Source: Desulfoferula mesophila (GTDB lineage: Bacteria > Desulfobacterota > Desulfarculia > Desulfarculales > Desulfarculaceae). Taken from it: DNA of 64,000 nt. Below, in pieces: positions 1 to 64,000 of the stretch. The stretch spans positions 3,487,501 to 3,551,500 of the forward strand of contig NZ_AP028679.1 in the NCBI RefSeq assembly GCF_037076455.1. The letters run 5' to 3'. Both the position numbers and the translations under genes were made by a program. Under the pieces are notes generated by a model. It was not told the DNA's origin. It was given only the letters and a program-made list of their open reading frames with translations, and ran no database searches. Numbering within the stretch: position 1 is the first letter of the stretch; each line of letters opens with the position of its first letter.

Positions 1-1222
1 GGGCGTGGTCCAGGGAGCCAGGCTTGCGCTCCAGCAAGGGCAGATAATGCCGGTAGTCGAAAAACACCCCTTCCTTGCCCCAGGATCGGGAGTGGCGGGC
101 CACCACCACGTCATGGTGGCAGAGCACCACCCGATCCACATAGCCCTTGGCCACAATTTCATGGTGGGCACAAGCCACCGGCACCGAGTAGTCATTGTCG
201 TCGAAGCGGACCAGGGACAATGAATTGGCCCGGGTAGGCTGTTTGCGGCAGGCATCGAAGCGGGAGGGAGGCAGGGGGACAAAGGCTGTCTGGTCTTCCT
301 GCAAAACCTCGGCCTTGCTACCGCCCTTGCCACGCAAACGGCGCTTCATGTCGTCGCGGCACTGCCTTAAAAGCATGGCATTGAGCTCGGCCAGGTCCTT
401 CACCTGGGGCACTGGCACCAAAAAATTCTGCCGGGCGTACTTGACCACCCCTTCCACCACGCCCTTCTCGTTTGGACGCCGCACCCGACAAAAATGCTCC
501 CGAAAAAGGTAATGGCTCTGCAGCTTGAGAAAACCATCGGTCAGCTTGCGCTCATGAGGCCCTATGATCTTGGAAACCAGGACCTTGCTATTGTCGTAAC
601 TGATCCGGTGGGGCACCCCACCGAAAAACTCGAACGCCCTGGCATGCCCTTCCCAGTAGCTCTCGCTGCACTCCTTGTCGAAGGCCGCCACGAAAAAGGC
701 ATCGGAGTACGGCAAGGCCATGATAAAAAGCGCTATCTTGCGAAGCTCCCCGGAAACCTTGGCCAGGGCATAGCCAAAGTCCACCTGCGCCTCGCCGGGA
801 CGATGGACCAGGGGCATGTACACCTCCTGGCTCACGCGCTTGATTGCGCGCACCGCCTCCTTTACCTGGGTGTACTTGCCCTGATAACCCGCCTCCTTGA
901 TGCGGTGATATATGCGCGTGGCCGTGTGCCTTTGCTTCTTGGGAACCTTTTTGTCCTCTTTTATGATCCGGGCGATCAGCTCAAGGTAGGGGCCAAGCTT
1001 GGGCTTGGCTCGGGGGACACTCAGTCGGTAACCGGGAGGCTCAGAATAATCCTGAATCTTTTGCAGGGTATCCCAATGGATGCCCTCTCTGCGCATTAAC
1101 TCGCGCTTGCTCGCCTGGCCATCGCGCAACTCAAGTCTGATCCGGGCCCATTGATCCATGTCCGTGTACACCCCTTCCGCTCCTCCAGAGCGTTCTGGCC
1201 TGGAAGCCACCATGGCCTCCAT
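1..1222 (-). CDS. istA: IS21 transposase IstA (C-terminal part outside window)
   Basis: Leftward DDE transposase frame beginning with ATG at 1220-1222 and still open at base 1, so about 407 of 520 codons are visible. It has no frameshift relative to the complete copies. Near codon 58 it reads KIQDYSEPPGYRLSVPRA where the other copies read KIQNFPEPPGYRLSTPRA. The rve-type catalytic aspartates (D148 in QVDFG, D210 in YDN) and the Glu of NEKGVVEG lie in the visible part. In the family IstA performs strand cleavage and transfer together with the ATPase IstB, which would lie left of the window. Confidence 0.92.
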   Translation of the reverse strand, partial: MEAMVASRPERSGGAEGVYTDMDQWARIRLELRDGQASKRELMRREGIHWDTLQKIQDYSEPPGYRLSVPRAKPKLGPYLELIARIIKEDKKVPKKQRHTATRIYHRIKEAGYQGKYTQVKEAVRAIKRVSQEVYMPLVHRPGEAQVDFGYALAKVSGELRKIALFIMALPYSDAFFVAAFDKECSESYWEGHARAFEFFGGVPHRISYDNSKVLVSKIIGPHERKLTDGFLKLQSHYLFREHFCRVRRPNEKGVVEGVVKYARQNFLVPVPQVKDLAELNAMLLRQCRDDMKRRLRGKGGSKAEVLQEDQTAFVPLPPSRFDACRKQPTRANSLSLVRFDDNDYSVPVACAHHEIVAKGYVDRVVLCHHDVVVARHSRSWGKEGVFFDYRHYLPLLERKPGSLDHA

Positions 1223-1311
1223 CGCACCAAAACACCTGAAGAAAACTGAATCGGTGTGTCACGGTTTTCAACCGCCACTAAAATCGTCTCGCTTTTGGAC
1301 CGCCATTCACA
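1..1311 (-). mobile_element. IS21-family element, copy 1 (partial, cut by window edge)
   Basis: This is the istA-side end of the same element found complete at 14.3, 24.0 and 35.2 kb. The terminal sequence CCGCCATTCACA ends at 1311; the other copies end CCGCCATTTACA. An inner repeat containing TGTCACGGTTTT lies about 50 bp inside. Bases 1 to about 978 match the other copies, whereas about 979-1311 carry roughly 17 substitutions, so this copy is a mosaic. The outside flank is an HU-like gene remnant. Confidence 0.93.
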
Positions 1312-1422
1312 TATAATGGTTGGAATCCTAAGACGGGGGAGCTAGTCAAGGTGCAGCCCAAGAAACTGCCAGTTTTCAAGGTTGGTAAGGAGTTGAAGGA
1401 GTGGGTGGATATCGATGAGTAG
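1312..1422 (+). pseudogene. HU/IHF-family DNA-binding protein, 3' remnant
   Basis: Directly at the end of IS copy 1 an open frame reads Y-N-G-W-N-P-K-T-G-E-L-V-K-V followed by QPKKLPVFKVGKELKEWV and a TAG stop at 1420-1422. This is the C-terminal arm-to-helix segment of HU-family proteins (consensus GRNPKTGE...K.V.FK.GK.LKE.V). The N-terminal two thirds are missing, replaced by the IS element. It cannot be expressed as a normal HU protein. Confidence 0.75.
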
Positions 1423-1433
1423 CCGAAGGGGGC

Positions 1434-1684
1434 GTTACCGTAATTAACTTTTTATATTAACTAGTTATCCTGCCGGTAACAATTTTGCCTTACCAGTTGT
1501 TACCCAGGTTGTTACCGCTAATTCCAATTAAATTTAGCAACTTTCACCTAACGGTAACAACTATAACAACTATTTCAGATATACATATGCCCTAGGCGCA
1601 GCTTCTCGCTCCTCCGGTGAGACCCTGGCGGATTTTTGAGAAGGGCATCTCAGGGGTTGTTACCTTGTTGCTCCTGTTACCCGG
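1434..1684. repeat. Cluster of GGTAACAA/TTGTTACC motifs in a 458-bp non-coding stretch
   Basis: Within the non-coding stretch 1423-1880 the motif CGGTAACAAC (either strand) recurs: about 1434-1440, 1473-1482, 1495-1505, 1507-1517, 1551-1560 with a partial TATAACAAC at 1562-1570, 1655-1664 and 1674-1684. The AT-rich 1440-1560 part resembles an iteron array or a multi-site operator. No replication gene is adjacent, so origin versus regulator-binding role cannot be decided. No convincing gene is seen between 1423 and 1880. Confidence 0.55.
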
Positions 1685-1880
1685 AGGATAGCTGGCGCGG
1701 TTCTGGGGTAGGTCAACTTTCGATGCCGCTTCACAGCGGAGCCATGCCGCAGACAAAGCCAAACCCCAAAACAGGGGCAAGCCCGGGGCGTCCACGCACA
1801 AACCAGCGCGCACTGGGAGCATCAGGATGCTTATAATGAGTTGAAGCACGGCGCTTGCCGCTAATCCGGGAGAAGATGCT

Positions 1881-3011
1881 TTGGAAAAATCCCGTAAAAA
1901 ACCGGCAGCAACTAAAAAACCAGCGGATGAATCCCGCGAATACGCCGAGAGCATCATCAACACCATACGTGAACCCTTAATCGTCCTGGATCAAGACCTA
2001 AGGGTGATCTCAGCCAGCCGTTCCTTCTATAAGTTTTTCAATGTAAAAACCGAAGAGACCTTGGGGCAGCTAATATATGACCTGGGAAATAAACAGTGGG
2101 ATATCCCAAAGCTGCGGGAACTGCTGGAAACAATCCTTCCCGATAAAACAACCTTTGACAGCTATGAGGTTGATCATACTTTTGAAACCATCGGCAGGCG
2201 CACTATGCTTTTGAATGCCCAGCAGGTAGAACGAGCGCTGGGAAAGGAACGGATCATCCTTCTGGCTCTTGAGGATATCACTGAGTTCAAGACCCTGGAA
2301 CGGGAGCGGGCCAACTTGGTGAACATGTTTGCTCACGACATGAAAAGCCCCCTGGTGGGCATCCAAGGTTTCGCCTTGCGCCTACTGAAGGAGGGCCAGG
2401 CCAGCAAACCTGATAAACAGCGGCAGTATTTGGAGGTGATCCGCAGAGAAGCGGCGCAGTTAGAAAAGGTAGTCAATGATTTCCTGGATTATTCTCGCCT
2501 GGAGAGTGGCAACCTGAAGCTGAACTTCAGCACGGTGGACCTCGACAAGGAGTTACTGGAGCTTGTGGAGAGCTTCCAGCCCCGCTTCAACGAGGCGGGC
2601 ATCGGACTGAATTTGATAAGCGTCGAAAAGCTGCCGGTGATCCAGGCCGATGCGGGCAACCTGCGTCGGGCCTGCACCAACCTGCTGGACAATGCCCTAA
2701 AGTATTCCTCCGAAGGCTCGCAGGTAACAATCGAGGCCCAGGCGGGCGAAGACTCGGTCACCTTGCGTTTTATCGACCAGGGGGTGGGAATCGCCCCGGA
2801 TGAACTGCCCTATATCTTTGAAATGTTCTACCGGGCGGCCAACCATTGCAAGAAGCCCGGCCACGGACTGGGCCTGGCTGGAGTGGAGGCTGTCGTCAAA
2901 GGCCACGGCGGCGAGGTCACGGTTAGCAGCGAGGTGGGCAAGGGCTCGGTCTTCAGCGTGCTGCTGCCCCTGAACCATACCGGACGGTTCGCCCAACACT
3001 CTAAAGCCTGA
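1881..3011 (+). CDS. PAS-domain sensor histidine kinase (soluble)
   Basis: A 376-residue orphan two-component kinase. Residues about 20-135 form a PAS domain (PLIVLDQDLRVISASRSF). The HisKA box is NLVNMFAHDMKSPL with phospho-acceptor His152. The HATPase domain follows with N box NLLDNALKYS, G1 DQGVGIAPDEL, F box IFEMFYR and G2 GHGLGLAGVEA. No membrane segment or signal peptide is visible, so it should sense a cytoplasmic cue. The start is TTG at 1881, preceded by GGGAGAAG; an ATG a few bases upstream is out of frame. No response regulator is adjacent, and the downstream gene is unrelated. Confidence 0.93.
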   Translation: MEKSRKKPAATKKPADESREYAESIINTIREPLIVLDQDLRVISASRSFYKFFNVKTEETLGQLIYDLGNKQWDIPKLRELLETILPDKTTFDSYEVDHTFETIGRRTMLLNAQQVERALGKERIILLALEDITEFKTLERERANLVNMFAHDMKSPLVGIQGFALRLLKEGQASKPDKQRQYLEVIRREAAQLEKVVNDFLDYSRLESGNLKLNFSTVDLDKELLELVESFQPRFNEAGIGLNLISVEKLPVIQADAGNLRRACTNLLDNALKYSSEGSQVTIEAQAGEDSVTLRFIDQGVGIAPDELPYIFEMFYRAANHCKKPGHGLGLAGVEAVVKGHGGEVTVSSEVGKGSVFSVLLPLNHTGRFAQHSKA

Positions 3012-3448
3012 TTCAAGCACTCCAAGCAGAACTTGCCTTTAAAGGACTCGATTTGGGCATTTTTTTGGTCGTGCCAAGCCGAGTTACTGATCGCCCCCTA
3101 CCTTCCTAGCCCCGCCTTGGCTTCTATCGTGGCCCCTCTTCAAGATTAAGGGCCCAGGAGAATGGGTCCTGTCTCACATGATTTGATTAGATGCCGCCCG
3201 GCGACCCCACCATCCCGGCCACCCGATATCTAGCCTTTCAATGCTGCCCAAAAAACTCAGGATCCTGGTTTTTTCGCCATGATGTGCGTCAACACAAATT
3301 CCTCATACTCCCATCTATCCCAAATTCCACAATCCCATCCGCATAAAACTCCGCATCCTTTTCCTGCACTTGATCTTGCATTTTCAAGGAAATTTCTTCA
3401 GGACAAACGTTAAAGAATATCCAAGGTAAAACCAAAATGGAGGCTTAA
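3012..3448. other. Non-coding stretch (437 bp)
   Basis: No open frame with coding character is seen. A weak run of T (TTGGGCATTTTTTT, about 3053-3067) after the kinase gene may be its terminator, but no good stem is evident. The last 100 bases become AT-rich and should hold the promoter of the small gene at 3449, which has a clear GGAGG at 3439-3443. Confidence 0.5.
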
Positions 3449-3625
3449 ATGAAAACCGCGATTTACACCGTACCCTTTTCCCTAAATTTAGCACCAGAGA
3501 TGTTCGAGGAGATTAAGAAGTTAAGCGATGATGCACAGATCAGCATGGCAGAACAAGTTAGAAATTTGATGGAATACGGATTCCGTTACATTGACCAAAA
3601 TAAAAAAGGAGATGGAAATGAATAA
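3449..3625 (+). CDS. Small ribbon-helix-helix-like protein (58 aa)
   Basis: ATG at 3449 is preceded by TGGAGG. The 58-residue product has a short beta-like start (TVPFSLNLAPEMFEEIKKL) followed by an amphipathic helix ending in EQVRNLMEYGF, the layout of Arc/CopG-type ribbon-helix-helix DNA-binding proteins. Its stop overlaps the start of the next gene by 8 bp, so the two are probably translationally coupled. A role as autorepressor or antitoxin of the downstream partner is possible but unproven. It could also be an unrelated small protein. Confidence 0.55.
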   Translation: MKTAIYTVPFSLNLAPEMFEEIKKLSDDAQISMAEQVRNLMEYGFRYIDQNKKGDGNE

Positions 3626-4211
3626 ATACACCAAAAAACAAGATCAACTTACCAAGATATTTTCAGAGTACTTTTCGGACGCCAACTTCAAGTGTCAAAT
3701 ATGGGCAGCATTCAGCTACAAGAATGAAAAAACCAACATCTACGTATTTATGACCAGTAGTCCGCTTGATAGCTACTCACCAGAAGACGCTATAGCAATT
3801 CGGTTGAGTCTTCAGCAAACTGCCAGCCTAGCTGCTGCCCTTGAAACCGCTGCTACTGGCCCTGATATATTTGGAAAGGGCTACCAAGCTGCCCAGAGTT
3901 TAGACCAAAGCAAGTCTCTCAACGTAAAAGTAGGAAGATCTAATGAGACTGACGAGTACGGGATAGCACTGTTTTTTAGAGATGCTGATTTATCACACGT
4001 TATAACCCTGTCCTCCTTTGATGCTATCGGGATTGCTGAGTTACTCAAGGCAGCTGTCCAAGCTGCAATTGGCCAGAACTTCAGCATGGCAGATGTCAAA
4101 GGGGCTAATTCTGCGCCCAATGGACCATCTGGTTACTCAGGTGCTAGCCCGGTACATAAGAAGCCTCCAAAATCTCACAACACATTAGATTCAATGAGAT
4201 TTGATGATTAA
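3618..4211 (+). CDS. Hypothetical protein (197 aa), coupled to small RHH-like gene
   Basis: Unrecognised soluble protein. The start at ATG 3618 (MNKYTKKQDQ) is chosen because AAAGGAG sits 6 nt upstream; an earlier in-frame TTG at 3591 lies inside the preceding gene. The middle is rich in Ala/Leu helices (SLQQTASLAAALETAA, AELLKAAVQAAIGQNF). The C-terminus is Ser/Pro/Gly rich and looks disordered. No membrane segment or catalytic motif is seen. It overlaps the RHH-like gene and is followed by a good terminator, making a two-gene unit. Base composition is more AT-rich than the surrounding chromosome, suggesting transfer. Confidence 0.7.
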   Translation: MNKYTKKQDQLTKIFSEYFSDANFKCQIWAAFSYKNEKTNIYVFMTSSPLDSYSPEDAIAIRLSLQQTASLAAALETAATGPDIFGKGYQAAQSLDQSKSLNVKVGRSNETDEYGIALFFRDADLSHVITLSSFDAIGIAELLKAAVQAAIGQNFSMADVKGANSAPNGPSGYSGASPVHKKPPKSHNTLDSMRFDD

Positions 4212-4216
4212 AGGAA

Positions 4217-4256
4217 TCGGGCTGGATGTCTTGGATGATATCCGGCCCGGTTTTTT
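4217..4256 (+). terminator. Rho-independent terminator
   Basis: TCGGGCTGGAT (4217-4227) pairs with ATCCGGCCCGG (4240-4250) over 11 bp with two G-U pairs, followed by TTTTTT. It sits 6 bp after the stop of the gene at 3618. Confidence 0.85.
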
Positions 4257-4283
4257 ATTATGCAGGTTTTAATCAGGAATGAA

Positions 4284-4634
4284 ATGGGGCAGAAGCAGCT
4301 TCTGACCGAAGAGCTCTTACTGGAGGTCTTACGTGTTGCGGAGAATCACGGCTGGAATCCACGCGGCACAGCTGAGCTATATAGCTCCCAGCCCTCGAAT
4401 GAGGACTATTTACCTCGTGGAGTTGATGGGATCCGTACAATATCTGAAAAAGACGCGCTGGGTATACATGTCGCTTTGAGGATCGCCATGGCTAGCGGAG
4501 TGAAGATATTCGGGATCAGAAGCAGTCTTGGGAATGAAGTTGAAGATGAGAAGACTGCTCCTGAAGATCTCATGCAGTATTTGGTGGAGTTTTTTCACAG
4601 GGGGTGGGTGGTGGTGTGTCGGTGGAACACATAG
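4284..4634 (+). CDS. Hypothetical protein (116 aa)
   Basis: Unrecognised. An ATG at 4260 lies in the T-run of the preceding terminator and lacks a ribosome-binding site. ATG 4284 (MGQKQLLTEELLLEVL) has CAGGAAT at a suitable distance and is preferred. The product is acidic and probably helical, with no membrane segment or recognisable motif. It converges with the leftward gene at 4664; both belong to the AT-richer island segment. Expression from its own promoter is not evident. Confidence 0.5.
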   Translation: MGQKQLLTEELLLEVLRVAENHGWNPRGTAELYSSQPSNEDYLPRGVDGIRTISEKDALGIHVALRIAMASGVKIFGIRSSLGNEVEDEKTAPEDLMQYLVEFFHRGWVVVCRWNT

Positions 4635-4663
4635 ATTAAGCAAAGGTATTGTCTCATAAGCAC

Positions 4664-5305
4664 CTAACCAAACTGTATTCTACTTTCGTTATTGGTCAAA
4701 TTAATTAATAGTGTGTCTACTTCTCGAGGAGATAGCCTTTTATTAAAAACTTCTCCAATTTTGTTGTGCAGCCACACGCAGCGTCGAACATAATCTCTGT
4801 ATTCCTTGTCATACTCATCTACCTCAATCGCCGGAATATAATTTAGCCTTGGCACAACTTTGGTAATAGCTTTGCGTACTCGACTGTCATATATAAAAAA
4901 AACATTTGGATTGTGGAAGTGAAGATACTTGGAAGCTAAGGCCCTTTTATTTAAATCACTTATTGAATTGAGAATATCCATAAATTTTTTATGCACCACG
5001 ACAGTCTGCGGGTCACCTGGTTCTGCTCTTTTGTTGATGGATGCTAACCATGAGTCGATTTTGGCCTTTTTCATCGCTGGAGCAACGACTTCAGCATAGA
5101 AATCATCATTAATTTCTGATGCATTTCTCCGACGTTCTACTGAAGCAGCATATGATCGCCCAATAAGCCATATTTTCGCTATTATTTCGCCATCGTCATC
5201 ATGTTTAGGATATTTTTTACACATTCTATACAGGATTGAATTTCCTGTATCCCAAACTGATGGTTGTTTAACCACAAGAATGTCTTTTTCGGTAAGATCA
5301 ATCAT
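4664..5305 (-). CDS. Unknown protein (213 aa) of putative defence cassette
   Basis: No family recognised. ATG at 5305 (MIDLTEKDILVV) has AGGTGG about 10 nt upstream; a GTG at 5320 would add five residues. Notable conserved-looking segments are LASKYLHFHNPNVFFIYDSR and EVDTLLINL. Aromatic and His residues cluster around KYLHFH, reminiscent of helical nucleic-acid-binding folds, but this is only an impression. It is last in a leftward series after the DUF262 and HEPN genes, 242 bp from the HEPN stop, so shared transcription is plausible. AT-rich codon use like its neighbours points to joint horizontal acquisition. Confidence 0.6.
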   Translation of the reverse strand: MIDLTEKDILVVKQPSVWDTGNSILYRMCKKYPKHDDDGEIIAKIWLIGRSYAASVERRRNASEINDDFYAEVVAPAMKKAKIDSWLASINKRAEPGDPQTVVVHKKFMDILNSISDLNKRALASKYLHFHNPNVFFIYDSRVRKAITKVVPRLNYIPAIEVDEYDKEYRDYVRRCVWLHNKIGEVFNKRLSPREVDTLLINLTNNESRIQFG

Positions 5306-5547
5306 ACGAAATAATGCCACCTATATAACACCAAACTGCATCGCAAAGAGAGTCCTTCGTTGACAGGCACTCAAATTCGGATTTCCTTAGGCAAAAGGGC
5401 CTAGAAGTTCACGGTAGGCCTAAGAAAAGAAATCTGTAGCAGTTCCAAACGAAAGACTCGGCATAAGTGACCTCCATAATGACAGTCGACGTCCGAAGGC
5501 GGAAATTCTCATCTAATATGCGACAAATATTTATATGAGTTTTTAAA

Positions 5548-6069
5548 CTAAGTATGAAACTTAATGCTTGAAAAGTATTTTTTATAGAATGTTTCAAGCA
5601 TATTATCGGTAAAACCATATTTTTCTCTAACTGGTTTAAAAGTAGAATCAAGCAATTCATCTGCTGTTTGGAAAAGTTCTTGAACTTCCTGAAGCTCCTG
5701 AATCATCATATTGCGACCAGACGCTGTCATGAATTCAGTGGCGCGCTCTCGGGAATAATCATGAGCAAGCCAATTTCGTTTTTTGAGGGCTTTAGCAAGC
5801 GTTTCTCTAAGCCCAGTGGGAAGTGTACTGACACTATTTATATCATAAATTAAACGCCCGAGTGTTTGCTCAAAATTGCTATTCATAAATGAATCTAATT
5901 TGTCTGCCCATTCTTCTCTCGTGTGAATATTCCTGGTATTTCTAGGAATTAGATCTAAGTAGATCAATGCGTTTGCAATGCCATGCTCAAGACATTGCGC
6001 CAAATAAATAGCGAGACCGTACTCGGCATAAACCGTTTTTATATGGTCATTATCGGAATCGGCAATCAT
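5548..6069 (-). CDS. HEPN-like protein (173 aa) with RNxxxH motif
   Basis: Small helical protein with RNWLAH at residues 98-103, matching the R-N-x3-H signature of HEPN domains, many of which are RNases in toxin or defence systems. The preceding helices (YAEYGLAIYLAQCLEHGIAN) fit the four-helix HEPN fold. ATG at 6069 has GGAG upstream. It lies between a DUF262-type nuclease gene and an unknown 213-aa gene, all leftward and AT-rich. HEPN assignment rests on motif and helical pattern only. The activity, target and any antitoxin partner are not shown by sequence. Confidence 0.6.
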   Translation of the reverse strand: MIADSDNDHIKTVYAEYGLAIYLAQCLEHGIANALIYLDLIPRNTRNIHTREEWADKLDSFMNSNFEQTLGRLIYDINSVSTLPTGLRETLAKALKKRNWLAHDYSRERATEFMTASGRNMMIQELQEVQELFQTADELLDSTFKPVREKYGFTDNMLETFYKKYFSSIKFHT

Positions 6070-6198
6070 GAACTCTCCAGCTCGGATCTCCCTGGCTCTA
6101 GGCCGGTATTCCCAACTACATGTCCTAAATTGTTATTAGCCATAACAACATTCCATGGTTTGTGAAGTGGGGAAAAGCCATTTCTAGTATCGGAGTCC

Positions 6199-7995
6199 TT
6201 ACTCTTTAAAAAGTACTGAAGCGCTGAGTTGACGTCCCTCGGCCAACAACCGGACTGCCTGCATCACCAGCGTTGCTCGCTTTTGCAGGAATTTCTCAAA
6301 ATCTGAACTGAGCTTATCCTTCTTCTCAACATCAGGAAGTCCCTCATAACCACCGTTGGCAAGTTCCGGCACCGGAATCAAGTGTGAATGCAGTCTTTCC
6401 TCCACAATCTCTTCTGAGGTCCACTGGTAACGATCCTTTAAGTATTTGACTGGATCTTTTCTCCCTATAGTCAAATTCGTCATATCAGAGATCAATGCGC
6501 AATTCAGAGCCAAATAGCTATTTATGTCTACTTCCTTCAGCAGAGCATCTGGATATAGGTGATGATAGTGACGTTGCTCAACGTTTTCTGCGTCCAACTT
6601 TTCGCCAGTTGAGAAGTCCGATGCTCCAAGACGACAAGCAACAGCAAGCACTGCACGTCCGCGGATTGTAGTACGCTTGGGCCACTCGGCAGTTAAAAGC
6701 TCCTCTTCGTGTACGAGCTCATGCTCTGTAAAGACCGGGATATCATTTTCTGAGTAAGCACTTCCATCTTCTTTAGCATCCTGATTAATTACACGTTTTA
6801 GAGCAATAAAATCGGAGAAGGCACGAGTGGCAGCTGCATTCTCATACCGATCAGTAAAAAATGAATACCAAAGATATTTTTTAAGTAATAACTCATCTTT
6901 TCCTCTTTTATCACCATGTGTTGGAATGTTTGAGTAGAGGCTTGCGATAACAGCCAGAACCGCGTTAGTTGGTAACCGCTTGCGATCGTATATACCTTCA
7001 TTGCGTAGAAATTCGGCCATCCGCTGTAAACCATTTTCCATTATTTCCCATTTTTGCACCATGACCTGTTTGTCCATATCCCACGAACCACGTTGATTTG
7101 GCAGTTCATCCTGCAAAAGTGCAGACGTGGTTAGGATCAAATCCGGCAGTTCTCCATACCTACTAATATCTGGGTATTTGTTATCCAAAGCATTTTGCAA
7201 CTCATGGAGAGAACTCCCCATAACACTTTCAACTTCTGCGACGATAACATCGTACTGGGTGAGCGGCTTACTATTAGTGTTCATTTTTATGAACACATCC
7301 AACGCGACACTTTTATCAGTATCTGAGGGTAGAGAAAGGTATGGCAGGTTGTAGTTGGCGATGATGGACCGCAGATCCTTGATACCGTCACTTACGCGTT
7401 TCTGAAAATCATAAAATGCCTTGAGTTCTTCCTTGCCCCCTTCCGGTTCCCGCGTTGCTGTAGCTTTGTCCAACCACTCATCGATTTCTTGTTGGATATC
7501 TTCTGGTTTAAGAAGGTGTGTGGGAATATAACCTCTTCGCAAACATTCAGAAGGGTCATCGCACCAAAGCGGATATTTTTCACCATTAGACTTTGTGTAG
7601 CGGGTACGGCAAAAAACAGCCATGTCGGGCTGATCCTGGGCGCTTCCATATTCGTCAAATTCTTCTAAGTGAATGAAATAGGTTTCCCGTTCGTAATTGT
7701 TATGAAATGCGCGCCACAACGCTGTTAGACGTTGTTGACCGTCTAGAAGGTGCTCTAGTACGCGCTGTTTTTCCTTAGGAGTGGCCGTTTCTAGAAAGCG
7801 GGAGATAAACTGTTCCTTATCTCCCACCTCAAGTGTCAGAGTGATGCCTAATGGCAGATCATGCACAACTGTCTCTATGAGGTTTGAAATACGATGCTTA
7901 TCCCAGGCCTCATGTCGCTGAAAACGCGGCAATTTTATTTCGCCACGTAGGATCTTTCCATACCAGTCTTTCAAGTTGCGATTACGTGCCTCCAC
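6199..7995 (-). CDS. DUF262 domain protein with C-terminal HNH-like region (GmrSD-type)
   Basis: About 598 residues. The N-terminal DUF262 (ParB-like NTP-utilising) signatures are LPRFQRHEAWD and LLDGQQRLTALWR (DGQQR at residues 85-89), followed by VFIKMNTNSKPLTQYD. The C-terminal region has RHYHHLYPDALL...DMTNLTIGRKDPVKYL, the spacing of the His-rich HNH nuclease part of DUF262/DUF1524-like proteins. Known relatives (GmrSD, BrxU) are type IV restriction enzymes cutting modified phage DNA. GTG at 7995 follows GGAGGGGAG; TTG at 8010 is an alternative start. It heads a leftward cluster with the HEPN gene. Confidence 0.85.
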   Translation of the reverse strand: MEARNRNLKDWYGKILRGEIKLPRFQRHEAWDKHRISNLIETVVHDLPLGITLTLEVGDKEQFISRFLETATPKEKQRVLEHLLDGQQRLTALWRAFHNNYERETYFIHLEEFDEYGSAQDQPDMAVFCRTRYTKSNGEKYPLWCDDPSECLRRGYIPTHLLKPEDIQQEIDEWLDKATATREPEGGKEELKAFYDFQKRVSDGIKDLRSIIANYNLPYLSLPSDTDKSVALDVFIKMNTNSKPLTQYDVIVAEVESVMGSSLHELQNALDNKYPDISRYGELPDLILTTSALLQDELPNQRGSWDMDKQVMVQKWEIMENGLQRMAEFLRNEGIYDRKRLPTNAVLAVIASLYSNIPTHGDKRGKDELLLKKYLWYSFFTDRYENAAATRAFSDFIALKRVINQDAKEDGSAYSENDIPVFTEHELVHEEELLTAEWPKRTTIRGRAVLAVACRLGASDFSTGEKLDAENVEQRHYHHLYPDALLKEVDINSYLALNCALISDMTNLTIGRKDPVKYLKDRYQWTSEEIVEERLHSHLIPVPELANGGYEGLPDVEKKDKLSSDFEKFLQKRATLVMQAVRLLAEGRQLSASVLFKE

Positions 7996-8244
7996 TTTGC
8001 TCCCCTCCAACTGTCAACTTGTAACTCTTTGAGAAAAAATCAGAATCGGCACATCCAAGATACGTTGCCTACAGCCAGTTTGCTGAAAGATCAGTAAGAA
8101 TCGGGAATCAGACAAACCAAGCAGTCAATCAAAATTGCTCTCGGCCTTCGCCAACGCATATTAGCACAACTATATATATAAAATATTGAGCCTGGCTCCC
8201 CTTGGCCCTGGGCCTATTTTATTTGAGCCTTCCGCCAACCAATC

Positions 8245-8565
8245 TTACCGGCCCACGATCACCAGCAGCATCCTCAAGATCATATTCAGCTGCTTCTCAT
8301 CCGCCCGATCCAGCACTGAAAGGATCATTTCTTTGCTGGCAACTGGATCTTCGGCATGGAGTACGCTGAAAATCTCTCCCAAGTCCACTTCCAGATTGTC
8401 CGCCAGGGATATCAGTGTATTTAAAGTAGGATTCTCCTTACCTCGTTCGATGCTGCTCAGATACTTCGGGTTGATTTCCATCATTTCGGACAGGACCTCC
8501 TGAGTCAGGCCCCTGCTTTTCCTAACCGCCCTGATCCTGGCTCCCAACCGTTGTTTGGTATCCAC
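8245..8565 (-). CDS. XRE-family transcriptional regulator (106 aa)
   Basis: Helix-turn-helix repressor-like protein. LGARIRAVRKSRGLTQEVLSE, then INPKYLSSIERGKENPTLNTL, is a canonical XRE/Cro-C1 fold. The C-terminal helix (ADEKQLNMILRMLLVIVGR) probably dimerises. GTG at 8565 is chosen because AAAGGGG lies 7 nt upstream; ATG 8598 and TTG 8610 are in-frame alternatives. It is transcribed toward the DUF262 gene and away from the GRAM-domain gene at 8903, so it could control either or itself. No operator was identified with certainty in 8566-8902. Confidence 0.88.
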   Translation of the reverse strand: MDTKQRLGARIRAVRKSRGLTQEVLSEMMEINPKYLSSIERGKENPTLNTLISLADNLEVDLGEIFSVLHAEDPVASKEMILSVLDRADEKQLNMILRMLLVIVGR

Positions 8566-8902
8566 CGCGTATGCCCCTTTCTGCCTGCATATCCTCATGA
8601 ATGCTTGCAAACGGGGAACAGAGGCGGAACCTTCTATCAGATTGAAAATGTATTGTTAATTCATGGTGTCAGACGTAACATGGATGGCATCGCACAGACT
8701 TGAGGGAAAATATCTGGGTATCGGACTTAATTGAGTGGGGGACTCGCGGAATTAAAACTCAGTTGAGTTGGTCTTCGGTTATCAAACAGAGCTGCATTTT
8801 GCTTCGGACCTGACTCCCAAGAACTAACCCTTAAAACAATGCCTGGGCAGCGCCGTTGTCCATAGTGCCCAGTAAGCAATTCAGCAAACGGAGGGTCAAA
8901 CC

Positions 8903-9703
8903 ATGCCGGAAGAAACCGTCGTGCTGTCGTCCAGCTTCTCTACTTATGTAAAAAGCTTCGCTAACGTCAAACTGGGCGCTGCCGTGCTCACCGACCAGCG
9001 GGTCATGTTTTTTGAAGGCAATGACGTCCTATTCAATATTCCCTTGGACCAGATTAAATCCTTCGCCGAGGGCAAGCACGGGTGGTCCAAGAAAATAATC
9101 ATCAAGACCAAGGAGGGGCTGGAGTATGGCTTCCTCCCCAAGAAGAAACACTACGATCTGTGGCTGCAATATCTGAGAAACCCGCAGTCGATCGTAGCGG
9201 CTGCGGAAGAGTCTCTACGAAACAAGCCGGTCGCTCAGGAAGCATTCATTCCGCCCCAAGCAGAGGCAACTACTGCGGTGAACCAGGCCGGAGCGTTTAA
9301 CCAACCAATGACATCCCCGCCAACCGCTGTAAAAGAAAAGGTGGGCACTGTCGGTCCGAGTACACCAGCCGTAGAGAACACTTTCTGGTACCTGCCGGGC
9401 ATACAGTGGGTGGTCAAGAAATCCGTTTACGTTGGTGTCGTGGGGGCATGCTGCTGGTTGTTTGGCAAGATCTACATGTGGTGGATCGGCCAAAACATAG
9501 GCGGAACGCTTCTGTTTGCTGACTGGAGGGCAGTTGCCCAGGCCATGGCCGGAATGCAAGGTACCATCAAAGTTCTCTACTATCTGTGGCACTATGGATT
9601 CTGGACCATGATATGGGCCTTTTCCATTGCTCTGGCCGGTTCCATCGCCATACCTGTGATTGAGGCCAAACAGGAATCACCCTCCCGTAAATCTTCCCAA
9701 TAG
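8903..9703 (+). CDS. GRAM/PH-like domain membrane protein (266 aa)
   Basis: Residues about 1-90 (KLGAAVLTDQRVMFFEG...IPLDQIKSFAEGKHGWSKKIIIKTKEGLEYGF) match the GRAM/bacterial-PH pattern of a strand-rich lipid- or protein-binding domain. A Pro/Ala-rich linker follows, then two hydrophobic segments at about 172-195 and 222-248. A cytosolic PH-like head anchored by a C-terminal hairpin is the likely topology. ATG 8903 is preceded by CGGAGGG. It starts a rightward series in an otherwise phage/ICE-like module. Function unknown. Confidence 0.75.
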   Translation: MPEETVVLSSSFSTYVKSFANVKLGAAVLTDQRVMFFEGNDVLFNIPLDQIKSFAEGKHGWSKKIIIKTKEGLEYGFLPKKKHYDLWLQYLRNPQSIVAAAEESLRNKPVAQEAFIPPQAEATTAVNQAGAFNQPMTSPPTAVKEKVGTVGPSTPAVENTFWYLPGIQWVVKKSVYVGVVGACCWLFGKIYMWWIGQNIGGTLLFADWRAVAQAMAGMQGTIKVLYYLWHYGFWTMIWAFSIALAGSIAIPVIEAKQESPSRKSSQ

Positions 9704-9747
9704 CTTCGATCTGTACATGATGAAAACCGACTGCTAGGAGGAGCCTC

Positions 9748-10257
9748 ATGCGTGTCTTTATCATGGCGCTCCTCGCGAGCGTCCTTATCCACATAATTCC
9801 CTGTGCGGCCATAGGGCAGACAAAAAGCTCCGCTTTACCCGGCAGTCATACCGACATCAGGATGAAGCAGGGTGCCTACTGGATTCCCACTGGTAACCCG
9901 TGGCATGGAATTTTACCCAGCGATATTGCCGGTCATCGGAATAGGGTTAACGAGGCAAGAGGAAAGCAAGTCTACTTCGTGCCCAATGTGGCCTACAACC
10001 GCTGGCGTGAACAAAAGCTGGCCGAGCGGATGCGGCTGCGCAGGTTGGGCCTCAAGGTCCCTGTTCCTCAACCTGGTGACATCGTCATGACCTACGAAGA
10101 GGTTCAGTGGTCCATGACTTTCTGGGAACGTAGATCAGGTGTTTCTTCCGATCTCATGCCGCACCCGCTACTGATCGAGGGTGAAAAATACTACCCCTGG
10201 CGCAAACTGCTTAAAGGTGCGGGCTGGCAAGGTGTGATGCCCCGAGTGGGTCAATAG
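9748..10257 (+). CDS. Exported hypothetical protein (169 aa)
   Basis: The N-terminus MRVFIMALLASVLIHIIPCA is a Sec-type signal peptide; a Cys near residue 19 leaves a lipoprotein possible. The mature part has no recognised domain and contains a repeated basic WREQKLAERMRLRR stretch. ATG 9748 follows AGGAGGAGCC. It is 44 bp downstream of the GRAM gene and ends before a good terminator, so the two probably form one transcript. Confidence 0.7.
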   Translation: MRVFIMALLASVLIHIIPCAAIGQTKSSALPGSHTDIRMKQGAYWIPTGNPWHGILPSDIAGHRNRVNEARGKQVYFVPNVAYNRWREQKLAERMRLRRLGLKVPVPQPGDIVMTYEEVQWSMTFWERRSGVSSDLMPHPLLIEGEKYYPWRKLLKGAGWQGVMPRVGQ

Positions 10258-10284
10258 CTCTCTAGAAGCAATCTCCAACTCAAC

Positions 10285-10322
10285 GGGTCTGTCTCCTTCA
10301 CGGGAGGCGGGCCCATTTATTT
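10285..10322 (+). terminator. Rho-independent terminator
   Basis: GGGTCTGTCTCC (10285-10296) pairs fully, with G-U pairs, to the stretch 10303-10314 ending GGGCCC; the stem is followed by ATTTATTTT. It closes the GRAM/exported-protein transcript. Confidence 0.75.
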
Positions 10323-10371
10323 TGCCCAAACCCCAGAAGAAAGGAGCCAGGATGCCAAAAACCATATCGGC

Positions 10372-10488
10372 TTGTTTTGGCCCAAGGGGTCTCCCTTGAA
10401 GGGCAATTGGTGGGAATTGGCCCTCACCCTCGTAATCGAGGCATTGAAGTGGATCTTGGCCGAAAGAAAGAAAAGGAGAGATGAATGA
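10372..10488 (+). CDS. Possible small protein (38 aa), coupled to next gene
   Basis: A frame beginning TTG at 10372 encodes WWELALTLVIEALKWILAE followed by a Lys/Arg-rich tail and ends TGA at 10486-10488, overlapping the ATG of the next gene (ATGA). The amphipathic helix with basic tail and the stop/start overlap argue it may be translated. However, no good ribosome-binding site precedes the TTG and no family is recognised. A different start or no translation at all is equally possible. Confidence 0.3.
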   Translation: MFWPKGSPLKGNWWELALTLVIEALKWILAERKKRRDE

Positions 10489-11144
10489 CCAAACCTGAAG
10501 CAAACAGGCAACCTCAACTCAATCCGGAATTTGTCCAACAGATCGACGGGAAAGACTTCGTAACCTACCAGGGTCTACTGGATCTGGCCCATCAAAAGGG
10601 GCTGATCAGCATCGTGACCGAAGTTCTGCAGTACCCCAACAAAGACAACGAACATCTGGCCGTGGTTCAGGCGGTGGTGGAGTCCAAGGACGGGGAGAGA
10701 TTCAGCGATGTAGGAGATGCGAATCCTCAAAACTGCAATTCTCGCGTGTCCAAACATCTACTCCGCATGGCCAGCACTCGGGCCAAAGCCAGGGCATTAA
10801 GGGATCTGACCAACATCGGCTTGACCGCCCTGGAGGAGCTAGCTGATCTCGGGGAAGTGGCTGGAGACCCGGAACCGAGGCAACAGAATGCCCGACAACA
10901 GCCCATACAGCCCCAGACAAAGCCTAAGCCCGCTCCCAAGCGCCCAGCTACCACTCCGGCTAGGCAACCGACCCAGAAGCTCTCCGAAGCCCAGCACAGG
11001 GCAATCATCAACCTGGCCCAACGCAGAAAACTGGATGAACAGGAACTGGAGCAACTCTGCCGAGAAATCCACGGGGTCAAGGTGGAAGCCCTGAACTCCG
11101 CTGATGCCAGCGCCTTTATCCGCCACCTCCAGCAGGCCGCATAA
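10485..11144 (+). CDS. Phage/ICE-type hypothetical protein (219 aa), recombination module
   Basis: ATG 10485 has AAAAGGAGAG upstream. The N-terminal 120 residues contain GDANPQNCNSRVSKHLLRMA, then STRAKARALRDLTNIGLTALEEL, a pattern seen in small proteins that accompany RecB-like nucleases in phages and integrative elements. A Pro/Gln/Lys-rich linker (about 125-165) leads to a C-terminal helical domain (KLSEAQHRAIINLAQRRKL). A role in DNA recombination or single-strand binding is inferred from the neighbour, not from a catalytic motif. The next gene follows after 37 bp. Confidence 0.65.
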   Translation: MTKPEANRQPQLNPEFVQQIDGKDFVTYQGLLDLAHQKGLISIVTEVLQYPNKDNEHLAVVQAVVESKDGERFSDVGDANPQNCNSRVSKHLLRMASTRAKARALRDLTNIGLTALEELADLGEVAGDPEPRQQNARQQPIQPQTKPKPAPKRPATTPARQPTQKLSEAQHRAIINLAQRRKLDEQELEQLCREIHGVKVEALNSADASAFIRHLQQAA

Positions 11145-11181
11145 ATTCCCATCCCCATCAATCAGTAGAAAGGAGTTGTCC

Positions 11182-11997
11182 ATGGTGGATCTAGCAGAAT
11201 TGCGCAAAGAGCCCCATTTATCGGCTTCAAGTGTGGCCGGGTATCTCGAGTGCGGATTGGCCTACCGCTTCGGCAAAGTGGACGGACTAGCGCCCGAGTG
11301 CACGCCTGATGTGCTCATATTTGGCTCTGCCATCCATGAGGTCTTGGCCGAGTATTACAGGGCCCTGGCCAAAGGTGTAAGGCTGGCCGGTGATCATTTG
11401 AAGGAGTCCTTCGAGAAGCACTGGAGCGAGCGGGCTGCTGACAACGGTGCAATCCGCTACAAGGAGGGCACCGACTACCTCTCCTACATGACCCAGGGCA
11501 AAGCAATGCTGGAGGTGTTTGCGGCCCAGGTGCCGGTGGAAAACTGCAAGGTCTTAGCTGTGGAAGAGCCCTTCTGCATGAACATAGAGGGCCTGCCGGT
11601 TCCTTTGATTGGTATCTATGACCTGGTGATCGAGGACTCGTCCGGGGTAATCACCATCGTTGACCACAAGACCAGCGCCAAGAGCTACAGCCTGGACCAG
11701 GTGGACCAAAACTTCCAGATGACCATCTATCAGGTAGCGGCCAATGCCAATGGCTTCGCAGGAAGGGAGATCCTGCTGCGATTGGACACACTTATCAAAA
11801 CCAAGATCCCCAAATTTGAGCAGTATTACACCATCCGGTCTAAGGAGGAGGAGCAAGGGGCCCTGAAACGAGTCTTGGCCGCATATGAGGGGATATCCAA
11901 GGGTGTCTACCTACCTGCATCTGCGGGCTCCTGGCGGTGTTCTGGTTGTGTTTATCAGGGCGCTTGCGGGCAGTGGATGAAGGGGGAGATACCGTGA
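11182..11997 (+). CDS. RecB-family PD-(D/E)XK nuclease, Cas4-like (271 aa)
   Basis: The PD-(D/E)XK core is recognisable: GSAIHEVLAEYY (motif with His), GIYDLVIEDSSG (Asp), then ITIVDHKTSAKS (D-H-K) and QMTIYQVAAN (QxxxY motif). The C-terminus CSGCVYQGACGQW supplies Cys that, with an upstream Cys, could bind an Fe-S cluster as in Cas4/AddB. ATG 11182 (MVDLAELRKEP) follows AAAGGAG. Such proteins process DNA ends in phage or ICE recombination. No cas genes or CRISPR repeats are present, so a CRISPR adaptation role is not supported. The stop overlaps the next start. Confidence 0.85.
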   Translation: MVDLAELRKEPHLSASSVAGYLECGLAYRFGKVDGLAPECTPDVLIFGSAIHEVLAEYYRALAKGVRLAGDHLKESFEKHWSERAADNGAIRYKEGTDYLSYMTQGKAMLEVFAAQVPVENCKVLAVEEPFCMNIEGLPVPLIGIYDLVIEDSSGVITIVDHKTSAKSYSLDQVDQNFQMTIYQVAANANGFAGREILLRLDTLIKTKIPKFEQYYTIRSKEEEQGALKRVLAAYEGISKGVYLPASAGSWRCSGCVYQGACGQWMKGEIP

Positions 11998-12278
11998 ACA
12001 GAGAGGAAATAACTGCCCTCCAGCAATGTCTCACCGTCCAAAAGCAGGGAGTGCCCAGACCTATTGTCCAGGTGGAGCGTCTGATGCAGCGACATACTCC
12101 CGAAGAGCTCGAAGCCTATCTGGGCAGCGTGCGCAGGGACTATCGGAAGAAGATCCAGCATCTGTTCGAAATCGACCCAGGTAACCCTCAGCTGGACCAC
12201 TTGGTGATCGTGATCTTCCGTCTGAACATGGCGATCAAGTTGATGAGGGAAAGGCGAATGGCAAAAGAAGCCGCATAA
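11994..12278 (+). CDS. Small hypothetical protein (94 aa)
   Basis: GTG at 11994 overlaps the TGA of the nuclease gene and has GGGGGAG 6 nt upstream, implying translational coupling. The product is mainly helical and basic (LGSVRRDYRKKIQHLFEID, IKLMRERRMAKEAA). No known domain. Operon position suggests an accessory to the nuclease. Confidence 0.65.
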   Translation: MNREEITALQQCLTVQKQGVPRPIVQVERLMQRHTPEELEAYLGSVRRDYRKKIQHLFEIDPGNPQLDHLVIVIFRLNMAIKLMRERRMAKEAA

Positions 12279-12662
12279 GCCTAGACAGAGTCCGCGACGA
12301 TTTCCGCGACGAATCCTAATGATTTTGCCTTTGCGTATCCTCAACCCAATCCCATCCATAATCTGACCCTGCCCCTCATTAACGACCCAATCAACGTTTA
12401 CGACGTTTATTCGTTGTTTCCTCCTATGATCCGGGTCCCCGTGGATCTCTCTGCGCTGGTCAGGCTAAGGACGATTTTTCCGTAAAATCCCCCGCTAGCA
12501 ATTACGATCCCCATTGCCCATTTCGTTTTTAAACGTCTAGAACGTCGATTTCGTCTAGATCAACAGCCTGCCGTACGTATCACACCCACAAGAAACTGGC
12601 TACGCGATGCGGAGTCACGGGTTTCCGTGTCTGCGTCCGTAGCTTGGAAAGGAGCTTTTTGA
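12279..12662. other. Non-coding stretch with short repeats (384 bp)
   Basis: No gene is seen. Short repeats are visible: TTCCGCGACGA near 12300, and CGTCTAGA at about 12534-12541 and 12552-12559 (18-bp phase) between AACGT elements. These could be operator half-sites in front of the DUF932 gene, whose GGAAAGGAG lies at about 12646-12654. Confidence 0.4.
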
Positions 12663-13589
12663 ATGACCAACATGACGACCTTTGGAAACGTCCAGCGGAG
12701 GGCGGAAGCTCTCGCTGCTAATTATCACGATGCACTGGTCCCGGTGAAGGAGATGGAATTTGCCGATCTGAAGACCGTGAAGATCGGAGGGGAGCCACAT
12801 CACCTGAGAAGGGTTGCTCGGCAGAGGGTTGCTGCTCGATTAGGGATTCCTCATCCATATCTGGAAAGGTGCCCAGCGGAACTTCAGGCGGAACAGTTGA
12901 ATTATTGGCTGCGGGGAGAAAGGAATGAGGAGTTCTTCGTGCGTTTCGATGGCGCTGAGATCAGAGCGGTGTTTACACCACGATACACACCGGCGGACAA
13001 CCTGGAGGTGCTGGAGCGTCTAGCTGACATCGGGGTGATGCCTGAGACCAAGGTGCAGGTCGCGCTCGATGCGGAATTCATGAGCCTGAGCATTCCGGAT
13101 CAGAATCGCACCTTTGAGGTGAAAGGGGATCGGCTTACGCCGGGCATCTCCGTTTCCAATTCCGAGGTAGGTCTGGCCAGTCTGTCCGTCAAAGCCTTCT
13201 TTCTGCGCCTAGTCTGCACCAACGGACTTATCGCCAAAACAGAGGTCTCCTCTTCCTACCGGCACGTATCAGCGCGGATTCTAGAGGAGCTGCCTCAGGC
13301 GCTTGGCCAGGTACAGGGCCAGTTGGAGACCAGCAAGGACAAGATGATGATCTCCATGACTAGCCCGGTCAGCGATCCCGATGCCACCATCAGGGCCTTC
13401 AATCGGCAGTTCCAGTTGAGTCAGCGGGAGCAGGAGGCTGTGGCTTGGGGGTTCATGCGGGAGTTCGGCGATACCATGTGGCATGTGGTTAATGCCTACA
13501 CCGCAGGAGCGCAGCATAGCCCTTTGACCGCTGAGGAAAACCACAAGCTACAGGTGGTGGGAGGGATGGTGTTGGGGATGGTGCAGTAG
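12663..13589 (+). CDS. DUF932 (phage/plasmid-like) protein (308 aa)
   Basis: Matches the DUF932/TIGR03299 phage-plasmid-like family by its layout: the early LGIPHPYLERCPAELQAEQLNYWL segment, a central beta region (ISVSNSEVGLASLSVKAFFLRLVCTNGL) and a helical C-terminus. The family is common on plasmids, phages and ICEs; its biochemical role is unknown. ATG 12663 has GGAAAGGAG upstream. It is the last gene before a tRNA-derived att-like fragment and an integrase, supporting a mobile origin for the 8.9-13.6 kb block. Confidence 0.8.
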   Translation: MTNMTTFGNVQRRAEALAANYHDALVPVKEMEFADLKTVKIGGEPHHLRRVARQRVAARLGIPHPYLERCPAELQAEQLNYWLRGERNEEFFVRFDGAEIRAVFTPRYTPADNLEVLERLADIGVMPETKVQVALDAEFMSLSIPDQNRTFEVKGDRLTPGISVSNSEVGLASLSVKAFFLRLVCTNGLIAKTEVSSSYRHVSARILEELPQALGQVQGQLETSKDKMMISMTSPVSDPDATIRAFNRQFQLSQREQEAVAWGFMREFGDTMWHVVNAYTAGAQHSPLTAEENHKLQVVGGMVLGMVQ

Positions 13590-13727
13590 GCCGATGTCGG
13601 TATGACCCATCGACTGGACGTAGGATTGGACGTAGCGTGTCATGCATTTTCATGCATTTTGATGCGAGGACGTACAGTGAGGTGCAGCTAAGTGCTTGAA
13701 ATTAGGTAGAGTGCGCTCTCTGGTGTG

Positions 13728-13773
13728 GCCTCTCACGCCGAAGACACGGGTTCGAACCCCGTTGGGACTGCCA
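13728..13773 (+). pseudogene. tRNA 3' fragment (att-like core), probably tRNA-Glu(CUC)
   Basis: The sequence contains an intact T-arm (ACGGG-TTCGAAC-CCCGT), a 7-nt acceptor strand TGGGACT, discriminator G and encoded CCA (ends 13773). Upstream, CTCTCAC with a partly paired GGC/GCC stem resembles the Glu(CUC) anticodon arm. No complementary acceptor 5' strand (AGTCCCA) exists upstream, so this is not a whole tRNA. Such 3' halves are att cores of tyrosine-recombinase elements, and an integrase gene lies 23 bp to the right. Confidence 0.65.
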
Positions 13774-13796
13774 AATAATATCGGAGGGTTGCAGCT

Positions 13797-14307
13797 TCAC
13801 GGCTGGCCCTCCTTTTTTTGGGGAAGTAAATCGGGAAGTAAATTTTCGTCTGTCCGGAGCAAATCCACCGTATGCTTATTGCCCTTTCTTAAACGGCCAA
13901 TGTAGCGATCTGTGGTGGTGGTGCTTTGATGGCGCAAAAGGGCCTGGATTTCAGGGGTACTTATGCCCTTGTCGGCCAAGTAGCTGGCCACATGGTGCCG
14001 CAGGGCATGGCAGCCGAAGGCTTTGACCTCCGCCCGCTTGCAAAGGCTCTCCATAAAAGTGCGGCGTGTAGTAAAAGGCTTTCCGTAGTTTCTACCTTGC
14101 CGCTGACATACAAAGACGTAGGGGCTTTTTTTGAAATGGCGATGCTGGGAATTTTTCCAGATCCATAAAGTCTGGTGCAATTCGTCGCTCATGTCCAAGG
14201 TGTCCCGCCGCGCAGAGCCATCCTTGGTCTTGCGGGTGGTCAATGTAATAGTGCCCCTCTTGAAATCCACGTCCTCCCAGCGCAGGCTAAAAATTTCAGA
14301 GCGCCGG
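13797..14307 (-). pseudogene. Tyrosine recombinase (integrase), N-terminus deleted by IS21 copy 2
   Basis: The catalytic domain of a phage-type integrase reads leftward from the IS boundary: RRSEIFSLRWEDVDF (first catalytic Arg retained at the very edge), HALRHH (His-x-x-Arg), LLRHQSTTTTDRY (His and nucleophile Tyr). The N-terminal SAM-like/arm-binding part is missing because IS21 copy 2 begins at 14308. An internal ATG at 14270 would start after the Arg, so the gene is almost certainly inactive. Its 3' end adjoins the tRNA fragment at 13.73-13.77 kb, its presumed att site. Confidence 0.9.
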
Positions 14308-14409
14308 TGTGAATGGCGGAGTAAGTGCGGGACAGTTGGCGGTCTAAAACCGTGACACTTGTTTTAGAGATATAGTCCTGTTGTTCATGCTGTCAATCAT
14401 GATCTTGCC

Positions 14410-15186
14410 TTAGTTGGTTTTGGGCTTTGCCTGGGATCGTCTTTTGGCTTGGCGGAGCCGGTAGCTTTCTCCATTGGCCTCGATGATGTGGCACCTATGG
14501 GTCAGTCTGTCCAGCAGTGCACCGGTGAGTCTTTCGGAGCCGAAGACCTCCGTCCATTGCTGGAAAGGGAGATTGGTGGTGATCATGAGGCTTTGTTGTT
14601 CATATGCCCTACCCACCACCTCGAATAGCATTTGAGCGCCTATCTTGGAGAAGGGCACATAGCCCAGTTCATCGATGACCAGCAGGTGTAGGCGCTGGAG
14701 CTGTTTCTGCAGGCGTTGCAGACGTCTTTCCTCGCGGCATTCCATGAGCTCTGTGACCAGGGCGGTGGCGCTGTAGAATTTCACCTTGCTTCCCTGGGCG
14801 CAGGCCGCAAAGGCCATGGCGCTGGCCAGGTGGGTCTTGCCGGTGCCGGAGTTTCCGATCAGGAGCACGTTTTCCTTTTTGGCGATGTACTCGCCCCTCA
14901 TCAGCTCCCTGACCAGCTGCTGATTGATGGAGGGCTGTGCCTTGAAATCAAAGGTGTCCATGGTCTTGATCACCGGAAAGGCGGCTTGCTTGATGCGCCT
15001 TTCGGCTGCCCGCTTCTCGCGGTCCAGAAGCTCCCGCTCGGTCAGGCGCAGCAGGTAGGTCATGTAATCGGAGCGGTCTTGGCTGCAGACCTTGGCCATG
15101 GCCGCGTATTCCCGGAGAATGGTGGGCAGCTTCAGCTTTTTGAGGTGGTACTCCAAGAGCACGGTGGGTTTGTCCTGGTCCTTCAT
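14410..15186 (-). CDS. istB: IS21 helper ATPase IstB
   Basis: AAA+ ATPase of 258 residues that assists IstA in target selection. Walker A GNSGTGKT is at residues 111-118, Walker B LLVIDELGY at about 168-176, then a sensor region MITTNLPFQQW and Arg-rich C-terminus. Its ATG overlaps the istA stop (ATGA), the usual coupled arrangement. The translation is identical to the copies at 25.6 and 35.3 kb. Confidence 0.97.
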   Translation of the reverse strand: MKDQDKPTVLLEYHLKKLKLPTILREYAAMAKVCSQDRSDYMTYLLRLTERELLDREKRAAERRIKQAAFPVIKTMDTFDFKAQPSINQQLVRELMRGEYIAKKENVLLIGNSGTGKTHLASAMAFAACAQGSKVKFYSATALVTELMECREERRLQRLQKQLQRLHLLVIDELGYVPFSKIGAQMLFEVVGRAYEQQSLMITTNLPFQQWTEVFGSERLTGALLDRLTHRCHIIEANGESYRLRQAKRRSQAKPKTN

Positions 15187-16745
15187 GACAGCGCCCCTCC
15201 CTGCGCGAGGAGGGAGTCATAGACTGTGATATCGGGCCCGGCCACGCTCACTCGGCCCAGGTGCTCACGACCGTCCAGCAGGAAGGTGGCCGCGGGCCCT
15301 GATGATGGCGGCTCCAGCAGGTGGACAATGGCCTCCGGGGCATAGGCTCCCGCGTACAATGCCTGCTCCACCGCCCGCTTCAGTCTGGCCATGGAGTGGT
15401 CCTCCAGCAAACGTAGGACCTTTATGTATTTACGGGTGCCCTGGCCAGGCATGTCTTCCCCGGCCACCAGCCGCCGCCTCAAGACCTCAAAGCACTCAGA
15501 CAGATCTAGGTCAGCCAGGGGGCGGGCGTGGTCCAGGGAGCCAGGCTTGCGCTCCAGCAAGGGCAGATAATGCCGGTAGTCGAAAAACACCCCTTCCTTG
15601 CCCCAGGATCGGGAGTGGCGGGCCACCACCACGTCATGGTGGCAGAGCACCACCCGATCCACATAGCCCTTGGCCACAATTTCATGGTGGGCACAAGCCA
15701 CCGGCACCGAGTAGTCATTGTCGTCGAAGCGGACCAGGGACAATGAATTGGCCCGGGTAGGCTGTTTGCGGCAGGCATCGAAGCGGGAGGGAGGCAGGGG
15801 GACAAAGGCTGTCTGGTCTTCCTGCAAAACCTCGGCCTTGCTACCGCCCTTGCCACGCAAACGGCGCTTCATGTCGTCGCGGCACTGCCTTAAAAGCATG
15901 GCATTGAGCTCGGCCAGGTCCTTCACCTGGGGCACTGGCACCAAAAAATTCTGCCGGGCGTACTTGACCACCCCTTCCACCACGCCCTTCTCGTTTGGAC
16001 GCCGCACCCGACAAAAATGCTCCCGAAAAAGGTAATGGCTCTGCAGCTTGAGAAAACCATCGGTCAGCTTGCGCTCATGAGGCCCTATGATCTTGGAAAC
16101 CAGGACCTTGCTATTGTCGTAACTGATCCGGTGGGGCACCCCACCGAAAAACTCGAACGCCCTGGCATGCCCTTCCCAGTAGCTCTCGCTGCACTCCTTG
16201 TCGAAGGCCGCCACGAAAAAGGCATCGGAGTACGGCAAGGCCATGATAAAAAGCGCTATCTTGCGAAGCTCCCCGGAAACCTTGGCCAGGGCATAGCCAA
16301 AGTCCACCTGCGCCTCGCCGGGACGATGGACCAGGGGCATGTACACCTCCTGGCTCACGCGCTTGATTGCGCGCACCGCCTCCTTTACCTGGGTGTACTT
16401 GCCCTGATAACCCGCCTCCTTGATGCGGTGATATATGCGCGTGGCCGTGTGCCTTTGCTTCTTGGGAACCTTTTTGTCCTCTTTTATGATCCGGGCGATC
16501 AACTCAAGGTAGGGGCCAAGCTTGGGCTTGGCTCGGGGGGTGCTGAGCCGGTATCCGGGAGGCTCGGGAAAATTCTGAATCTTTTGCAGGGTATCCCAAT
16601 GGATGCCCTCTCTACGCATTAACTCGCGCTTGCTCGCCTGGCCATCGCGCAACTCAAGTCTGATCCGGGCCCATTGATCCATGTCCGTGTACACCCCTTC
16701 CGCTCCTCCAGAGAGTCCTGGCCTGGAAGCCACCATGGCCTCCAT
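15183..16745 (-). CDS. istA: IS21 transposase IstA
   Basis: 520-residue transposase: N-terminal HTH region (DGQASKRELMRREGIHWDTL), rve integrase core with D148 (QVDFG), D210 (YDNSKV) and the Glu in NEKGVVEG, and a C-terminal beta-rich domain. ATG 16743-16745 is 89 bp inside the element end. No interruption is seen, so this copy should be functional. It is coupled to istB by a 4-bp overlap. Confidence 0.97.
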   Translation of the reverse strand: MEAMVASRPGLSGGAEGVYTDMDQWARIRLELRDGQASKRELMRREGIHWDTLQKIQNFPEPPGYRLSTPRAKPKLGPYLELIARIIKEDKKVPKKQRHTATRIYHRIKEAGYQGKYTQVKEAVRAIKRVSQEVYMPLVHRPGEAQVDFGYALAKVSGELRKIALFIMALPYSDAFFVAAFDKECSESYWEGHARAFEFFGGVPHRISYDNSKVLVSKIIGPHERKLTDGFLKLQSHYLFREHFCRVRRPNEKGVVEGVVKYARQNFLVPVPQVKDLAELNAMLLRQCRDDMKRRLRGKGGSKAEVLQEDQTAFVPLPPSRFDACRKQPTRANSLSLVRFDDNDYSVPVACAHHEIVAKGYVDRVVLCHHDVVVARHSRSWGKEGVFFDYRHYLPLLERKPGSLDHARPLADLDLSECFEVLRRRLVAGEDMPGQGTRKYIKVLRLLEDHSMARLKRAVEQALYAGAYAPEAIVHLLEPPSSGPAATFLLDGREHLGRVSVAGPDITVYDSLLAQGGALS

Positions 16746-16834
16746 CGCACCAAAACACCTGAAGAAAACTGAATCAATGTGTCACGGTTTTCAACCGCCA
16801 CTAAAATCGTCTCGCTTTTGGACCGCCATTTACA

Positions 16835-17679
16835 TATTTGACGAGAAGGCTAGGTTTGCATGGCTGTGCGCCGCGTCGCTAGGCCCCTAATTCATCGGTA
16901 GTGTCTCAGTTTTGATATTTTATACTGACGCGCTTATTGTCATTGAGCCCCCGTGGGCTTGTGGCAGGCATAAAAATAAGTGGTGGAGCCCGGTGTCCTA
17001 TAAGACAGCGAGTTGCTGGCTTGTCCTACTTGTCCAGGGTCAGGGGCCAGCACCAAGGCTCTTCCGATGGATGCTTAGGGGGCCATTGGACAACACGGTT
17101 GCCCCTTCCGCGTCCAGGTACTATCGACTAACAGGGCACACCGGGTTCCACCACTTACATGGTCCCAAAGACACAGGAGACTTGTCAAGTTAGTTGGGAT
17201 GGGGTCCACAAGCTACTTTTACAACGAAAAGCAGTGCGAGACACCTTGGGTTAAGCAAGGTTGTACTGCCTCGGTGACCGGCCTGAGGTTAGGTAGTAAG
17301 CCCTAGGTTCACTTTCCACAGGGGCACAAAATTTAATCTTTTAGCCGATTACATTCATCCCACCACATGCCCATAGTTTTTCAGTTGCTGGGGGCAAGAT
17401 GCACTGCAAATTAGCGGTGACTGTCCATGAGCGCTCGGCAAAACAAGATTTCCTGGCCGTCGTCACCGCACCTCCCTCTTGACTCCAAATGACTTGCCCC
17501 GTTAAGGATGAAAATCTATAATCTTTCACCCAATCCAAATAATTATTGCGTTGTTCAGCGGAGCGAATGCTAGATTTGGGTCACAAGGCTTCTCCATCGT
17601 GGGGCTGTTGAATTTCGTGACTAATAAATCCAAAAACGTGGCCGCACCTGTTCATTCGACAACTGCGCCTGAACCAAAC
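16835..17679. other. Non-coding stretch right of IS copy 2
   Basis: Short open frames occur (for example 16912-17193 rightward, 17341-17538 leftward) but none has a ribosome-binding site, family resemblance or convincing codon use. The region ends at the GT2 gene, whose frame is open back to TTG 17551. I see no RNA gene or transposon end other than IS copy 2. Confidence 0.45.
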
Positions 17680-18360
17680 ATGGTGTCGGAGGATTGTCCG
17701 GCAGTATCCATAATCGTACCTATTTTCAATGAGGAGGAAAGCATCCCGGACCTCCACGCCGGCTTGCTCCACGTGGCCAACTCTCTGGGAGCCGAAGTCA
17801 TAGTGGTGGATGACGGCTCCGATGACGACACCTCGGAACTGTTGCAACATTGCCGGGGCTTCAACCTGCTGCGAATCCCCCACGGCGGGAAGAGCGCCGC
17901 CTTGGCGGCCGGGCTGGCCAGGGCTCGTGCCCCCATCGCCGTGACCATCGACGCGGACCTGCAGGAAGACCCGGCCCACATCCCGCATATGGTGTCCCTG
18001 GTGAAACAAGGCTTCGATTGCGTACACGGCATCAGGGTGTGCCGCCAAGATGATTTTTGGGGCAAACGCCTGCCCTCCTGGTTTTACAACCAACTTATCT
18101 GGCTGCTTTTCAGCCGCCGCTTCCGGGACATTAACTGCGGCTTGCGTGCCGCTCTCACCGACCGGCTGCGCTCATTGGAGTGGAAACAAGGCACCCACCG
18201 CCTGGTCCCCCTACTGATCCATCTCCAAAACGGCCGGGTCAGGGGCATGCCGGTGCGGCACCGCCGCCGCAAGTGGGGCCAGTCCAAATATGCCACCTCC
18301 CGGCGCTACAAGGTCTCCCTACGTAACCTTCTTAGTTTGCGATTGAACGGTCATGTATGA
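17680..18360 (+). CDS. Family 2 glycosyltransferase (DPM1-like)
   Basis: GT-A fold enzyme: AVSIIVPIFNEEESIPDLHA at the N-terminus, VIVVDDGSDDDT (nucleotide-binding DDGS), ITIDADLQEDP (DxD-type metal site) and a C-terminal KWGQSKY motif typical of dolichol/undecaprenyl-phosphate sugar transferases. No C-terminal membrane segments are present. ATG 17680 is chosen because the domain starts 7 residues later, but no clear ribosome-binding site exists; GTG 17617 or TTG 17551 are in-frame alternatives. It overlaps the next gene by 8 bp, so it works in the same pathway, probably charging a lipid carrier. Confidence 0.85.
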   Translation: MVSEDCPAVSIIVPIFNEEESIPDLHAGLLHVANSLGAEVIVVDDGSDDDTSELLQHCRGFNLLRIPHGGKSAALAAGLARARAPIAVTIDADLQEDPAHIPHMVSLVKQGFDCVHGIRVCRQDDFWGKRLPSWFYNQLIWLLFSRRFRDINCGLRAALTDRLRSLEWKQGTHRLVPLLIHLQNGRVRGMPVRHRRRKWGQSKYATSRRYKVSLRNLLSLRLNGHV

Positions 18361-19633
18361 CGCTATTGTGTTGGGCGGCGGCTACTCCGGCTTGGCCGCC
18401 GCTCGCAGCTTGATGCACAGCGGAGCCGGGTGTCTACTGCTGGAAGCCGGCGACGGCCTCGGAGGGGCGGGCCGTTGCGGGCCGGTGGCCGGTGAATCAG
18501 TGGAGTGGTTTTATCACCACATCAAACCTCATGACACCTTTATTCTAGATTTGATCGGGCAGATGGGCCTTGAGAACTCCCTGCTGTGGCGGGAGACCTC
18601 CATGGCCTTCTACCTGGGCCAGCGGCTCTACCCTTTCAGCCGTCCCCAGGACCTGCTTCGCTTCGCTCCATTCACCCTGGCGGACAAGATGCGCTTCTGC
18701 GCGGGCATGCTCAGCTCGCGCTTCACCAAGAGCCAAAACCTGGCCGGGGTAAGCGCCAAGGACTGGATCGTACGACACTGGGGCCCCAGCGTGTACCACA
18801 AGATGATGGCCCCCTTGATGCGCAACAAGTTCGGCATCCCCCCGGAGCGGGTGTGCGCCGGTTTCCTGCACGGACGCATCAAAGGGCTCTCGGACACCAA
18901 GTCCAAGGGGGTGGGCGGCGAGATGTTGGGCTATTTGGACGGTGGACTGGACCGCCTGACCCGCCGCCTAGCCCAGGAGCTGGCCATCGGCGCGGAGGTG
19001 AAGCTGCAATCACCGGTCACCACCTTGGAGCGCACCAAGGACGGCTACATGGTGCACGCCGGGGGCCTGAGCCACACCTCCAAGGTGGTGATCAACACCC
19101 TGCCGCTTAACTACTTCGCCAAGCTGCCGGCGAACTTCAACTTTGACAACCAGGTGAAGTACCAGGGCGTGGTTTGCGCACTCATGGCCCTGGAGAGGCC
19201 CCTGGATTTGCCCTATTGGACAAACATCCTGGAGCCTGGCTTCTCTTTTAAGGTGCTGGTGAACCAGTCTTTGCTGGGCCCCCACCGCGCCAATCTGATT
19301 TACTGTTCGTCGTACCTGCCCGACGACCACCCCTTAATAAGCGCACCGGCCGACCAGGTGCGCGAGCTTTACCTAAAGGATCTTAGGACTATGGCGGGCA
19401 CGGTAAAGCTCAAGGATTGCTTGGTGACCCAAAGCCCGGTGGCCACCCCGGTGTTCGACGTGGACTACCGGAAACAAACCCATGATCTACAATACCGCCT
19501 TCCTGGCGTTTTCTTCGCGGGCAACGCCACCATCTATCCCCACAGCCGCACCGTCAGCAGCGTGGTAGGCTCGGGGCAGCGAGCGGCGGCCCTAGCCCTG
19601 GAGCACCTGGCCGCCGGTGCTCGGGCGGTCTGA
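18353..19633 (+). CDS. FAD-dependent amine-oxidase/desaturase-like protein
   Basis: The N-terminal dinucleotide motif YDAIVLGGGYSGLAAARSL, an LLLEAGDGLGG second motif and a C-terminal VFFAGNATIYPHSRTVSSVV FAD-binding segment define the protoporphyrinogen-oxidase/UDP-galactopyranose-mutase-like superfamily (426 aa). The substrate is unknown. A neighbouring GT2 and radical SAM enzyme suggest modification of a lipid-linked sugar or a polyprenyl/carotenoid-like substrate. ATG 18353 overlaps the GT2 stop. The cluster lies between IS21 copies 2 and 3. Confidence 0.85.
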   Translation: MYDAIVLGGGYSGLAAARSLMHSGAGCLLLEAGDGLGGAGRCGPVAGESVEWFYHHIKPHDTFILDLIGQMGLENSLLWRETSMAFYLGQRLYPFSRPQDLLRFAPFTLADKMRFCAGMLSSRFTKSQNLAGVSAKDWIVRHWGPSVYHKMMAPLMRNKFGIPPERVCAGFLHGRIKGLSDTKSKGVGGEMLGYLDGGLDRLTRRLAQELAIGAEVKLQSPVTTLERTKDGYMVHAGGLSHTSKVVINTLPLNYFAKLPANFNFDNQVKYQGVVCALMALERPLDLPYWTNILEPGFSFKVLVNQSLLGPHRANLIYCSSYLPDDHPLISAPADQVRELYLKDLRTMAGTVKLKDCLVTQSPVATPVFDVDYRKQTHDLQYRLPGVFFAGNATIYPHSRTVSSVVGSGQRAAALALEHLAAGARAV

Positions 19634-19658
19634 GTCTAATAAAGGAGAGACAGAAACG

Positions 19659-21092
19659 GTGCAGGTTCTTTTCGTGGCGGACATCAAGAACTTCGCCCTA
19701 GGCGGCTTCGAGCCTTTGGGAGTGGAATACCTCTCGGCCTGTTTAAAAAAGGCTGGCCACACCCCATATATCTGCGACCTGGACCTCACCGACGCGGTAA
19801 CCACGGTAAAAGAGCACGATATCAAGCTGGTGGCTTACAGTGTGGTCACCGGAGCCCATCAGCGCTTTGCCGAGTTCAACCGCCGCCTTAAGCGCCTGGT
19901 GCCGCTAACTAGCATCTTCGGCGGGCCACACCCTACCTTTGTACCCTCAGTGTTGGAAGACGAACCGGGTCTGGACCTTATTTGCGTGGGCGAGGGCGAG
20001 AGCGCCCTGGTACAGCTTTGCGACCGCTTGGAGCAGGGTCGTAACCTTGAGGGCATTCCCAACCTGCGCCGCAAGAAGGATGGTGAGATAGACGCCGGGC
20101 CGGTGGAGCCAGGCCAGCGCTCCCTAGACGACCTGCCCTTCCCGGACCGAGCTTTGCTCTACGAAAAATTCCCACATCTGGCCCGCACCCCCATGAAGAC
20201 GGTGCTGGCCGGGCGGGGTTGCACCTTCAAGTGCTCTTACTGCTTTCACCGCGACTTTATGACCAAGCACGGGCTGAAGAACAAAGTGCGTATGCGCCGG
20301 GTGGATTTGCTAGTGGAGGAGTTGGCCGGACTCAGGGACAACTATCCGGTGCAGTTCTTCCGCTTCGTGGACGCCTCCCTAGGCTTCAGCAAGAAGTGGC
20401 TGCGAGAGTTCGCCCCGGCCTATGCCCGCGGAGTGGGGGTGCCCTTCAGTTGCGCCCTGAACCCCCTACAAGCCGATGATGAGGTGATGAACCTACTCAA
20501 GCAGGCGGGCTGCCACAGCGTGAACTGGTCGGTGGAGACTGGCGATGAAGGAATCCGGCGCACCATCCTCAACCGCCCGGTGCCTGATGAGAAGATCTTC
20601 GCCATGGGCCGCCTGCTCAAAAAACATGGCCTGGTGAGCTGGGTGCAAAACATGGTGGGCCTGCCCGGAGGCTCCCTGGAGGCAGACTTCAAGACCCTGG
20701 ATATGAACATTGCCCTGAAGCCCGCATTTTCCACGGTATCGTTCCTGACCCCTTACCCCGGCACTCCCATCCGCGACATGGCCCAGGAGATGGGTCTGTT
20801 CGACGGCGACCTCAGCGGCCTGGACCAGGCCTATTTTCACGGCACGGTACTAAAGGTGGAGCGGCGCAAGGAACTGGCCAACCTTGGTAGGCTCTTCGCC
20901 CTTACCGTGGAGTTCCCCTGGCTGCGACCCTACGTACCCGGCCTGATCCGTCTGCCTCTGGGCCCCTTATATGAGGTGCTGCGCAAGGGATGGAAGGGCT
21001 GGTGCATGGTCAACCGGGTGATGCCCAACCGGCCTACGGCCGGGGACTTCGCCCTCACGGCCTGGCGTCTTTTATCTGGGGCCGCCGGGTAA
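19659..21092 (+). CDS. B12-binding domain radical SAM protein
   Basis: Residues about 1-140 form a cobalamin-binding Rossmann-like domain (FEPLGVEYLSACLKKAGH, SIFGGPHPTF, CVGEGESAL). The radical SAM core follows with CTFKCSYC (CxxxCxxC Fe-S ligands) at about residues 186-193, then FVDASLGFSKKWL and NWSVETGDEGIRR. GTG 19659 follows AAAGGAGAG; upstream in-frame codons lie in the previous gene's end. Class B enzymes of this type often methylate unreactive carbons or act on lipids. Its 3' end overlaps the leftward gene at 21072 by 21 bp. Confidence 0.9.
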   Translation: MQVLFVADIKNFALGGFEPLGVEYLSACLKKAGHTPYICDLDLTDAVTTVKEHDIKLVAYSVVTGAHQRFAEFNRRLKRLVPLTSIFGGPHPTFVPSVLEDEPGLDLICVGEGESALVQLCDRLEQGRNLEGIPNLRRKKDGEIDAGPVEPGQRSLDDLPFPDRALLYEKFPHLARTPMKTVLAGRGCTFKCSYCFHRDFMTKHGLKNKVRMRRVDLLVEELAGLRDNYPVQFFRFVDASLGFSKKWLREFAPAYARGVGVPFSCALNPLQADDEVMNLLKQAGCHSVNWSVETGDEGIRRTILNRPVPDEKIFAMGRLLKKHGLVSWVQNMVGLPGGSLEADFKTLDMNIALKPAFSTVSFLTPYPGTPIRDMAQEMGLFDGDLSGLDQAYFHGTVLKVERRKELANLGRLFALTVEFPWLRPYVPGLIRLPLGPLYEVLRKGWKGWCMVNRVMPNRPTAGDFALTAWRLLSGAAG

Positions 21093-23378
21093 CAGCTCCA
21101 AGCGGTCCACCAACAAGTAGCAATCCCGCTGGGCGCAGGAACGCCAAACCAAGCTAACTCTGTGCCAGCCCTTTTTCAATATTAGAAGTCCTGTCTCCAA
21201 GGTGCGCCCCTGGTCGAAGACCAGGCCGGGCAGCGGCCACCTGTCTAGGCGCAGCACCACCTCGCCTGGGCTTCCCGCCCGGGCCACCAATCTAAGGCGA
21301 ACAGGCCCACCGGGGAAAAACAAACGCCCGCTGATAATGCCTTCGTTGCTCACGCTGCGGCCGTGCATGTCCCAAGGGAAGGCGTTTTCCACCCACAAGG
21401 GGGCTTGCCGCCCGCCATGCATCAGCTCGGCCTCTAGGACCCTAAGTGGCCAAAGCTTGGCCCCCACCAGCGGAGCCGAGGCTAGCAGGGCCAGGCTCAG
21501 CACCAGCACCACCACTTCCCTGGTGCATAGCCGCCAGGTGGCTGGTTGGGCGGGCGGGGCGTTCCTCCAGGACAACCAGGCCAGGCCCAGTAGACCCAGG
21601 GCGGTCAGGGCAGCGTACCAGGGCAAGAGCGGTGAATAGACAAAGGTGCTGGGCAGCAGGTGGTAAAAATCCAAGCCCAATTTTTTTTGGAGCAAAGACA
21701 CCACCGGGTTTATCAGGCCCGAGCGGCCCCAGCGCAGGGCGGGCACAATCACCATTACCAGGGTATAGGCAAGGCCCCACAGGGCCACCGCCCAGGCCAC
21801 CAGTCGCCACCAGGGCCGGGCCAGGGCTGAGAGCATTACCCCCAAAAACAAGGCCAGGGCCGGAAAGGCCACCAGGTACAGACGGGCGGGCAGGTCAAAG
21901 CCTCCTTGCCAGCGGTACCAGCGCATCAGGCACACCATGCCCACGTAGACCACCACCGGGGCCAGGGCCGTGATCGCCGGCCGGGGGAAGCGGCGCAGGG
22001 CGGCTGGAATGCCGGCCAAGGCCAACAGGATCACCGGGGCGGTGAGCAAAAGGCCAAAGGTCTGATCCAGGACCAGACCGCCGAACATCACCCATAGAGG
22101 CATCCATAATTGGTCGCAGCGGGCCCAAATACCCAGTCCATAGCGGAGTTCATACAAGAAAGAGGCGCTTCCCCAGAAATAAGAGTGAGGCCAGCCCCCG
22201 GCGGACAGCGCCAGTGCCGCCAACAGCGCCAGCACCGCCGCGCCCAGGGCTGCCAGCAGGGCCCGGCGCGCGCCCACCTGGGACTCCAGCCACCAGAAAG
22301 AAGCCGCAACGAGCAGCCCGCCGCCCAAGGCGGCCAGGCGAAACTTGATGAAGTAAAGAAAGACGCTTACCGCCAACAGGCCCAAGCCCGCGGCAAGGGG
22401 TCGGCGCGGCGCAGCCAAGGCCAGGCGCAGGCCCACCACCACCAGCAGCATGCCCGGCGCCTCGACGAGAGCATGCTGCCCCAGGCACAGCACCGGCCCC
22501 ATGCACAACACCAGCCCTGCACTGAGCGCTGCCGTGCCTTTGCCCAAACCGGCGCGCAGCAACCAAGCATAGAGCTGCCCGGCAAACAGGGCCATGATGC
22601 CAGCGAAAAACAGCATCACCCCAAGGCGGCCGCTCAAAGCGTAGGCTGGGTATAGGAACAATGGAAAGTAAGAGTGGGAAGATTCCAAGCTCCAACGCAG
22701 GCCGTCGCTCCATTGGCAAAAGTAGAACTCGCGGAACTCTTTGTGGCTTACCGTGGCCTTTTGGTCCAGTGTGCCGTGTTGGGCTAGGCTCTGGGCCAGG
22801 AGCAAATAGGAAACTTCGTCCCCAGCGGTGCTGGATGCCTGCTTCACCCACAGGCTGGTCATGGCCATGATGGCAAACACCGCCAGGAAAATGGCCGCGT
22901 GCCTTCGCCAGCCCAGGGTTTCTTCGGTCTGGGGCCGCAACCAAGCCGACCACAGCAGCAGCAACAGCAGGGACGCCTTGGCTGCCAGCAGGGCCACTAC
23001 CCCCAGAGCCATGGGTAGCATGCCCACGCCAGGGCGGCCCCACCACCAGGCCCCAAGGGCCACCGCTCCTAACAGGGCGTACGAGGCCATATCCCATGCA
23101 CGCACCTTGCCCGCCGTCACCGATGGCCTGCGTTGCGCGGGGAGCAGCCACAGTAGCATTTCCAGGAAAAAGCTTCCAACTAGGGCTAGGCCGGGGAGGG
23201 TGAGAAAAGCAAAGTATCTCAGGCCCCAGGGTTGTACGCACCCCCAGAGCCCGGTGGGAGCCGCATTGGGCAACACCAAAAAGTCCCATAGCCAGCGCAA
23301 AAGTACGGCTGCGGCCAAAGCCAAAAGTGCGCTTACAAAGAGGTGGGCCAAAGAAGAGCTTTTAGAGTTACGGAGCAA
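21072..23378 (-). CDS. Polytopic membrane glycosyltransferase-like protein (768 aa)
   Basis: About 12-14 hydrophobic segments in residues 10-620, with a luminal-loop motif STAGDEVSYLLLAQSLAQHG resembling the GT39/GT83 (PMT/ArnT-like) pattern with an acidic pair in the first long loop. The C-terminal about 110 residues are soluble and strand-rich (RLFFPGGPVRLRLVARAGSPG). Such proteins transfer sugars from lipid carriers outside the membrane. The frame opens with TTG at 23378 and no clear ribosome-binding site, so a start further downstream is possible. It converges on the radical SAM gene with a 21-bp overlap. Confidence 0.8.
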   Translation of the reverse strand: MLRNSKSSSLAHLFVSALLALAAAVLLRWLWDFLVLPNAAPTGLWGCVQPWGLRYFAFLTLPGLALVGSFFLEMLLWLLPAQRRPSVTAGKVRAWDMASYALLGAVALGAWWWGRPGVGMLPMALGVVALLAAKASLLLLLLWSAWLRPQTEETLGWRRHAAIFLAVFAIMAMTSLWVKQASSTAGDEVSYLLLAQSLAQHGTLDQKATVSHKEFREFYFCQWSDGLRWSLESSHSYFPLFLYPAYALSGRLGVMLFFAGIMALFAGQLYAWLLRAGLGKGTAALSAGLVLCMGPVLCLGQHALVEAPGMLLVVVGLRLALAAPRRPLAAGLGLLAVSVFLYFIKFRLAALGGGLLVAASFWWLESQVGARRALLAALGAAVLALLAALALSAGGWPHSYFWGSASFLYELRYGLGIWARCDQLWMPLWVMFGGLVLDQTFGLLLTAPVILLALAGIPAALRRFPRPAITALAPVVVYVGMVCLMRWYRWQGGFDLPARLYLVAFPALALFLGVMLSALARPWWRLVAWAVALWGLAYTLVMVIVPALRWGRSGLINPVVSLLQKKLGLDFYHLLPSTFVYSPLLPWYAALTALGLLGLAWLSWRNAPPAQPATWRLCTREVVVLVLSLALLASAPLVGAKLWPLRVLEAELMHGGRQAPLWVENAFPWDMHGRSVSNEGIISGRLFFPGGPVRLRLVARAGSPGEVVLRLDRWPLPGLVFDQGRTLETGLLILKKGWHRVSLVWRSCAQRDCYLLVDRLELLPGGPR

Positions 23379-23982
23379 GGAGTTGCACTAGCTAACAGTA
23401 TTGAGGTTAGCAATTTATGTAACCCATGGGTGCTCTACGATTCAACGTAGTAGACGCTATAATACATTACAAGGCCGGCATGTTGGAAACTATTTACTTA
23501 GGAAAATCGGTAGGTAGAGTTTGGATGACTGACTTTCTCTCGCTTTTTAGGTCCACCTGTCGGGTTAGGATTTTAGGTCCATTGCATTTTGGAAGACCGA
23601 GTTCGGCGGCTTAGGTTTTTGACCTGAATATAGGTGACACTTTGTTCAGGTAGGACAGGCAAGCTATGTCGCAAAAGACATGCCGACAATTCAGATAATG
23701 CTAAGCAAACTAAACCGGCCCGAAGCCACCTGTTTGTATTACTTGCAAAGTCTCCGTTCATTTGGGAGGTCCGACGGAGATTGCACCTAGCAATTCCTAC
23801 CTACACCTACCTTTGCATCCACCGCTAAACCCTCAAACTTGCATTTTGACTACGAGCGTGGCAACCCAACTATCAGAATTTCTTCAGTTATTCTGAATGA
23901 ACTCTTGACGAACCCGGCGAAAACCCCGTAGAAGTTGCAATTAATACCCTAGCAAGTAAGGGGGTTTTATGGTGTCGAAGGC
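23379..23982. other. Non-coding stretch left of IS copy 3 (604 bp)
   Basis: No gene with support. An inverted pair AAAACCCC (about 23921-23928) / GGGGGTTTT (about 23960-23968) with a 31-nt spacer lies just outside the IS end. It may be a terminator or the end of another decayed element. Confidence 0.4.
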
Positions 23983-24071
23983 TGTAAATGGCGGTCCAAA
24001 AGCGAGACGATTTTAGTGGCGGTTGAAAACCGTGACACATTGATTCAGTTTTCTTCAGGTGTTTTGGTGCG

Positions 24072-25634
24072 ATGGAGGCCATGGTGGCTTCCAGGCCAGG
24101 ACTCTCTGGAGGAGCGGAAGGGGTGTACACGGACATGGATCAATGGGCCCGGATCAGACTTGAGTTGCGCGATGGCCAGGCGAGCAAGCGCGAGTTAATG
24201 CGTAGAGAGGGCATCCATTGGGATACCCTGCAAAAGATTCAGAATTTTCCCGAGCCTCCCGGATACCGGCTCAGCACCCCCCGAGCCAAGCCCAAGCTTG
24301 GCCCCTACCTTGAGTTGATCGCCCGGATCATAAAAGAGGACAAAAAGGTTCCCAAGAAGCAAAGGCACACGGCCACGCGCATATATCACCGCATCAAGGA
24401 GGCGGGTTATCAGGGCAAGTACACCCAGGTAAAGGAGGCGGTGCGCGCAATCAAGCGCGTGAGCCAGGAGGTGTACATGCCCCTGGTCCATCGTCCCGGC
24501 GAGGCGCAGGTGGACTTTGGCTATGCCCTGGCCAAGGTTTCCGGGGAGCTTCGCAAGATAGCGCTTTTTATCATGGCCTTGCCGTACTCCGATGCCTTTT
24601 TCGTGGCGGCCTTCGACAAGGAGTGCAGCGAGAGCTACTGGGAAGGGCATGCCAGGGCGTTCGAGTTTTTCGGTGGGGTGCCCCACCGGATCAGTTACGA
24701 CAATAGCAAGGTCCTGGTTTCCAAGATCATAGGGCCTCATGAGCGCAAGCTGACCGATGGTTTTCTCAAGCTGCAGAGCCATTACCTTTTTCGGGAGCAT
24801 TTTTGTCGGGTGCGGCGTCCAAACGAGAAGGGCGTGGTGGAAGGGGTGGTCAAGTACGCCCGGCAGAATTTTTTGGTGCCAGTGCCCCAGGTGAAGGACC
24901 TGGCCGAGCTCAATGCCATGCTTTTAAGGCAGTGCCGCGACGACATGAAGCGCCGTTTGCGTGGCAAGGGCGGTAGCAAGGCCGAGGTTTTGCAGGAAGA
25001 CCAGACAGCCTTTGTCCCCCTGCCTCCCTCCCGCTTCGATGCCTGCCGCAAACAGCCTACCCGGGCCAATTCATTGTCCCTGGTCCGCTTCGACGACAAT
25101 GACTACTCGGTGCCGGTGGCTTGTGCCCACCATGAAATTGTGGCCAAGGGCTATGTGGATCGGGTGGTGCTCTGCCACCATGACGTGGTGGTGGCCCGCC
25201 ACTCCCGATCCTGGGGCAAGGAAGGGGTGTTTTTCGACTACCGGCATTATCTGCCCTTGCTGGAGCGCAAGCCTGGCTCCCTGGACCACGCCCGCCCCCT
25301 GGCTGACCTAGATCTGTCTGAGTGCTTTGAGGTCTTGAGGCGGCGGCTGGTGGCCGGGGAAGACATGCCTGGCCAGGGCACCCGTAAATACATAAAGGTC
25401 CTACGTTTGCTGGAGGACCACTCCATGGCCAGACTGAAGCGGGCGGTGGAGCAGGCATTGTACGCGGGAGCCTATGCCCCGGAGGCCATTGTCCACCTGC
25501 TGGAGCCGCCATCATCAGGGCCCGCGGCCACCTTCCTGCTGGACGGTCGTGAGCACCTGGGCCGAGTGAGCGTGGCCGGGCCCGATATCACAGTCTATGA
25601 CTCCCTCCTCGCGCAGGGAGGGGCGCTGTCATGA
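24072..25634 (+). CDS. istA: IS21 transposase IstA
   Basis: Same 520-residue product as the copies at 15.2 and 36.1 kb, with the DDE residues D148, D210 and the Glu of NEKGVVEG. It reads rightward and overlaps istB by 4 bp. Confidence 0.97.
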   Translation: MEAMVASRPGLSGGAEGVYTDMDQWARIRLELRDGQASKRELMRREGIHWDTLQKIQNFPEPPGYRLSTPRAKPKLGPYLELIARIIKEDKKVPKKQRHTATRIYHRIKEAGYQGKYTQVKEAVRAIKRVSQEVYMPLVHRPGEAQVDFGYALAKVSGELRKIALFIMALPYSDAFFVAAFDKECSESYWEGHARAFEFFGGVPHRISYDNSKVLVSKIIGPHERKLTDGFLKLQSHYLFREHFCRVRRPNEKGVVEGVVKYARQNFLVPVPQVKDLAELNAMLLRQCRDDMKRRLRGKGGSKAEVLQEDQTAFVPLPPSRFDACRKQPTRANSLSLVRFDDNDYSVPVACAHHEIVAKGYVDRVVLCHHDVVVARHSRSWGKEGVFFDYRHYLPLLERKPGSLDHARPLADLDLSECFEVLRRRLVAGEDMPGQGTRKYIKVLRLLEDHSMARLKRAVEQALYAGAYAPEAIVHLLEPPSSGPAATFLLDGREHLGRVSVAGPDITVYDSLLAQGGALS

Positions 25635-26407
25635 AGGACCAGGACAAACCCACCGTGCTCTTGGAGTACCACCTCAAAAAGCTGAAGCTGCCCACCATTC
25701 TCCGGGAATACGCGGCCATGGCCAAGGTCTGCAGCCAAGACCGCTCCGATTACATGACCTACCTGCTGCGCCTGACCGAGCGGGAGCTTCTGGACCGCGA
25801 GAAGCGGGCAGCCGAAAGGCGCATCAAGCAAGCCGCCTTTCCGGTGATCAAGACCATGGACACCTTTGATTTCAAGGCACAGCCCTCCATCAATCAGCAG
25901 TTGGTCAGGGAGCTGATGAGGGGCGAGTACATCGCCAAAAAGGAAAACGTGCTCCTGATCGGAAACTCCGGCACCGGCAAGACCCACCTGGCCAGCGCCA
26001 TGGCCTTTGCGGCCTGCGCCCAGGGAAGCAAGGTGAAATTCTACAGCGCCACCGCCCTGGTCACAGAGCTCATGGAATGCCGCGAGGAAAGACGTCTGCA
26101 ACGCCTGCAGAAACAGCTCCAGCGCCTACACCTGCTGGTCATCGATGAACTGGGCTATGTGCCCTTCTCCAAGATAGGCGCTCAAATGCTATTCGAGGTG
26201 GTGGGTAGGGCATATGAACAACAAAGCCTCATGATCACCACCAATCTCCCTTTCCAGCAATGGACGGAGGTCTTCGGCTCCGAAAGACTCACCGGTGCAC
26301 TGCTGGACAGACTGACCCATAGGTGCCACATCATCGAGGCCAATGGAGAAAGCTACCGGCTCCGCCAAGCCAAAAGACGATCCCAGGCAAAGCCCAAAAC
26401 CAACTAA
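25631..26407 (+). CDS. istB: IS21 helper ATPase IstB
   Basis: 258-residue AAA+ ATPase identical in translation to the other copies; Walker A GNSGTGKT and Walker B LLVIDELGY are intact. It starts in the istA stop (ATGA). Confidence 0.97.
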   Translation: MKDQDKPTVLLEYHLKKLKLPTILREYAAMAKVCSQDRSDYMTYLLRLTERELLDREKRAAERRIKQAAFPVIKTMDTFDFKAQPSINQQLVRELMRGEYIAKKENVLLIGNSGTGKTHLASAMAFAACAQGSKVKFYSATALVTELMECREERRLQRLQKQLQRLHLLVIDELGYVPFSKIGAQMLFEVVGRAYEQQSLMITTNLPFQQWTEVFGSERLTGALLDRLTHRCHIIEANGESYRLRQAKRRSQAKPKTN

Positions 26408-26558
26408 GGCAAGATCATGATTGACAGCATGAACAACAGGACTATATCTCTAAAACAAGTGTCACGGTTTTAGACCGCCAACTGTCCCGCACTTACTCCG
26501 CCATTCACAGCGGTAGTGCGCCGACCTCGGCCATAAGCCAGCGGGGTCACCAAATTTG

Positions 26559-26725
26559 ACCCACCCAGAAGCCGTTTTCGCAGCCCTCGGACGGCTCGGG
26601 GTCGCGCCCGTCCAGGACGATGGTAGCGCCCTCTTGCCCGGCCTTGCCGATCCAGCCGGTGAGAAGTCCATCTTTACCACGATCAGCGACAGGGCCATGC
26701 AGCGCTGGCCGGCGCAACCGAATGC
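26559..26725 (-). pseudogene. mmsA: Methylmalonate-semialdehyde dehydrogenase fragment (internally deleted)
   Basis: Reading leftward from 26725, AFGCAGQRCMALSLIVV (catalytic Cys region of CoA-acylating aldehyde dehydrogenases of the MmsA type) runs to 26675. The frame then shifts to GWIGKAGQEGATIVLDGRD and GCENGFWVG. In intact family members these segments are separated by about 45 residues, so an internal deletion with frameshift has joined them. Similarity stops about 50 bp before the IS copy 3 end. It is a non-functional remnant of a valine or propionate pathway gene. Confidence 0.75.
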
Positions 26726-26811
26726 CCGCGGCCACCGCCATTCCCCCATCAATTCCGCGAGATGCCGCTGTCTCGATATTTGCCCGAAACCGGAAGCTAA
26801 AGCAAAACCCA

Positions 26812-26839
26812 TTGACAATAGACAAAAAGGCCGTACACT
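26812..26839 (+). promoter_or_regulatory. Sigma70-type promoter of RRM gene
   Basis: TTGACA (26812-26817), a 16-bp spacer and TACACT (26834-26839). A start near 26846 would give a leader of about 147 nt containing the hairpin at 26928. Confidence 0.65.
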
Positions 26840-26927
26840 TCCCTCAACCAAACAGCCCAAGACTCCGCTACGCATGCCGCCCGTGTCGGGCAACCCATCT
26901 TAGCAGAACAATTTAGGCTCTCTGGTT

Positions 26928-26971
26928 CACACCTATCGCCATGGTGGCGGGGGTGTGCAACTGTATTTTTT
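26928..26971 (+). promoter_or_regulatory. Leader hairpin with T-run (attenuator-like) upstream of RRM gene
   Basis: CACACC (26928-26933) pairs with GGTGTG (26952-26957) around an inner CGCCA/TGGCG stem with a TGG loop. TATTTTTT follows at 26964-26971. The structure sits between the promoter and the ribosome-binding site (AAAGGA at 26975-26980), so it could terminate or regulate transcription of the RRM gene, for example in response to temperature. Confidence 0.55.
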
Positions 26972-26992
26972 CGCAAAGGAACGGTACCGACA

Positions 26993-27262
26993 ATGGCAAC
27001 CAATATTTACGTGGGCAATCTGTCCTACCAATCGAGTGAACAGGACCTGCGTAGCCTATTCGAGCAATACGGCGAGGTGTTCTCCGCGAAGGTCGTGGAC
27101 GACCGCGACACCGGACGCTCCCGCGGCTTCGGCTTCGTGGAGATGGAAACCGAGGCGGGCCAGACCGCCATCGCCGCCCTCAACGGACGCGAGTTGGACG
27201 GGCGCTCCCTGAACGTGAACGAGGCCAAGCCCCGGGAAGCCCGCCCCCAGAAGCGCTGGTAG
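26993..27262 (+). CDS. RNA recognition motif (RRM) protein (89 aa)
   Basis: A single RRM domain: RNP2 IYVGNLSY at residues 5-12, RNP1 RGFGFVEM at about 43-50 and a short basic tail (KPREARPQKRW). Bacterial single-RRM proteins bind single-stranded RNA and are often cold-induced. The long structured leader here fits post-transcriptional control. The RhlE-type helicase gene 122 bp downstream suggests a shared role in RNA structure remodelling, though a strong hairpin lies between them. The start ATG 26993 is supported by AAAGGA. Confidence 0.95.
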   Translation: MATNIYVGNLSYQSSEQDLRSLFEQYGEVFSAKVVDDRDTGRSRGFGFVEMETEAGQTAIAALNGRELDGRSLNVNEAKPREARPQKRW

Positions 27263-27287
27263 GCCTGGCGGCCAAACCGGCGATGAG

Positions 27288-27318
27288 GCGTCCCGCCCGG
27301 AAAGTCTGGGCGGGACGG
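27288..27318 (+). terminator. Strong GC hairpin between RRM and helicase genes
   Basis: CGTCCCGCCC (27289-27298) pairs perfectly with GGGCGGGACG (27308-27317). The trailing sequence GCGCATTGTTT is only weakly T-rich, so this may be a partial terminator or an mRNA stability element reducing read-through into the helicase gene. Confidence 0.6.
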
Positions 27319-27383
27319 CGCATTGTTTAAAAGGCCGGAGAGCAAAAGACTCTCTGGCTCGCAAATGGAAGACCAAATAGAAC

Positions 27384-28601
27384 ATGTCTATCGAATCATT
27401 CGAAGAATTCGGATTGAGCCCCCAGATCAACCGCGCTCTGCTCTCCCTGGGGCACCAAACCCCCACCCCGGTGCAGGCCGCGGCCATCCCGGCGGTGCTC
27501 GAGGGCCGCGATCTGTTGGGCTGTTCGCAGACCGGCACCGGCAAGACCGGCGCCTTCGCCCTGCCCATCCTACAGACGCTGTCCCAGAGCGGGGGGCGCC
27601 CCCGCCGGGGCTCGGCCCGCTGCCTGGTCCTGACCCCCACCCGCGAGTTGGCCCTGCAGATCGCCGACAGTTTCAAGGGCTACGGCCGCAATCTCCGGCT
27701 TTCCCTGGCGGCGGTCTATGGCGGCGTGGGGCAGATGCCCCAGGTGCGGGCCTGCGCCCGGGGAATCGACGTACTAGTGGCCACCCCCGGCCGCTTGCTG
27801 GACCTGATTCGTCAGGGCCACCTGTCTCTGGGCAACCTGGAGATATTGGTGCTCGACGAGGCCGACCGCATGCTGGACATGGGCTTTTTGCCCGACATTA
27901 AGCGGGTGTTGGCCATGATACCCGACCGACGCCAGACTCTTTTCTTTTCCGCCACCATGCCCCCGGCCATCGCCCAATTGGCGGGCAGCATCCTGGACCG
28001 TCCCGTCAAGGTGCAGATCACGCCTTCGGCGGTGCCGGTGGAGCGCATCGCCCAGCGGGTCATGTTCGCCACCCAGAGCGAAAAGCGCGCCCTGCTGGGC
28101 CAGGTGCTCGGCGGCGTGGACGTCGATCGCGTGTTGGTGTTCACCCGCACCAAACACGGCGCCGACAGGGTTGTGCGCCAGCTGGCCCAGGGCGGGGTGA
28201 GCGCCGAGGGCATCCACGGCAACAAATCGCAAAACGCCCGCCAGCGGGCCCTGGCCAACTTCCGCAGCGGCGCCACGCGGGTGTTGGTGGCCACCGACAT
28301 CGCCTCCCGGGGCATCGACGTTGAAGGCGTCACCCATGTCATCAACTATGACCTGCCCAACGAGCCCGAGTGCTACGTGCACCGCATCGGACGCACGGCC
28401 CGCGCCGGGGCGGATGGGGTGGCCATATCCTTTTGCAGCGCCGAGGAACGCTCCTGCCTGCGCGCCATAGAGCGCCTCATCAAGCGCTCCGTGCCGGTGC
28501 AGGGCCCGAACGCCCCGAAAGATGGCGGCGGCTCCAAAAAATACGGCAAGAGCTCCCGGCGCCGTCCGCGCCGTACAGGCTCGGCTCGGGCCGCGGCCTA
28601 A
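27384..28601 (+). CDS. rhlE: DEAD-box RNA helicase (RhlE-like)
   Basis: Complete DEAD-box helicase of 405 residues: Q motif (FEEFGLSPQINRAL...TPTPVQ), Walker A SQTGTGKT, PTRELALQ, DEADRMLDMGF, FFSATM, second RecA domain with VATDIASRGID and HRIGRTARAG, and a Lys/Arg-rich tail (KKYGKSSRRRPRRTG). The short basic tail and overall length fit RhlE rather than CsdA or DbpA. It unwinds structured RNA in the cytoplasm, commonly in ribosome assembly and RNA decay. ATG 27384 is kept because the Q motif begins directly after it, although the ribosome-binding site is weak. Confidence 0.95.
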   Translation: MSIESFEEFGLSPQINRALLSLGHQTPTPVQAAAIPAVLEGRDLLGCSQTGTGKTGAFALPILQTLSQSGGRPRRGSARCLVLTPTRELALQIADSFKGYGRNLRLSLAAVYGGVGQMPQVRACARGIDVLVATPGRLLDLIRQGHLSLGNLEILVLDEADRMLDMGFLPDIKRVLAMIPDRRQTLFFSATMPPAIAQLAGSILDRPVKVQITPSAVPVERIAQRVMFATQSEKRALLGQVLGGVDVDRVLVFTRTKHGADRVVRQLAQGGVSAEGIHGNKSQNARQRALANFRSGATRVLVATDIASRGIDVEGVTHVINYDLPNEPECYVHRIGRTARAGADGVAISFCSAEERSCLRAIERLIKRSVPVQGPNAPKDGGGSKKYGKSSRRRPRRTGSARAAA

Positions 28602-28661
28602 CCACGCCCAAGCGCCGGCGGGCAGACTAATGCCCCCCGGCGCCGCCCCGTGGCAAAGCGC

Positions 28662-28695
28662 AATATCCGGCCTTCAAGGGGAAGGCCGGATATTT
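28662..28695. terminator. Bidirectional rho-independent terminator
   Basis: A perfect 13-bp stem, AATATCCGGCCTT (28662-28674) with its complement at 28682-28694, lies between the convergent helicase and molybdenum hydroxylase genes. A-T ends on both sides allow use in either direction. Confidence 0.85.
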
Positions 28696-28769
28696 CATGG
28701 CGTCGGCAAGGTCATATAAATTGGTTTCGCTGGACAAGGTTGGAAAACCCAGGCAAAGCGAGCCAGGCG

Positions 28770-29801
28770 CTACTGGTTGGGCCCATAATCCGTGGCCCCG
28801 CCGCTCTCCTGGGCCGCGATGGCCCTGAGCACCACCTCCGGGGTGGCCGGCACCTGGTGGATCCAAACCCCTATCGCGTCGTGGATGGCGGAAATGATGG
28901 CCGGTCCGGGCGCGGTGGCGCTGCCCTCGGAAAACCCCTTGGCCCCCTTGACCCCCATGGGATGCGGCACTTCTTCTATGCCGGGAATCAACTCGGGGGG
29001 ATAGTCCATGAAAGTGGGCATGGAATAATCGGCCAGCGACTGGACGCCGTTGGCCGGGTCGGGGTAGTAGGGGAACAGGTTTTCTCTTAGGGCGAGCCCC
29101 ATGCCTATCTGCAAGCCGCCGTTGATCTGTTGCCTTACCATCAACGGGTTGATGGCCTTGCCCACCTCCCAGACCTGCACCAACTTGGTCACATCCACCT
29201 CTCCGGTGCCGGTGTCCACACTCACCTCGGCCACGCAGCAACCAAAGGAGATCACGCTCTCCTGGTCCAGGTGACCGGTCTCGGGATCGTGTCCCTGGAC
29301 GGGGGCGGGCTGCCAGGCCCCGGTACCCACCAAGATCTTTCCCTCACCCAAGTTGGCAATCATGCCGATTTCGGCGAAGGTCATGTGGTGGTGGGGGTTG
29401 TCCTTGGCAAAGGCCTTGCCGTCGGCCAACTCCACCTCCTCCAGCGGTATCTCCAGGCGGTGGGCCGCAAAGGCCGCGATCTTTGCGCGAAGATCCTTGG
29501 CCGCCTCCACAACCGCGTGGGGGTCCACCAGGGTTACCCGGCTGGCCGCGCTGCCGGCGCTCAGCGGGGCCAAATCGTCGGAGCGGTTGCTGGCGCTCAC
29601 CGTGTCGATATCCACGTCCATGGCGTCGGCCGCCACCTGGCGCAGGATGGTCAGGGCCCCCTGCCCGTGATCCACCGCGCCCACCTTCAGCAGCAAGCTG
29701 CCGTCGGGTTTCAGTTGAATGACGGCCTGGCTGGGATCGCCTCCCCCCTTGCGTCCGGTGGGATGCAACACCAAGCACATGCCCGTACCAGTCTTTTTCA
29801 T
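28770..29801 (-). CDS. Molybdenum hydroxylase, molybdopterin subunit, C-terminal half
   Basis: 343 residues corresponding to the second molybdopterin-binding domain of xanthine dehydrogenase/CoxL-type large subunits: GSLLLKVGAVDHGQGALTIL, ASRVTLVDPHAVVEAAKDL, INGGLQIGMGLALRE and the active-site Glu region GAKGFSEGSATAPGPAI. Its ATG overlaps the TGA of the preceding gene (ATGA), so the large subunit is made as two coupled polypeptides split in the interdomain linker. Convergent terminator downstream at 28662. The substrate is not deducible. Confidence 0.88.
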   Translation of the reverse strand: MKKTGTGMCLVLHPTGRKGGGDPSQAVIQLKPDGSLLLKVGAVDHGQGALTILRQVAADAMDVDIDTVSASNRSDDLAPLSAGSAASRVTLVDPHAVVEAAKDLRAKIAAFAAHRLEIPLEEVELADGKAFAKDNPHHHMTFAEIGMIANLGEGKILVGTGAWQPAPVQGHDPETGHLDQESVISFGCCVAEVSVDTGTGEVDVTKLVQVWEVGKAINPLMVRQQINGGLQIGMGLALRENLFPYYPDPANGVQSLADYSMPTFMDYPPELIPGIEEVPHPMGVKGAKGFSEGSATAPGPAIISAIHDAIGVWIHQVPATPEVVLRAIAAQESGGATDYGPNQ

Positions 29802-31120
29802 GATGCCTGCCTCCCCCGCGAACTCATGGACATCAGCCTGTCCGGCAGCTTGACGCCCGCCAGCTCGGCCGCTTTTTTCATGGCCTCCAACGCCCCGGCA
29901 CCGCGCACCTTGTATCCGGTCACGCCCTGGTCTCCGTCGCGCCAGGCGTTGAGGAAACGCAGCTCCCAGGGATCCATGCCCAGGGCCTCGGCCACCCGGT
30001 TCATGTGAATCTCCGAGGCCAACTGGCCGTTGATCACGGAAAAGCCGCGCATGGAGCTGGATATGGGCCGGTTGGTGAAGATGGTGCGGGCCGTCACCTT
30101 GATGTGCGGATAATCGTAAGACCCCGGCGCGAACATGGCGCACTTTTCCAGGCCGTAGGGCGACATTCCCGCGTAGGCGCCCGTGTCGTGCCAGATGTCG
30201 ATGCGGCAGGCGGTGAGGCGGCCGTCCTTTTTCACCCCGGTCTTGAATTCCAAGACAAAAGCGCCGCGCTTGGTGGTGAACTGCAGGTCCTCTTCGCGCG
30301 TCAGGCGGTACTTGACCGGATGACCGAATTTCAAAACCGCCAGGGCGGCGATATGGTCGGTGTGGATGTCGTTCTTGCCGCCAAAGGCCCCGCCCACTCG
30401 GCCGCCGATGTAGCGGATCTGGCTCATGGGCATGGCCAGGATGTTGCAGAGCATGCCCAGGTGGGCGTAGATGGTCTGGCTGACCGTGTGGATGACCAAG
30501 CGCCCCATCTCGTCGTGGTGAGCCACCGAAACGTTGGGCTCCATGGGCGCGTGGTCCTGCATCCCGGTGGAGTAGCGCCCCTCTATCACCTGATCGGCCT
30601 GGGCCATGCCTTCATCGACTTGCCCCTTTATCATGGTCACTTCGGTGATGTCCGGAGGATAGTGCACCCAAAGGTTGCTGGTGGAATCGTGACGCACCAG
30701 GGGCGCGTCGGGCTTCATGGCCTCGAACATGTCGAATACCGGTGTCTGTTCCTCGATATCCAGCTCCGCGAGGGCCAGCGCCTCCAGGGCCGTGTCCTCG
30801 TCGGCGGCCACCACCGCGGCGATGGGCTCGCCTTGGTAGCGGACCCGGTTGTCAGGCGCCAGCACGGGCATGTCCTGAAAACGTCCGAAGGCGTTCTTGC
30901 CGGGGATGTCCTGGGCGGTGATAAAGCCCACCACGCCGGGTACGCTCATGGCCTTGCCGAAATCGAGACGGCGGATGACGCCCTTGTGCACGGGGCTGCG
31001 CAGGACCTTGACGCACTTCATGCCCGGCAGCTTGATGTCGTCCACGTAGCACGCCTGGCCGTTGACTTGGCCCCGGGCGTCGTAGCGCGGCATGGCCTTG
31101 CCTATGTAATCGTGGTTCAT
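29798..31120 (-). CDS. Molybdenum hydroxylase, molybdopterin subunit, N-terminal half
   Basis: 440 residues: the a/b hammerhead domain (MPRYDARGQVNGQACYVDDI ... GEPIAAVVAADEDTALEA), then the first molybdopterin-binding domain with RVGGAFGGKND and SSMRGFSVINGQLASEIHMN (cofactor contacts). It ends at Ser-Arg-Gly-Arg-Gln-Ala-Ser, exactly where the linker to the second half would begin. ATG 31118-31120 lies 11 bp after the FeS-subunit stop. With the downstream half it should rebuild one CoxL-like subunit. Confidence 0.9.
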   Translation of the reverse strand: MNHDYIGKAMPRYDARGQVNGQACYVDDIKLPGMKCVKVLRSPVHKGVIRRLDFGKAMSVPGVVGFITAQDIPGKNAFGRFQDMPVLAPDNRVRYQGEPIAAVVAADEDTALEALALAELDIEEQTPVFDMFEAMKPDAPLVRHDSTSNLWVHYPPDITEVTMIKGQVDEGMAQADQVIEGRYSTGMQDHAPMEPNVSVAHHDEMGRLVIHTVSQTIYAHLGMLCNILAMPMSQIRYIGGRVGGAFGGKNDIHTDHIAALAVLKFGHPVKYRLTREEDLQFTTKRGAFVLEFKTGVKKDGRLTACRIDIWHDTGAYAGMSPYGLEKCAMFAPGSYDYPHIKVTARTIFTNRPISSSMRGFSVINGQLASEIHMNRVAEALGMDPWELRFLNAWRDGDQGVTGYKVRGAGALEAMKKAAELAGVKLPDRLMSMSSRGRQAS

Positions 31121-31131
31121 GGCCCCGCCCC

Positions 31132-31599
31132 CTATTCGCCCTTGCGGGCCGTGTCCAGAATAGCCTGGGTAATTTCCTCGTAGCAGCCACAGCGGCACAA
31201 GTTGCCCGACATCTCCTCGGCTATCTCATGCCGCTGGGGGTGGGGATTTTTGGCCAAAAGGGCGGTGGCGCTCACCACCATCCCCGAGGTGCAAAAACCG
31301 CACTGGGTGCCGCCATGATGTATGATGGCTTCCTGCAAGGGCTGCAGCTTGCCGCCCGGACTTATCCCTTCCACCGTGACCACCTGCTTGCCTTCGACGG
31401 TGAGGGCGCAGGTCAAGCAAGCGCGCACCGTCACACCTTCCAGCAACACGGTGCAGGCTCCGCAGTCACCGCTGTCGCAGCCGCGCTTGGGGCTGGTCAC
31501 GTCCAGCTTTTCCCGCAATACGTCCAACAGGCTGTCGCTGGGCTTGACCAAGGCCTGCACCGGCGCGCCGTTAAGTACGAAGCTCAGTATATGGGTCAT
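31132..31599 (-). CDS. Molybdenum hydroxylase, 2Fe-2S subunit (CoxS-like)
   Basis: 155 residues with two [2Fe-2S] sites: plant-type cluster ligands in GCDSGDCGACTVLLEG plus the following Cys, and the C-terminal pair TQCGFCTSGM and NLCRCGCYEE. It relays electrons from the molybdenum site. ATG 31597-31599 (MTHILSFVLNG) is preferred over an upstream in-frame start because it begins the domain and has GGAGAG upstream. It is first in a three-gene leftward operon; no FAD (CoxM-like) subunit follows or precedes it. Confidence 0.93.
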   Translation of the reverse strand: MTHILSFVLNGAPVQALVKPSDSLLDVLREKLDVTSPKRGCDSGDCGACTVLLEGVTVRACLTCALTVEGKQVVTVEGISPGGKLQPLQEAIIHHGGTQCGFCTSGMVVSATALLAKNPHPQRHEIAEEMSGNLCRCGCYEEITQAILDTARKGE

Positions 31600-31761
31600 G
31601 GGGTGAGACTCTCCTTTGCGTCCAGTCTCCCGCCGGGCGCTGCTGATTGCCCCCGGCCGCACTGTTTTTGACGGGTGTCTTCGGGCACGGGAAATTCTCC
31701 TATCAGCAACACAACGAGCCGGTCAATGAAAATCGGCCGCACGCCGACGTTTTAAAATAAT

Positions 31762-31775
31762 ATGATAGTATTTTA
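31762..31775 (+). promoter_or_regulatory. Candidate operator, site 1
   Basis: ATGATAGTATTTTA; its exact reverse complement occurs at 31966-31979. It is placed to control the hydroxylase operon. Proposed as a binding site of the adjacent FadR-family regulator. Confidence 0.5.
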
Positions 31776-31965
31776 TTAACAAGCCGCGCCTAAGCCTGTC
31801 AACTCTAACCTGGCCCTGCCAACCCTTTACATACAATATTTATTTACAATTTATTTTAGATAGTTAACTGCCATAGCCACTTTTGGGCTTCCACGGGGTA
31901 AGGATCATTTTACCAAAAGCGGCTACCGGTTTTGGGGCTTGACTCTCAAAATCATCTTTTGATAT

Positions 31966-31979
31966 TAAAATACTATCAT
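31966..31979 (-). promoter_or_regulatory. Candidate operator, site 2
   Basis: TAAAATACTATCAT, the inverted copy of site 1, embedded in the partial palindrome TGATATTAAAATACTATCA. About 190 bp from site 1 and 190 bp before the regulator start; looping between the two sites is conceivable. Confidence 0.5.
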
Positions 31980-32167
31980 TTGTCTTTATCCGGCATCGAA
32001 AGACGGTCGGGCCTGGTACGCGAGGACGTGGAACCCAATACGCGCACGCTCGGGTAGCAGATGCCGTCAAATTGTTGCGCTATGATGCAGGACGCGAAGC
32101 ATGACTCCTCTTTTACCGGCCGTGCCGGATAAAGCTCCGGCGGCCACCAACATCCAGACGAGGAAAA

Positions 32168-32902
32168 ATGGCGTCCATCAATAAAGAGAAGCTGGCCACC
32201 CGGGTCATAGACGAGATTAAGCGCATGATCACCGCCGGAGAGCTGCGCGAAGGCGACAAGCTCCCCAACCAAAACGAGTTTGCCGAGCAACTCGGCGTAA
32301 GCCGCACCGTCCTGCGGGAGGCCCTCCATACCTTGGGCATTCTGGGGGTCGTGGAGCAACGGCCCAAGATAGGCACGGTGATCATAGCCAGCGCCCCGTT
32401 GATTTACACCGAGCATATCAACGCTCCGCTCATCAACGACCCCACCGCCGCGGTGGAGTTGATAGAGGTGCGCCGGGTGGTGGAAGTGGGAGCGGTGGAG
32501 TTGGCGGCGGCCAACGCCTCGGCCAAGCAGGTCAAGCAGTTGGGGCGCCTGCTCAAGGACATGGAAAAGCTGCAGGAGAAAGGCGAAACCGAAGCCTACG
32601 GCAAAAAGAACATGATGTTCCACCTGCTCATCGCCGAGGCTTCGGGCAACCGCTTCATGGGGCATCTCCTGGCCACCATAAGGGGCTTCATGGAGCGCTG
32701 GACCACCGAGTCCTTGTCGGCCCTGCCCGGTCTACCGCAGCGCTCGGTAAAAGCCCACCAGGAGATTTACCAGGCCATCGCCGATCACGACCCCGCCGCG
32801 GCCAGTGAGGCCATGCGGCGTCATATTGAGGATTTCCGCATCAGCCTCGAAGACTATCACCGCCACCATCCCGAAGCCTTGCACAAGGCCCAGGCCAAAT
32901 AG
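32168..32902 (+). CDS. FadR-family (GntR, FCD domain) transcriptional regulator
   Basis: N-terminal winged HTH: IKRMITAGELREGDKLPNQN, then EFAEQLGVSRTVLREALHTL. The C-terminal FCD ligand domain carries its metal/ligand His and Arg residues (IEVRRVVEVGAVELAAANA, FHLLIAEASGN, SVKAHQEIYQAI, MRRHIEDF). 244 residues, the usual size. ATG 32168 has GAGG upstream. It is divergent from the hydroxylase operon and upstream of the LarA-like and DUF6282 genes, so it probably controls both sides in response to a hydroxy- or organic-acid ligand. Confidence 0.93.
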   Translation: MASINKEKLATRVIDEIKRMITAGELREGDKLPNQNEFAEQLGVSRTVLREALHTLGILGVVEQRPKIGTVIIASAPLIYTEHINAPLINDPTAAVELIEVRRVVEVGAVELAAANASAKQVKQLGRLLKDMEKLQEKGETEAYGKKNMMFHLLIAEASGNRFMGHLLATIRGFMERWTTESLSALPGLPQRSVKAHQEIYQAIADHDPAAASEAMRRHIEDFRISLEDYHRHHPEALHKAQAK

Positions 32903-32952
32903 GCCTCCCCGGGCCGAAACATGGGCAGCGGGTGACAAGGAGCATGGCTATC

Positions 32953-34257
32953 ATGGCCCACATCCAAGTGCCTTACGGAGTAAAGGGCCTCCTGGAGTTC
33001 GAACTGCCGGACGGCAACCTGGCTCTTGATACCGCCAAGCAATTCCCCGGGCCTCCGCCCGATATTGACCGGGCGGTGATCGACGCCCTGGAAAACCCCG
33101 TCCAGGGCGCTCCCTTCAGCCAGCGCCTGGCCCGGGCCGACAAGGTCTGCATTTTGGTGGACAACTTCGCCCGCCTCACTCCGGCCGACAAGCTGCTTCC
33201 CCCCATCCTCCGGGCAATCGCCGAGGCCGGGAAAAAGGCGGAGATCCTGGTGGCCAGCGGCCTGCTGCGCGAAATGAGCGAGGCGGAGTTGGAGCGCAAG
33301 CTGGGCAAGGCCATCCTGGCCTCGGATGTGCCGGTCTATCAGAGCAAGGCGCGCGAAACCTGGGACTATGATTTCGTGGGAGTCACCACCTACGGCACCC
33401 CCCTGAGCTGCCACAAGCGCTTCCTGGAGGCCGACCTCACCCTGGCGGTGACCATGACCCAGGCCACCCTCTGGGGCTACGGGGGAGGCGGTTCCATGGT
33501 GGTGCCGGGGGTCAGTTCCTTCGAGACGATAGAGTGGAACCACCGCCTGATGACTTCGCCCTATTCCAACGTGGGTTACGAGCCGCCGCTCAACCGCATG
33601 CGCGAGGACATAGAAGACGCCTGCGTCCTTTCCGGTCTGGACATGTCGCTGTTGGCGGTGCTCAACCCGGCCCAGGAGGTTATGGAGCTTACCGCGGGGG
33701 AGACCATCGCCGCCCACCGGGCCTCGGTGGCCAAGTACGACCGCCACTATACTTTTGACGTGGAGCGCTCAGGGGGCAAGGTGGACCTGGCCATCGCGGG
33801 CAGCTTTCCGGGAGACTTCTTTTTCGCCCACGCTTGTTGGCCGGTTGCCAACCTGGACCACTTTGTACGAGACGGGGGCACCATAATCCTGGCCACTCCG
33901 GTGCCGGGCGGCATGGCCCACTACTCCTATGCCAAGGACTACATGCCCCCCACCCCCCAGGCCATCCGCCGTCTGTACGAGGACGTCTTCTACGGCAAAC
34001 AGGCCCTTTGGCATGCCTGCCTATGGATGCCCATCATCGAGATCATGGCGCGCAAAGACGTGATCGTGGTAACGGAGCCACAGCGCCTGGAAGATTTCGC
34101 CCTGAACCATATTACCGCCGTAACCTCGCTGGAACAGGCTTATGAACTGGCCCGGCAAAAGCACGGAGACACCATGCGGGTGGGCAACTTCCCCTACGGC
34201 AAGTGGGTGCTGCCCACCGCTCTGAACGACCCCAACCAACGACCTGAAAGGTATTAG
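32953..34257 (+). CDS. LarA-like (DUF2088) protein with replaced active-site residues
   Basis: 434 residues aligned by eye with nickel-dependent lactate racemase LarA: VDNFARLTPADKLLPPIL (LarA DxxRxTP motif), LVASGLLREMSEAELERKLG, then YGTPLSCHKRFLEADLTLAV and YGGGGSMVVPGVSSFETIEW. At positions where LarA has the cofactor-bearing Lys (GGxK) and the two catalytic His, this protein appears to have Ser and non-His residues, so racemase chemistry is doubtful. ATG 32953 is chosen (AAGGAG 10 nt upstream); ATG 32944 and GTG 32932 are alternatives. It is followed after 2 bp by the DUF6282 gene. Confidence 0.82.
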   Translation: MAHIQVPYGVKGLLEFELPDGNLALDTAKQFPGPPPDIDRAVIDALENPVQGAPFSQRLARADKVCILVDNFARLTPADKLLPPILRAIAEAGKKAEILVASGLLREMSEAELERKLGKAILASDVPVYQSKARETWDYDFVGVTTYGTPLSCHKRFLEADLTLAVTMTQATLWGYGGGGSMVVPGVSSFETIEWNHRLMTSPYSNVGYEPPLNRMREDIEDACVLSGLDMSLLAVLNPAQEVMELTAGETIAAHRASVAKYDRHYTFDVERSGGKVDLAIAGSFPGDFFFAHACWPVANLDHFVRDGGTIILATPVPGGMAHYSYAKDYMPPTPQAIRRLYEDVFYGKQALWHACLWMPIIEIMARKDVIVVTEPQRLEDFALNHITAVTSLEQAYELARQKHGDTMRVGNFPYGKWVLPTALNDPNQRPERY

Positions 34258-34259
34258 AT

Positions 34260-35144
34260 ATGAACCTGCGTTTCACCCCGGCGGCGCGGGGGCTCCTGGA
34301 AGGAGCCTGCGACATCCACATCCACTCCGCGCCGGACGTTTATCCGCGCATCATGAACGACGTGGAATTGGCCCAGTGCGCCCAGGAAGTGGGCATGCGG
34401 GCCATCTTGATCAAGAACCATTGGACCGAGACCGTGGGCCGGGCCCAGGTGGCCAGCGATGTCACCGGCTTTCCGGTGTTCGGCGGCATCGCCATGAACC
34501 TGTCGGTGGGCGGGGTCAACCCCCGGGCAGTGGACCCGGCGCTCAAGATGGGCGCCAAGACGGTGTGGATGCCCACCCTGCATTCGCGGGAGTTCGTGGC
34601 CAACAAAAGCCACGTCAAGAACCTGGCCGGGGAACTCGGCGCCGATCTCCAGAGCCTGTACCTGCTCAAGGATGACGGCTCTCTCCTGGACGAATGCTAC
34701 GCCGTCTTCGATCAGATCATCGCCCATGATTCCTCCCTGGCCACCGGCCACATAAGCAAGCCGGAGGCCAAGGTGCTGGTGGCCGAGGCAGCCAAGCGCG
34801 GGGTCAAGAAGATCGTGGTCACCCATCCCATGGCCAGCTTCGTGAACTACAGCGTCGAGGAAATGAAGGAGCTGTTGGACCTGGGCGCCACCTGGCTGGA
34901 GCACGTGTTCAACGACACCACCCGCCAGGTGGGTCATCCCATCACGCGCGAATCCATGTTCGAGGGCATGAAGGCCGTCGGCGCGGACCACTGCATCATG
35001 AGCACCGACAGCGGCCAATGGCTCAACCCCATACCCGCCCAGCAGATGGGCATCTACATCACCGACGTTTTGAACTACGGCTTCAGCGAGGCCGAGGTCA
35101 GAAAAATGGTCCAAGACAATCCGGCGGCCATGCTGGGCCTCTAA
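34260..35144 (+). CDS. DUF6282 family protein (amidohydrolase-like)
   Basis: 294 residues. Metal-hydrolase style motifs include CDIHIHSAPDVYPR (HxH near the N-terminus), ILIKNHWTETVGRA, KIVVTHPMASF and HCIMSTDSGQW, the His/Asp pattern of amidohydrolase-like TIM barrels. The family is named DUF6282; its substrate is unknown. AAAGG precedes ATG 34260 inside the previous gene's end. It is co-transcribed with the LarA-like gene, so the two probably act on the same hydroxy- or keto-acid type substrate. Confidence 0.82.
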   Translation: MNLRFTPAARGLLEGACDIHIHSAPDVYPRIMNDVELAQCAQEVGMRAILIKNHWTETVGRAQVASDVTGFPVFGGIAMNLSVGGVNPRAVDPALKMGAKTVWMPTLHSREFVANKSHVKNLAGELGADLQSLYLLKDDGSLLDECYAVFDQIIAHDSSLATGHISKPEAKVLVAEAAKRGVKKIVVTHPMASFVNYSVEEMKELLDLGATWLEHVFNDTTRQVGHPITRESMFEGMKAVGADHCIMSTDSGQWLNPIPAQQMGIYITDVLNYGFSEAEVRKMVQDNPAAMLGL

Positions 35145-35158
35145 TAGGAATGCAGCGC

Positions 35159-35199
35159 ATGAGTAAAAAAGTGGGTTTCATCGGCCTGGGGCAGATGGG
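35159..35199 (+). pseudogene. Beta-hydroxyacid dehydrogenase (HIBADH-like), 5' stub
   Basis: ATG 35159 after TAGGA opens MSKKVGFIGLGQMG, the N-terminal Rossmann strand-turn of 3-hydroxyisobutyrate/tartronate-semialdehyde dehydrogenases. The gene is cut by IS21 copy 4 at 35200. The remainder is not found right of the IS. Confidence 0.8.
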
Positions 35200-35301
35200 T
35201 GTGAATGGCGGAGTAAGTGCGGGACAGTTGGCGGTCTAAAACCGTGACACTTGTTTTAGAGATATAGTCCTGTTGTTCATGCTGTCAATCATGATCTTGC
35301 C

Positions 35302-36078
35302 TTAGTTGGTTTTGGGCTTTGCCTGGGATCGTCTTTTGGCTTGGCGGAGCCGGTAGCTTTCTCCATTGGCCTCGATGATGTGGCACCTATGGGTCAGTCT
35401 GTCCAGCAGTGCACCGGTGAGTCTTTCGGAGCCGAAGACCTCCGTCCATTGCTGGAAAGGGAGATTGGTGGTGATCATGAGGCTTTGTTGTTCATATGCC
35501 CTACCCACCACCTCGAATAGCATTTGAGCGCCTATCTTGGAGAAGGGCACATAGCCCAGTTCATCGATGACCAGCAGGTGTAGGCGCTGGAGCTGTTTCT
35601 GCAGGCGTTGCAGACGTCTTTCCTCGCGGCATTCCATGAGCTCTGTGACCAGGGCGGTGGCGCTGTAGAATTTCACCTTGCTTCCCTGGGCGCAGGCCGC
35701 AAAGGCCATGGCGCTGGCCAGGTGGGTCTTGCCGGTGCCGGAGTTTCCGATCAGGAGCACGTTTTCCTTTTTGGCGATGTACTCGCCCCTCATCAGCTCC
35801 CTGACCAGCTGCTGATTGATGGAGGGCTGTGCCTTGAAATCAAAGGTGTCCATGGTCTTGATCACCGGAAAGGCGGCTTGCTTGATGCGCCTTTCGGCTG
35901 CCCGCTTCTCGCGGTCCAGAAGCTCCCGCTCGGTCAGGCGCAGCAGGTAGGTCATGTAATCGGAGCGGTCTTGGCTGCAGACCTTGGCCATGGCCGCGTA
36001 TTCCCGGAGAATGGTGGGCAGCTTCAGCTTTTTGAGGTGGTACTCCAAGAGCACGGTGGGTTTGTCCTGGTCCTTCAT
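35302..36078 (-). CDS. istB: IS21 helper ATPase IstB
   Basis: 258-residue AAA+ ATPase, same translation as the other copies, Walker A and B intact; starts within the istA stop. Confidence 0.97.
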   Translation of the reverse strand: MKDQDKPTVLLEYHLKKLKLPTILREYAAMAKVCSQDRSDYMTYLLRLTERELLDREKRAAERRIKQAAFPVIKTMDTFDFKAQPSINQQLVRELMRGEYIAKKENVLLIGNSGTGKTHLASAMAFAACAQGSKVKFYSATALVTELMECREERRLQRLQKQLQRLHLLVIDELGYVPFSKIGAQMLFEVVGRAYEQQSLMITTNLPFQQWTEVFGSERLTGALLDRLTHRCHIIEANGESYRLRQAKRRSQAKPKTN

Positions 36079-37637
36079 GACAGCGCCCCTCCCTGCGCGA
36101 GGAGGGAGTCATAGACTGTGATATCGGGCCCGGCCACGCTCACTCGGCCCAGGTGCTCACGACCGTCCAGCAGGAAGGTGGCCGCGGGCCCTGATGATGG
36201 CGGCTCCAGCAGGTGGACAATGGCCTCCGGGGCATAGGCTCCCGCGTACAATGCCTGCTCCACCGCCCGCTTCAGTCTGGCCATGGAGTGGTCCTCCAGC
36301 AAACGTAGGACCTTTATGTATTTACGGGTGCCCTGGCCAGGCATGTCTTCCCCGGCCACCAGCCGCCGCCTCAAGACCTCAAAGCACTCAGACAGATCTA
36401 GGTCAGCCAGGGGGCGGGCGTGGTCCAGGGAGCCAGGCTTGCGCTCCAGCAAGGGCAGATAATGCCGGTAGTCGAAAAACACCCCTTCCTTGCCCCAGGA
36501 TCGGGAGTGGCGGGCCACCACCACGTCATGGTGGCAGAGCACCACCCGATCCACATAGCCCTTGGCCACAATTTCATGGTGGGCACAAGCCACCGGCACC
36601 GAGTAGTCATTGTCGTCGAAGCGGACCAGGGACAATGAATTGGCCCGGGTAGGCTGTTTGCGGCAGGCATCGAAGCGGGAGGGAGGCAGGGGGACAAAGG
36701 CTGTCTGGTCTTCCTGCAAAACCTCGGCCTTGCTACCGCCCTTGCCACGCAAACGGCGCTTCATGTCGTCGCGGCACTGCCTTAAAAGCATGGCATTGAG
36801 CTCGGCCAGGTCCTTCACCTGGGGCACTGGCACCAAAAAATTCTGCCGGGCGTACTTGACCACCCCTTCCACCACGCCCTTCTCGTTTGGACGCCGCACC
36901 CGACAAAAATGCTCCCGAAAAAGGTAATGGCTCTGCAGCTTGAGAAAACCATCGGTCAGCTTGCGCTCATGAGGCCCTATGATCTTGGAAACCAGGACCT
37001 TGCTATTGTCGTAACTGATCCGGTGGGGCACCCCACCGAAAAACTCGAACGCCCTGGCATGCCCTTCCCAGTAGCTCTCGCTGCACTCCTTGTCGAAGGC
37101 CGCCACGAAAAAGGCATCGGAGTACGGCAAGGCCATGATAAAAAGCGCTATCTTGCGAAGCTCCCCGGAAACCTTGGCCAGGGCATAGCCAAAGTCCACC
37201 TGCGCCTCGCCGGGACGATGGACCAGGGGCATGTACACCTCCTGGCTCACGCGCTTGATTGCGCGCACCGCCTCCTTTACCTGGGTGTACTTGCCCTGAT
37301 AACCCGCCTCCTTGATGCGGTGATATATGCGCGTGGCCGTGTGCCTTTGCTTCTTGGGAACCTTTTTGTCCTCTTTTATGATCCGGGCGATCAACTCAAG
37401 GTAGGGGCCAAGCTTGGGCTTGGCTCGGGGGGTGCTGAGCCGGTATCCGGGAGGCTCGGGAAAATTCTGAATCTTTTGCAGGGTATCCCAATGGATGCCC
37501 TCTCTACGCATTAACTCGCGCTTGCTCGCCTGGCCATCGCGCAACTCAAGTCTGATCCGGGCCCATTGATCCATGTCCGTGTACACCCCTTCCGCTCCTC
37601 CAGAGAGTCCTGGCCTGGAAGCCACCATGGCCTCCAT
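36075..37637 (-). CDS. istA: IS21 transposase IstA
   Basis: 520-residue DDE transposase, same translation as copies 2 and 3. ATG 37635-37637 lies 89 bp inside the element end. Confidence 0.97.
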   Translation of the reverse strand: MEAMVASRPGLSGGAEGVYTDMDQWARIRLELRDGQASKRELMRREGIHWDTLQKIQNFPEPPGYRLSTPRAKPKLGPYLELIARIIKEDKKVPKKQRHTATRIYHRIKEAGYQGKYTQVKEAVRAIKRVSQEVYMPLVHRPGEAQVDFGYALAKVSGELRKIALFIMALPYSDAFFVAAFDKECSESYWEGHARAFEFFGGVPHRISYDNSKVLVSKIIGPHERKLTDGFLKLQSHYLFREHFCRVRRPNEKGVVEGVVKYARQNFLVPVPQVKDLAELNAMLLRQCRDDMKRRLRGKGGSKAEVLQEDQTAFVPLPPSRFDACRKQPTRANSLSLVRFDDNDYSVPVACAHHEIVAKGYVDRVVLCHHDVVVARHSRSWGKEGVFFDYRHYLPLLERKPGSLDHARPLADLDLSECFEVLRRRLVAGEDMPGQGTRKYIKVLRLLEDHSMARLKRAVEQALYAGAYAPEAIVHLLEPPSSGPAATFLLDGREHLGRVSVAGPDITVYDSLLAQGGALS

Positions 37638-37670
37638 CGCACCAAAACACCTGAAGAAAACTGAATCAAT

Positions 37671-39170
37671 GTGTCACGGTTTTCAACCGCCACTAAAATC
37701 GTCTCGCTTTTGGACCGCCATTTACACCCGGCGGTGATCCAAGGAGAAGACACCATTACCTATGCCCAGCTCGATCGGCGCGCCGGCCACCTGGCCGCCG
37801 GCCTGGCCGGGCTGGGCCTGGCCGCAGGGGACCGCGTCGCCCTGTGCGCGCCCAACTCGGTGGAATGGCTCTACGTCTATTTCGCGGCGTTGAAGCTGGG
37901 GGCGACGGCGGTGACCCTTTCCAACCAGCTCTCGGCCCAGGAGCTGTCCCTGCTGGCCGGGCACGCCCGCCCCAAGGCGGTCTACGCCGACCCGGCCCAC
38001 TACCCCGTCCTGGAGGCCCTGCGCGAAACGGCGGGCATAAGCTGGATCATCGGGGCGGGGGGCGACCACGAGCCCGCCGCGCTCATGCCCGCGGCCTCCG
38101 AGCCCCTGGGCGCGGTGGAGCGCGAACGCGACCACACGGCCTGCGTGCTCTACACCGGCGGCACCACCGGCACCCCCAAGGGGGTGATGCTCAGTCACGA
38201 AAACATAAACACCGCCATCCACAACGTGGTGCGCATGGAAGGCTCCAACGAAAACGACCGGGTGCTGTGTTTTTTGCCCTTCAACCACGTCTTCGGCCAG
38301 ATGCACATCATGAACGCCACCGTGCTCTCGGCCGGCTGCCTGGTGCTCTTGCCCGGCTACAACCAGGACGAGGCCCTGGAGGCCGTGGCCCGGCACGGGG
38401 TCACCAAGCTCTACGCGGTTCCCACGGTCTACGTGCGCCTGTTGCAGCTTAGCGACCTCAAGGCCCGGCTGGGCAAGGTGCGCTATTGTTTCAGCGCCGC
38501 GGCCAGCCTGGCCCGGGAACACGTGCTGCGCTGGCGCGAGGCCACCGGCCTGGCCATCCACGAGGCCTACGGCATGACCGAGACCGCCTCCATGGTGACC
38601 TTCAACCACCACCGCCGGCACCTGGTGGGCTCGGTGGGCGAGCCGGTGGGCACCACCGAGGTGAGCATCCGCGACGCCGGCGGCCTGGCCCTGCCCACCG
38701 GCCAGAGCGGCGAGATATGCATCCGGGGCCGCAACGTGATGCAGGGCTACTTGGACAACCCTTCCGACACCCGTGACTTGTTTTACGGCGACTGGCTGCG
38801 CTCGGGGGACGTGGGCTACCTGGACCAGGACGGCTACCTGTTCATCGTGGATCGCCTCAAGGAGATGATCATCACCGGCGGGGAAAACGTTTATCCCCGC
38901 GAGGTAGAGGAGGTCATTTTCCAGTGGCGCCAGATAGCCGAGTGCTCGGTTATCGGGCTGCCCGATCCGGAATACGGCGAGCGGGTGGTGGCGGTGTGCG
39001 TGCCCACGCCGGGCGAGAGCATCGACGCCCTGGAGCTGCGGGCCTTTTTGAAAACCAAGCTCAGCGGCTACAAGGTGCCCAAGGAGTTCGTCATCAAAAA
39101 CGACCTGCCCAAGAGCCCGGCCGGCAAAATGCTCAAGCGGGAGATCAAAAAGGACCTCATAGAGGGCTGA
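37671..39170 (+). CDS. Acyl-CoA/AMP-dependent ligase, native start replaced by IS21 end
   Basis: ANL-superfamily adenylating enzyme: P-loop LYTGGTTGTPKG, A5 YGMTE, A7 LRSGDVGYLD, RLKEMIITGGENVYPREVE and the A10 lysine region PKSPAGKMLKREI. The chromosomal frame begins at the IS boundary (HPAVIQGEDTITYAQLDRRA), so about 20-30 native N-terminal residues are gone. The frame continues back into the IS terminal repeat to a GTG at 37671, adding about 19 foreign residues; GTG 37734 is another possible start. Catalytic motifs are intact, so a hybrid could be active if expressed. It converges with the cyclase fusion gene. Confidence 0.85.
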   Translation: MSRFSTATKIVSLLDRHLHPAVIQGEDTITYAQLDRRAGHLAAGLAGLGLAAGDRVALCAPNSVEWLYVYFAALKLGATAVTLSNQLSAQELSLLAGHARPKAVYADPAHYPVLEALRETAGISWIIGAGGDHEPAALMPAASEPLGAVERERDHTACVLYTGGTTGTPKGVMLSHENINTAIHNVVRMEGSNENDRVLCFLPFNHVFGQMHIMNATVLSAGCLVLLPGYNQDEALEAVARHGVTKLYAVPTVYVRLLQLSDLKARLGKVRYCFSAAASLAREHVLRWREATGLAIHEAYGMTETASMVTFNHHRRHLVGSVGEPVGTTEVSIRDAGGLALPTGQSGEICIRGRNVMQGYLDNPSDTRDLFYGDWLRSGDVGYLDQDGYLFIVDRLKEMIITGGENVYPREVEEVIFQWRQIAECSVIGLPDPEYGERVVAVCVPTPGESIDALELRAFLKTKLSGYKVPKEFVIKNDLPKSPAGKMLKREIKKDLIEG

Positions 39171-39237
39171 ACTCTCGGCGCGGTCCAGCCGCGGTCTGGG
39201 GGATCGGCCGGTAGGTATCGGGCCCTTTCTCAGCCCT

Positions 39238-40461
39238 TCACTTGCTCAGCCAGTTGTCCAGCGAGCAGATATCTTCGCGCAACGCATAGCGCACCAGCTC
39301 CACCATGTTGGCCAGGTTCAGCTTGTCCATCAGGTTGTGCCGGTAGGCCTTCACGGTCTTGGCCCCCAGGCCCAGCCTCTGGGCGATATCCTCCACGCCC
39401 ACGCCCTCGGCCAATAGTTGCAGGATTTCGCGCTCGCGGGGGCTCAGGCTGCTGGCCGGGGGGCCGGCCGGCGCGCCTTCGATGCGCCCCACAAAGCCCT
39501 TCACCACCAGGTCGGTGATTTCGGGGGCGAGGTAGGTGAGCCCCTGGCCCACCAAACGAATCACGGACAGCATTTCCCGGGCGGTGCAGGTTTTTATCAG
39601 GTAGCCGTGGGCCCCGGCCTCCAAGACCCCCGCCACGAAGCGCGGGTCGCTGTGCATGGAAAGCACCAACACCCGGCTGGAGCCTCCGGCCTGCACGATC
39701 TGGCGGGTGGCCTCGATGCCGTTCAGGTCGGGCATGGAGATGTCCATGAGCACCACGTCCGGCTGATGCAACCGGGTCATCAGCACCGCCTGGCGGCCGT
39801 CGGAGGCCTCGGCCACCACCTCCAGGTCCGGTTCGTCTTCGACCAGGCTTCTGACACCGCTGCGAAACACCTGGTGATCGTCCACCAGCAATACGCGCGT
39901 GGGGCGGCCGCCGGGTACCTGCCCCCTGACTTCGTCCCCGCCGGGCGTCTCATCGGTGAACACCCGGAACACCCGGACCGGCTCGGCGATGTTTTTCACC
40001 CGGTGCAGGCCATGGTCCTCGAAACTCAGATTGAGCTTGTTCTTCACCTGCTCGCAAATGCTGGCCGACACGCACACCCCGCCGGGGTCGGCCAGGCCCT
40101 CGATGCGGGCCGCCAGGTTAACCCCGTCGCCATATAGGGTCCCCTGTTCGGCCACCACGTCGCCCAGGTTCACTCCAATGCGAAACTCCATGCGCCGCCG
40201 GCGGCTCAGCTTCTGGTTCTCGATCTCCAGCCGCTGTTGGATGGCCACGGCGCAACACACGGCATTGACCGCGCTGGCAAACTCGACCAAGAGGTTGTCG
40301 CCGGGCGCATCGACTACCCTTCCCTGCTGCTGCCCGACGAGTTGGGTGATTATGCGGCGGTAGGCGGTGAGGGTGGCTATGGTGGCGGCTTCGTCGTCGG
40401 CCATCAGGCGGCTGAAGCCCTTGACGTCGGCGGAAAGTATGGCGGCCAGTTTGCGGGGCAT
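39238..40461 (-). CDS. Class III nucleotide cyclase-receiver-LuxR HTH fusion protein
   Basis: 407 residues with three domains. Residues 1-170 are a class III cyclase: metal Asp12 (SADVKGF) and Asp55 (GDNLLVEF), and transition-state Asn115/Arg119 in GDGVNLAARIE. Residues about 188-305 are a receiver: VLLVDDHQVFR, phospho-acceptor Asp240 in VVLMDISMPD, Lys290. Residues 335-400 are a LuxR-type HTH (SLSPREREILQLLAEG, then DIAQRLGLGAKTVKAYRHNL). The receiver-HTH half is a NarL/FixJ response regulator. Joined in one frame, the protein would link phosphorylation, cyclic nucleotide synthesis and DNA binding. No kinase gene is adjacent. Confidence 0.92.
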   Translation of the reverse strand: MPRKLAAILSADVKGFSRLMADDEAATIATLTAYRRIITQLVGQQQGRVVDAPGDNLLVEFASAVNAVCCAVAIQQRLEIENQKLSRRRRMEFRIGVNLGDVVAEQGTLYGDGVNLAARIEGLADPGGVCVSASICEQVKNKLNLSFEDHGLHRVKNIAEPVRVFRVFTDETPGGDEVRGQVPGGRPTRVLLVDDHQVFRSGVRSLVEDEPDLEVVAEASDGRQAVLMTRLHQPDVVLMDISMPDLNGIEATRQIVQAGGSSRVLVLSMHSDPRFVAGVLEAGAHGYLIKTCTAREMLSVIRLVGQGLTYLAPEITDLVVKGFVGRIEGAPAGPPASSLSPREREILQLLAEGVGVEDIAQRLGLGAKTVKAYRHNLMDKLNLANMVELVRYALREDICSLDNWLSK

Positions 40462-40763
40462 GATCTTAGCGTCCCCTGGACACGGTAATCATATAAAACC
40501 CCGAGGCCGCGTTGGCCCATCAGGCGGGAAAATATGCTCAGGTGTCGGGCAGGCGGCAGCGGGATCACCAATCCCCCCACATACTAAAATAGCACGTAAC
40601 CTAGTCGGTTTTAAGGAAAAATCGTGCGACCCCCCGGATGGCCGCTTGGGCAGGCCATCCCCGTGCGCGCCACCGCGGTCATGCGGGAGCCACGGGGCGG
40701 TGGGCGCTTTGCGCCGGCGCAGCGCCCACTACCGCAAGGCTATCGGCGAGGGCTCTATGCGCT
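40462..40763. other. Non-coding stretch (302 bp)
   Basis: Upstream of the cyclase fusion gene and downstream of the GNAT gene. No gene or clear hairpin is seen; it must contain the fusion gene's promoter, but no confident -35/-10 pair is visible. Confidence 0.4.
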
Positions 40764-41237
40764 TCAGGCGGCCAATTCCAGGCAGCAGGCCGCGCTATAC
40801 CGGGGCGCATCGTTGGTGCGGGGGAAGCGCAGGCTTAATTTTCTGTACAGATTGAGGGCCCCGCTGTTGTCGTTGCGCACTTCCAAAACGACCCTTTTTA
40901 TGCCCCGCTGCCTCAGATAGTCCAGGGCCAAGCCGGTGAGGGCGCTACCCAACCCCTGCCTCTGATAGGCGGGCAGGATGAAGACGAGATACTCGGCCTC
41001 CCCGCGCCGCCGGTCCACTATGGCCGCCGCATGGCCCACCACGCGGTGCCCCTGGCGCAGGACAAAATTCCAACTCACCCCCATGATCGCCTCCACCCAG
41101 GTGTTGCGGGCGTAGTCGGCCACCGGGGGCATGCCCTGCACGCTACCTTTGGGCTCGAAGGCGTCGTACATCCTTTGCACCGCCCAACAGGCCTCCATGC
41201 CACAGGGATCAATCCGTAATCCAAAACCCAACCGCAT
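40764..41237 (-). CDS. GNAT-family N-acetyltransferase (157 aa)
   Basis: Acetyl-CoA binding motif A is FILPAYQRQGLGSALTGLAL (Q/RxxGxG/A), preceded by GHAAAIVDRRRGEAEYLVF and followed by VVLEVRNDNSGALNLYRKL (motif B). Size and order are those of small GNATs that acetylate amines or protein N-termini; the substrate is unknown. ATG 41237 has GGGAGGTG close upstream. It stands alone. Confidence 0.9.
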   Translation of the reverse strand: MRLGFGLRIDPCGMEACWAVQRMYDAFEPKGSVQGMPPVADYARNTWVEAIMGVSWNFVLRQGHRVVGHAAAIVDRRRGEAEYLVFILPAYQRQGLGSALTGLALDYLRQRGIKRVVLEVRNDNSGALNLYRKLSLRFPRTNDAPRYSAACCLELAA

Positions 41238-41652
41238 CGCGCACCTCCCATGGTCCTTGGTTCAAGCAACGGAACTGCTTGGCATTTCCGTTGTGAATCC
41301 AGGCTACCGCCGGCCTTGGGAAACTACATAGGAGCCTTGGCACGATGTGCCTCAGGAATCGGCCCGAGGATTGTCGGCCAATGGAGCATGGCAGCCTGGC
41401 CGACCGTCCGCCAGCCATATGCCGAGTGTCCGTCGGTCTTGCGCCGGCCCAAAAACTCGTGGGTTACTCTTTGCTTGGACTGACGGCCCGTATTAAATTA
41501 GAGGAATAGATGAGTGGATGAAGCCCGGGGGGTTGAGTCTGCCCCGCCAGTCCCCGCGGGTCACGGCGGGTTTGCATAATCCAGGGACGCGGCATCCGTC
41601 TTGGATGCTGCCGGGCTTGGGGCACCGGGAACCTTCATTAGGGGACAACGTC
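41238..41652. other. Non-coding stretch (415 bp)
   Basis: Divergent intergenic region between the GNAT and DUF389 genes. The DUF389 frame is open upstream to 41518, but AGGGGA before ATG 41653 favours the later start. No other feature is recognised. Confidence 0.4.
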
Positions 41653-43344
41653 ATGCAGTTGTTCTATGTCACGCGCGACCGCTTCAAGATCGTTCACGAG
41701 GATATCGCCAACGGCTCGGAACCGGCTCTAAGGTTTTATCTCATGGTGGCGGTCTCCACCTTGATCGCCAGTTTCGGGCTGATATCCGACAGCACCGCCG
41801 TGGTGATCGGCGCCATGCTGGTGGCCCCTCTGATGACCCCCATTTTCGGCATTGCCTTGGCCCTGGTCAGAGGCGAGACGGGCCTGCTGGGGCGCGCCTT
41901 GCGCGCCGAGATAATGGGGGTCTTGGCCGCCCTGGCCATGAGCTTTGTCCTGGGCTCGCTGATCGGCCATTATGAGCCCACCGGCGAAATGTTGGCCCGC
42001 ACCCGGCCCAATCTTTTTGACTTGCTGGTGGCGGTTCTGGCCGGTTTCGCGGGCACCTACGCCCTGATCGACGAGAAGATAAGCCCCGCCCTGCCCGGCG
42101 TGGCCATCGCCACCGCCATCGTGCCTCCCCTGGCCAACTCCGGGCTCTGCCTGGCCCTGGGGGAGGTGGAGGGCGGTATCGGTTCTTTCCTCCTTTTTTT
42201 CGCCAACTTCCTGTCCATCCTCCTGGTGGCCTCCGCTACCTTCATTCTCAGCGGCATGGCCAAGCATTACGGCGCCAAGATAGAGGGGAAATCCTTTGTC
42301 CGCCGTTTGGGCCTGCCGGTCATAGCCTTTGTGGCCACAGCCGCCTTCATGTCCCATTCCCTGTACGTCATCTACGAGGAACGCCGAATCGACCGGACCA
42401 TCTACCAAACCATGATTGGCGCCTTGGCCGACATCCCCTCGACCTACCTGGGGTCCGTCTACCACGACAAGGAGGGCGACAAGATTCAGGTCTTGGCCGG
42501 AGTGCATACACCCAAATTCTTCACCCCGAGTCAGGTGTTGCGCGTCCAGGAAAAACTCAGCGCCAGCCTGGAAATGCCCGTCGAGTTGCTGGTGCACTGC
42601 GTGGTCAGCAGCAACGTTTCCGCGCACGGCTCGATCAACAGCGTCATGAGCAGGAACCTGGACGGTAGTTTCGTAAGGGCCAGCAACAATCCAGCCCTGG
42701 CTGAAATAGCCATCTCCGAGCAGGTGTTGCGCGAATACTTTGCCGATGACATGGCCACCAACCTGTTTTGGGTTGATCTGGTGAACCTGACCAATCGCAA
42801 GATCATGGTGGCCCAGGTGGTGAGTATGCGGGACATCTTGCCCAGCGAAATTACCCTGTTACAAGATCGAATCCGCCAAAAGGCCAAGAAAGACAACTTG
42901 TATCTGGTAATCAGCCGGGTGGGGAAGCAGCTCCAGACCGAAATTGGCCCCATGCGCTACGGCTGGATTCCGGGAAACAAAGCGACCCCCGCTATCCGCC
43001 AAAAGATCGACGAGATACGGGAAGAGTTGACCAAGGCCTTTGCCGAGCGGCATGGCTTCGATCTGGTGGAATTCAACGCCACCAGCCTTGACGACAAGCT
43101 TTACCTACTGCTGGAAATACGCGGGCCGAAACTTTTCCCGCAAAGCGATATCGACGAGTTGCAGACCAGCCTCACCCGGAAGTACTCCATGCCGGTGGTT
43201 GTTTACGCCTGGAGCCGCGTGGAGGTGGTGCGGGGGCCCCACGGTGAAGAATCGGTCAACAAGATGCGGCGGTATTTCATTATGCGCCAAAAGGAAAACC
43301 TGCCCAAGGAACTGCCGGCGCTGCTGGGCTCCGGCGGCCGCTGA
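41653..43344 (+). CDS. DUF389 / TIGR00341 membrane protein
   Basis: 563 residues. The hydrophobic half (about 20-260) contains the family signatures STLIASFGLISDSTAVVIGA, MLVAPLMTPIFGIALALVRG and PGVAIATAIVPPLANSGL, with 6-7 membrane segments. The C-terminal half is soluble and repeats an alpha/beta pattern (LSASLEMPVELLVHCVV; LTRKYSMPVVVYAWSRV). Function unknown; family members are often stress- or transport-associated. ATG 41653 with AGGGGA is chosen over an upstream in-frame start that lacks a ribosome-binding site. Confidence 0.88.
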   Translation: MQLFYVTRDRFKIVHEDIANGSEPALRFYLMVAVSTLIASFGLISDSTAVVIGAMLVAPLMTPIFGIALALVRGETGLLGRALRAEIMGVLAALAMSFVLGSLIGHYEPTGEMLARTRPNLFDLLVAVLAGFAGTYALIDEKISPALPGVAIATAIVPPLANSGLCLALGEVEGGIGSFLLFFANFLSILLVASATFILSGMAKHYGAKIEGKSFVRRLGLPVIAFVATAAFMSHSLYVIYEERRIDRTIYQTMIGALADIPSTYLGSVYHDKEGDKIQVLAGVHTPKFFTPSQVLRVQEKLSASLEMPVELLVHCVVSSNVSAHGSINSVMSRNLDGSFVRASNNPALAEIAISEQVLREYFADDMATNLFWVDLVNLTNRKIMVAQVVSMRDILPSEITLLQDRIRQKAKKDNLYLVISRVGKQLQTEIGPMRYGWIPGNKATPAIRQKIDEIREELTKAFAERHGFDLVEFNATSLDDKLYLLLEIRGPKLFPQSDIDELQTSLTRKYSMPVVVYAWSRVEVVRGPHGEESVNKMRRYFIMRQKENLPKELPALLGSGGR

Positions 43345-43748
43345 GGCCCTGAAGAGGCTGCGTCCGGCGCCGTTGCCGCGAAGGATGACCCAATAACCTG
43401 GCCTCCGGGCGACGTACCGGAAGCCAGGCCGATCTCTAGCGCCGTTTGAGTCGGGGCTCAGGCATGCCCATGAGTTGACGTTGCCGGTTCCCGGGGGGGA
43501 AGTGACCAGGTTCGCATCGACGCCGGTAGGCTCTTGGGGGACGAGTCAGACGCGCACACCTACCAGGCTCTGCCTCCCAAAAATTGGCCCCGCACCTTTA
43601 AGACACCTCAGCTTGGCTCATACTCCAGCGGGCGAATCACCTTATTTCCATAAGACCTTTGTTAAGTTAGGTAATTGTTGTAGAGTGCATGGGGGCTGTC
43701 CGCAAGCCGCCCGGCAGATCGTCAACCTGCGGAACGGACCACCACACA
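43345..43748. other. Non-coding stretch (404 bp)
   Basis: No gene. An AT-richer stretch (about 43640-43690, including TTGTTAAGTTAGGTAATTG) may hold the promoter of the large membrane protein that follows. Confidence 0.4.
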
Positions 43749-46472
43749 ATGCCGACATTCACCAACGCGAAACGCTCGCCCCAAAGCACGGCCGCGGACC
43801 CGGCAATGGGAGGCGGCGAGAGGCTATCCCCCTGGGTCACTTGGGTCGTGGTCCTAATATACGCGGTGGCCGTCGGCCTTAGGGTATGGCGTTTTTTCAG
43901 CGGCGAACTCCACGACGACAGCGCTGTGGTGGGCCTCATGGGGCTGGCGGTCCTGCAGGGCCCGTTCCCTATTTTCTTTTTCGGACAAAACTGGATGGGC
44001 AGCCTGGACGCCATCCTGGCCGCTCCCCTATATGCCTGGTTCGGCCCCAGCGCCCTGACGGTCAACGTGTTGCCGCCGGTGTTGTCCCTGGCCTTCATGG
44101 CCTGCCTGCAGCCCATACTGCGCCGCAGGGTGGGCACCTGGGGCATGTTGGCGGGCTTGGCTTACCTGGCCGTGCCCCCCACCTCCTGGCTGTACTGGTG
44201 CGGTGAGGCCCGAACCCATTACATGCTGGGGCTGTTGTTGGCGGCTCTGGTGTTGCTCATGACCCACCGGCTTTGGCAAGAGCGCGCTTGGTCGTGGAGC
44301 AACCTGCTGTTGTGGGGGCTATTCGGCGGCGCCGCCCTCTGGACCAACTTTTCCGTCATCGTGGTGATCCTGCCCTGCACGGTGTTTTTGCTCTTTACGT
44401 GCAAAGGCAAAATCAGCCTCTGGAGCGTACCCTTGGCCGCCCTGGGCGGAGTGGTGGGCGGCGCCCCTTTGCTTTGGTTCAATCTCACCCACCACATGGC
44501 CAACGCCGGGCAAGGCGGCTTTTTTGGCTGGCAATATATCCTGCCCGCCCTGTCGCCCTTGCTGAATAACAGCTTGCCCATGATTTTGGGGCTCAACACC
44601 GCCATCTCCGGGGGCCCCACCGGCGGCTATGGAATCTTCCTGCTTCTCTATGGGCTGCTGCTGGCCGTTGTGGGTTTGGGAGGCTACTTTCTTTTCCGGC
44701 TCAACCGAGGGCAAGGCCAGGCATTCACTTGGCTGTTGCTGGGCATCGCTCTTTTGAACCTCGTAGTCGTGATCTCTTCCGCCTACATCAGGGGCCTGTA
44801 CGAAGCAGACCCGCGTTATCTGTTGTGCCTGTACCTGGTGGTGCCCTTTCTGGTGGGAGCCCTTGCCCGCTGGCTGTCCACCAAAAACTCCTGGGCCGCC
44901 GTGGCCCTGGTGCTGGCTTTGGCATTGGTGCATGTCTCCCAATATTCGCAGTGCAGGATGTGGAATTTTCAGAGCCCGCTGCTGGATATCAAGCACGGGT
45001 TTTACCTGAACCAAGAGGCTGGGATTAAAAAGAATCTGCGGGAGATACGCGCGGCCGGCTTCAAGTACCTCTACAGCAAACACAGATGGTACATCTTGAA
45101 TTTCCTGGCCAATGGCGATCCGGTGGTCTGCAATTACTGGAAGTCGCGCGACTTCAACAGCACCATCAAAGTCGATGCCTCCGACAATCCGGGCATGCTG
45201 GACATGGACCAGGGCAGCCTGGATATTCTGGGTCTAGCCCACAAGACCTGGCGCGGTGGGAGAAATACGATCGTTTACGATTTCAGTGCGCCGACCGGGG
45301 CGGCTGTGCTGCTGCCCCGCCGGAGCTGGTCGGCCAGGGCCAATGGCCGGGACTTGGGCCAAACCCTGAACGACGCCGATCTGACCACCGGTTTCAGCAC
45401 CCCGGGCCCGGCCCGGGAAGGCGATTCGCTGACCATTGACCTGGGACGGCCCCAAAACGTGGGCGGCCTGGCCATGATACCCGCCGAGTTCCGCCAGGTG
45501 CCCAAGGGCCTGATGGTGGAGTTGGCCGGCCCTGACGGCGTATTCTCCACAGTCAGACAGAGCCGTACTTACTGGGGCCCCTTCTACCTTTCCGGGCCGC
45601 ACCCCTTTCTCAAGGCCCGCTACCCGCGGGTTGAAAGCTACTTCCCTCCCCGCCAAACCAGGTACATCCGCCTTACCCACCAGGGGGAAAACCGCTATCA
45701 CCATTGGAGCGTGCATGAGCTCCTGCTGTTCGGGCCCGGCCCGGAAAGCGAGTGCACCTGGGATGAGAGCGCCCGAAGAGTCTTCCGCATCCTAAAGGCC
45801 GATAACATCCAAAACGCCTATGGCGACGCCTGGATCGCCGCTAAGGTTGTCTCTCATTTCCAAGGGAACGTCCATGTCGTTACCGGCAATGTGAACCTGG
45901 ATGTTTACGGCACCGGCAAGCGCACCTACTCCAAACCGCTTATCCTACGACCCGTCAAGGGCAGCGCCCTGATCTTGAACCAACGGGCGGGCGCCATTGT
46001 GGAAACGCAACTGGCATCCTACGGCATCTCCTATCGCAGGCAGGATGCCGGGCGCTTTGTGGTCTTTTTGCTCGACGGCCAGGCCCAAGGCGAGCCATTA
46101 GCCATAAAACGCCTGCCCACCCCGCAGGGTCAGGGGGTTGTCTGGCAAATCGGCCAAGGCCCAAGCGCCGAGTTGGGCTGGCTGCGACTGTCAGGCCTAA
46201 ACGACCGGCTTCCTCCGGACTTCAGCTTGGAATGCAGGACCTCCCAGGGAGCCTGGGAGCCGGTCGACTTGGTCAAGGCGGGGCCCATCGTTTTTTCCGG
46301 TCAGGTGTTGCTGGGCTATCAGGGCAAAGACAATCTCTACCGCTTAGCGACGCCGCATCGCGCGAAACAAATCAGGCTGCGTCAGCTAAGCCCCCAGGCG
46401 GCCCAAAAGCTGGGAGAGTTCAACCTAAGCGCGTGGGAGCCCACCAAACCAAGCGGCGAAACCGCGCAATAG
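43749..46472 (+). CDS. Membrane glycosyltransferase-like protein with C-terminal discoidin-like domain (907 aa)
   Basis: About 11-12 membrane segments in the first 420 residues. The first extracytoplasmic loop has SGELHDDSAVVGLMGLAVLQ, like the acidic motif of GT39/GT83 PMT-type enzymes. The C-terminal half is soluble. About residues 530-680 (DADLTTGFSTPGPAREGD, DLGRPQNVGGLAMIPAEF, TRYIRLTHQGENRYHHWSV) resemble an F5/8 type C (discoidin) carbohydrate-binding domain. ATG 43749 is preferred over an in-frame start at 43689. A cell-envelope glycan role is inferred. Confidence 0.8.
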   Translation: MPTFTNAKRSPQSTAADPAMGGGERLSPWVTWVVVLIYAVAVGLRVWRFFSGELHDDSAVVGLMGLAVLQGPFPIFFFGQNWMGSLDAILAAPLYAWFGPSALTVNVLPPVLSLAFMACLQPILRRRVGTWGMLAGLAYLAVPPTSWLYWCGEARTHYMLGLLLAALVLLMTHRLWQERAWSWSNLLLWGLFGGAALWTNFSVIVVILPCTVFLLFTCKGKISLWSVPLAALGGVVGGAPLLWFNLTHHMANAGQGGFFGWQYILPALSPLLNNSLPMILGLNTAISGGPTGGYGIFLLLYGLLLAVVGLGGYFLFRLNRGQGQAFTWLLLGIALLNLVVVISSAYIRGLYEADPRYLLCLYLVVPFLVGALARWLSTKNSWAAVALVLALALVHVSQYSQCRMWNFQSPLLDIKHGFYLNQEAGIKKNLREIRAAGFKYLYSKHRWYILNFLANGDPVVCNYWKSRDFNSTIKVDASDNPGMLDMDQGSLDILGLAHKTWRGGRNTIVYDFSAPTGAAVLLPRRSWSARANGRDLGQTLNDADLTTGFSTPGPAREGDSLTIDLGRPQNVGGLAMIPAEFRQVPKGLMVELAGPDGVFSTVRQSRTYWGPFYLSGPHPFLKARYPRVESYFPPRQTRYIRLTHQGENRYHHWSVHELLLFGPGPESECTWDESARRVFRILKADNIQNAYGDAWIAAKVVSHFQGNVHVVTGNVNLDVYGTGKRTYSKPLILRPVKGSALILNQRAGAIVETQLASYGISYRRQDAGRFVVFLLDGQAQGEPLAIKRLPTPQGQGVVWQIGQGPSAELGWLRLSGLNDRLPPDFSLECRTSQGAWEPVDLVKAGPIVFSGQVLLGYQGKDNLYRLATPHRAKQIRLRQLSPQAAQKLGEFNLSAWEPTKPSGETAQ

Positions 46473-46515
46473 GCTCGGCTGTCCACGCGGCGGCGGGCGA
46501 TTCGGATAGCTTCCT

Positions 46516-47472
46516 ATGCATGAATCCGCATCTCAAAATGGTTTGGCCATCGCAAAGGACTACTGGCTGCAATGGGGCCACCCCTGGCTTGCCGCCAGGC
46601 ATCCCCAGCTTCTCGAGCGGATCGGGGTCGGCCTCTTCAGCGGTTCGGAGGTGCTCGGGGCGGATGACGCCCTCTCCCGCGATCACGGCTGGGGCCCGCG
46701 TCTGGAGATTTTCCGCAGCGGGCAAGAGGGCTTCTCCAACGAGGCTCTGCAATCAGAAATGACAGCCGCCGCGCCCGCGGAATGGGAAGGCTTTCAAAAC
46801 CGTTACCAGTTTGCGCCTTCCATCCAGGTCCATAATCTGGCGGAATATTTTGGCCGGAACTTCCCCCGCCGCCGCTTGCCGGAGTCGCCGCTGGATTGGG
46901 TCTGCTGCGATGCCAAACTGCCCAATCTGGAATCACATCTCCACTTTGTCCGCCACGGCGCCGTCTTCCACGACCCGGCGGGCATATTGGCCGAGGTGCG
47001 GGCCAGGCTGCGCACCTATCCCGAAGACGTCTGGCTGCTGCGCATGGCCCAGCTTTGCTTTGATCTCGCGCACTACGGCGAGTACAATTTCTGCTGGCGG
47101 TTGGTCAAGCGCCAAGACCCGGTGGCGGCGGCGATGGCGGTCGGCAGCTTCCAGCTTGCGGCGATGGCCCTCTCCCTGGTCATGGACCACGACTACGCGC
47201 CCTACTGGAAGTGGCTTCACCACGTCTTTCGGTCGCGCGAATTCGCCGCCCGACTCGATGCCCATCTCCTGAGCATGTCCACGACTCTCGATTACCAGAG
47301 CCGCGCGGCGTCCATCGAAGCGGTGTGCCAGTTGCTCATGGCGGAGTTGGTCGAGCGCGGCATCCTGCCGCCCGACCTGGATGACGGCTCCGGCCTTCCC
47401 CTCTTTTTTCAGGCGCGGGCCTATCTGCTCGGCCGCATTGGCGACCCGGCCGTTAGGGCCTTGGCCGGGTAA
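46516..47472 (+). CDS. DUF4037 nucleotidyltransferase-like protein (318 aa)
   Basis: The N-terminal region FSGSEVLGADDALSRDHGWGPR matches the GS...D.x(n)DxD-like pattern of the minimal nucleotidyltransferase domain that precedes DUF4037. The C-terminal helical part (YPEDVWLLRMAQLCFDLAHY ... YAPYWKWLHHVF) fits DUF4037. Members are thought to modify small molecules such as antibiotics by nucleotide transfer, without proof here. The start is ATG 46516, 43 bp after the preceding gene. Confidence 0.85.
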   Translation: MHESASQNGLAIAKDYWLQWGHPWLAARHPQLLERIGVGLFSGSEVLGADDALSRDHGWGPRLEIFRSGQEGFSNEALQSEMTAAAPAEWEGFQNRYQFAPSIQVHNLAEYFGRNFPRRRLPESPLDWVCCDAKLPNLESHLHFVRHGAVFHDPAGILAEVRARLRTYPEDVWLLRMAQLCFDLAHYGEYNFCWRLVKRQDPVAAAMAVGSFQLAAMALSLVMDHDYAPYWKWLHHVFRSREFAARLDAHLLSMSTTLDYQSRAASIEAVCQLLMAELVERGILPPDLDDGSGLPLFFQARAYLLGRIGDPAVRALAG

Positions 47473-47475
47473 GGC

Positions 47476-48081
47476 CTAGCGATACTTGCCGCCAAAGGGG
47501 TCCGCACCATCGGTGAACATCGCGGCAAAAGACTCCTGGCTGCCGAGATCCACAGCGGTGCAGTAGTTCATCACCCCTTTCTTGCCGGTCATGATCAGAG
47601 GTTTGGCCTTGGCCACGTCAAGGTTTCCTTCCCCGTCCAGGACGTCGTCCCGCACTTCCAGGTGCAGCACCTTGCCGGTGATGAGCACGTGCTTGTCCTC
47701 CTCGTAGAGCTGCACGCACTCGCACTCCATCCAGGCATAGCATCCCGCCACCCCCGGAGGGCTGACCACGTGGGAGGGTTTTTCGTCCAGCCCGGCCAAC
47801 TCGAACTCATCTATCTCCGGCGGCACGTTCTTGGCCGTGGGAATGACCTTGTCCTGCATTTGCGCACCCGCCATGTTCACCACGAACTGGTTGGTGGCGC
47901 GGATGTTGGCCAAGGTGTCGCGTTTCTTGGCCGAGGCCAGGCAGATCAAGTCCAGGGGACGCAGCACCGGCATGATGCAGGACCAGGGAGCCACGTTGCG
48001 CACGCCATCGGGGCTCATGGTGGAGATGAAGGTCACGGGCAGGGGAAACAGTCCTTCTCTCATGAACGGCTTTAAGATCAT
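47476..48081 (-). CDS. Flavin reductase-like domain protein (201 aa)
   Basis: FMN-binding split-barrel protein of the flavin reductase family: LPVTFISTMSPDGVRNVAPW, CLASAKKRDTLANIRATNQF and FVVNMAG are the flavin-contact strands and loops, and GCYAWMECECVQL follows. It likely reduces or stores FMN for an oxygenase or acts on an organic acid; no partner is adjacent. ATG 48079-48081 has GGGAG upstream. It converges closely (3 bp) on the DUF4037 gene. Confidence 0.9.
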   Translation of the reverse strand: MILKPFMREGLFPLPVTFISTMSPDGVRNVAPWSCIMPVLRPLDLICLASAKKRDTLANIRATNQFVVNMAGAQMQDKVIPTAKNVPPEIDEFELAGLDEKPSHVVSPPGVAGCYAWMECECVQLYEEDKHVLITGKVLHLEVRDDVLDGEGNLDVAKAKPLIMTGKKGVMNYCTAVDLGSQESFAAMFTDGADPFGGKYR

Positions 48082-48483
48082 TTAGACAACTCCCGATAAA
48101 TGACGAATTGCGAAAGCGGCCTGCCGGGTGATTTCTGCCTAAGCCTCGCGGGGCAACTCCCACGATCATGGCCGCGCTGCCGCCTTTGGTTCGCGCTCCA
48201 ATAAAAAACCGCCCACGCCCTTCGCCTTCTGGCGATCAGGGACCGTTGACGGCCTCTCAATGAACTACCTGGTTTTATGAGCAGCGGGGGGGCGGCGTCC
48301 TTTCCTGGGACGAATATTTTTCCCGCTCTAGTTTTTTAACTTATAACAATTCACCGCATAGTCAAGCCATGACATTGCCTGGTCCCACCGCGCCCTATCT
48401 CCCAGGGATGGCTGGCGGCGGAAGGCGACAAAACAGGGGCCGGCCAATCCGGCCGGCCCCTTGGCATCAACCGTTCAGTTGTC
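48082..48483. other. Non-coding stretch with terminator (402 bp)
   Basis: Carries the promoter region of the flavin reductase gene (AT-rich stretch about 48320-48355) and the terminator at 48436-48460 of the leftward OmpA-like gene. No gene is seen. Confidence 0.5.
48436..48460 (-). terminator. Terminator of OmpA-like lipoprotein gene
   Basis: A perfect 10-bp GC stem, GGGGCCGGCC (48436-48445) with GGCCGGCCCC (48451-48460), loop AATCC. On the minus strand it is followed by TGTTTT. A near copy of the stem occurs at 50341-50362 after the tRNA fragment. Confidence 0.8.
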
Positions 48484-49143
48484 TTAGGAGGAGACCACGG
48501 GATGGATAACCACCTCGGCCCTGCCGTCCATGTAGCGGCTGTTGGGATTGCCGGAAGCCGTCACCAGCACGGGCGCAACCCCCATCCCCAGCAGCATGGT
48601 CCGGATCGCCTCGGCCCGCTGGTTGGCCAGCGTCTGCCTCTGGGCCTGGGTACCGGTGCTGTCGGGATGGCCGATCACCACGATCGTCGTCTTGCCGTAG
48701 GTGTTGACCACGTTGGCGATCGTCTGCAGCGTGGGTATGAAACCGGAATTGACCACCGCCGAGCCGGGAGCAAACGCCGTGGAGCCGGTCTCCGTCACCA
48801 GCAGGGCGTTGTCGGCCAGAATCTGCACCGAAGCCTCTCCGGCATTGATCTGGGGCGCCAGGGCTTTTTCCAGGTCCTTCTTGCGGTCATCCATGAAATG
48901 GCCCACCACGGCCCCGGTGAGCGCTCCGCCGGCGGCCCCGATCAAGGCACCGGCCCACGGGTTGGAATGGTCGATGATGGCTCCGATGGCCGCCCCGCCG
49001 GCTCCGCCGATTATGCCGCCTTTGGTGGTGTCGGTCATGGTGGACATACCGCCGTTTCCGGCGCAGCCCGAAACGGCAAACACGGCGATAACCCCCAGCA
49101 CCATCAGACTAATACCGATGGATTTTTTCCTCAATCTTTGCAC
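48484..49143 (-). CDS. OmpA-family lipoprotein with glycine-zipper segment
   Basis: 219 residues. Signal peptide with lipobox VSGC (Cys27). A glycine-zipper region (GGIIGGAGGAAIGAIIDHSN, GALIGAAGGALTGAVVGHF) may insert in the outer membrane. The C-terminal OmpA-like peptidoglycan-binding domain (TTIVVIGHPDSTGTQAQRQT, LANQRAEAIRTMLLGMGV) is of the YiaD/Pal type. GTG 49141-49143 has AAAAGGAG 9 nt upstream. It should tether outer membrane to cell wall. Single-gene transcript with its own terminator. Confidence 0.93.
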   Translation of the reverse strand: MQRLRKKSIGISLMVLGVIAVFAVSGCAGNGGMSTMTDTTKGGIIGGAGGAAIGAIIDHSNPWAGALIGAAGGALTGAVVGHFMDDRKKDLEKALAPQINAGEASVQILADNALLVTETGSTAFAPGSAVVNSGFIPTLQTIANVVNTYGKTTIVVIGHPDSTGTQAQRQTLANQRAEAIRTMLLGMGVAPVLVTASGNPNSRYMDGRAEVVIHPVVSS

Positions 49144-49270
49144 TGCCGCCGACTCCTTTTTTCCGTTGTAGTTAGGAATTACACGGGATTGTTTTCATTC
49201 TACAGTTGCCAAGGCATCCGTTACAAGATGAAGGTCCCCAGGTTGGCCTGGATGGCTTGGGCGGCGAGGT

Positions 49271-50230
49271 TCACAGCTTGATCAGGCACTCCGGGCCCAG
49301 GTCGCGGGGGCTCTGGGCCCCCAGCATCACCATGGTACGCCGCATCTCTTCCTGGAGGCAGGCAATCAAATCCCGCACCCCTTGGGCCTCGCCGGCGGCC
49401 AATGCGTAGAGTATGGGGCGTCCCAGGCCGATGGCGTCCGCGCCCATAGCCAGACCCTTGATGACGTCCGTGCCCCGTCGGAAGCCGCCGTCCATGACGA
49501 TGTAGGCCCGGCCGTCGATGGCCGCGACCACCTCTTGGGCCACCTGCAAGGGATGGGGCAAATAGTCTATGGTGTGGGCCCCGTGGTTGCTGAGCACCAC
49601 CGCGTCCACCCCGGCCTGTACGCACAACTGGGCGTCAGGCACCGAGAGCACCCCCTTGGCGATCATCTTGCCTTTGATCAGCCCGCGCAGCTCTTGCAGC
49701 TCGGCAAAGCTAAGGGGGGCGCAGCCGGTGGCCATGGGCTTGTCCTGGATCTTGGTGCCCATGGCCGCGTCGATCTCCAGCGATATCATGCCCACGCCTT
49801 CCGCGGTGATCTTCTCCACGTCGGCTTTCAGCCTGTCGCGGTCCTCGTAGGGCTTCACCGACGCGATTAGCGGCACTCCGGTGGCCAGGAGGCCTTGCAG
49901 GTCCTGGGGAATGGGGGTGCCGGTCCACATCACGCTTCCGGCCTCGGCCAGGCCCTGGGCCACCTTCAAGAGGCCGTCCTCGCAAATACCGGGGATGGGC
50001 ATGGTGATGGCGCTCATCACCACCGGCGCGGAGATATCCACACCCAAGAAATTCACCGATGTCTCGGCGCTGGGAGGAGCGTTGATAGCCTTTTGGCGCA
50101 AGGCCCAGCGGTCGAATACGGCCCGGTTGTTGGCCCCCACCCAACCGGTCTCCACCGATCCCAATGCAAAGCCCAACTCACGGGACATGAGATCCTGTTC
50201 GCCCTTGGTGTAAATCTCGCCTAAGGTCAT
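49271..50230 (-). CDS. FMN-dependent alpha-hydroxy-acid oxidase/dehydrogenase-like protein
   Basis: 319 residues, TIM barrel. The C-terminal FMN phosphate site is intact: YIVMDGGFRRGTDVIKGL followed by GADAIGLGRPILYAL. The catalytic segment reads LSNHGAHTIDYLPHP where typical lactate/glycolate oxidases have SNHGGRQLD, so the substrate-binding Arg is replaced by His while the catalytic His is kept. It may act on a non-carboxylate substrate or be an IDI2-like relative. ATG at 50230. It is the last gene before the tRNA-Arg island boundary. Confidence 0.85.
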   Translation of the reverse strand: MTLGEIYTKGEQDLMSRELGFALGSVETGWVGANNRAVFDRWALRQKAINAPPSAETSVNFLGVDISAPVVMSAITMPIPGICEDGLLKVAQGLAEAGSVMWTGTPIPQDLQGLLATGVPLIASVKPYEDRDRLKADVEKITAEGVGMISLEIDAAMGTKIQDKPMATGCAPLSFAELQELRGLIKGKMIAKGVLSVPDAQLCVQAGVDAVVLSNHGAHTIDYLPHPLQVAQEVVAAIDGRAYIVMDGGFRRGTDVIKGLAMGADAIGLGRPILYALAAGEAQGVRDLIACLQEEMRRTMVMLGAQSPRDLGPECLIKL

Positions 50231-50340
50231 GGCCGCCTCTTTTCCGGTTCGCCCCTGGCGGGCGGAGGTTAACTTATTAAGGTTACACCCAATCAGGGCC
50301 TACCGTCAGATTTTGCAACGAAAAGTGACATTGAAAAGGG

Positions 50341-50362
50341 GATGGCCAATCCGGCCGGCCCC
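50341..50362 (-). terminator. Terminator downstream of displaced tRNA-Arg 3' end
   Basis: On the minus strand GGGGCCGGCC pairs with GGCCATCCCC (one mismatched step), followed by TTTTC. It probably terminated the original tRNA-Arg transcript before the island inserted. Confidence 0.55.
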
Positions 50363-50410
50363 TTGATCTTTTGGCACGCCAGGAGGGACTCGAACCCCCG
50401 ACCGGTGGCT
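50358..50410 (-). repeat. Left 53-bp direct repeat: displaced 3' half of tRNA-Arg (att site)
   Basis: These 53 bp equal 61473-61525 exactly by eye. On the minus strand they run from the 3' side of the tRNA anticodon arm through T-arm, acceptor and CCA, plus 15 bp of downstream sequence. Sequence diverges immediately outside. No 5' half of a tRNA is present here. Confidence 0.85.
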
Positions 50411-50445
50411 CGGGAGTTATATAAATGGCATTGGCAGCAGTGAGT

Positions 50446-52419
50446 TCATTTATGCCGGCCGCCGCCATGGTGGCGAGCATCGGCGGCCAAGATAACGAAA
50501 TATTTATTTTTATATACTTCATCCAGGTTGCTTTTGCCGGTGAAGTATTTATTTTGCAAAACGAAATAGTCGATGCCGTATTGCTTGGCCAGGTCCCTGC
50601 GCCATTGGTCGTCCTTGCTGTAGAAACTTTCGCGAAGGTCTTTGCGCAGTTTGTTCCAACCGACGATGGACCGGCGATACTTCAGATACTTGTCCAGGTC
50701 CAGCCCGAAATACCCCAGGCGATGCAAGCCCTCCTTTAACAGGGGGTAATTGCTGGCGTAAATCCAGGCCGAGTAGAGCCATTCCCTGGCGCCCCCCCAG
50801 GAGGCTCGTTGAGACAAGGCCCGCCACCCACCCCCGAGGGAAGGGTCCACCATGAATAAGGAGTCCGGGGCGGTGTGGTTTTTGGCCCATAGCTGGGCCT
50901 GGCCAAAGGCGTGATACCTCTCCTGCACCTCGGGACGCATGTTTTGATTGCTCAGCCACAGGAAGGCCACCACAAAGCAGGCGCCGACAGCAATATAAGT
51001 CAATATGCGGCCCCGCCATTCGTCGTTGCGCCTCGCCAAGAAACCGGTTGCGGCGAATACCGCCCCCATACCCGCCACGGTCCACAAAAAGGCGGGGCTG
51101 CCGACATAGGCCGGGTTCATCAGAGGCCGGGCCATGCCCATGGCCCAATAGAGAATGAGCAGGCCCACGATGGAAGCGCCCAAAACCACCATCACGATAT
51201 TGAATCTTCGCTTGGCATCTACCCTGGCCAGTGCCAGCCAGCACGGTAAAGTCACCAGCAGACACCAGATCGTCGGAAAGCCTGGATGCCCGTATACGCC
51301 GAAGAACGGGGACAGCAATACCGCCATGGCTATGATTTTTCTCCACAGGCCGGCGGATTTTATTTCGTCGTACAAGCCGGCGGCCACAATCACCAGGCCG
51401 ACGTTGAGGATCATGTCGTTGGCTCGAGAGAGGGACAACTTTATCAAGCTGGAGCTAAAGGGGTATACAGAGAAAAGAACTCCCAAACCGACCAAAACGG
51501 CCATGGCCGCGCATCCGGCCATAAGGCGGCGGCGATCTTCGGAAAGCGGCCCCTGGCGCCAGACGAAATAAACCAGAAGCAGGCAGAAGCCCAGGAACGG
51601 CAGGAAAATGGCGTAGTGGCGTAGGCCGAACACGCCCAGGCTGACGGGATACCAGTGGTAGCACATCATCTTGGACAGGGAGACCCAAAGGTTCAACGGT
51701 ATTTGCCCGCCGGCGATCTCACTGGCCTTTACGGTGAGCAGGATCCACAATGCCCCACCCGCCAGGACAATGGCCGCGCCGATCCAGGTCTTGATTTCTT
51801 TCAAGGGCCGCGGGGCGACCAATACCATGGCCGCGACGAAAACCAGGGCGAATAGCCCCATGGTGAAGTGGGTGATCAGGGAGGCCAAAAGCAGCAGCCC
51901 CGCCTGGACGTACTTGCGACGCAGCACCTGGGCCACGGCCAATATCCTGAAACCGTCGGCCGCTACATAATACTGACCGATAAAGGTGCCGGTGCCGAAA
52001 CGGGCCAGGTTCATTTCCCGCACGCTACTGGCTATCACCAGCGCCACCACGACGAGCAACAAACCATAGTCGGCGTCGGGCCGTATGGCCCTGGTCAAGG
52101 AGACAAAGGCAAAGGAGAGGAACAGTATCTCGAAGGCGACGACAAAACGCTGCATGACGATCGGGGCGATTCCCAAGTAGTCATACCCCGCCAGGTAGAG
52201 CTGCATGAAGGCTGATTTTGAAAAATTCTGCGTGCCCGAGGGATACGAGCCCGGAATGGCGTCAAGATGACGAACCTCGTTTATCCAACCCTCCGGGCTG
52301 AACTCGTGCCAGGCGATTTTCAGGCTCAAAAAATTTATGTTGGTGTACCAGCAATAGGAGCACAGGGCCATGAAAGCCAGAGCGAAAACGATTTTGATGG
52401 CGTTCCTGGAAGCTAGCAT
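50446..52419 (-). CDS. Polytopic membrane protein of glycan island (657 aa)
   Basis: At least 12 hydrophobic segments. The first loop (NFLSLKIAWHEFSPEGWINE) is followed by ARFGTGTFIGQYY. The C-terminal soluble part (AQLWAKNHTAPDSLFMVDPS, GIDYFVLQNKYFTG) resembles the C-terminal domains of polytopic glycosyltransferase-like and DUF6798-type proteins. Probably an outer-leaflet glycan assembly or transfer enzyme. It is last in the operon, 38 bp after wecB. Its stop lies 36 bp from the att repeat, so the operon ends at the island edge. Confidence 0.75.
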   Translation of the reverse strand: MLASRNAIKIVFALAFMALCSYCWYTNINFLSLKIAWHEFSPEGWINEVRHLDAIPGSYPSGTQNFSKSAFMQLYLAGYDYLGIAPIVMQRFVVAFEILFLSFAFVSLTRAIRPDADYGLLLVVVALVIASSVREMNLARFGTGTFIGQYYVAADGFRILAVAQVLRRKYVQAGLLLLASLITHFTMGLFALVFVAAMVLVAPRPLKEIKTWIGAAIVLAGGALWILLTVKASEIAGGQIPLNLWVSLSKMMCYHWYPVSLGVFGLRHYAIFLPFLGFCLLLVYFVWRQGPLSEDRRRLMAGCAAMAVLVGLGVLFSVYPFSSSLIKLSLSRANDMILNVGLVIVAAGLYDEIKSAGLWRKIIAMAVLLSPFFGVYGHPGFPTIWCLLVTLPCWLALARVDAKRRFNIVMVVLGASIVGLLILYWAMGMARPLMNPAYVGSPAFLWTVAGMGAVFAATGFLARRNDEWRGRILTYIAVGACFVVAFLWLSNQNMRPEVQERYHAFGQAQLWAKNHTAPDSLFMVDPSLGGGWRALSQRASWGGAREWLYSAWIYASNYPLLKEGLHRLGYFGLDLDKYLKYRRSIVGWNKLRKDLRESFYSKDDQWRRDLAKQYGIDYFVLQNKYFTGKSNLDEVYKNKYFVILAADARHHGGGRHK

Positions 52420-52457
52420 TTCGACTCTATATATCCAGCTCGCTTCGGCTCAGCGGT

Positions 52458-53564
52458 TCAGTTTTGCCGCAAAAAGGCTTTGATGGACTCCACGACCCTG
52501 GCGGCGGTTTTACCGTCCCATAATTCCGGCAGAGGCTTTTCGGGACGGGGGCTCTCGAGGGATTCCGCGACCAATGCTCCCAGTTCTTCCGGAGTGCAGA
52601 GCCTGTTGCTCCCCTGCTCTATGGTTATGGGGCGCTCGGTGTTGGGCCGCAGGGTGAAGCAGGGGATCCTCAAGTAGGTTGTCTCCTCCTGCAGACCGCC
52701 TGAATCGGTTATCACCACCGATGAGCGCCACAACAGGCTCATGAAAGGCAAGTAGCTCAGAGGCTCAGACAGATGCAGGCCGGGGCGGTTGGCTAGAGAA
52801 TCGAAAAGACCGCCGTCTTCCAGCCGCTTGCGGGTTCTGGGGTGCACCGAAAAGATCAGGGGCATGGTTTGGGAGACCGAAGCCAAGGTCTCGCAAATCA
52901 ACCCCAACTTTGCCGGGTCATCGACGTTTAGCGGCCGATGCAAGGTTACGACGCCGTAAGGTTCCTTGATGCGCCTCAAATCATCCGCGGGTTGCAATTT
53001 TTCAATTTGCGGCCTCATAAGCTCGAGCGAATCGATCATGATGTTGCCGACCCGCCGCACCTGCCCGCCGACCCCTTCGCGGGCGAGATTGGCGTCCCCA
53101 TCCGCCGACGGCGTCCATAGAAGATCGGCCAAGGCGTCGGTCACCACCCTGTTTATCTCTTCCGGCATGGTGCGGTCAAAGGAGCGCAGGCCCGCTTCCA
53201 AATGAGCCACTTTCAGGCCGAGCTTTGCCGCGGCCAGCGCCGCCGCCACGGTGGCATTGACATCGCCGACCACCACCACCAAGTCGGGCCGCTGCTCCAA
53301 AAGCACCTTTTCATAGGCGATCAAGGTGTGGCCGGTCTGTTCGGCGTGGCTGCCACTCCCCACTCCCAGATGAACCTGGGGTGCGGGCATCCCCAGATCC
53401 TTGAAAAAGTCCTCCGACATGTTGACGTCATAATGTTGGCCGGTGTGGACGATCTTCGGATCGGCCCAATCCTGGTCTTTCAGGGCCAGATAAAGAGGCG
53501 CGATCTTCATGAAGTTGGGCCTGGCCGCTGCCACCAGGTGAATAGATTTTTTTGATTTGCCCAT
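52458..53564 (-). CDS. wecB: UDP-N-acetylglucosamine 2-epimerase (non-hydrolysing)
   Basis: GT-B fold epimerase of 368 residues: AARPNFMKIAPLYLAL, HTGQHYDVNMSEDFF, HLEAGLRSFDRTMPEEINR, VVITDSGGLQEETTYL and LRPNTERPITIEQG are the conserved substrate-site segments. It converts UDP-GlcNAc to UDP-ManNAc in the cytoplasm, providing a precursor for a surface glycan. ATG at 53564. It lies between a GT2 gene and a membrane protein in the leftward operon. Confidence 0.95.
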   Translation of the reverse strand: MGKSKKSIHLVAAARPNFMKIAPLYLALKDQDWADPKIVHTGQHYDVNMSEDFFKDLGMPAPQVHLGVGSGSHAEQTGHTLIAYEKVLLEQRPDLVVVVGDVNATVAAALAAAKLGLKVAHLEAGLRSFDRTMPEEINRVVTDALADLLWTPSADGDANLAREGVGGQVRRVGNIMIDSLELMRPQIEKLQPADDLRRIKEPYGVVTLHRPLNVDDPAKLGLICETLASVSQTMPLIFSVHPRTRKRLEDGGLFDSLANRPGLHLSEPLSYLPFMSLLWRSSVVITDSGGLQEETTYLRIPCFTLRPNTERPITIEQGSNRLCTPEELGALVAESLESPRPEKPLPELWDGKTAARVVESIKAFLRQN

Positions 53565-53638
53565 AGCTTGTATCCAGGCAACTCTTTGTGAGAGTGGCAG
53601 TTATTAGAAGCCGGCGCGCCGCCCTGGCGACAAGACCA

Positions 53639-54664
53639 TTAATCCTCTCGATTAAAAAAAATTTCCTTTGCAGGCGCGGATGAAGGGGGCCGGCCCTGCC
53701 TGTAGGCCGCCATCCAGGATGAAGATAGGATTTCTTTGAACTGACAGAAGCATATCGAAAAGCCCATCAACACTAAAGCAAAGAGCATCAGGAAAAGCGC
53801 CACCAATCCGAGGTAGATGGCCACGTCGCCGATAATCAGGTTGATGACCGCCCACCCTAAAAAGAAAATGCTGGCCAAAAAACAACACAGGGCCATCCAG
53901 GCAAAATTCCTGATGGGATTGGCTATGGCCACGAACCGAAGGTGAGTGTTAATGGTTTTCATGATTTTGGTGGACGATTTGTGGCGCGTCCGGCCGGGAG
54001 CTTTCGCGGGGCTGGGCGCCCAGGTAATGGTCGCGGGAATCTCGGAGATGCGAAAACCCAAGGCCGAGAGTTTCAACAACACCTCCAAATGAAACTCCTT
54101 GCCGTTCTCATTGGTGACCAGCGGCTGGATAACCTCCCGCCGATAGGCTCGGGTCATGCCCGTGTTCATGGATATCTCGGGCAGGAAGACCTTCCTGATA
54201 ATCCAGTTGCCCACGATGGTCAACAGCACCCTGTGCCGGGGCACATTGACCAAGCCGCCTCCGGGAAGGTGAACCGAAGCCACCACGCAATGCAGGGCCG
54301 GATCGGCACAGATCGCATCGTAGAGCTCTCGCACGATGTCCCTGCCCCAAGATCCGTCGGCCTCGGTGGTCACGATGATCTTGCCCCTGGCAGCGTCAAT
54401 CCCCGTTTTTATGGCCCGGCCTCTCCCGTGGTTCCAAGGCAGAGACATGAGCCTTATTCTGGGGCATCCCAGTTTACTAATCGTCTCCCGGGCAATTTGC
54501 AGGGAGCCGTCCACCGAGCCGTCGTTGACCAGTATGAATTCCCAATCATCGCCGAACTGTTGGTCCAGGGTGTCCGCCATCTGGCGGATCACCCGCGCCA
54601 ATACGGCTTCATTGTTGAAAAAGGGGGACACGACGCTCAGGCTGGGCTCTGCAGGCATTACCAT
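53639..54664 (-). CDS. Family 2 glycosyltransferase with C-terminal membrane hairpin
   Basis: 341 residues. The GT-A domain shows SVVSPFFNNEAVLARVIRQM, FILVNDGSVDGS and TTEADGSWGRD (DxD-like). The C-terminal segment has two membrane helices (ALCCFLASIFFLGWAVINLI and the stretch after DVAIYLGLV), the layout of undecaprenyl-phosphate sugar transferases. It begins 3 bp after the toroid gene stop, indicating tight coupling. Confidence 0.9.
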   Translation of the reverse strand: MVMPAEPSLSVVSPFFNNEAVLARVIRQMADTLDQQFGDDWEFILVNDGSVDGSLQIARETISKLGCPRIRLMSLPWNHGRGRAIKTGIDAARGKIIVTTEADGSWGRDIVRELYDAICADPALHCVVASVHLPGGGLVNVPRHRVLLTIVGNWIIRKVFLPEISMNTGMTRAYRREVIQPLVTNENGKEFHLEVLLKLSALGFRISEIPATITWAPSPAKAPGRTRHKSSTKIMKTINTHLRFVAIANPIRNFAWMALCCFLASIFFLGWAVINLIIGDVAIYLGLVALFLMLFALVLMGFSICFCQFKEILSSSWMAAYRQGRPPSSAPAKEIFFNRED

Positions 54665-54667
54665 TCC

Positions 54668-56320
54668 TTATAGCTCAAAATTCTTCTCAATTATAAGGCG
54701 CCCGGATTCATTCAATTCCTGGATTTCCCGCCCCGGCCTTGCCGGCTCAAACCAGGATGGGCCCATGTCCTGCCACTGAAAGTACCTTGATGACCCCATA
54801 TGGATGGCGGAGAACTTGTCATCACAACCCAGGCTTACCGCCTTATCCCCACCATCGAGGGTGATCGCGTCGCTGATGCGCACATAGTCATCGCCAAATT
54901 GCACCCGCCGTCGCAAGCTGAGGGGCGCGGCTTTCGCCTTGGTCACCAGAGCCGCAACCAGACATTTTTTTACCCAGTACCCGAGCCGGCGGAAACGGCC
55001 CGGGCCCAGGTTGAACAAGCGGAAGGCCAGGAAAAGCGTCGGGCTCATCAGCTTTTGCTTTAAAAAGCTGAACCGAGTCTCCACGACGAACTCATCGCCA
55101 TCGCGTTCGACCGGCGGGGACAGTTGCAAGGTCTGGCTGGTGGCGATGAGACCGTGGGCCAGCTTCACCCAATAGCCGCAATCCGAATAATAAGAGCCGT
55201 CTTTTCCAAAAACCTTCAGCACCCCGCCTTTGGAGGTTCCCAGCACGGCATAGTAGCGCTGGGTGCCGCGCATGTGGAGCCCCGCCCGGGGGAAATCCCA
55301 TTGCCCCGCTTGCTGAAAGGGCAGTTGAACCGCCGGCTGGAGGTCCGCATCGGCATTGGCCGCGGCAAAAAGATAGTTGTTGAGCATGGGGAACAAGTTG
55401 AAGGCGTCCACGGCCGCAAGGCCGGCCGCCGCCTGCCGCCTTAGGCAATCGCGCATGAAGGCCGCGATGGCTTTGCCGCTTTCACAGACATTAGACAGTA
55501 TTTCAAAGGCCGCGGGAAAGAAAAATTCGGTGTTTCGGCTGCCGTACTCGCCGCCCAAGGACCCGTTTGGATGGATGCAATGAGCCAAAAAGCGGTTGGC
55601 CTTGACTAGACTCTCCAGCAGCTGGGCGTCACCGGTCAGTTGCCAGATGCGGGCCAGGTAGAAGGTGCCGTGGGTCTGGTAGCCGGGATCGGCCCCGCCG
55701 TATTCCTCGTACCAACCCTCTTCGGACTGGTGGCGAAATATCCTGGCCAGGAAGTGCCGGGCACGATCGGCATGGCGCGCATCATTGCTGTTGAGGTGGA
55801 TCACGGTCATGGCCGCCGCGGCGGCCGCCAAATGGTTGGACAACACCCCGTGGCTCTCGTCGTTGGCGATCAGCCAGTCGCCGCACCTGGCCAGGGTGTC
55901 GCGCAAGCTCCGCACTTGTTCCTCGGGCAGGTGGCCCGCCAAGAGCGAAAGGGCCTCGCCAACGTAAAAGGCCGTGAAAGCGGTGGCGGCCAAGCTGTGC
56001 TCGTGGGGGTAGGCCTCGTTGTAGGAACCGTCCGCACACTGGATTGACTGCCAATAGCGCATCACCGCGCCGGCGCGCCGGAGAGCCTTGGGGTTTTGGT
56101 AAAAGGGGTTGTCCGGCCAGGGGCTGGTGTAAAGGCTCGCCAGCGCATAGGCGGCTTCCTGAAAACGAGCTCCGGGGAAATCGGTGAATTTCCAGGCCCA
56201 ATAGGTACGATCGCAACAGCCGTATGACTTGGAAAATGGCTCCCAATCGCCCCTTGAAAAAACTCGGGGCAATTGTCGCCACACCTGCTCCAGGTATATG
56301 TGGGAGGCTCCCTGGTTCAT
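54668..56320 (-). CDS. Alpha/alpha-toroid protein, heparinase/epimerase-like (550 aa)
   Basis: The N-terminal 340 residues are helical repeats with aromatic-rich motifs (YGCCDRTYWAWKFTDFPGAR, DGSYNEAYPHEHSLAATAFT, EEGWYEEYGGADPGYQTHGT), the pattern of (alpha/alpha)-toroid polysaccharide lyases or C5-epimerases. The C-terminal part is beta-rich (LSLRRRVQFGDDYVRISDAI), as in heparinase II/III-like proteins. ATG 56318-56320 overlaps the stop of a decayed methyltransferase frame. It likely edits the glycan made by this operon. The exact reaction is unknown. Confidence 0.7.
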   Translation of the reverse strand: MNQGASHIYLEQVWRQLPRVFSRGDWEPFSKSYGCCDRTYWAWKFTDFPGARFQEAAYALASLYTSPWPDNPFYQNPKALRRAGAVMRYWQSIQCADGSYNEAYPHEHSLAATAFTAFYVGEALSLLAGHLPEEQVRSLRDTLARCGDWLIANDESHGVLSNHLAAAAAAMTVIHLNSNDARHADRARHFLARIFRHQSEEGWYEEYGGADPGYQTHGTFYLARIWQLTGDAQLLESLVKANRFLAHCIHPNGSLGGEYGSRNTEFFFPAAFEILSNVCESGKAIAAFMRDCLRRQAAAGLAAVDAFNLFPMLNNYLFAAANADADLQPAVQLPFQQAGQWDFPRAGLHMRGTQRYYAVLGTSKGGVLKVFGKDGSYYSDCGYWVKLAHGLIATSQTLQLSPPVERDGDEFVVETRFSFLKQKLMSPTLFLAFRLFNLGPGRFRRLGYWVKKCLVAALVTKAKAAPLSLRRRVQFGDDYVRISDAITLDGGDKAVSLGCDDKFSAIHMGSSRYFQWQDMGPSWFEPARPGREIQELNESGRLIIEKNFEL

Positions 56321-56486
56321 GGCTTTTGCACTTGGATATAAATCATGAGCCCGCCCAGCCGGTCCACCAACTTGCGCAGCCAAGCGGGCGCCCATCCCGC
56401 CCCGGCCGCAAAGCGCCAGGGGATCCCAAGGGGTTGTCTTCCCAAAAAGCGCGGACAGCTTTGATGTCGGGGCAGGCAGAGCTCAT
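56317..56486 (-). pseudogene. SAM-methyltransferase remnant with large internal deletion
   Basis: ATG 56484-56486 opens MSSACPDIKAVRAFWEDNPLG, the usual N-terminus of small class I methyltransferases in glycan loci. Directly afterwards, in another frame, comes the C-terminal end IPWRFAAGAGWAPAWLRKL, then VDRLGGLMIYIQVQKP and a TGA at 56317-56319. The SAM-binding core between them is absent. The TGA overlaps the next gene's ATG, so operon spacing has been kept although the enzyme is gone. Confidence 0.65.
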
Positions 56487-56507
56487 GGGACCACTTTCAG
56501 CGCCTAG

Positions 56508-56876
56508 CTAACGGGAAACCAGGTATCCGCCCAAAAGAACCAGCACCATGCCGAGCGCGTGGTGTACGGGTATCTTCTCTCCGAGCAACAACGCGCTCAT
56601 GCCGGTTATGATCAGAATGTTGAAGGCCATGGACAAGGGGAAATATTGGTGCACTTTTACATTGGGCAGGCAAGCCAGCATGATGCCAAAGCCCACGACG
56701 TAGGCGGCCAGCCCGGCCCAGAAGCCGTAACCACTGATCAGGCTCAGGAGGGTGGGTATTACGCCGTGGCCTTCCTGCCAAACCGCCAAAGCGCGCACCG
56801 TGGCATTTTTGAAGAAGTAAACGCCGGTTGCCAGAAAAACCGCCACCCCCAAGCTGCCGCCGACCAGGTAAATCAT
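56508..56876 (-). CDS. Small DMT/EamA-like transporter (122 aa)
   Basis: Four hydrophobic helices, with a final segment ALLLGEKIPVHHALGMVLVL followed by LGGYLVSR, typical of four-helix DMT proteins (ArnE/ArnF or EmrE-like), which work as dimers. Its ATG at 56874-56876 overlaps the stop of the upstream oxidoreductase gene (ATGA). In a glycan operon it may flip a lipid-linked sugar across the membrane; that role is inferred. Confidence 0.8.
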   Translation of the reverse strand: MIYLVGGSLGVAVFLATGVYFFKNATVRALAVWQEGHGVIPTLLSLISGYGFWAGLAAYVVGFGIMLACLPNVKVHQYFPLSMAFNILIITGMSALLLGEKIPVHHALGMVLVLLGGYLVSR

Positions 56877-59056
56877 GCGTCTTCCGCCAATAAAGTTTCC
56901 AAATCGCCGACTTGGGCCGCGGCGCCGGTTCGTAGGGATTCCCTGATGGCAAAGGTCGCCAACGTGGTCGCCACCTGGGATTGCAAGGAGATGGGGGAGA
57001 GCCCCGTCTTTATCCCGTCCACATAGGCGGCCATCTCCTGCTCAAAGCCCTTGTCGGATTGCAGCCGGCACTTCTTGTTGATTTTGCGACCCTGGCCACT
57101 GATGCCCAGGGAGCGCCAGTTGTCTATGACTCCGGCCATACCCCCGCCGAATACCTCCAGGCGCTCTTTGGAAAAACCGGGATCGCCCACGGAGGTGTAG
57201 GTGATCACGCCGATGGACCCATCGGCGAACTGAAGTTGGGCTATTAGGTTGTCCGGGTCCGCCGGCTTGGCCACGTCCCGCCCCAGCGAGGTCGCCAAGG
57301 CCGCAACCGGGTCGGCGCCGCAAAGGTACTGCATCAGGTCCACGAAATGGCACACCTCGCCGATTATGCGGCCGCCGCCGACCTCCGAATCCTGGTGCCA
57401 ATGTTCCGCGGGAATGGGCCCGGCGTTGACGCGATAATTCATGACCAGCGTTTTCCCCTCCATCTCCCGGCGCAGCGCCTGGGAGAGACCTGAAAAACGC
57501 CGATTGAACCCGGTAAGCACAAAGCCCGGGTTCTCCAGCGAGGCCTTGACCACGCCTCGCAGCTCATCCTTGTTGAGAGCCAGGGGTTTTTCCACAAAGC
57601 AGGACCGGCCGGAGTTCAACACCGTGGTTACGATCTCGGCGTGGGTATCGTGCCGGGTGGCCACAATCAATCCGTGGAGGTCTTGCTCAGCCAGCAGATC
57701 CTTGTAATCCGAAGAGATGGTCTCGGCCCGGTAGCGTTGGGCGACATTGCGGGCGGTCAGGCCGCTGCCGGTGGCGACGCCTTTGATCCGCACCCCGGGC
57801 ACTTTTTTCAAGGCCGGCAGGAGGAGGCCTTGGGCGAACTGCCCCGCCCCTATAACGCTCACGGCGATTTGGGCGTCACCCTTGGGCGGCGCGGGCGGCG
57901 CCATGGCCACCTTGGCCGGCTGGGGACGATCCTTGTCGTACTGCAATACGATCCCGATATAGGGCTCCCGCTTTTTTCCCAGCAGCAAGGCATAGCCGTC
58001 CATGGCCTGCTCTATGGGAAAGCGGTGGGTGGTCAAGGCGTCCAGGTTTATTTTGCCCGCGGCCACCAGATCCAGAAAGGACTGCATGTTGCGGTTTTCG
58101 GTCCAGCGCACGTACCCGATGGGATAGTCCACCCCGTGCTCTTCATAAAGGGGATCGTACCGGCCCGGCCCATAGGAGCGTGACTGCATGAGCACGAGCT
58201 CTTTTTCATAGTACTCACGCCGGGGAACCTTGTGCCCGACATCTCCCACCGCCACCACCCGAGCCCGGTCCCTGGCTATTTCGGCCGCGGTGGCCAGCGG
58301 TTCACTGCTTTTGGTGCCGGCCGCGACTATCACCGCGTCCGCGCCCTTGGAGCGGGTGAAGGCCATTACCTCGGCTTGCAAGTTGGCATCGTCGGCAATG
58401 GCGCCGGCATCCGCGCCGTTGGAGCGGGCCAGGGACACCTTGGCCGGGTCCGTATCGATACCGAACACCCGGCACCCGGCCGCGCTGCAAATCTGGGCGA
58501 TGATCTGTCCCACCAGTCCCAGGCCGATAACGGCCACGCTCTCCCCGAAGGAAGGCGAGGCCTGGCGCACGCAATGCAACGCTATGGCCCCGACGGTGAC
58601 ATAGGACGCCTGCTCGTAGGTCACCTGTTCCGGGATAGGCACCACCAGGTTTCTGGGGACGTAGACCATTTCAGCATGGTTGGCGTAGCCAAGGCCGGCG
58701 CACGCCACCCTCTGGCCCGGAGCGATGTCGGTCACCTTGCCGCCCGCTTGCCTCACCACCCCAGCGCAGCTATAGCCCAAGGGCAGCGGGGCGGAGACCA
58801 GGTTGCCAACTATGCGCACCGTGCCCAGCAGACCCTCTTGGCCGGCCTTGGCCAAAACTTTTTTTACCAGATCCGGCCTGGCCCTGGCCTTTTGCAAGGG
58901 GTTCATTTTGGCCAGCTCGACCGCGGCCTTTTCGGTTCCCCCGCTGATCAGCGAAGCGACGTTCTGTACGACAACTCCGCCGGGCTGAAGCCGGGGAGGA
59001 GGCACTTCGGTTATGGACATCTCGCCTGTTTTGAAATTTTGCAGAACGGCTTTCAT
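56873..59056 (-). CDS. Bi-domain oxidoreductase (MDR dehydrogenase + Gfo/Idh/MocA)
   Basis: 727 residues. Residues 1-370 are a medium-chain dehydrogenase: LGYSCAGVVRQAGGKVTDIA, VAVIGLGLVGQIIAQICSAA (NAD motif) and VVAVGDVGHKVPRR. Residues about 395-710 are a Gfo/Idh/MocA domain: VSVIGAGQFAQGLLLPALKK, CFVEKPLALNKDEL (catalytic EKP) and GGRIIGEVCHFVDLMQYL. This fusion is a known companion of toroid/heparinase-like and asparagine synthase genes in surface-glycan loci. The product probably oxidises or reduces a nucleotide or polymer-bound sugar. Confidence 0.92.
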   Translation of the reverse strand: MKAVLQNFKTGEMSITEVPPPRLQPGGVVVQNVASLISGGTEKAAVELAKMNPLQKARARPDLVKKVLAKAGQEGLLGTVRIVGNLVSAPLPLGYSCAGVVRQAGGKVTDIAPGQRVACAGLGYANHAEMVYVPRNLVVPIPEQVTYEQASYVTVGAIALHCVRQASPSFGESVAVIGLGLVGQIIAQICSAAGCRVFGIDTDPAKVSLARSNGADAGAIADDANLQAEVMAFTRSKGADAVIVAAGTKSSEPLATAAEIARDRARVVAVGDVGHKVPRREYYEKELVLMQSRSYGPGRYDPLYEEHGVDYPIGYVRWTENRNMQSFLDLVAAGKINLDALTTHRFPIEQAMDGYALLLGKKREPYIGIVLQYDKDRPQPAKVAMAPPAPPKGDAQIAVSVIGAGQFAQGLLLPALKKVPGVRIKGVATGSGLTARNVAQRYRAETISSDYKDLLAEQDLHGLIVATRHDTHAEIVTTVLNSGRSCFVEKPLALNKDELRGVVKASLENPGFVLTGFNRRFSGLSQALRREMEGKTLVMNYRVNAGPIPAEHWHQDSEVGGGRIIGEVCHFVDLMQYLCGADPVAALATSLGRDVAKPADPDNLIAQLQFADGSIGVITYTSVGDPGFSKERLEVFGGGMAGVIDNWRSLGISGQGRKINKKCRLQSDKGFEQEMAAYVDGIKTGLSPISLQSQVATTLATFAIRESLRTGAAAQVGDLETLLAEDA

Positions 59057-59205
59057 ACGATCTCGCTACGTCTTTCGGCCGACAAGCTTAGCCAGTATTG
59101 CTTGGATGGTTAATATACATCGTTAATCCGGCAGTTACACGACAAACCCTAGTTGAGCCATCCAACTTGGCGGCTTTTGTGGACCAATGCGGAAAAAAGG
59201 CGGTT

Positions 59206-61101
59206 TTATGCGCCCAAGAACTTTTCGCGCCACATTTCAAACATCAAAAGGGAGAAAAGCTGTTTGCTCGCCAGAACGCCGTGCCCGGCGGACAGACGTC
59301 TGAGCCTGGCGACTTCGTTGGGATTGAATATGCCCGCCCTGCCTATGCGCTCTTCGCTCAGATAATCGCCAATCAGGCTCTTTAGCGGCTCTTGGGAGAG
59401 GTATTGCTCCAAGGGGATATAAAAGGGGATCTTTTTCTTAGAAGCCATTTCAGGATGAGCATTAGCCTTCAGCCAACGGCGCAAAATCACCTTGTTGGAA
59501 AACAGGGTCAGCTTTTGGCGGGGGGGAAGACTCAACAAAAACTCCACAAGGACATGATCCATGAAGGGCACCCTGCCTTCGAGGGAGTGGGCCATCGTCA
59601 GCTTGTCCAGTTTGCATAGAATGTCATCCGGCAGCCAATGATCGAATTGAAGCGCCAAGAGTTCGCTCAGGCTGAGCCGCTTGAGTCTCGCCTTTTCCAC
59701 GGGCAGCGATTCATCTTCCAACAACTTCAGTGTGTCCGGCCGCAGCAGGCGCAGCTTGTCGGCTCGGGTGAAAAGGGCGATTACTTTCGTATAGTGTTCC
59801 TTGGGGCCGGCATTTTTAAACGAGCTTAATAATTCCAATAGACGTAATTTTCCAGACTCGCCCAGGTCGCCGGGATAGTCGAACAGCAGGTTCAGGAATT
59901 TGGCCGGCATGGCGCCGGCCAGGGCCATAACCCCTCCCTTGTGCAACAGGCCGGGCACAAAACGCGAGTACAGGTCGGCCCAGCGCACCACCTTGTGCAT
60001 GAAATAGCCCCCCAGCATTTCATCGGCGCCCTCACCGCTCTGCACTACCGTAACCTCTTGGGAAGCCGCCCTGGCCAACAGGTACATCGGCAGAACGATG
60101 GCGTCACCCAGGGGCTCGTCAAGATGCCAGGCTATCTCCGGCAACAAAGCGGTGTCTTGGGGGCGGCACAAAACTTCGTGATGTTCGAAACCCAACTTTC
60201 TGGCCGTGGCGGCCGCGGCGGACAGCTCGTCACCCTTCCAGCCGAAGCCCACGGAAAAGGTTTTCATGGGTTTGTCAAAATTGCGGCGCACCGAAGCGGC
60301 GATGGCGGTGGAGTCCAGCCCTCCGCTCAAGAAAAGGCCAACCGGCCTTTCGCTTATCATCCTGATGCGAGTGGCCTCGTTGAACAACTCGCCGAACCTG
60401 TCCAAGGCCTCGCCATCGGACATTTCGGATGATTCGGCAACCGGCGGGGTCCAGTAGCGTTTGAACTGGATGTTGCCGTTTTTATAATACATGTAGTTGG
60501 CGGCGGGGAATTTTTTGACCCCGTGCAAGAGACAATCGGGGCCCGGCACGTAACGCAGGGTAAGGTATGAATCCAAAGAAGCATGGTTCAAGGAACGAGG
60601 CACGGCGGGATGCCTCAGCAAGGCCTTGATCTCGGAGGCCGCAACGAATAATCCATTATTATAATAATAATATAAAGGCTTTATCCCCATGCGGTCTCGA
60701 GCGACAAACAGAATGCCCTCGACCGTATCCAAAATGGCCAAGGCAAACATGCCCCGCAAATATTGCAGACAATCGATTCCAAGGCGCTCATACAGGTGCA
60801 AAACGACTTCCGTATCGGAATTGCTTTGAAAGACTGCGCCCTGCTCTTTCAACGCCCGTTGGATGTCTTGGTAATTATAAATTTCGCCGTTATAAACAAT
60901 GGCATAACGGCCGTCAGGGCTGAACTGTGGCTGCTGGCCCTTGTTAATATCAATAATGGAGAGGCGCCTCATCCCCAAAGAAAACGTTTTGTGAGTGTAA
61001 ACACCGGAATCATCCGGCCCGCGATGCATTATTATGTCCAGCATCGGCGCCAGGCGTTCTCCACCATTTATATCGCCGGCAATTGTTATGATTCCGCACA
61101 T
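59206..61101 (-). CDS. asnB: Asparagine synthase (glutamine-hydrolysing), AsnB-type
   Basis: 631 residues. N-terminal Ntn glutaminase: MCGIITIAG (Cys2 nucleophile), MHRGPDDSGVYTH, NGEIYNY. C-terminal synthetase: GLFLSGGLDSTAIAASVRR (PP-loop SGGLDS), GEGADEMLGGYFMH and LTMAHSLEGRVPFMDHVLVE. ATG 61099-61101 is fixed by the obligatory MCG start. Relatives inside polysaccharide loci often amidate a uronic acid rather than make asparagine, which fits the neighbours. It is first in the leftward operon. Confidence 0.93.
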   Translation of the reverse strand: MCGIITIAGDINGGERLAPMLDIIMHRGPDDSGVYTHKTFSLGMRRLSIIDINKGQQPQFSPDGRYAIVYNGEIYNYQDIQRALKEQGAVFQSNSDTEVVLHLYERLGIDCLQYLRGMFALAILDTVEGILFVARDRMGIKPLYYYYNNGLFVAASEIKALLRHPAVPRSLNHASLDSYLTLRYVPGPDCLLHGVKKFPAANYMYYKNGNIQFKRYWTPPVAESSEMSDGEALDRFGELFNEATRIRMISERPVGLFLSGGLDSTAIAASVRRNFDKPMKTFSVGFGWKGDELSAAAATARKLGFEHHEVLCRPQDTALLPEIAWHLDEPLGDAIVLPMYLLARAASQEVTVVQSGEGADEMLGGYFMHKVVRWADLYSRFVPGLLHKGGVMALAGAMPAKFLNLLFDYPGDLGESGKLRLLELLSSFKNAGPKEHYTKVIALFTRADKLRLLRPDTLKLLEDESLPVEKARLKRLSLSELLALQFDHWLPDDILCKLDKLTMAHSLEGRVPFMDHVLVEFLLSLPPRQKLTLFSNKVILRRWLKANAHPEMASKKKIPFYIPLEQYLSQEPLKSLIGDYLSEERIGRAGIFNPNEVARLRRLSAGHGVLASKQLFSLLMFEMWREKFLGA

Positions 61102-61403
61102 TTTTTCGTCTGTGTAAGAGCCATTGCGCCTGAAAATGGTCCCAGTTCCACACCGCCAACTGGAGGCGATCCTCAAAGAGTATAGCAAATGGGATGGCCC
61201 CCAGTCGGAGGACGGCGCGGGTGAGCATTTGAAAGCCGGGGATGACCTCCGGTTTGAAGGCATCGACAAGCTTTTCATAGGCCATGCCCGAGGGACGCAC
61301 GGTCAGTTCTTCGGTGGTGATGAGCCCGCCCCCCCTTGGCCTTCTGCAGGTAATAGTCGATTTGCCGGCCGCTCACGCTGCGAACCAGATCGCGTCTGCC
61401 CAC
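61102..61403 (-). pseudogene. Unidentified coding fragment, frameshifted at a G7 tract
   Basis: From about 61403 leftward a coding-like frame reads VGRRDLVRSVSGRQIDYYLQ then KAKG. At a run of seven G on the minus strand (61329-61335) the frame shifts to GGLITTEELTVRPSGMAYEK, LVDAFKPEVIPGFQMLTRAV and LRLGAIPFAILFEDRLQLAV, ending in the asnB start region. Low-bias continuity over 90 residues suggests a genuine protein, truncated between the tRNA end and asnB. The family is not recognised. A sequencing error at the homopolymer is possible. Confidence 0.35.
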
Positions 61404-61472
61404 GAGGCCCTGACAGCGCCAAGCCTGAAAAGGGGAGGCAGGTGACAGGAAAGGGTTTAGCCGGTTCGGCTA

Positions 61473-61525
61473 GCCCCTTGATCTTTTGGCACGCCAGGAG
61501 GGACTCGAACCCCCGACCGGTGGCT
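61473..61525 (-). repeat. Right 53-bp direct repeat: 3' half of intact tRNA-Arg (att site)
   Basis: Identical to 50358-50410. It covers the 3' part of the tRNA-Arg gene and 14 bp beyond its CCA. Confidence 0.85.
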
Positions 61526-61563
61526 TAGAAGGCCACTGCTCTATCCACCTGAGCTACTGGCGC
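61487..61563 (-). tRNA. tRNA-Arg (anticodon UCU)
   Basis: Complete cloverleaf read leftward from 61563: acceptor GCGCCAG paired with CTGGCGT (G1-U72 wobble), D-arm AGCTCAGGTGGATAGAGCA, anticodon loop CTTCTAA with anticodon TCT in a GTGGC/GCCAC stem, T-arm GGGGGTTCGAGTCCCTC-type, discriminator G and encoded CCA. Length 77 nt. A hairpin (AGCC/GGCT-centred, 61451-61478) downstream acts as terminator. Confidence 0.95.
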
Positions 61564-62370
61564 GTGCTTAGTCTGCCTATTCTATCCAATGGGCGCTCCC
61601 TGTAAAGCCCCGGCTTGCCGAACCGGGGCCGGGATAGGGATTTGGACCGGGAGGCAAAGCAGGCCGCACATGACCCCGGGCGGCGCCCAATCCCGACAGC
61701 CTGGTAAGTATGGGCCAAACCGCCCCGCGCACCCCGTTGCCTTTAAAGGCGGGGCGGCCGGGGTGGCCCGGGCCTGGGGGGGGGCCTGCCATCTAACCAT
61801 AGATACGCGCATGAGCCGCCTGGGGGGCGCCCCCACGCAAAGCGCCGCCGGTTTCAGCCAAATAAATTTACTCTCTTTTCCGCCTGTTACCCATAAGCTG
61901 CGATTAATTACCCAGAGGCGAACCTGTAAATAAGTTTTTCAGTACGCCTGTATCGTTTATTGACACATCAAATACTCGCGACGCTTAACTGTAACAAGTT
62001 CCTATTTGTTGTAAATTATCGTTTACACCTATCGGACTTGCCGATATTTTTTTTAATTAAAATCAATTGTTTTACGATGTGTTTTATTTATATTTATCAT
62101 TTTTTTAATCAACGCTTTTAATTTTTCCCATATCCATTGACATGGATTGCGCAAGTCTATATATGATATTTCACATCCTGCCTATGAGAGTTAATTTATT
62201 CTGGTTTATCGGATTTGTGTAATTGAGAGTACTCCCCTTGCTCCCTCCCCTCTGGCAGTTTGGGCGTCATAGTTGCCCCTTGAAAAGCGGCCTTATCGAA
62301 ATCTACAACTGAACATCCTCGGCTGTTGCCGGCCTGCCCTGGTCCATCAACGTCCACTTGGGAGACTAGT
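61564..62370. other. Non-coding stretch, strongly AT-rich in 61930-62200
   Basis: GC-rich to about 61860, then abruptly AT-rich (T-runs at 62049-62056 and 62100-62106). No gene is supported. The promoter at 62137-62165 and a leader of about 200 nt for the repeat-protein gene lie here. I see no known riboswitch consensus in the leader. AT-rich upstream DNA often attracts nucleoid silencers. Confidence 0.5.
62137..62165 (+). promoter_or_regulatory. Sigma70-type promoter of repeat-protein gene
   Basis: Consensus TTGACA (62137-62142), exactly 17 bp, then TATATG (62160-62165), within AT-rich DNA. Predicted start near 62172, about 200 nt before the ATG. Confidence 0.65.
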
Positions 62371-64000
62371 ATGCCTAGTAGGGTCAAGCTGGTTAGCACA
62401 GTTCTATTCCTATTCCTCTTAATGTTTTCTCCCTCTGCTTCTTTTGCAGACAACTACGAAGTTGACAGCACTGTAAGCAGCGTTGTCGGCACGGAAAATG
62501 CCGACACCGTAAACGTAAACACGCCATCAGGGGTGGTCACCAACCAGGTGCAAACCAGGGGTGGTGACGACACTATCAACAACTATAATCAAGTCGGCAG
62601 CTACATAGACGGTGGCGACGGCGCCGACACGATCACCAACTCGGGCAGCGTAGGTGCCTATGTCACCGGCGGCGTCAACAGCAATGGCGTGACCAGCGGC
62701 GGCAACACCATCAGCAACACCTCCACCGGCACCGTGGCCAGCGACGTGGTCGGTTCGGACAACCGCGGGACTTCCAGCAGCGGCGGCGAAAACCAGATAT
62801 CCAACGCCGGCAGCATCTCCGGCAACGTATTTGGCAGCAAGAACACCGGCGCCGATTCCAGCGGCGGAACCAACACCATCGACAACCAGGGCAGCGTCGG
62901 CGGCGCCATCACCGGCTCGCACAACCAAAGCGCGGGAACCAGCGGTGGCGATAACACGGTGAACAACTCCGGCACCGTCTCCTCCAGCGTTTACGGCAGC
63001 CGCAACTCCGGCCTGGGCGCCGAAGGCGGCGGCAACGAGGTTACCAACGAGGAAACCGGCCAGATCAACGGCAACATGATCGGCTCGGACAACACCAACA
63101 CCGGCAACATCGGCGGCGGCAACACCGTCAGCAACCTCGGCACCGTGAACATGACGGTGGCGGGCAGCAGCAACTTCGGCGAGAATTCCAGCGGCGGCGG
63201 CAACCAGGTAAGCAACGGCTCCACCACCGTTACCGGTTCGGCGGCCACCGTCAAAGACGCCCTGATGGGCTCGCTGAACCAGGGGAGCGGCGCCAGCGGC
63301 GGCAGCAACACCGTGGACAACTACGGCGTGGTGAATTCCAGCACCTACGGCAGCCGCAACGCGGGCCAGGACAGCAGCGGCGGCGACAACACCGTCACCA
63401 ACCATGAGGGCGGCACCATCAACGGCCATCTGGTGGGCACGGAAAACAGCGGTTCCGGAAGCGCGGGCGGCGGGAACACCCTAGGCAACTCCGGTACGGT
63501 GAACCAGTTCGTCTACGGCAGCCTCAACTCGGGGCAGGACTCCCTCGGCGGCACCAACACCATCAACAACAACAGCACCGGCCTGGTCAAGGGCGACCTG
63601 ATCGGCACCCAGAACCAGGGCTCCGGCAGCAGCGGCGGCGAGAACCAGATCACCAACGACGGCAGCATCCAGGGCAGCGTCTACGGCAACCTCAACTCCG
63701 GCTACGACAGCAGCGGCGGCTTCAACGAGATCGCCAACAACTCCGGCGCCACCGTGACCGGCGACGTCCTTGGCGCGGACAACCGCGGCGAGCTCAGCAG
63801 CGGCGGCGACAACCAGATAACCAACGCCGGCACCATCTCGGGCAACGTATACGGCAGCAAGAACACCGGCCCCGGCTCCAGCGGCGAAAACAACACCATC
63901 GCCAACAAGACCGGCGGTACCGTCAAGGGCAGCATCTACGGCTCTTACAACGACGCCCAGGGAGTCAGCGGCGGAGCCAACGATATAGGCAACACCGGCA
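62371..64000 (+). CDS. Large secreted repeat protein (3' end outside window)
   Basis: ATG 62371 with GGGAG 6-7 nt upstream. The signal peptide VKLVSTVLFLFLLMFSPSAS is followed by FADNYEV. The remaining 510 visible residues are tandem units of about 27-28 residues with the pattern SSGGxNxIxNxGxIxGxVYGSxNxG, at least 16 copies, rich in Gly/Ser/Asn/Thr with alternating hydrophobics. This points to a beta-solenoid surface or secreted protein such as an adhesin. The frame is still open at 64000, so the anchor or secretion signal is unseen. A long antisense frame at 62527-63429 is a by-product of the repeat codons. Confidence 0.85.
   Translation, partial: MPSRVKLVSTVLFLFLLMFSPSASFADNYEVDSTVSSVVGTENADTVNVNTPSGVVTNQVQTRGGDDTINNYNQVGSYIDGGDGADTITNSGSVGAYVTGGVNSNGVTSGGNTISNTSTGTVASDVVGSDNRGTSSSGGENQISNAGSISGNVFGSKNTGADSSGGTNTIDNQGSVGGAITGSHNQSAGTSGGDNTVNNSGTVSSSVYGSRNSGLGAEGGGNEVTNEETGQINGNMIGSDNTNTGNIGGGNTVSNLGTVNMTVAGSSNFGENSSGGGNQVSNGSTTVTGSAATVKDALMGSLNQGSGASGGSNTVDNYGVVNSSTYGSRNAGQDSSGGDNTVTNHEGGTINGHLVGTENSGSGSAGGGNTLGNSGTVNQFVYGSLNSGQDSLGGTNTINNNSTGLVKGDLIGTQNQGSGSSGGENQITNDGSIQGSVYGNLNSGYDSSGGFNEIANNSGATVTGDVLGADNRGELSSGGDNQITNAGTISGNVYGSKNTGPGSSGENNTIANKTGGTVKGSIYGSYNDAQGVSGGANDIGNTG

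Follow-up and report, generated by a model that had tools for sequence, protein, structure and literature searches.

Class III nucleotide cyclases act as head-to-tail dimers, and NarL-type response regulators dimerise upon phosphorylation. Single proteins carrying both a class III cyclase homology domain (CHD) and a LuxR-type helix-turn-helix (HTH) are represented by the mycobacterial Rv0386 group. A survey of actinobacterial LuxR proteins found CHD+LuxR proteins to be confined, within Actinobacteria, to Mycobacterium, and Rv0386 was reported to bind its substrate by an alternative mechanism (PMC3466318). Among other class III cyclases, some PycC enzymes use other residues at the base-contact face (PMC11224242). 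No report of a CHD, a receiver (REC), and an HTH in this order was found in the open literature searched, which is weak evidence as standard reviews of response-regulator outputs lay outside its scope. Here we analysed such a protein, encoded in a 64,000-nucleotide stretch of the Desulfoferula mesophila genome (NZ_AP028679.1, positions 3,487,501 to 3,551,500; hereafter, the window). Its features are listed in Table 1.

Table 1 Coordinates, within the window, of the CHD-REC-HTH gene, its domains and key residues, and upstream features.
Feature	Position	Strand	Basis
CHD-REC-HTH protein, 407 aa	39238..40461	-	uninterrupted single ORF, ATG to stop
Class III cyclase homology domain, residues 3-170	39952..40455	-	PF00211; 3mr7 match; AlphaFold2 model
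Metal-binding Asp12 (predicted)	40426..40428	-	invariant in 88 related domains and in alignment A3
Asp51, replacing purine-specifying Lys	40309..40311	-	Asp also in orthologue
Metal-binding Asp55 (predicted)	40297..40299	-	invariant in 88 related domains and in alignment A3
Thr108, replacing purine-specifying Asp	40138..40140	-	Ala in orthologue
Asn115 to Arg119, transition-state Asn/Arg pair (predicted)	40105..40119	-	invariant in 88 related domains and in alignment A3
Cyclase-receiver linker, residues 171-187	39901..39951	-	alignment with orthologue; low pLDDT
NarL-type receiver, residues 188-303	39553..39900	-	PF00072; invariant residues; pLDDT mostly >90
Phospho-acceptor Asp240 (predicted)	39742-39744	-	invariant among 35 related regulators
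Receiver Lys290	39592-39594	-	invariant among 35 related regulators
LuxR/GerE HTH, residues 335-400	39262..39459	-	PF00196; alignment
Candidate own promoter TTAAAA-17 nt-TATTTT, extended -10 TGn	40586..40614	-	upstream alignment
GNAT acetyltransferase gene, upstream, same strand as the fusion	40764..41237	-	PF00583

The initial annotation had read a cyclase, a receiver, and a LuxR HTH, in that order, in one frame. The Pfam search bore this out, as Guanylate_cyc (PF00211; residues 7-156, E = 1.5e-10), Response_reg (PF00072; residues 190-301, E = 1.3e-27), and GerE (PF00196; residues 337-393, E = 3.1e-19) all scored over the curated cut-offs. The occurrence of this three-domain architecture in one frame is far beyond chance. 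The start codon is fixed by the orthologue described below, in which an in-frame stop immediately precedes the ATG. Since the cyclase begins at residue 3, the protein has no N-terminal input domain. In the full-length structure model, pLDDT was mostly over 90 in the receiver, and the cyclase part, for which the alignment was shallow, was unfolded (pLDDT about 25-70). Therefore, no interdomain arrangement is readable from this model.

A protein search of 60 genomes, including that of the window, returned one other full-length match, which belongs to the same genus (G007:C61; 82% identity). An independent scan of species genomes, which reaches only sequences sharing short exact peptides with the query, led to the same orthologue contig (L038; 81%). 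The orthologue has the same three domains in the same order, and D12, D55, N115, R119, D240, and K290 are kept in both proteins. With an overall dS of about 0.8, simple Nei-Gojobori estimates of dN/dS were 0.12 for the cyclase, 0.12 for the receiver, and 0.22 for the HTH; that for the 17-codon linker was about 1.3, from few sites. The two linkers share 29% identity and differ by a 5-residue indel, and pLDDT in the linker region, at the end of the AlphaFold2 cyclase model, was under 50. These values indicate that purifying selection acts on each of the three domains and that the linker between cyclase and receiver drifts. An assembly fusion of two genes, which the initial annotation had raised as a way in which its reading could be mistaken, or a pseudogene would have the rare architecture as its sole support. 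However, a second genome, assembled independently, has the same frame and junction (81-82% identity), and there the intact full-length orthologue has its own, different flanking genes; the frame is also free of stops and under purifying selection. An assembly fusion was therefore rejected, and an artefact or pseudogene is virtually inconceivable.

Of the eight genomes of the genus that were examined, two encode the CHD-REC-HTH protein. No further full-length match was obtained in the searches of its class (63 genomes), its own phylum (395 genomes), the phylum of a Bradyrhizobium genome (398 genomes) and the class of that genome (115 genomes), the phylum of a Chloroflexi genome (151 genomes), or fifteen genomes with related domains, these sets overlapping in part. 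The two 400-genome searches scored no more than four candidates per genome, and those of the Bradyrhizobium and Chloroflexi phyla ran without a positive control. Plasmid records contained no match covering 80% of the query. The domain order is thus as unusual as had been proposed: the architecture is very rare, and searches that sampled genomes to a limited depth do not support calling it unique.

The solved structure nearest to the cyclase by sequence was 3mr7 (E = 2.3e-38). Modelled alone, the domain gave a pLDDT of 93 and a pTM of 0.88, with TM scores of about 0.9 against 3mr7 and of 0.83-0.87 against most chains of Ma1120 and Rv1900c. The fold of PF00211 is thus combined with the residues of a class III nucleotide cyclase: the two metal-binding Asp (Asp12 and Asp55) and the transition-state pair (Asn115 and Arg119), all noted initially, are present and invariant in 88 related domains. 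Degeneration of the catalytic residues, also raised as possible counter-evidence, was not seen at any of these metal and transition-state positions. The cyclase shows 53-65% identity with a subfamily recognisable by the signature GRVVDxPGDN. In the fetched loci, 77 of 96 cyclase matches were N-terminal and followed by a C-terminal extension of at least 150 aa; by eye, the extensions were mostly TolB/TPR-like, and some were hydrolase, AAA-type, or transmembrane parts. Therefore, the cyclase-first order is usual in this subfamily, and the novelty lies in the receiver-HTH behind it. In one locus (L049 7806-9275), a histidine kinase gene is immediately followed by one for a REC-CHD-TolB-like protein. 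The genome of the window has seven class III cyclase genes (L001-L007), the other six of which are of other types, and nine matches to cNMP-binding domains, which are possible receptors.

The residues that specify the purine base differ from the canonical Lys/Asp pair, a point absent from the initial annotation. Of 61 close relatives, 56 have Asp at position 51 and most have Arg at position 108, and in the wider set only 4 of 88 related domains have the canonical pair; 3mr7 and Ma1120 carry Lys at the equivalent of position 51. With Asp/Thr here and Asp/Ala in the orthologue, the protein lacks the defining pair of purine-specific class III adenylyl cyclases, and its product is not callable as cAMP or cGMP. 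Because the chemistry residues are invariant, cyclase activity is likely, with no substrate nameable from sequence, and no experimentally established substrate of the GRVVDxPGDN subfamily was found in the literature searched. That the protein is a transcription factor which, once phosphorylated and bound to DNA, makes a cyclic nucleotide distinct from both cAMP and cGMP, so that a single two-component input would drive a promoter and a non-canonical second messenger at once, appears quite improbable.

PycC of the Pycsar system likewise has a class III fold and base-contact residues differing from the purine pair. However, the base-contact residue sets of the PycC clades (PMC11224242) are not reproduced in the fusion's cyclase, and the PycC profile matches were weak (26.8 and 24 bits; PADLOC E = 7.6e-7), so the likeness serves as a lead only. 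No Pycsar effector was found among the immediate neighbours (GNAT, DUF389, and acyl-CoA ligase genes; no PADLOC match). With weak profile matches and no effector gene adjacent, Pycsar membership is not supported.

Alternatively, the cyclase domain might serve to bind nucleotide or to dimerise, and thereby adjust how the receiver-HTH binds DNA, which would make it a sensing input yielding no second messenger. Such a role would accord with the replacement of Lys/Asp by Asp51/Thr108, with the variation of position 108 (Ala in the orthologue), and with the placement of the domain ahead of the regulator, a possible site for an input. However, a domain that only binds would be expected to relax at metal or transition-state positions, whereas these are invariant throughout the subfamily (88 of 88) and the domain has a dN/dS of 0.12. 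We regard this reading as unlikely.

In the receiver, Asp194/Asp195, Asp240, Ser268 (the S/T position), Tyr287, and Lys290 were all present, and Asp195, Asp240, Tyr287, and Lys290 were invariant among 35 related regulators; the initial assignment of Asp240 and Lys290 thus held. With an acidic pocket, phospho-Asp, S/T, Tyr, and Lys followed by a C-terminal GerE HTH, this half has the sequence attributes of NarL/FixJ regulators. Its PDB matches included VraR (E = 3e-35) and NarL (E = 1.4e-33), and the NCBIfam UvrY/SirA/GacA profile matched with E = 3.1e-53, below the equivalog cut-off. A tree of 59 receiver-HTH sequences nested it within a clade made up of ten rows of regulators from the host family, with support of 100/99, the bootstrap being not fully settled. 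The relatives in this clade are stand-alone regulators, the copy at G000:C1:696460 (62% identity) among them, and several directly adjoin a PAS-HisKA_3 kinase gene. As judged by this phylogeny, the receiver-HTH half is shown to have arisen from the lineage's own kinase-regulator operon. Compared with their relatives, the fused proteins share altered residues in the receiver (Ser201 and Thr291) and the HTH recognition helix (Lys371, Ala372, and His375). This helix reads KTVKAYRHN, and KTIKAHRHN in the orthologue, where relatives usually have KTVETHRRN. These alterations may reflect changed partner and DNA specificity.

No kinase gene is adjacent to the fusion, and no dedicated orphan kinase was found in its own genome. 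The nearest candidate is the kinase of the paralogue (G000:C1:694800-696443), which may no longer recognise the receiver because the latter departs from the paralogues at positions 199, 201, and 291; other matches to this kinase in the genome are adjoined by their own regulators. Both the absence of an adjacent kinase gene and the placement of these other matches beside their own regulators would fit a phosphorylation switch that is no longer used, with the receiver structural and the regulator controlled by cyclase dimerisation or nucleotide level. However, receivers losing phosphorylation usually lose acidic-pocket residues, whereas here all phosphorylation residues are intact and the receiver has a dN/dS of 0.12, which makes a silent receiver very unlikely.

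An own promoter is possible: the candidate precedes the ATG by about 125 nt and is conserved in the orthologue as TGAAAA-17 nt-TATTTT, whereas a stricter consensus scan of the upstream region reported no promoter. No RNA families were found around the gene. The GNAT gene also lies upstream of the orthologue (69% identity), where a gene on the other strand intervenes, and an operon with it is unsupported. Homologues of the GNAT gene in two other genomes (L166 5929-9671 and L167 186-3730) are located between acetate-CoA ligase and Hist_deacetyl genes, an arrangement resembling acetylation control of acetyl-CoA synthetase. Upstream of the orthologue is a set of CHASE2-cyclase, FecR, and TPR genes (L146 1719-6782), and similar clusters are known from Campylobacterota (PMC9239204). 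The window additionally contains an apparent IS21-type transposase/helper pair in four copies (2-1222, 14413-16745, 24072-26404, and 35302-37637), with near-identical opening sequences by eye, one of them cut by the window edge.

Taken together, the protein is a confirmed, selected, and rare combination of two ordinary parts. The initial annotation had taken the domain order to imply that phosphorylation or DNA binding gates cyclic nucleotide synthesis at a promoter, or that the cyclase product acts back on transcription; both would be hypotheses at this stage, as would cyclic nucleotide synthesis itself given the missing Lys/Asp pair. We tentatively favour, at somewhat less than even confidence, the view that it is an orphan response regulator in which phosphorylation-driven dimerisation would control DNA binding and also pair the cyclase domains. 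A class III cyclase domain from a widespread subfamily with exchangeable C-terminal modules would have been added N-terminally to an orphan NarL/FixJ-type regulator. Asp240 would receive its phosphoryl group from the HisKA_3 kinase of the paralogue or from some other donor, and the phosphorylated receiver-HTH part would dimerise on its DNA site. The same dimerisation would hold the two tethered cyclases at a higher local concentration, and they could then form the head-to-tail homodimer needed for catalysis, so that a single input would yield a transcriptional and a nucleotide-signal output. In this scheme, we infer the catalytic activity, the dimerisation coupling, and the identity of the kinase. 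The low identity of the linker and its 5-residue indel argue against a rigid helical relay and fit coupling by proximity. Because the cyclase comes first, no input domain precedes it, and the linker length changes freely, dimer-driven pairing would be the simplest coupling.

The same drifting linker with its indel, and the ready exchange of C-terminal modules in the cyclase subfamily, could also point to two independent activities, namely an ungated cyclase that is constitutively active and attached to a transcription factor; the fusion would then set only expression or location. However, both species have retained the fusion across considerable divergence (dS about 0.8), and a promoter location offers a diffusible product little gain. 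Independence of the two halves is thus rather doubtful. If the dimerisation-driven coupling applies, two-component signalling, transcription, and nucleotide signalling would be naturally connected in a single chain. The protein would also offer a simple system for asking if dimerisation through a receiver or on DNA is able to switch a class III cyclase, and it draws attention to the large GRVVDxPGDN subfamily with Asp in place of the purine-specifying Lys.

The fusion shares the receiver, the GerE HTH, and all phosphorylation residues with NarL/FixJ regulators such as NarL, VraR, and GacA/UvrY; it differs from them in its added N-terminal cyclase, the absence of an adjacent kinase, and its altered recognition helix and receiver positions. 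With N-terminal class III cyclases (CHD-TolB/TPR proteins and the CHD-alpha/beta hydrolase 3mr7), it shares the position of the cyclase and, by identity and signature, the subfamily. However, a receiver-HTH takes the place of their TolB/TPR, hydrolase, AAA-type, or transmembrane parts, and 3mr7 itself keeps the canonical Lys/Asp pair, unlike the fusion. REC-CHD proteins, such as that of L049, also join a receiver to a cyclase of this subfamily, but in the reverse order, with a kinase gene upstream and without an HTH. The mycobacterial proteins of the Rv0386 group likewise combine a cyclase and a LuxR HTH in one protein; no receiver is listed for them (PMC3466318), whereas the fusion has one and therefore stands outside this group.
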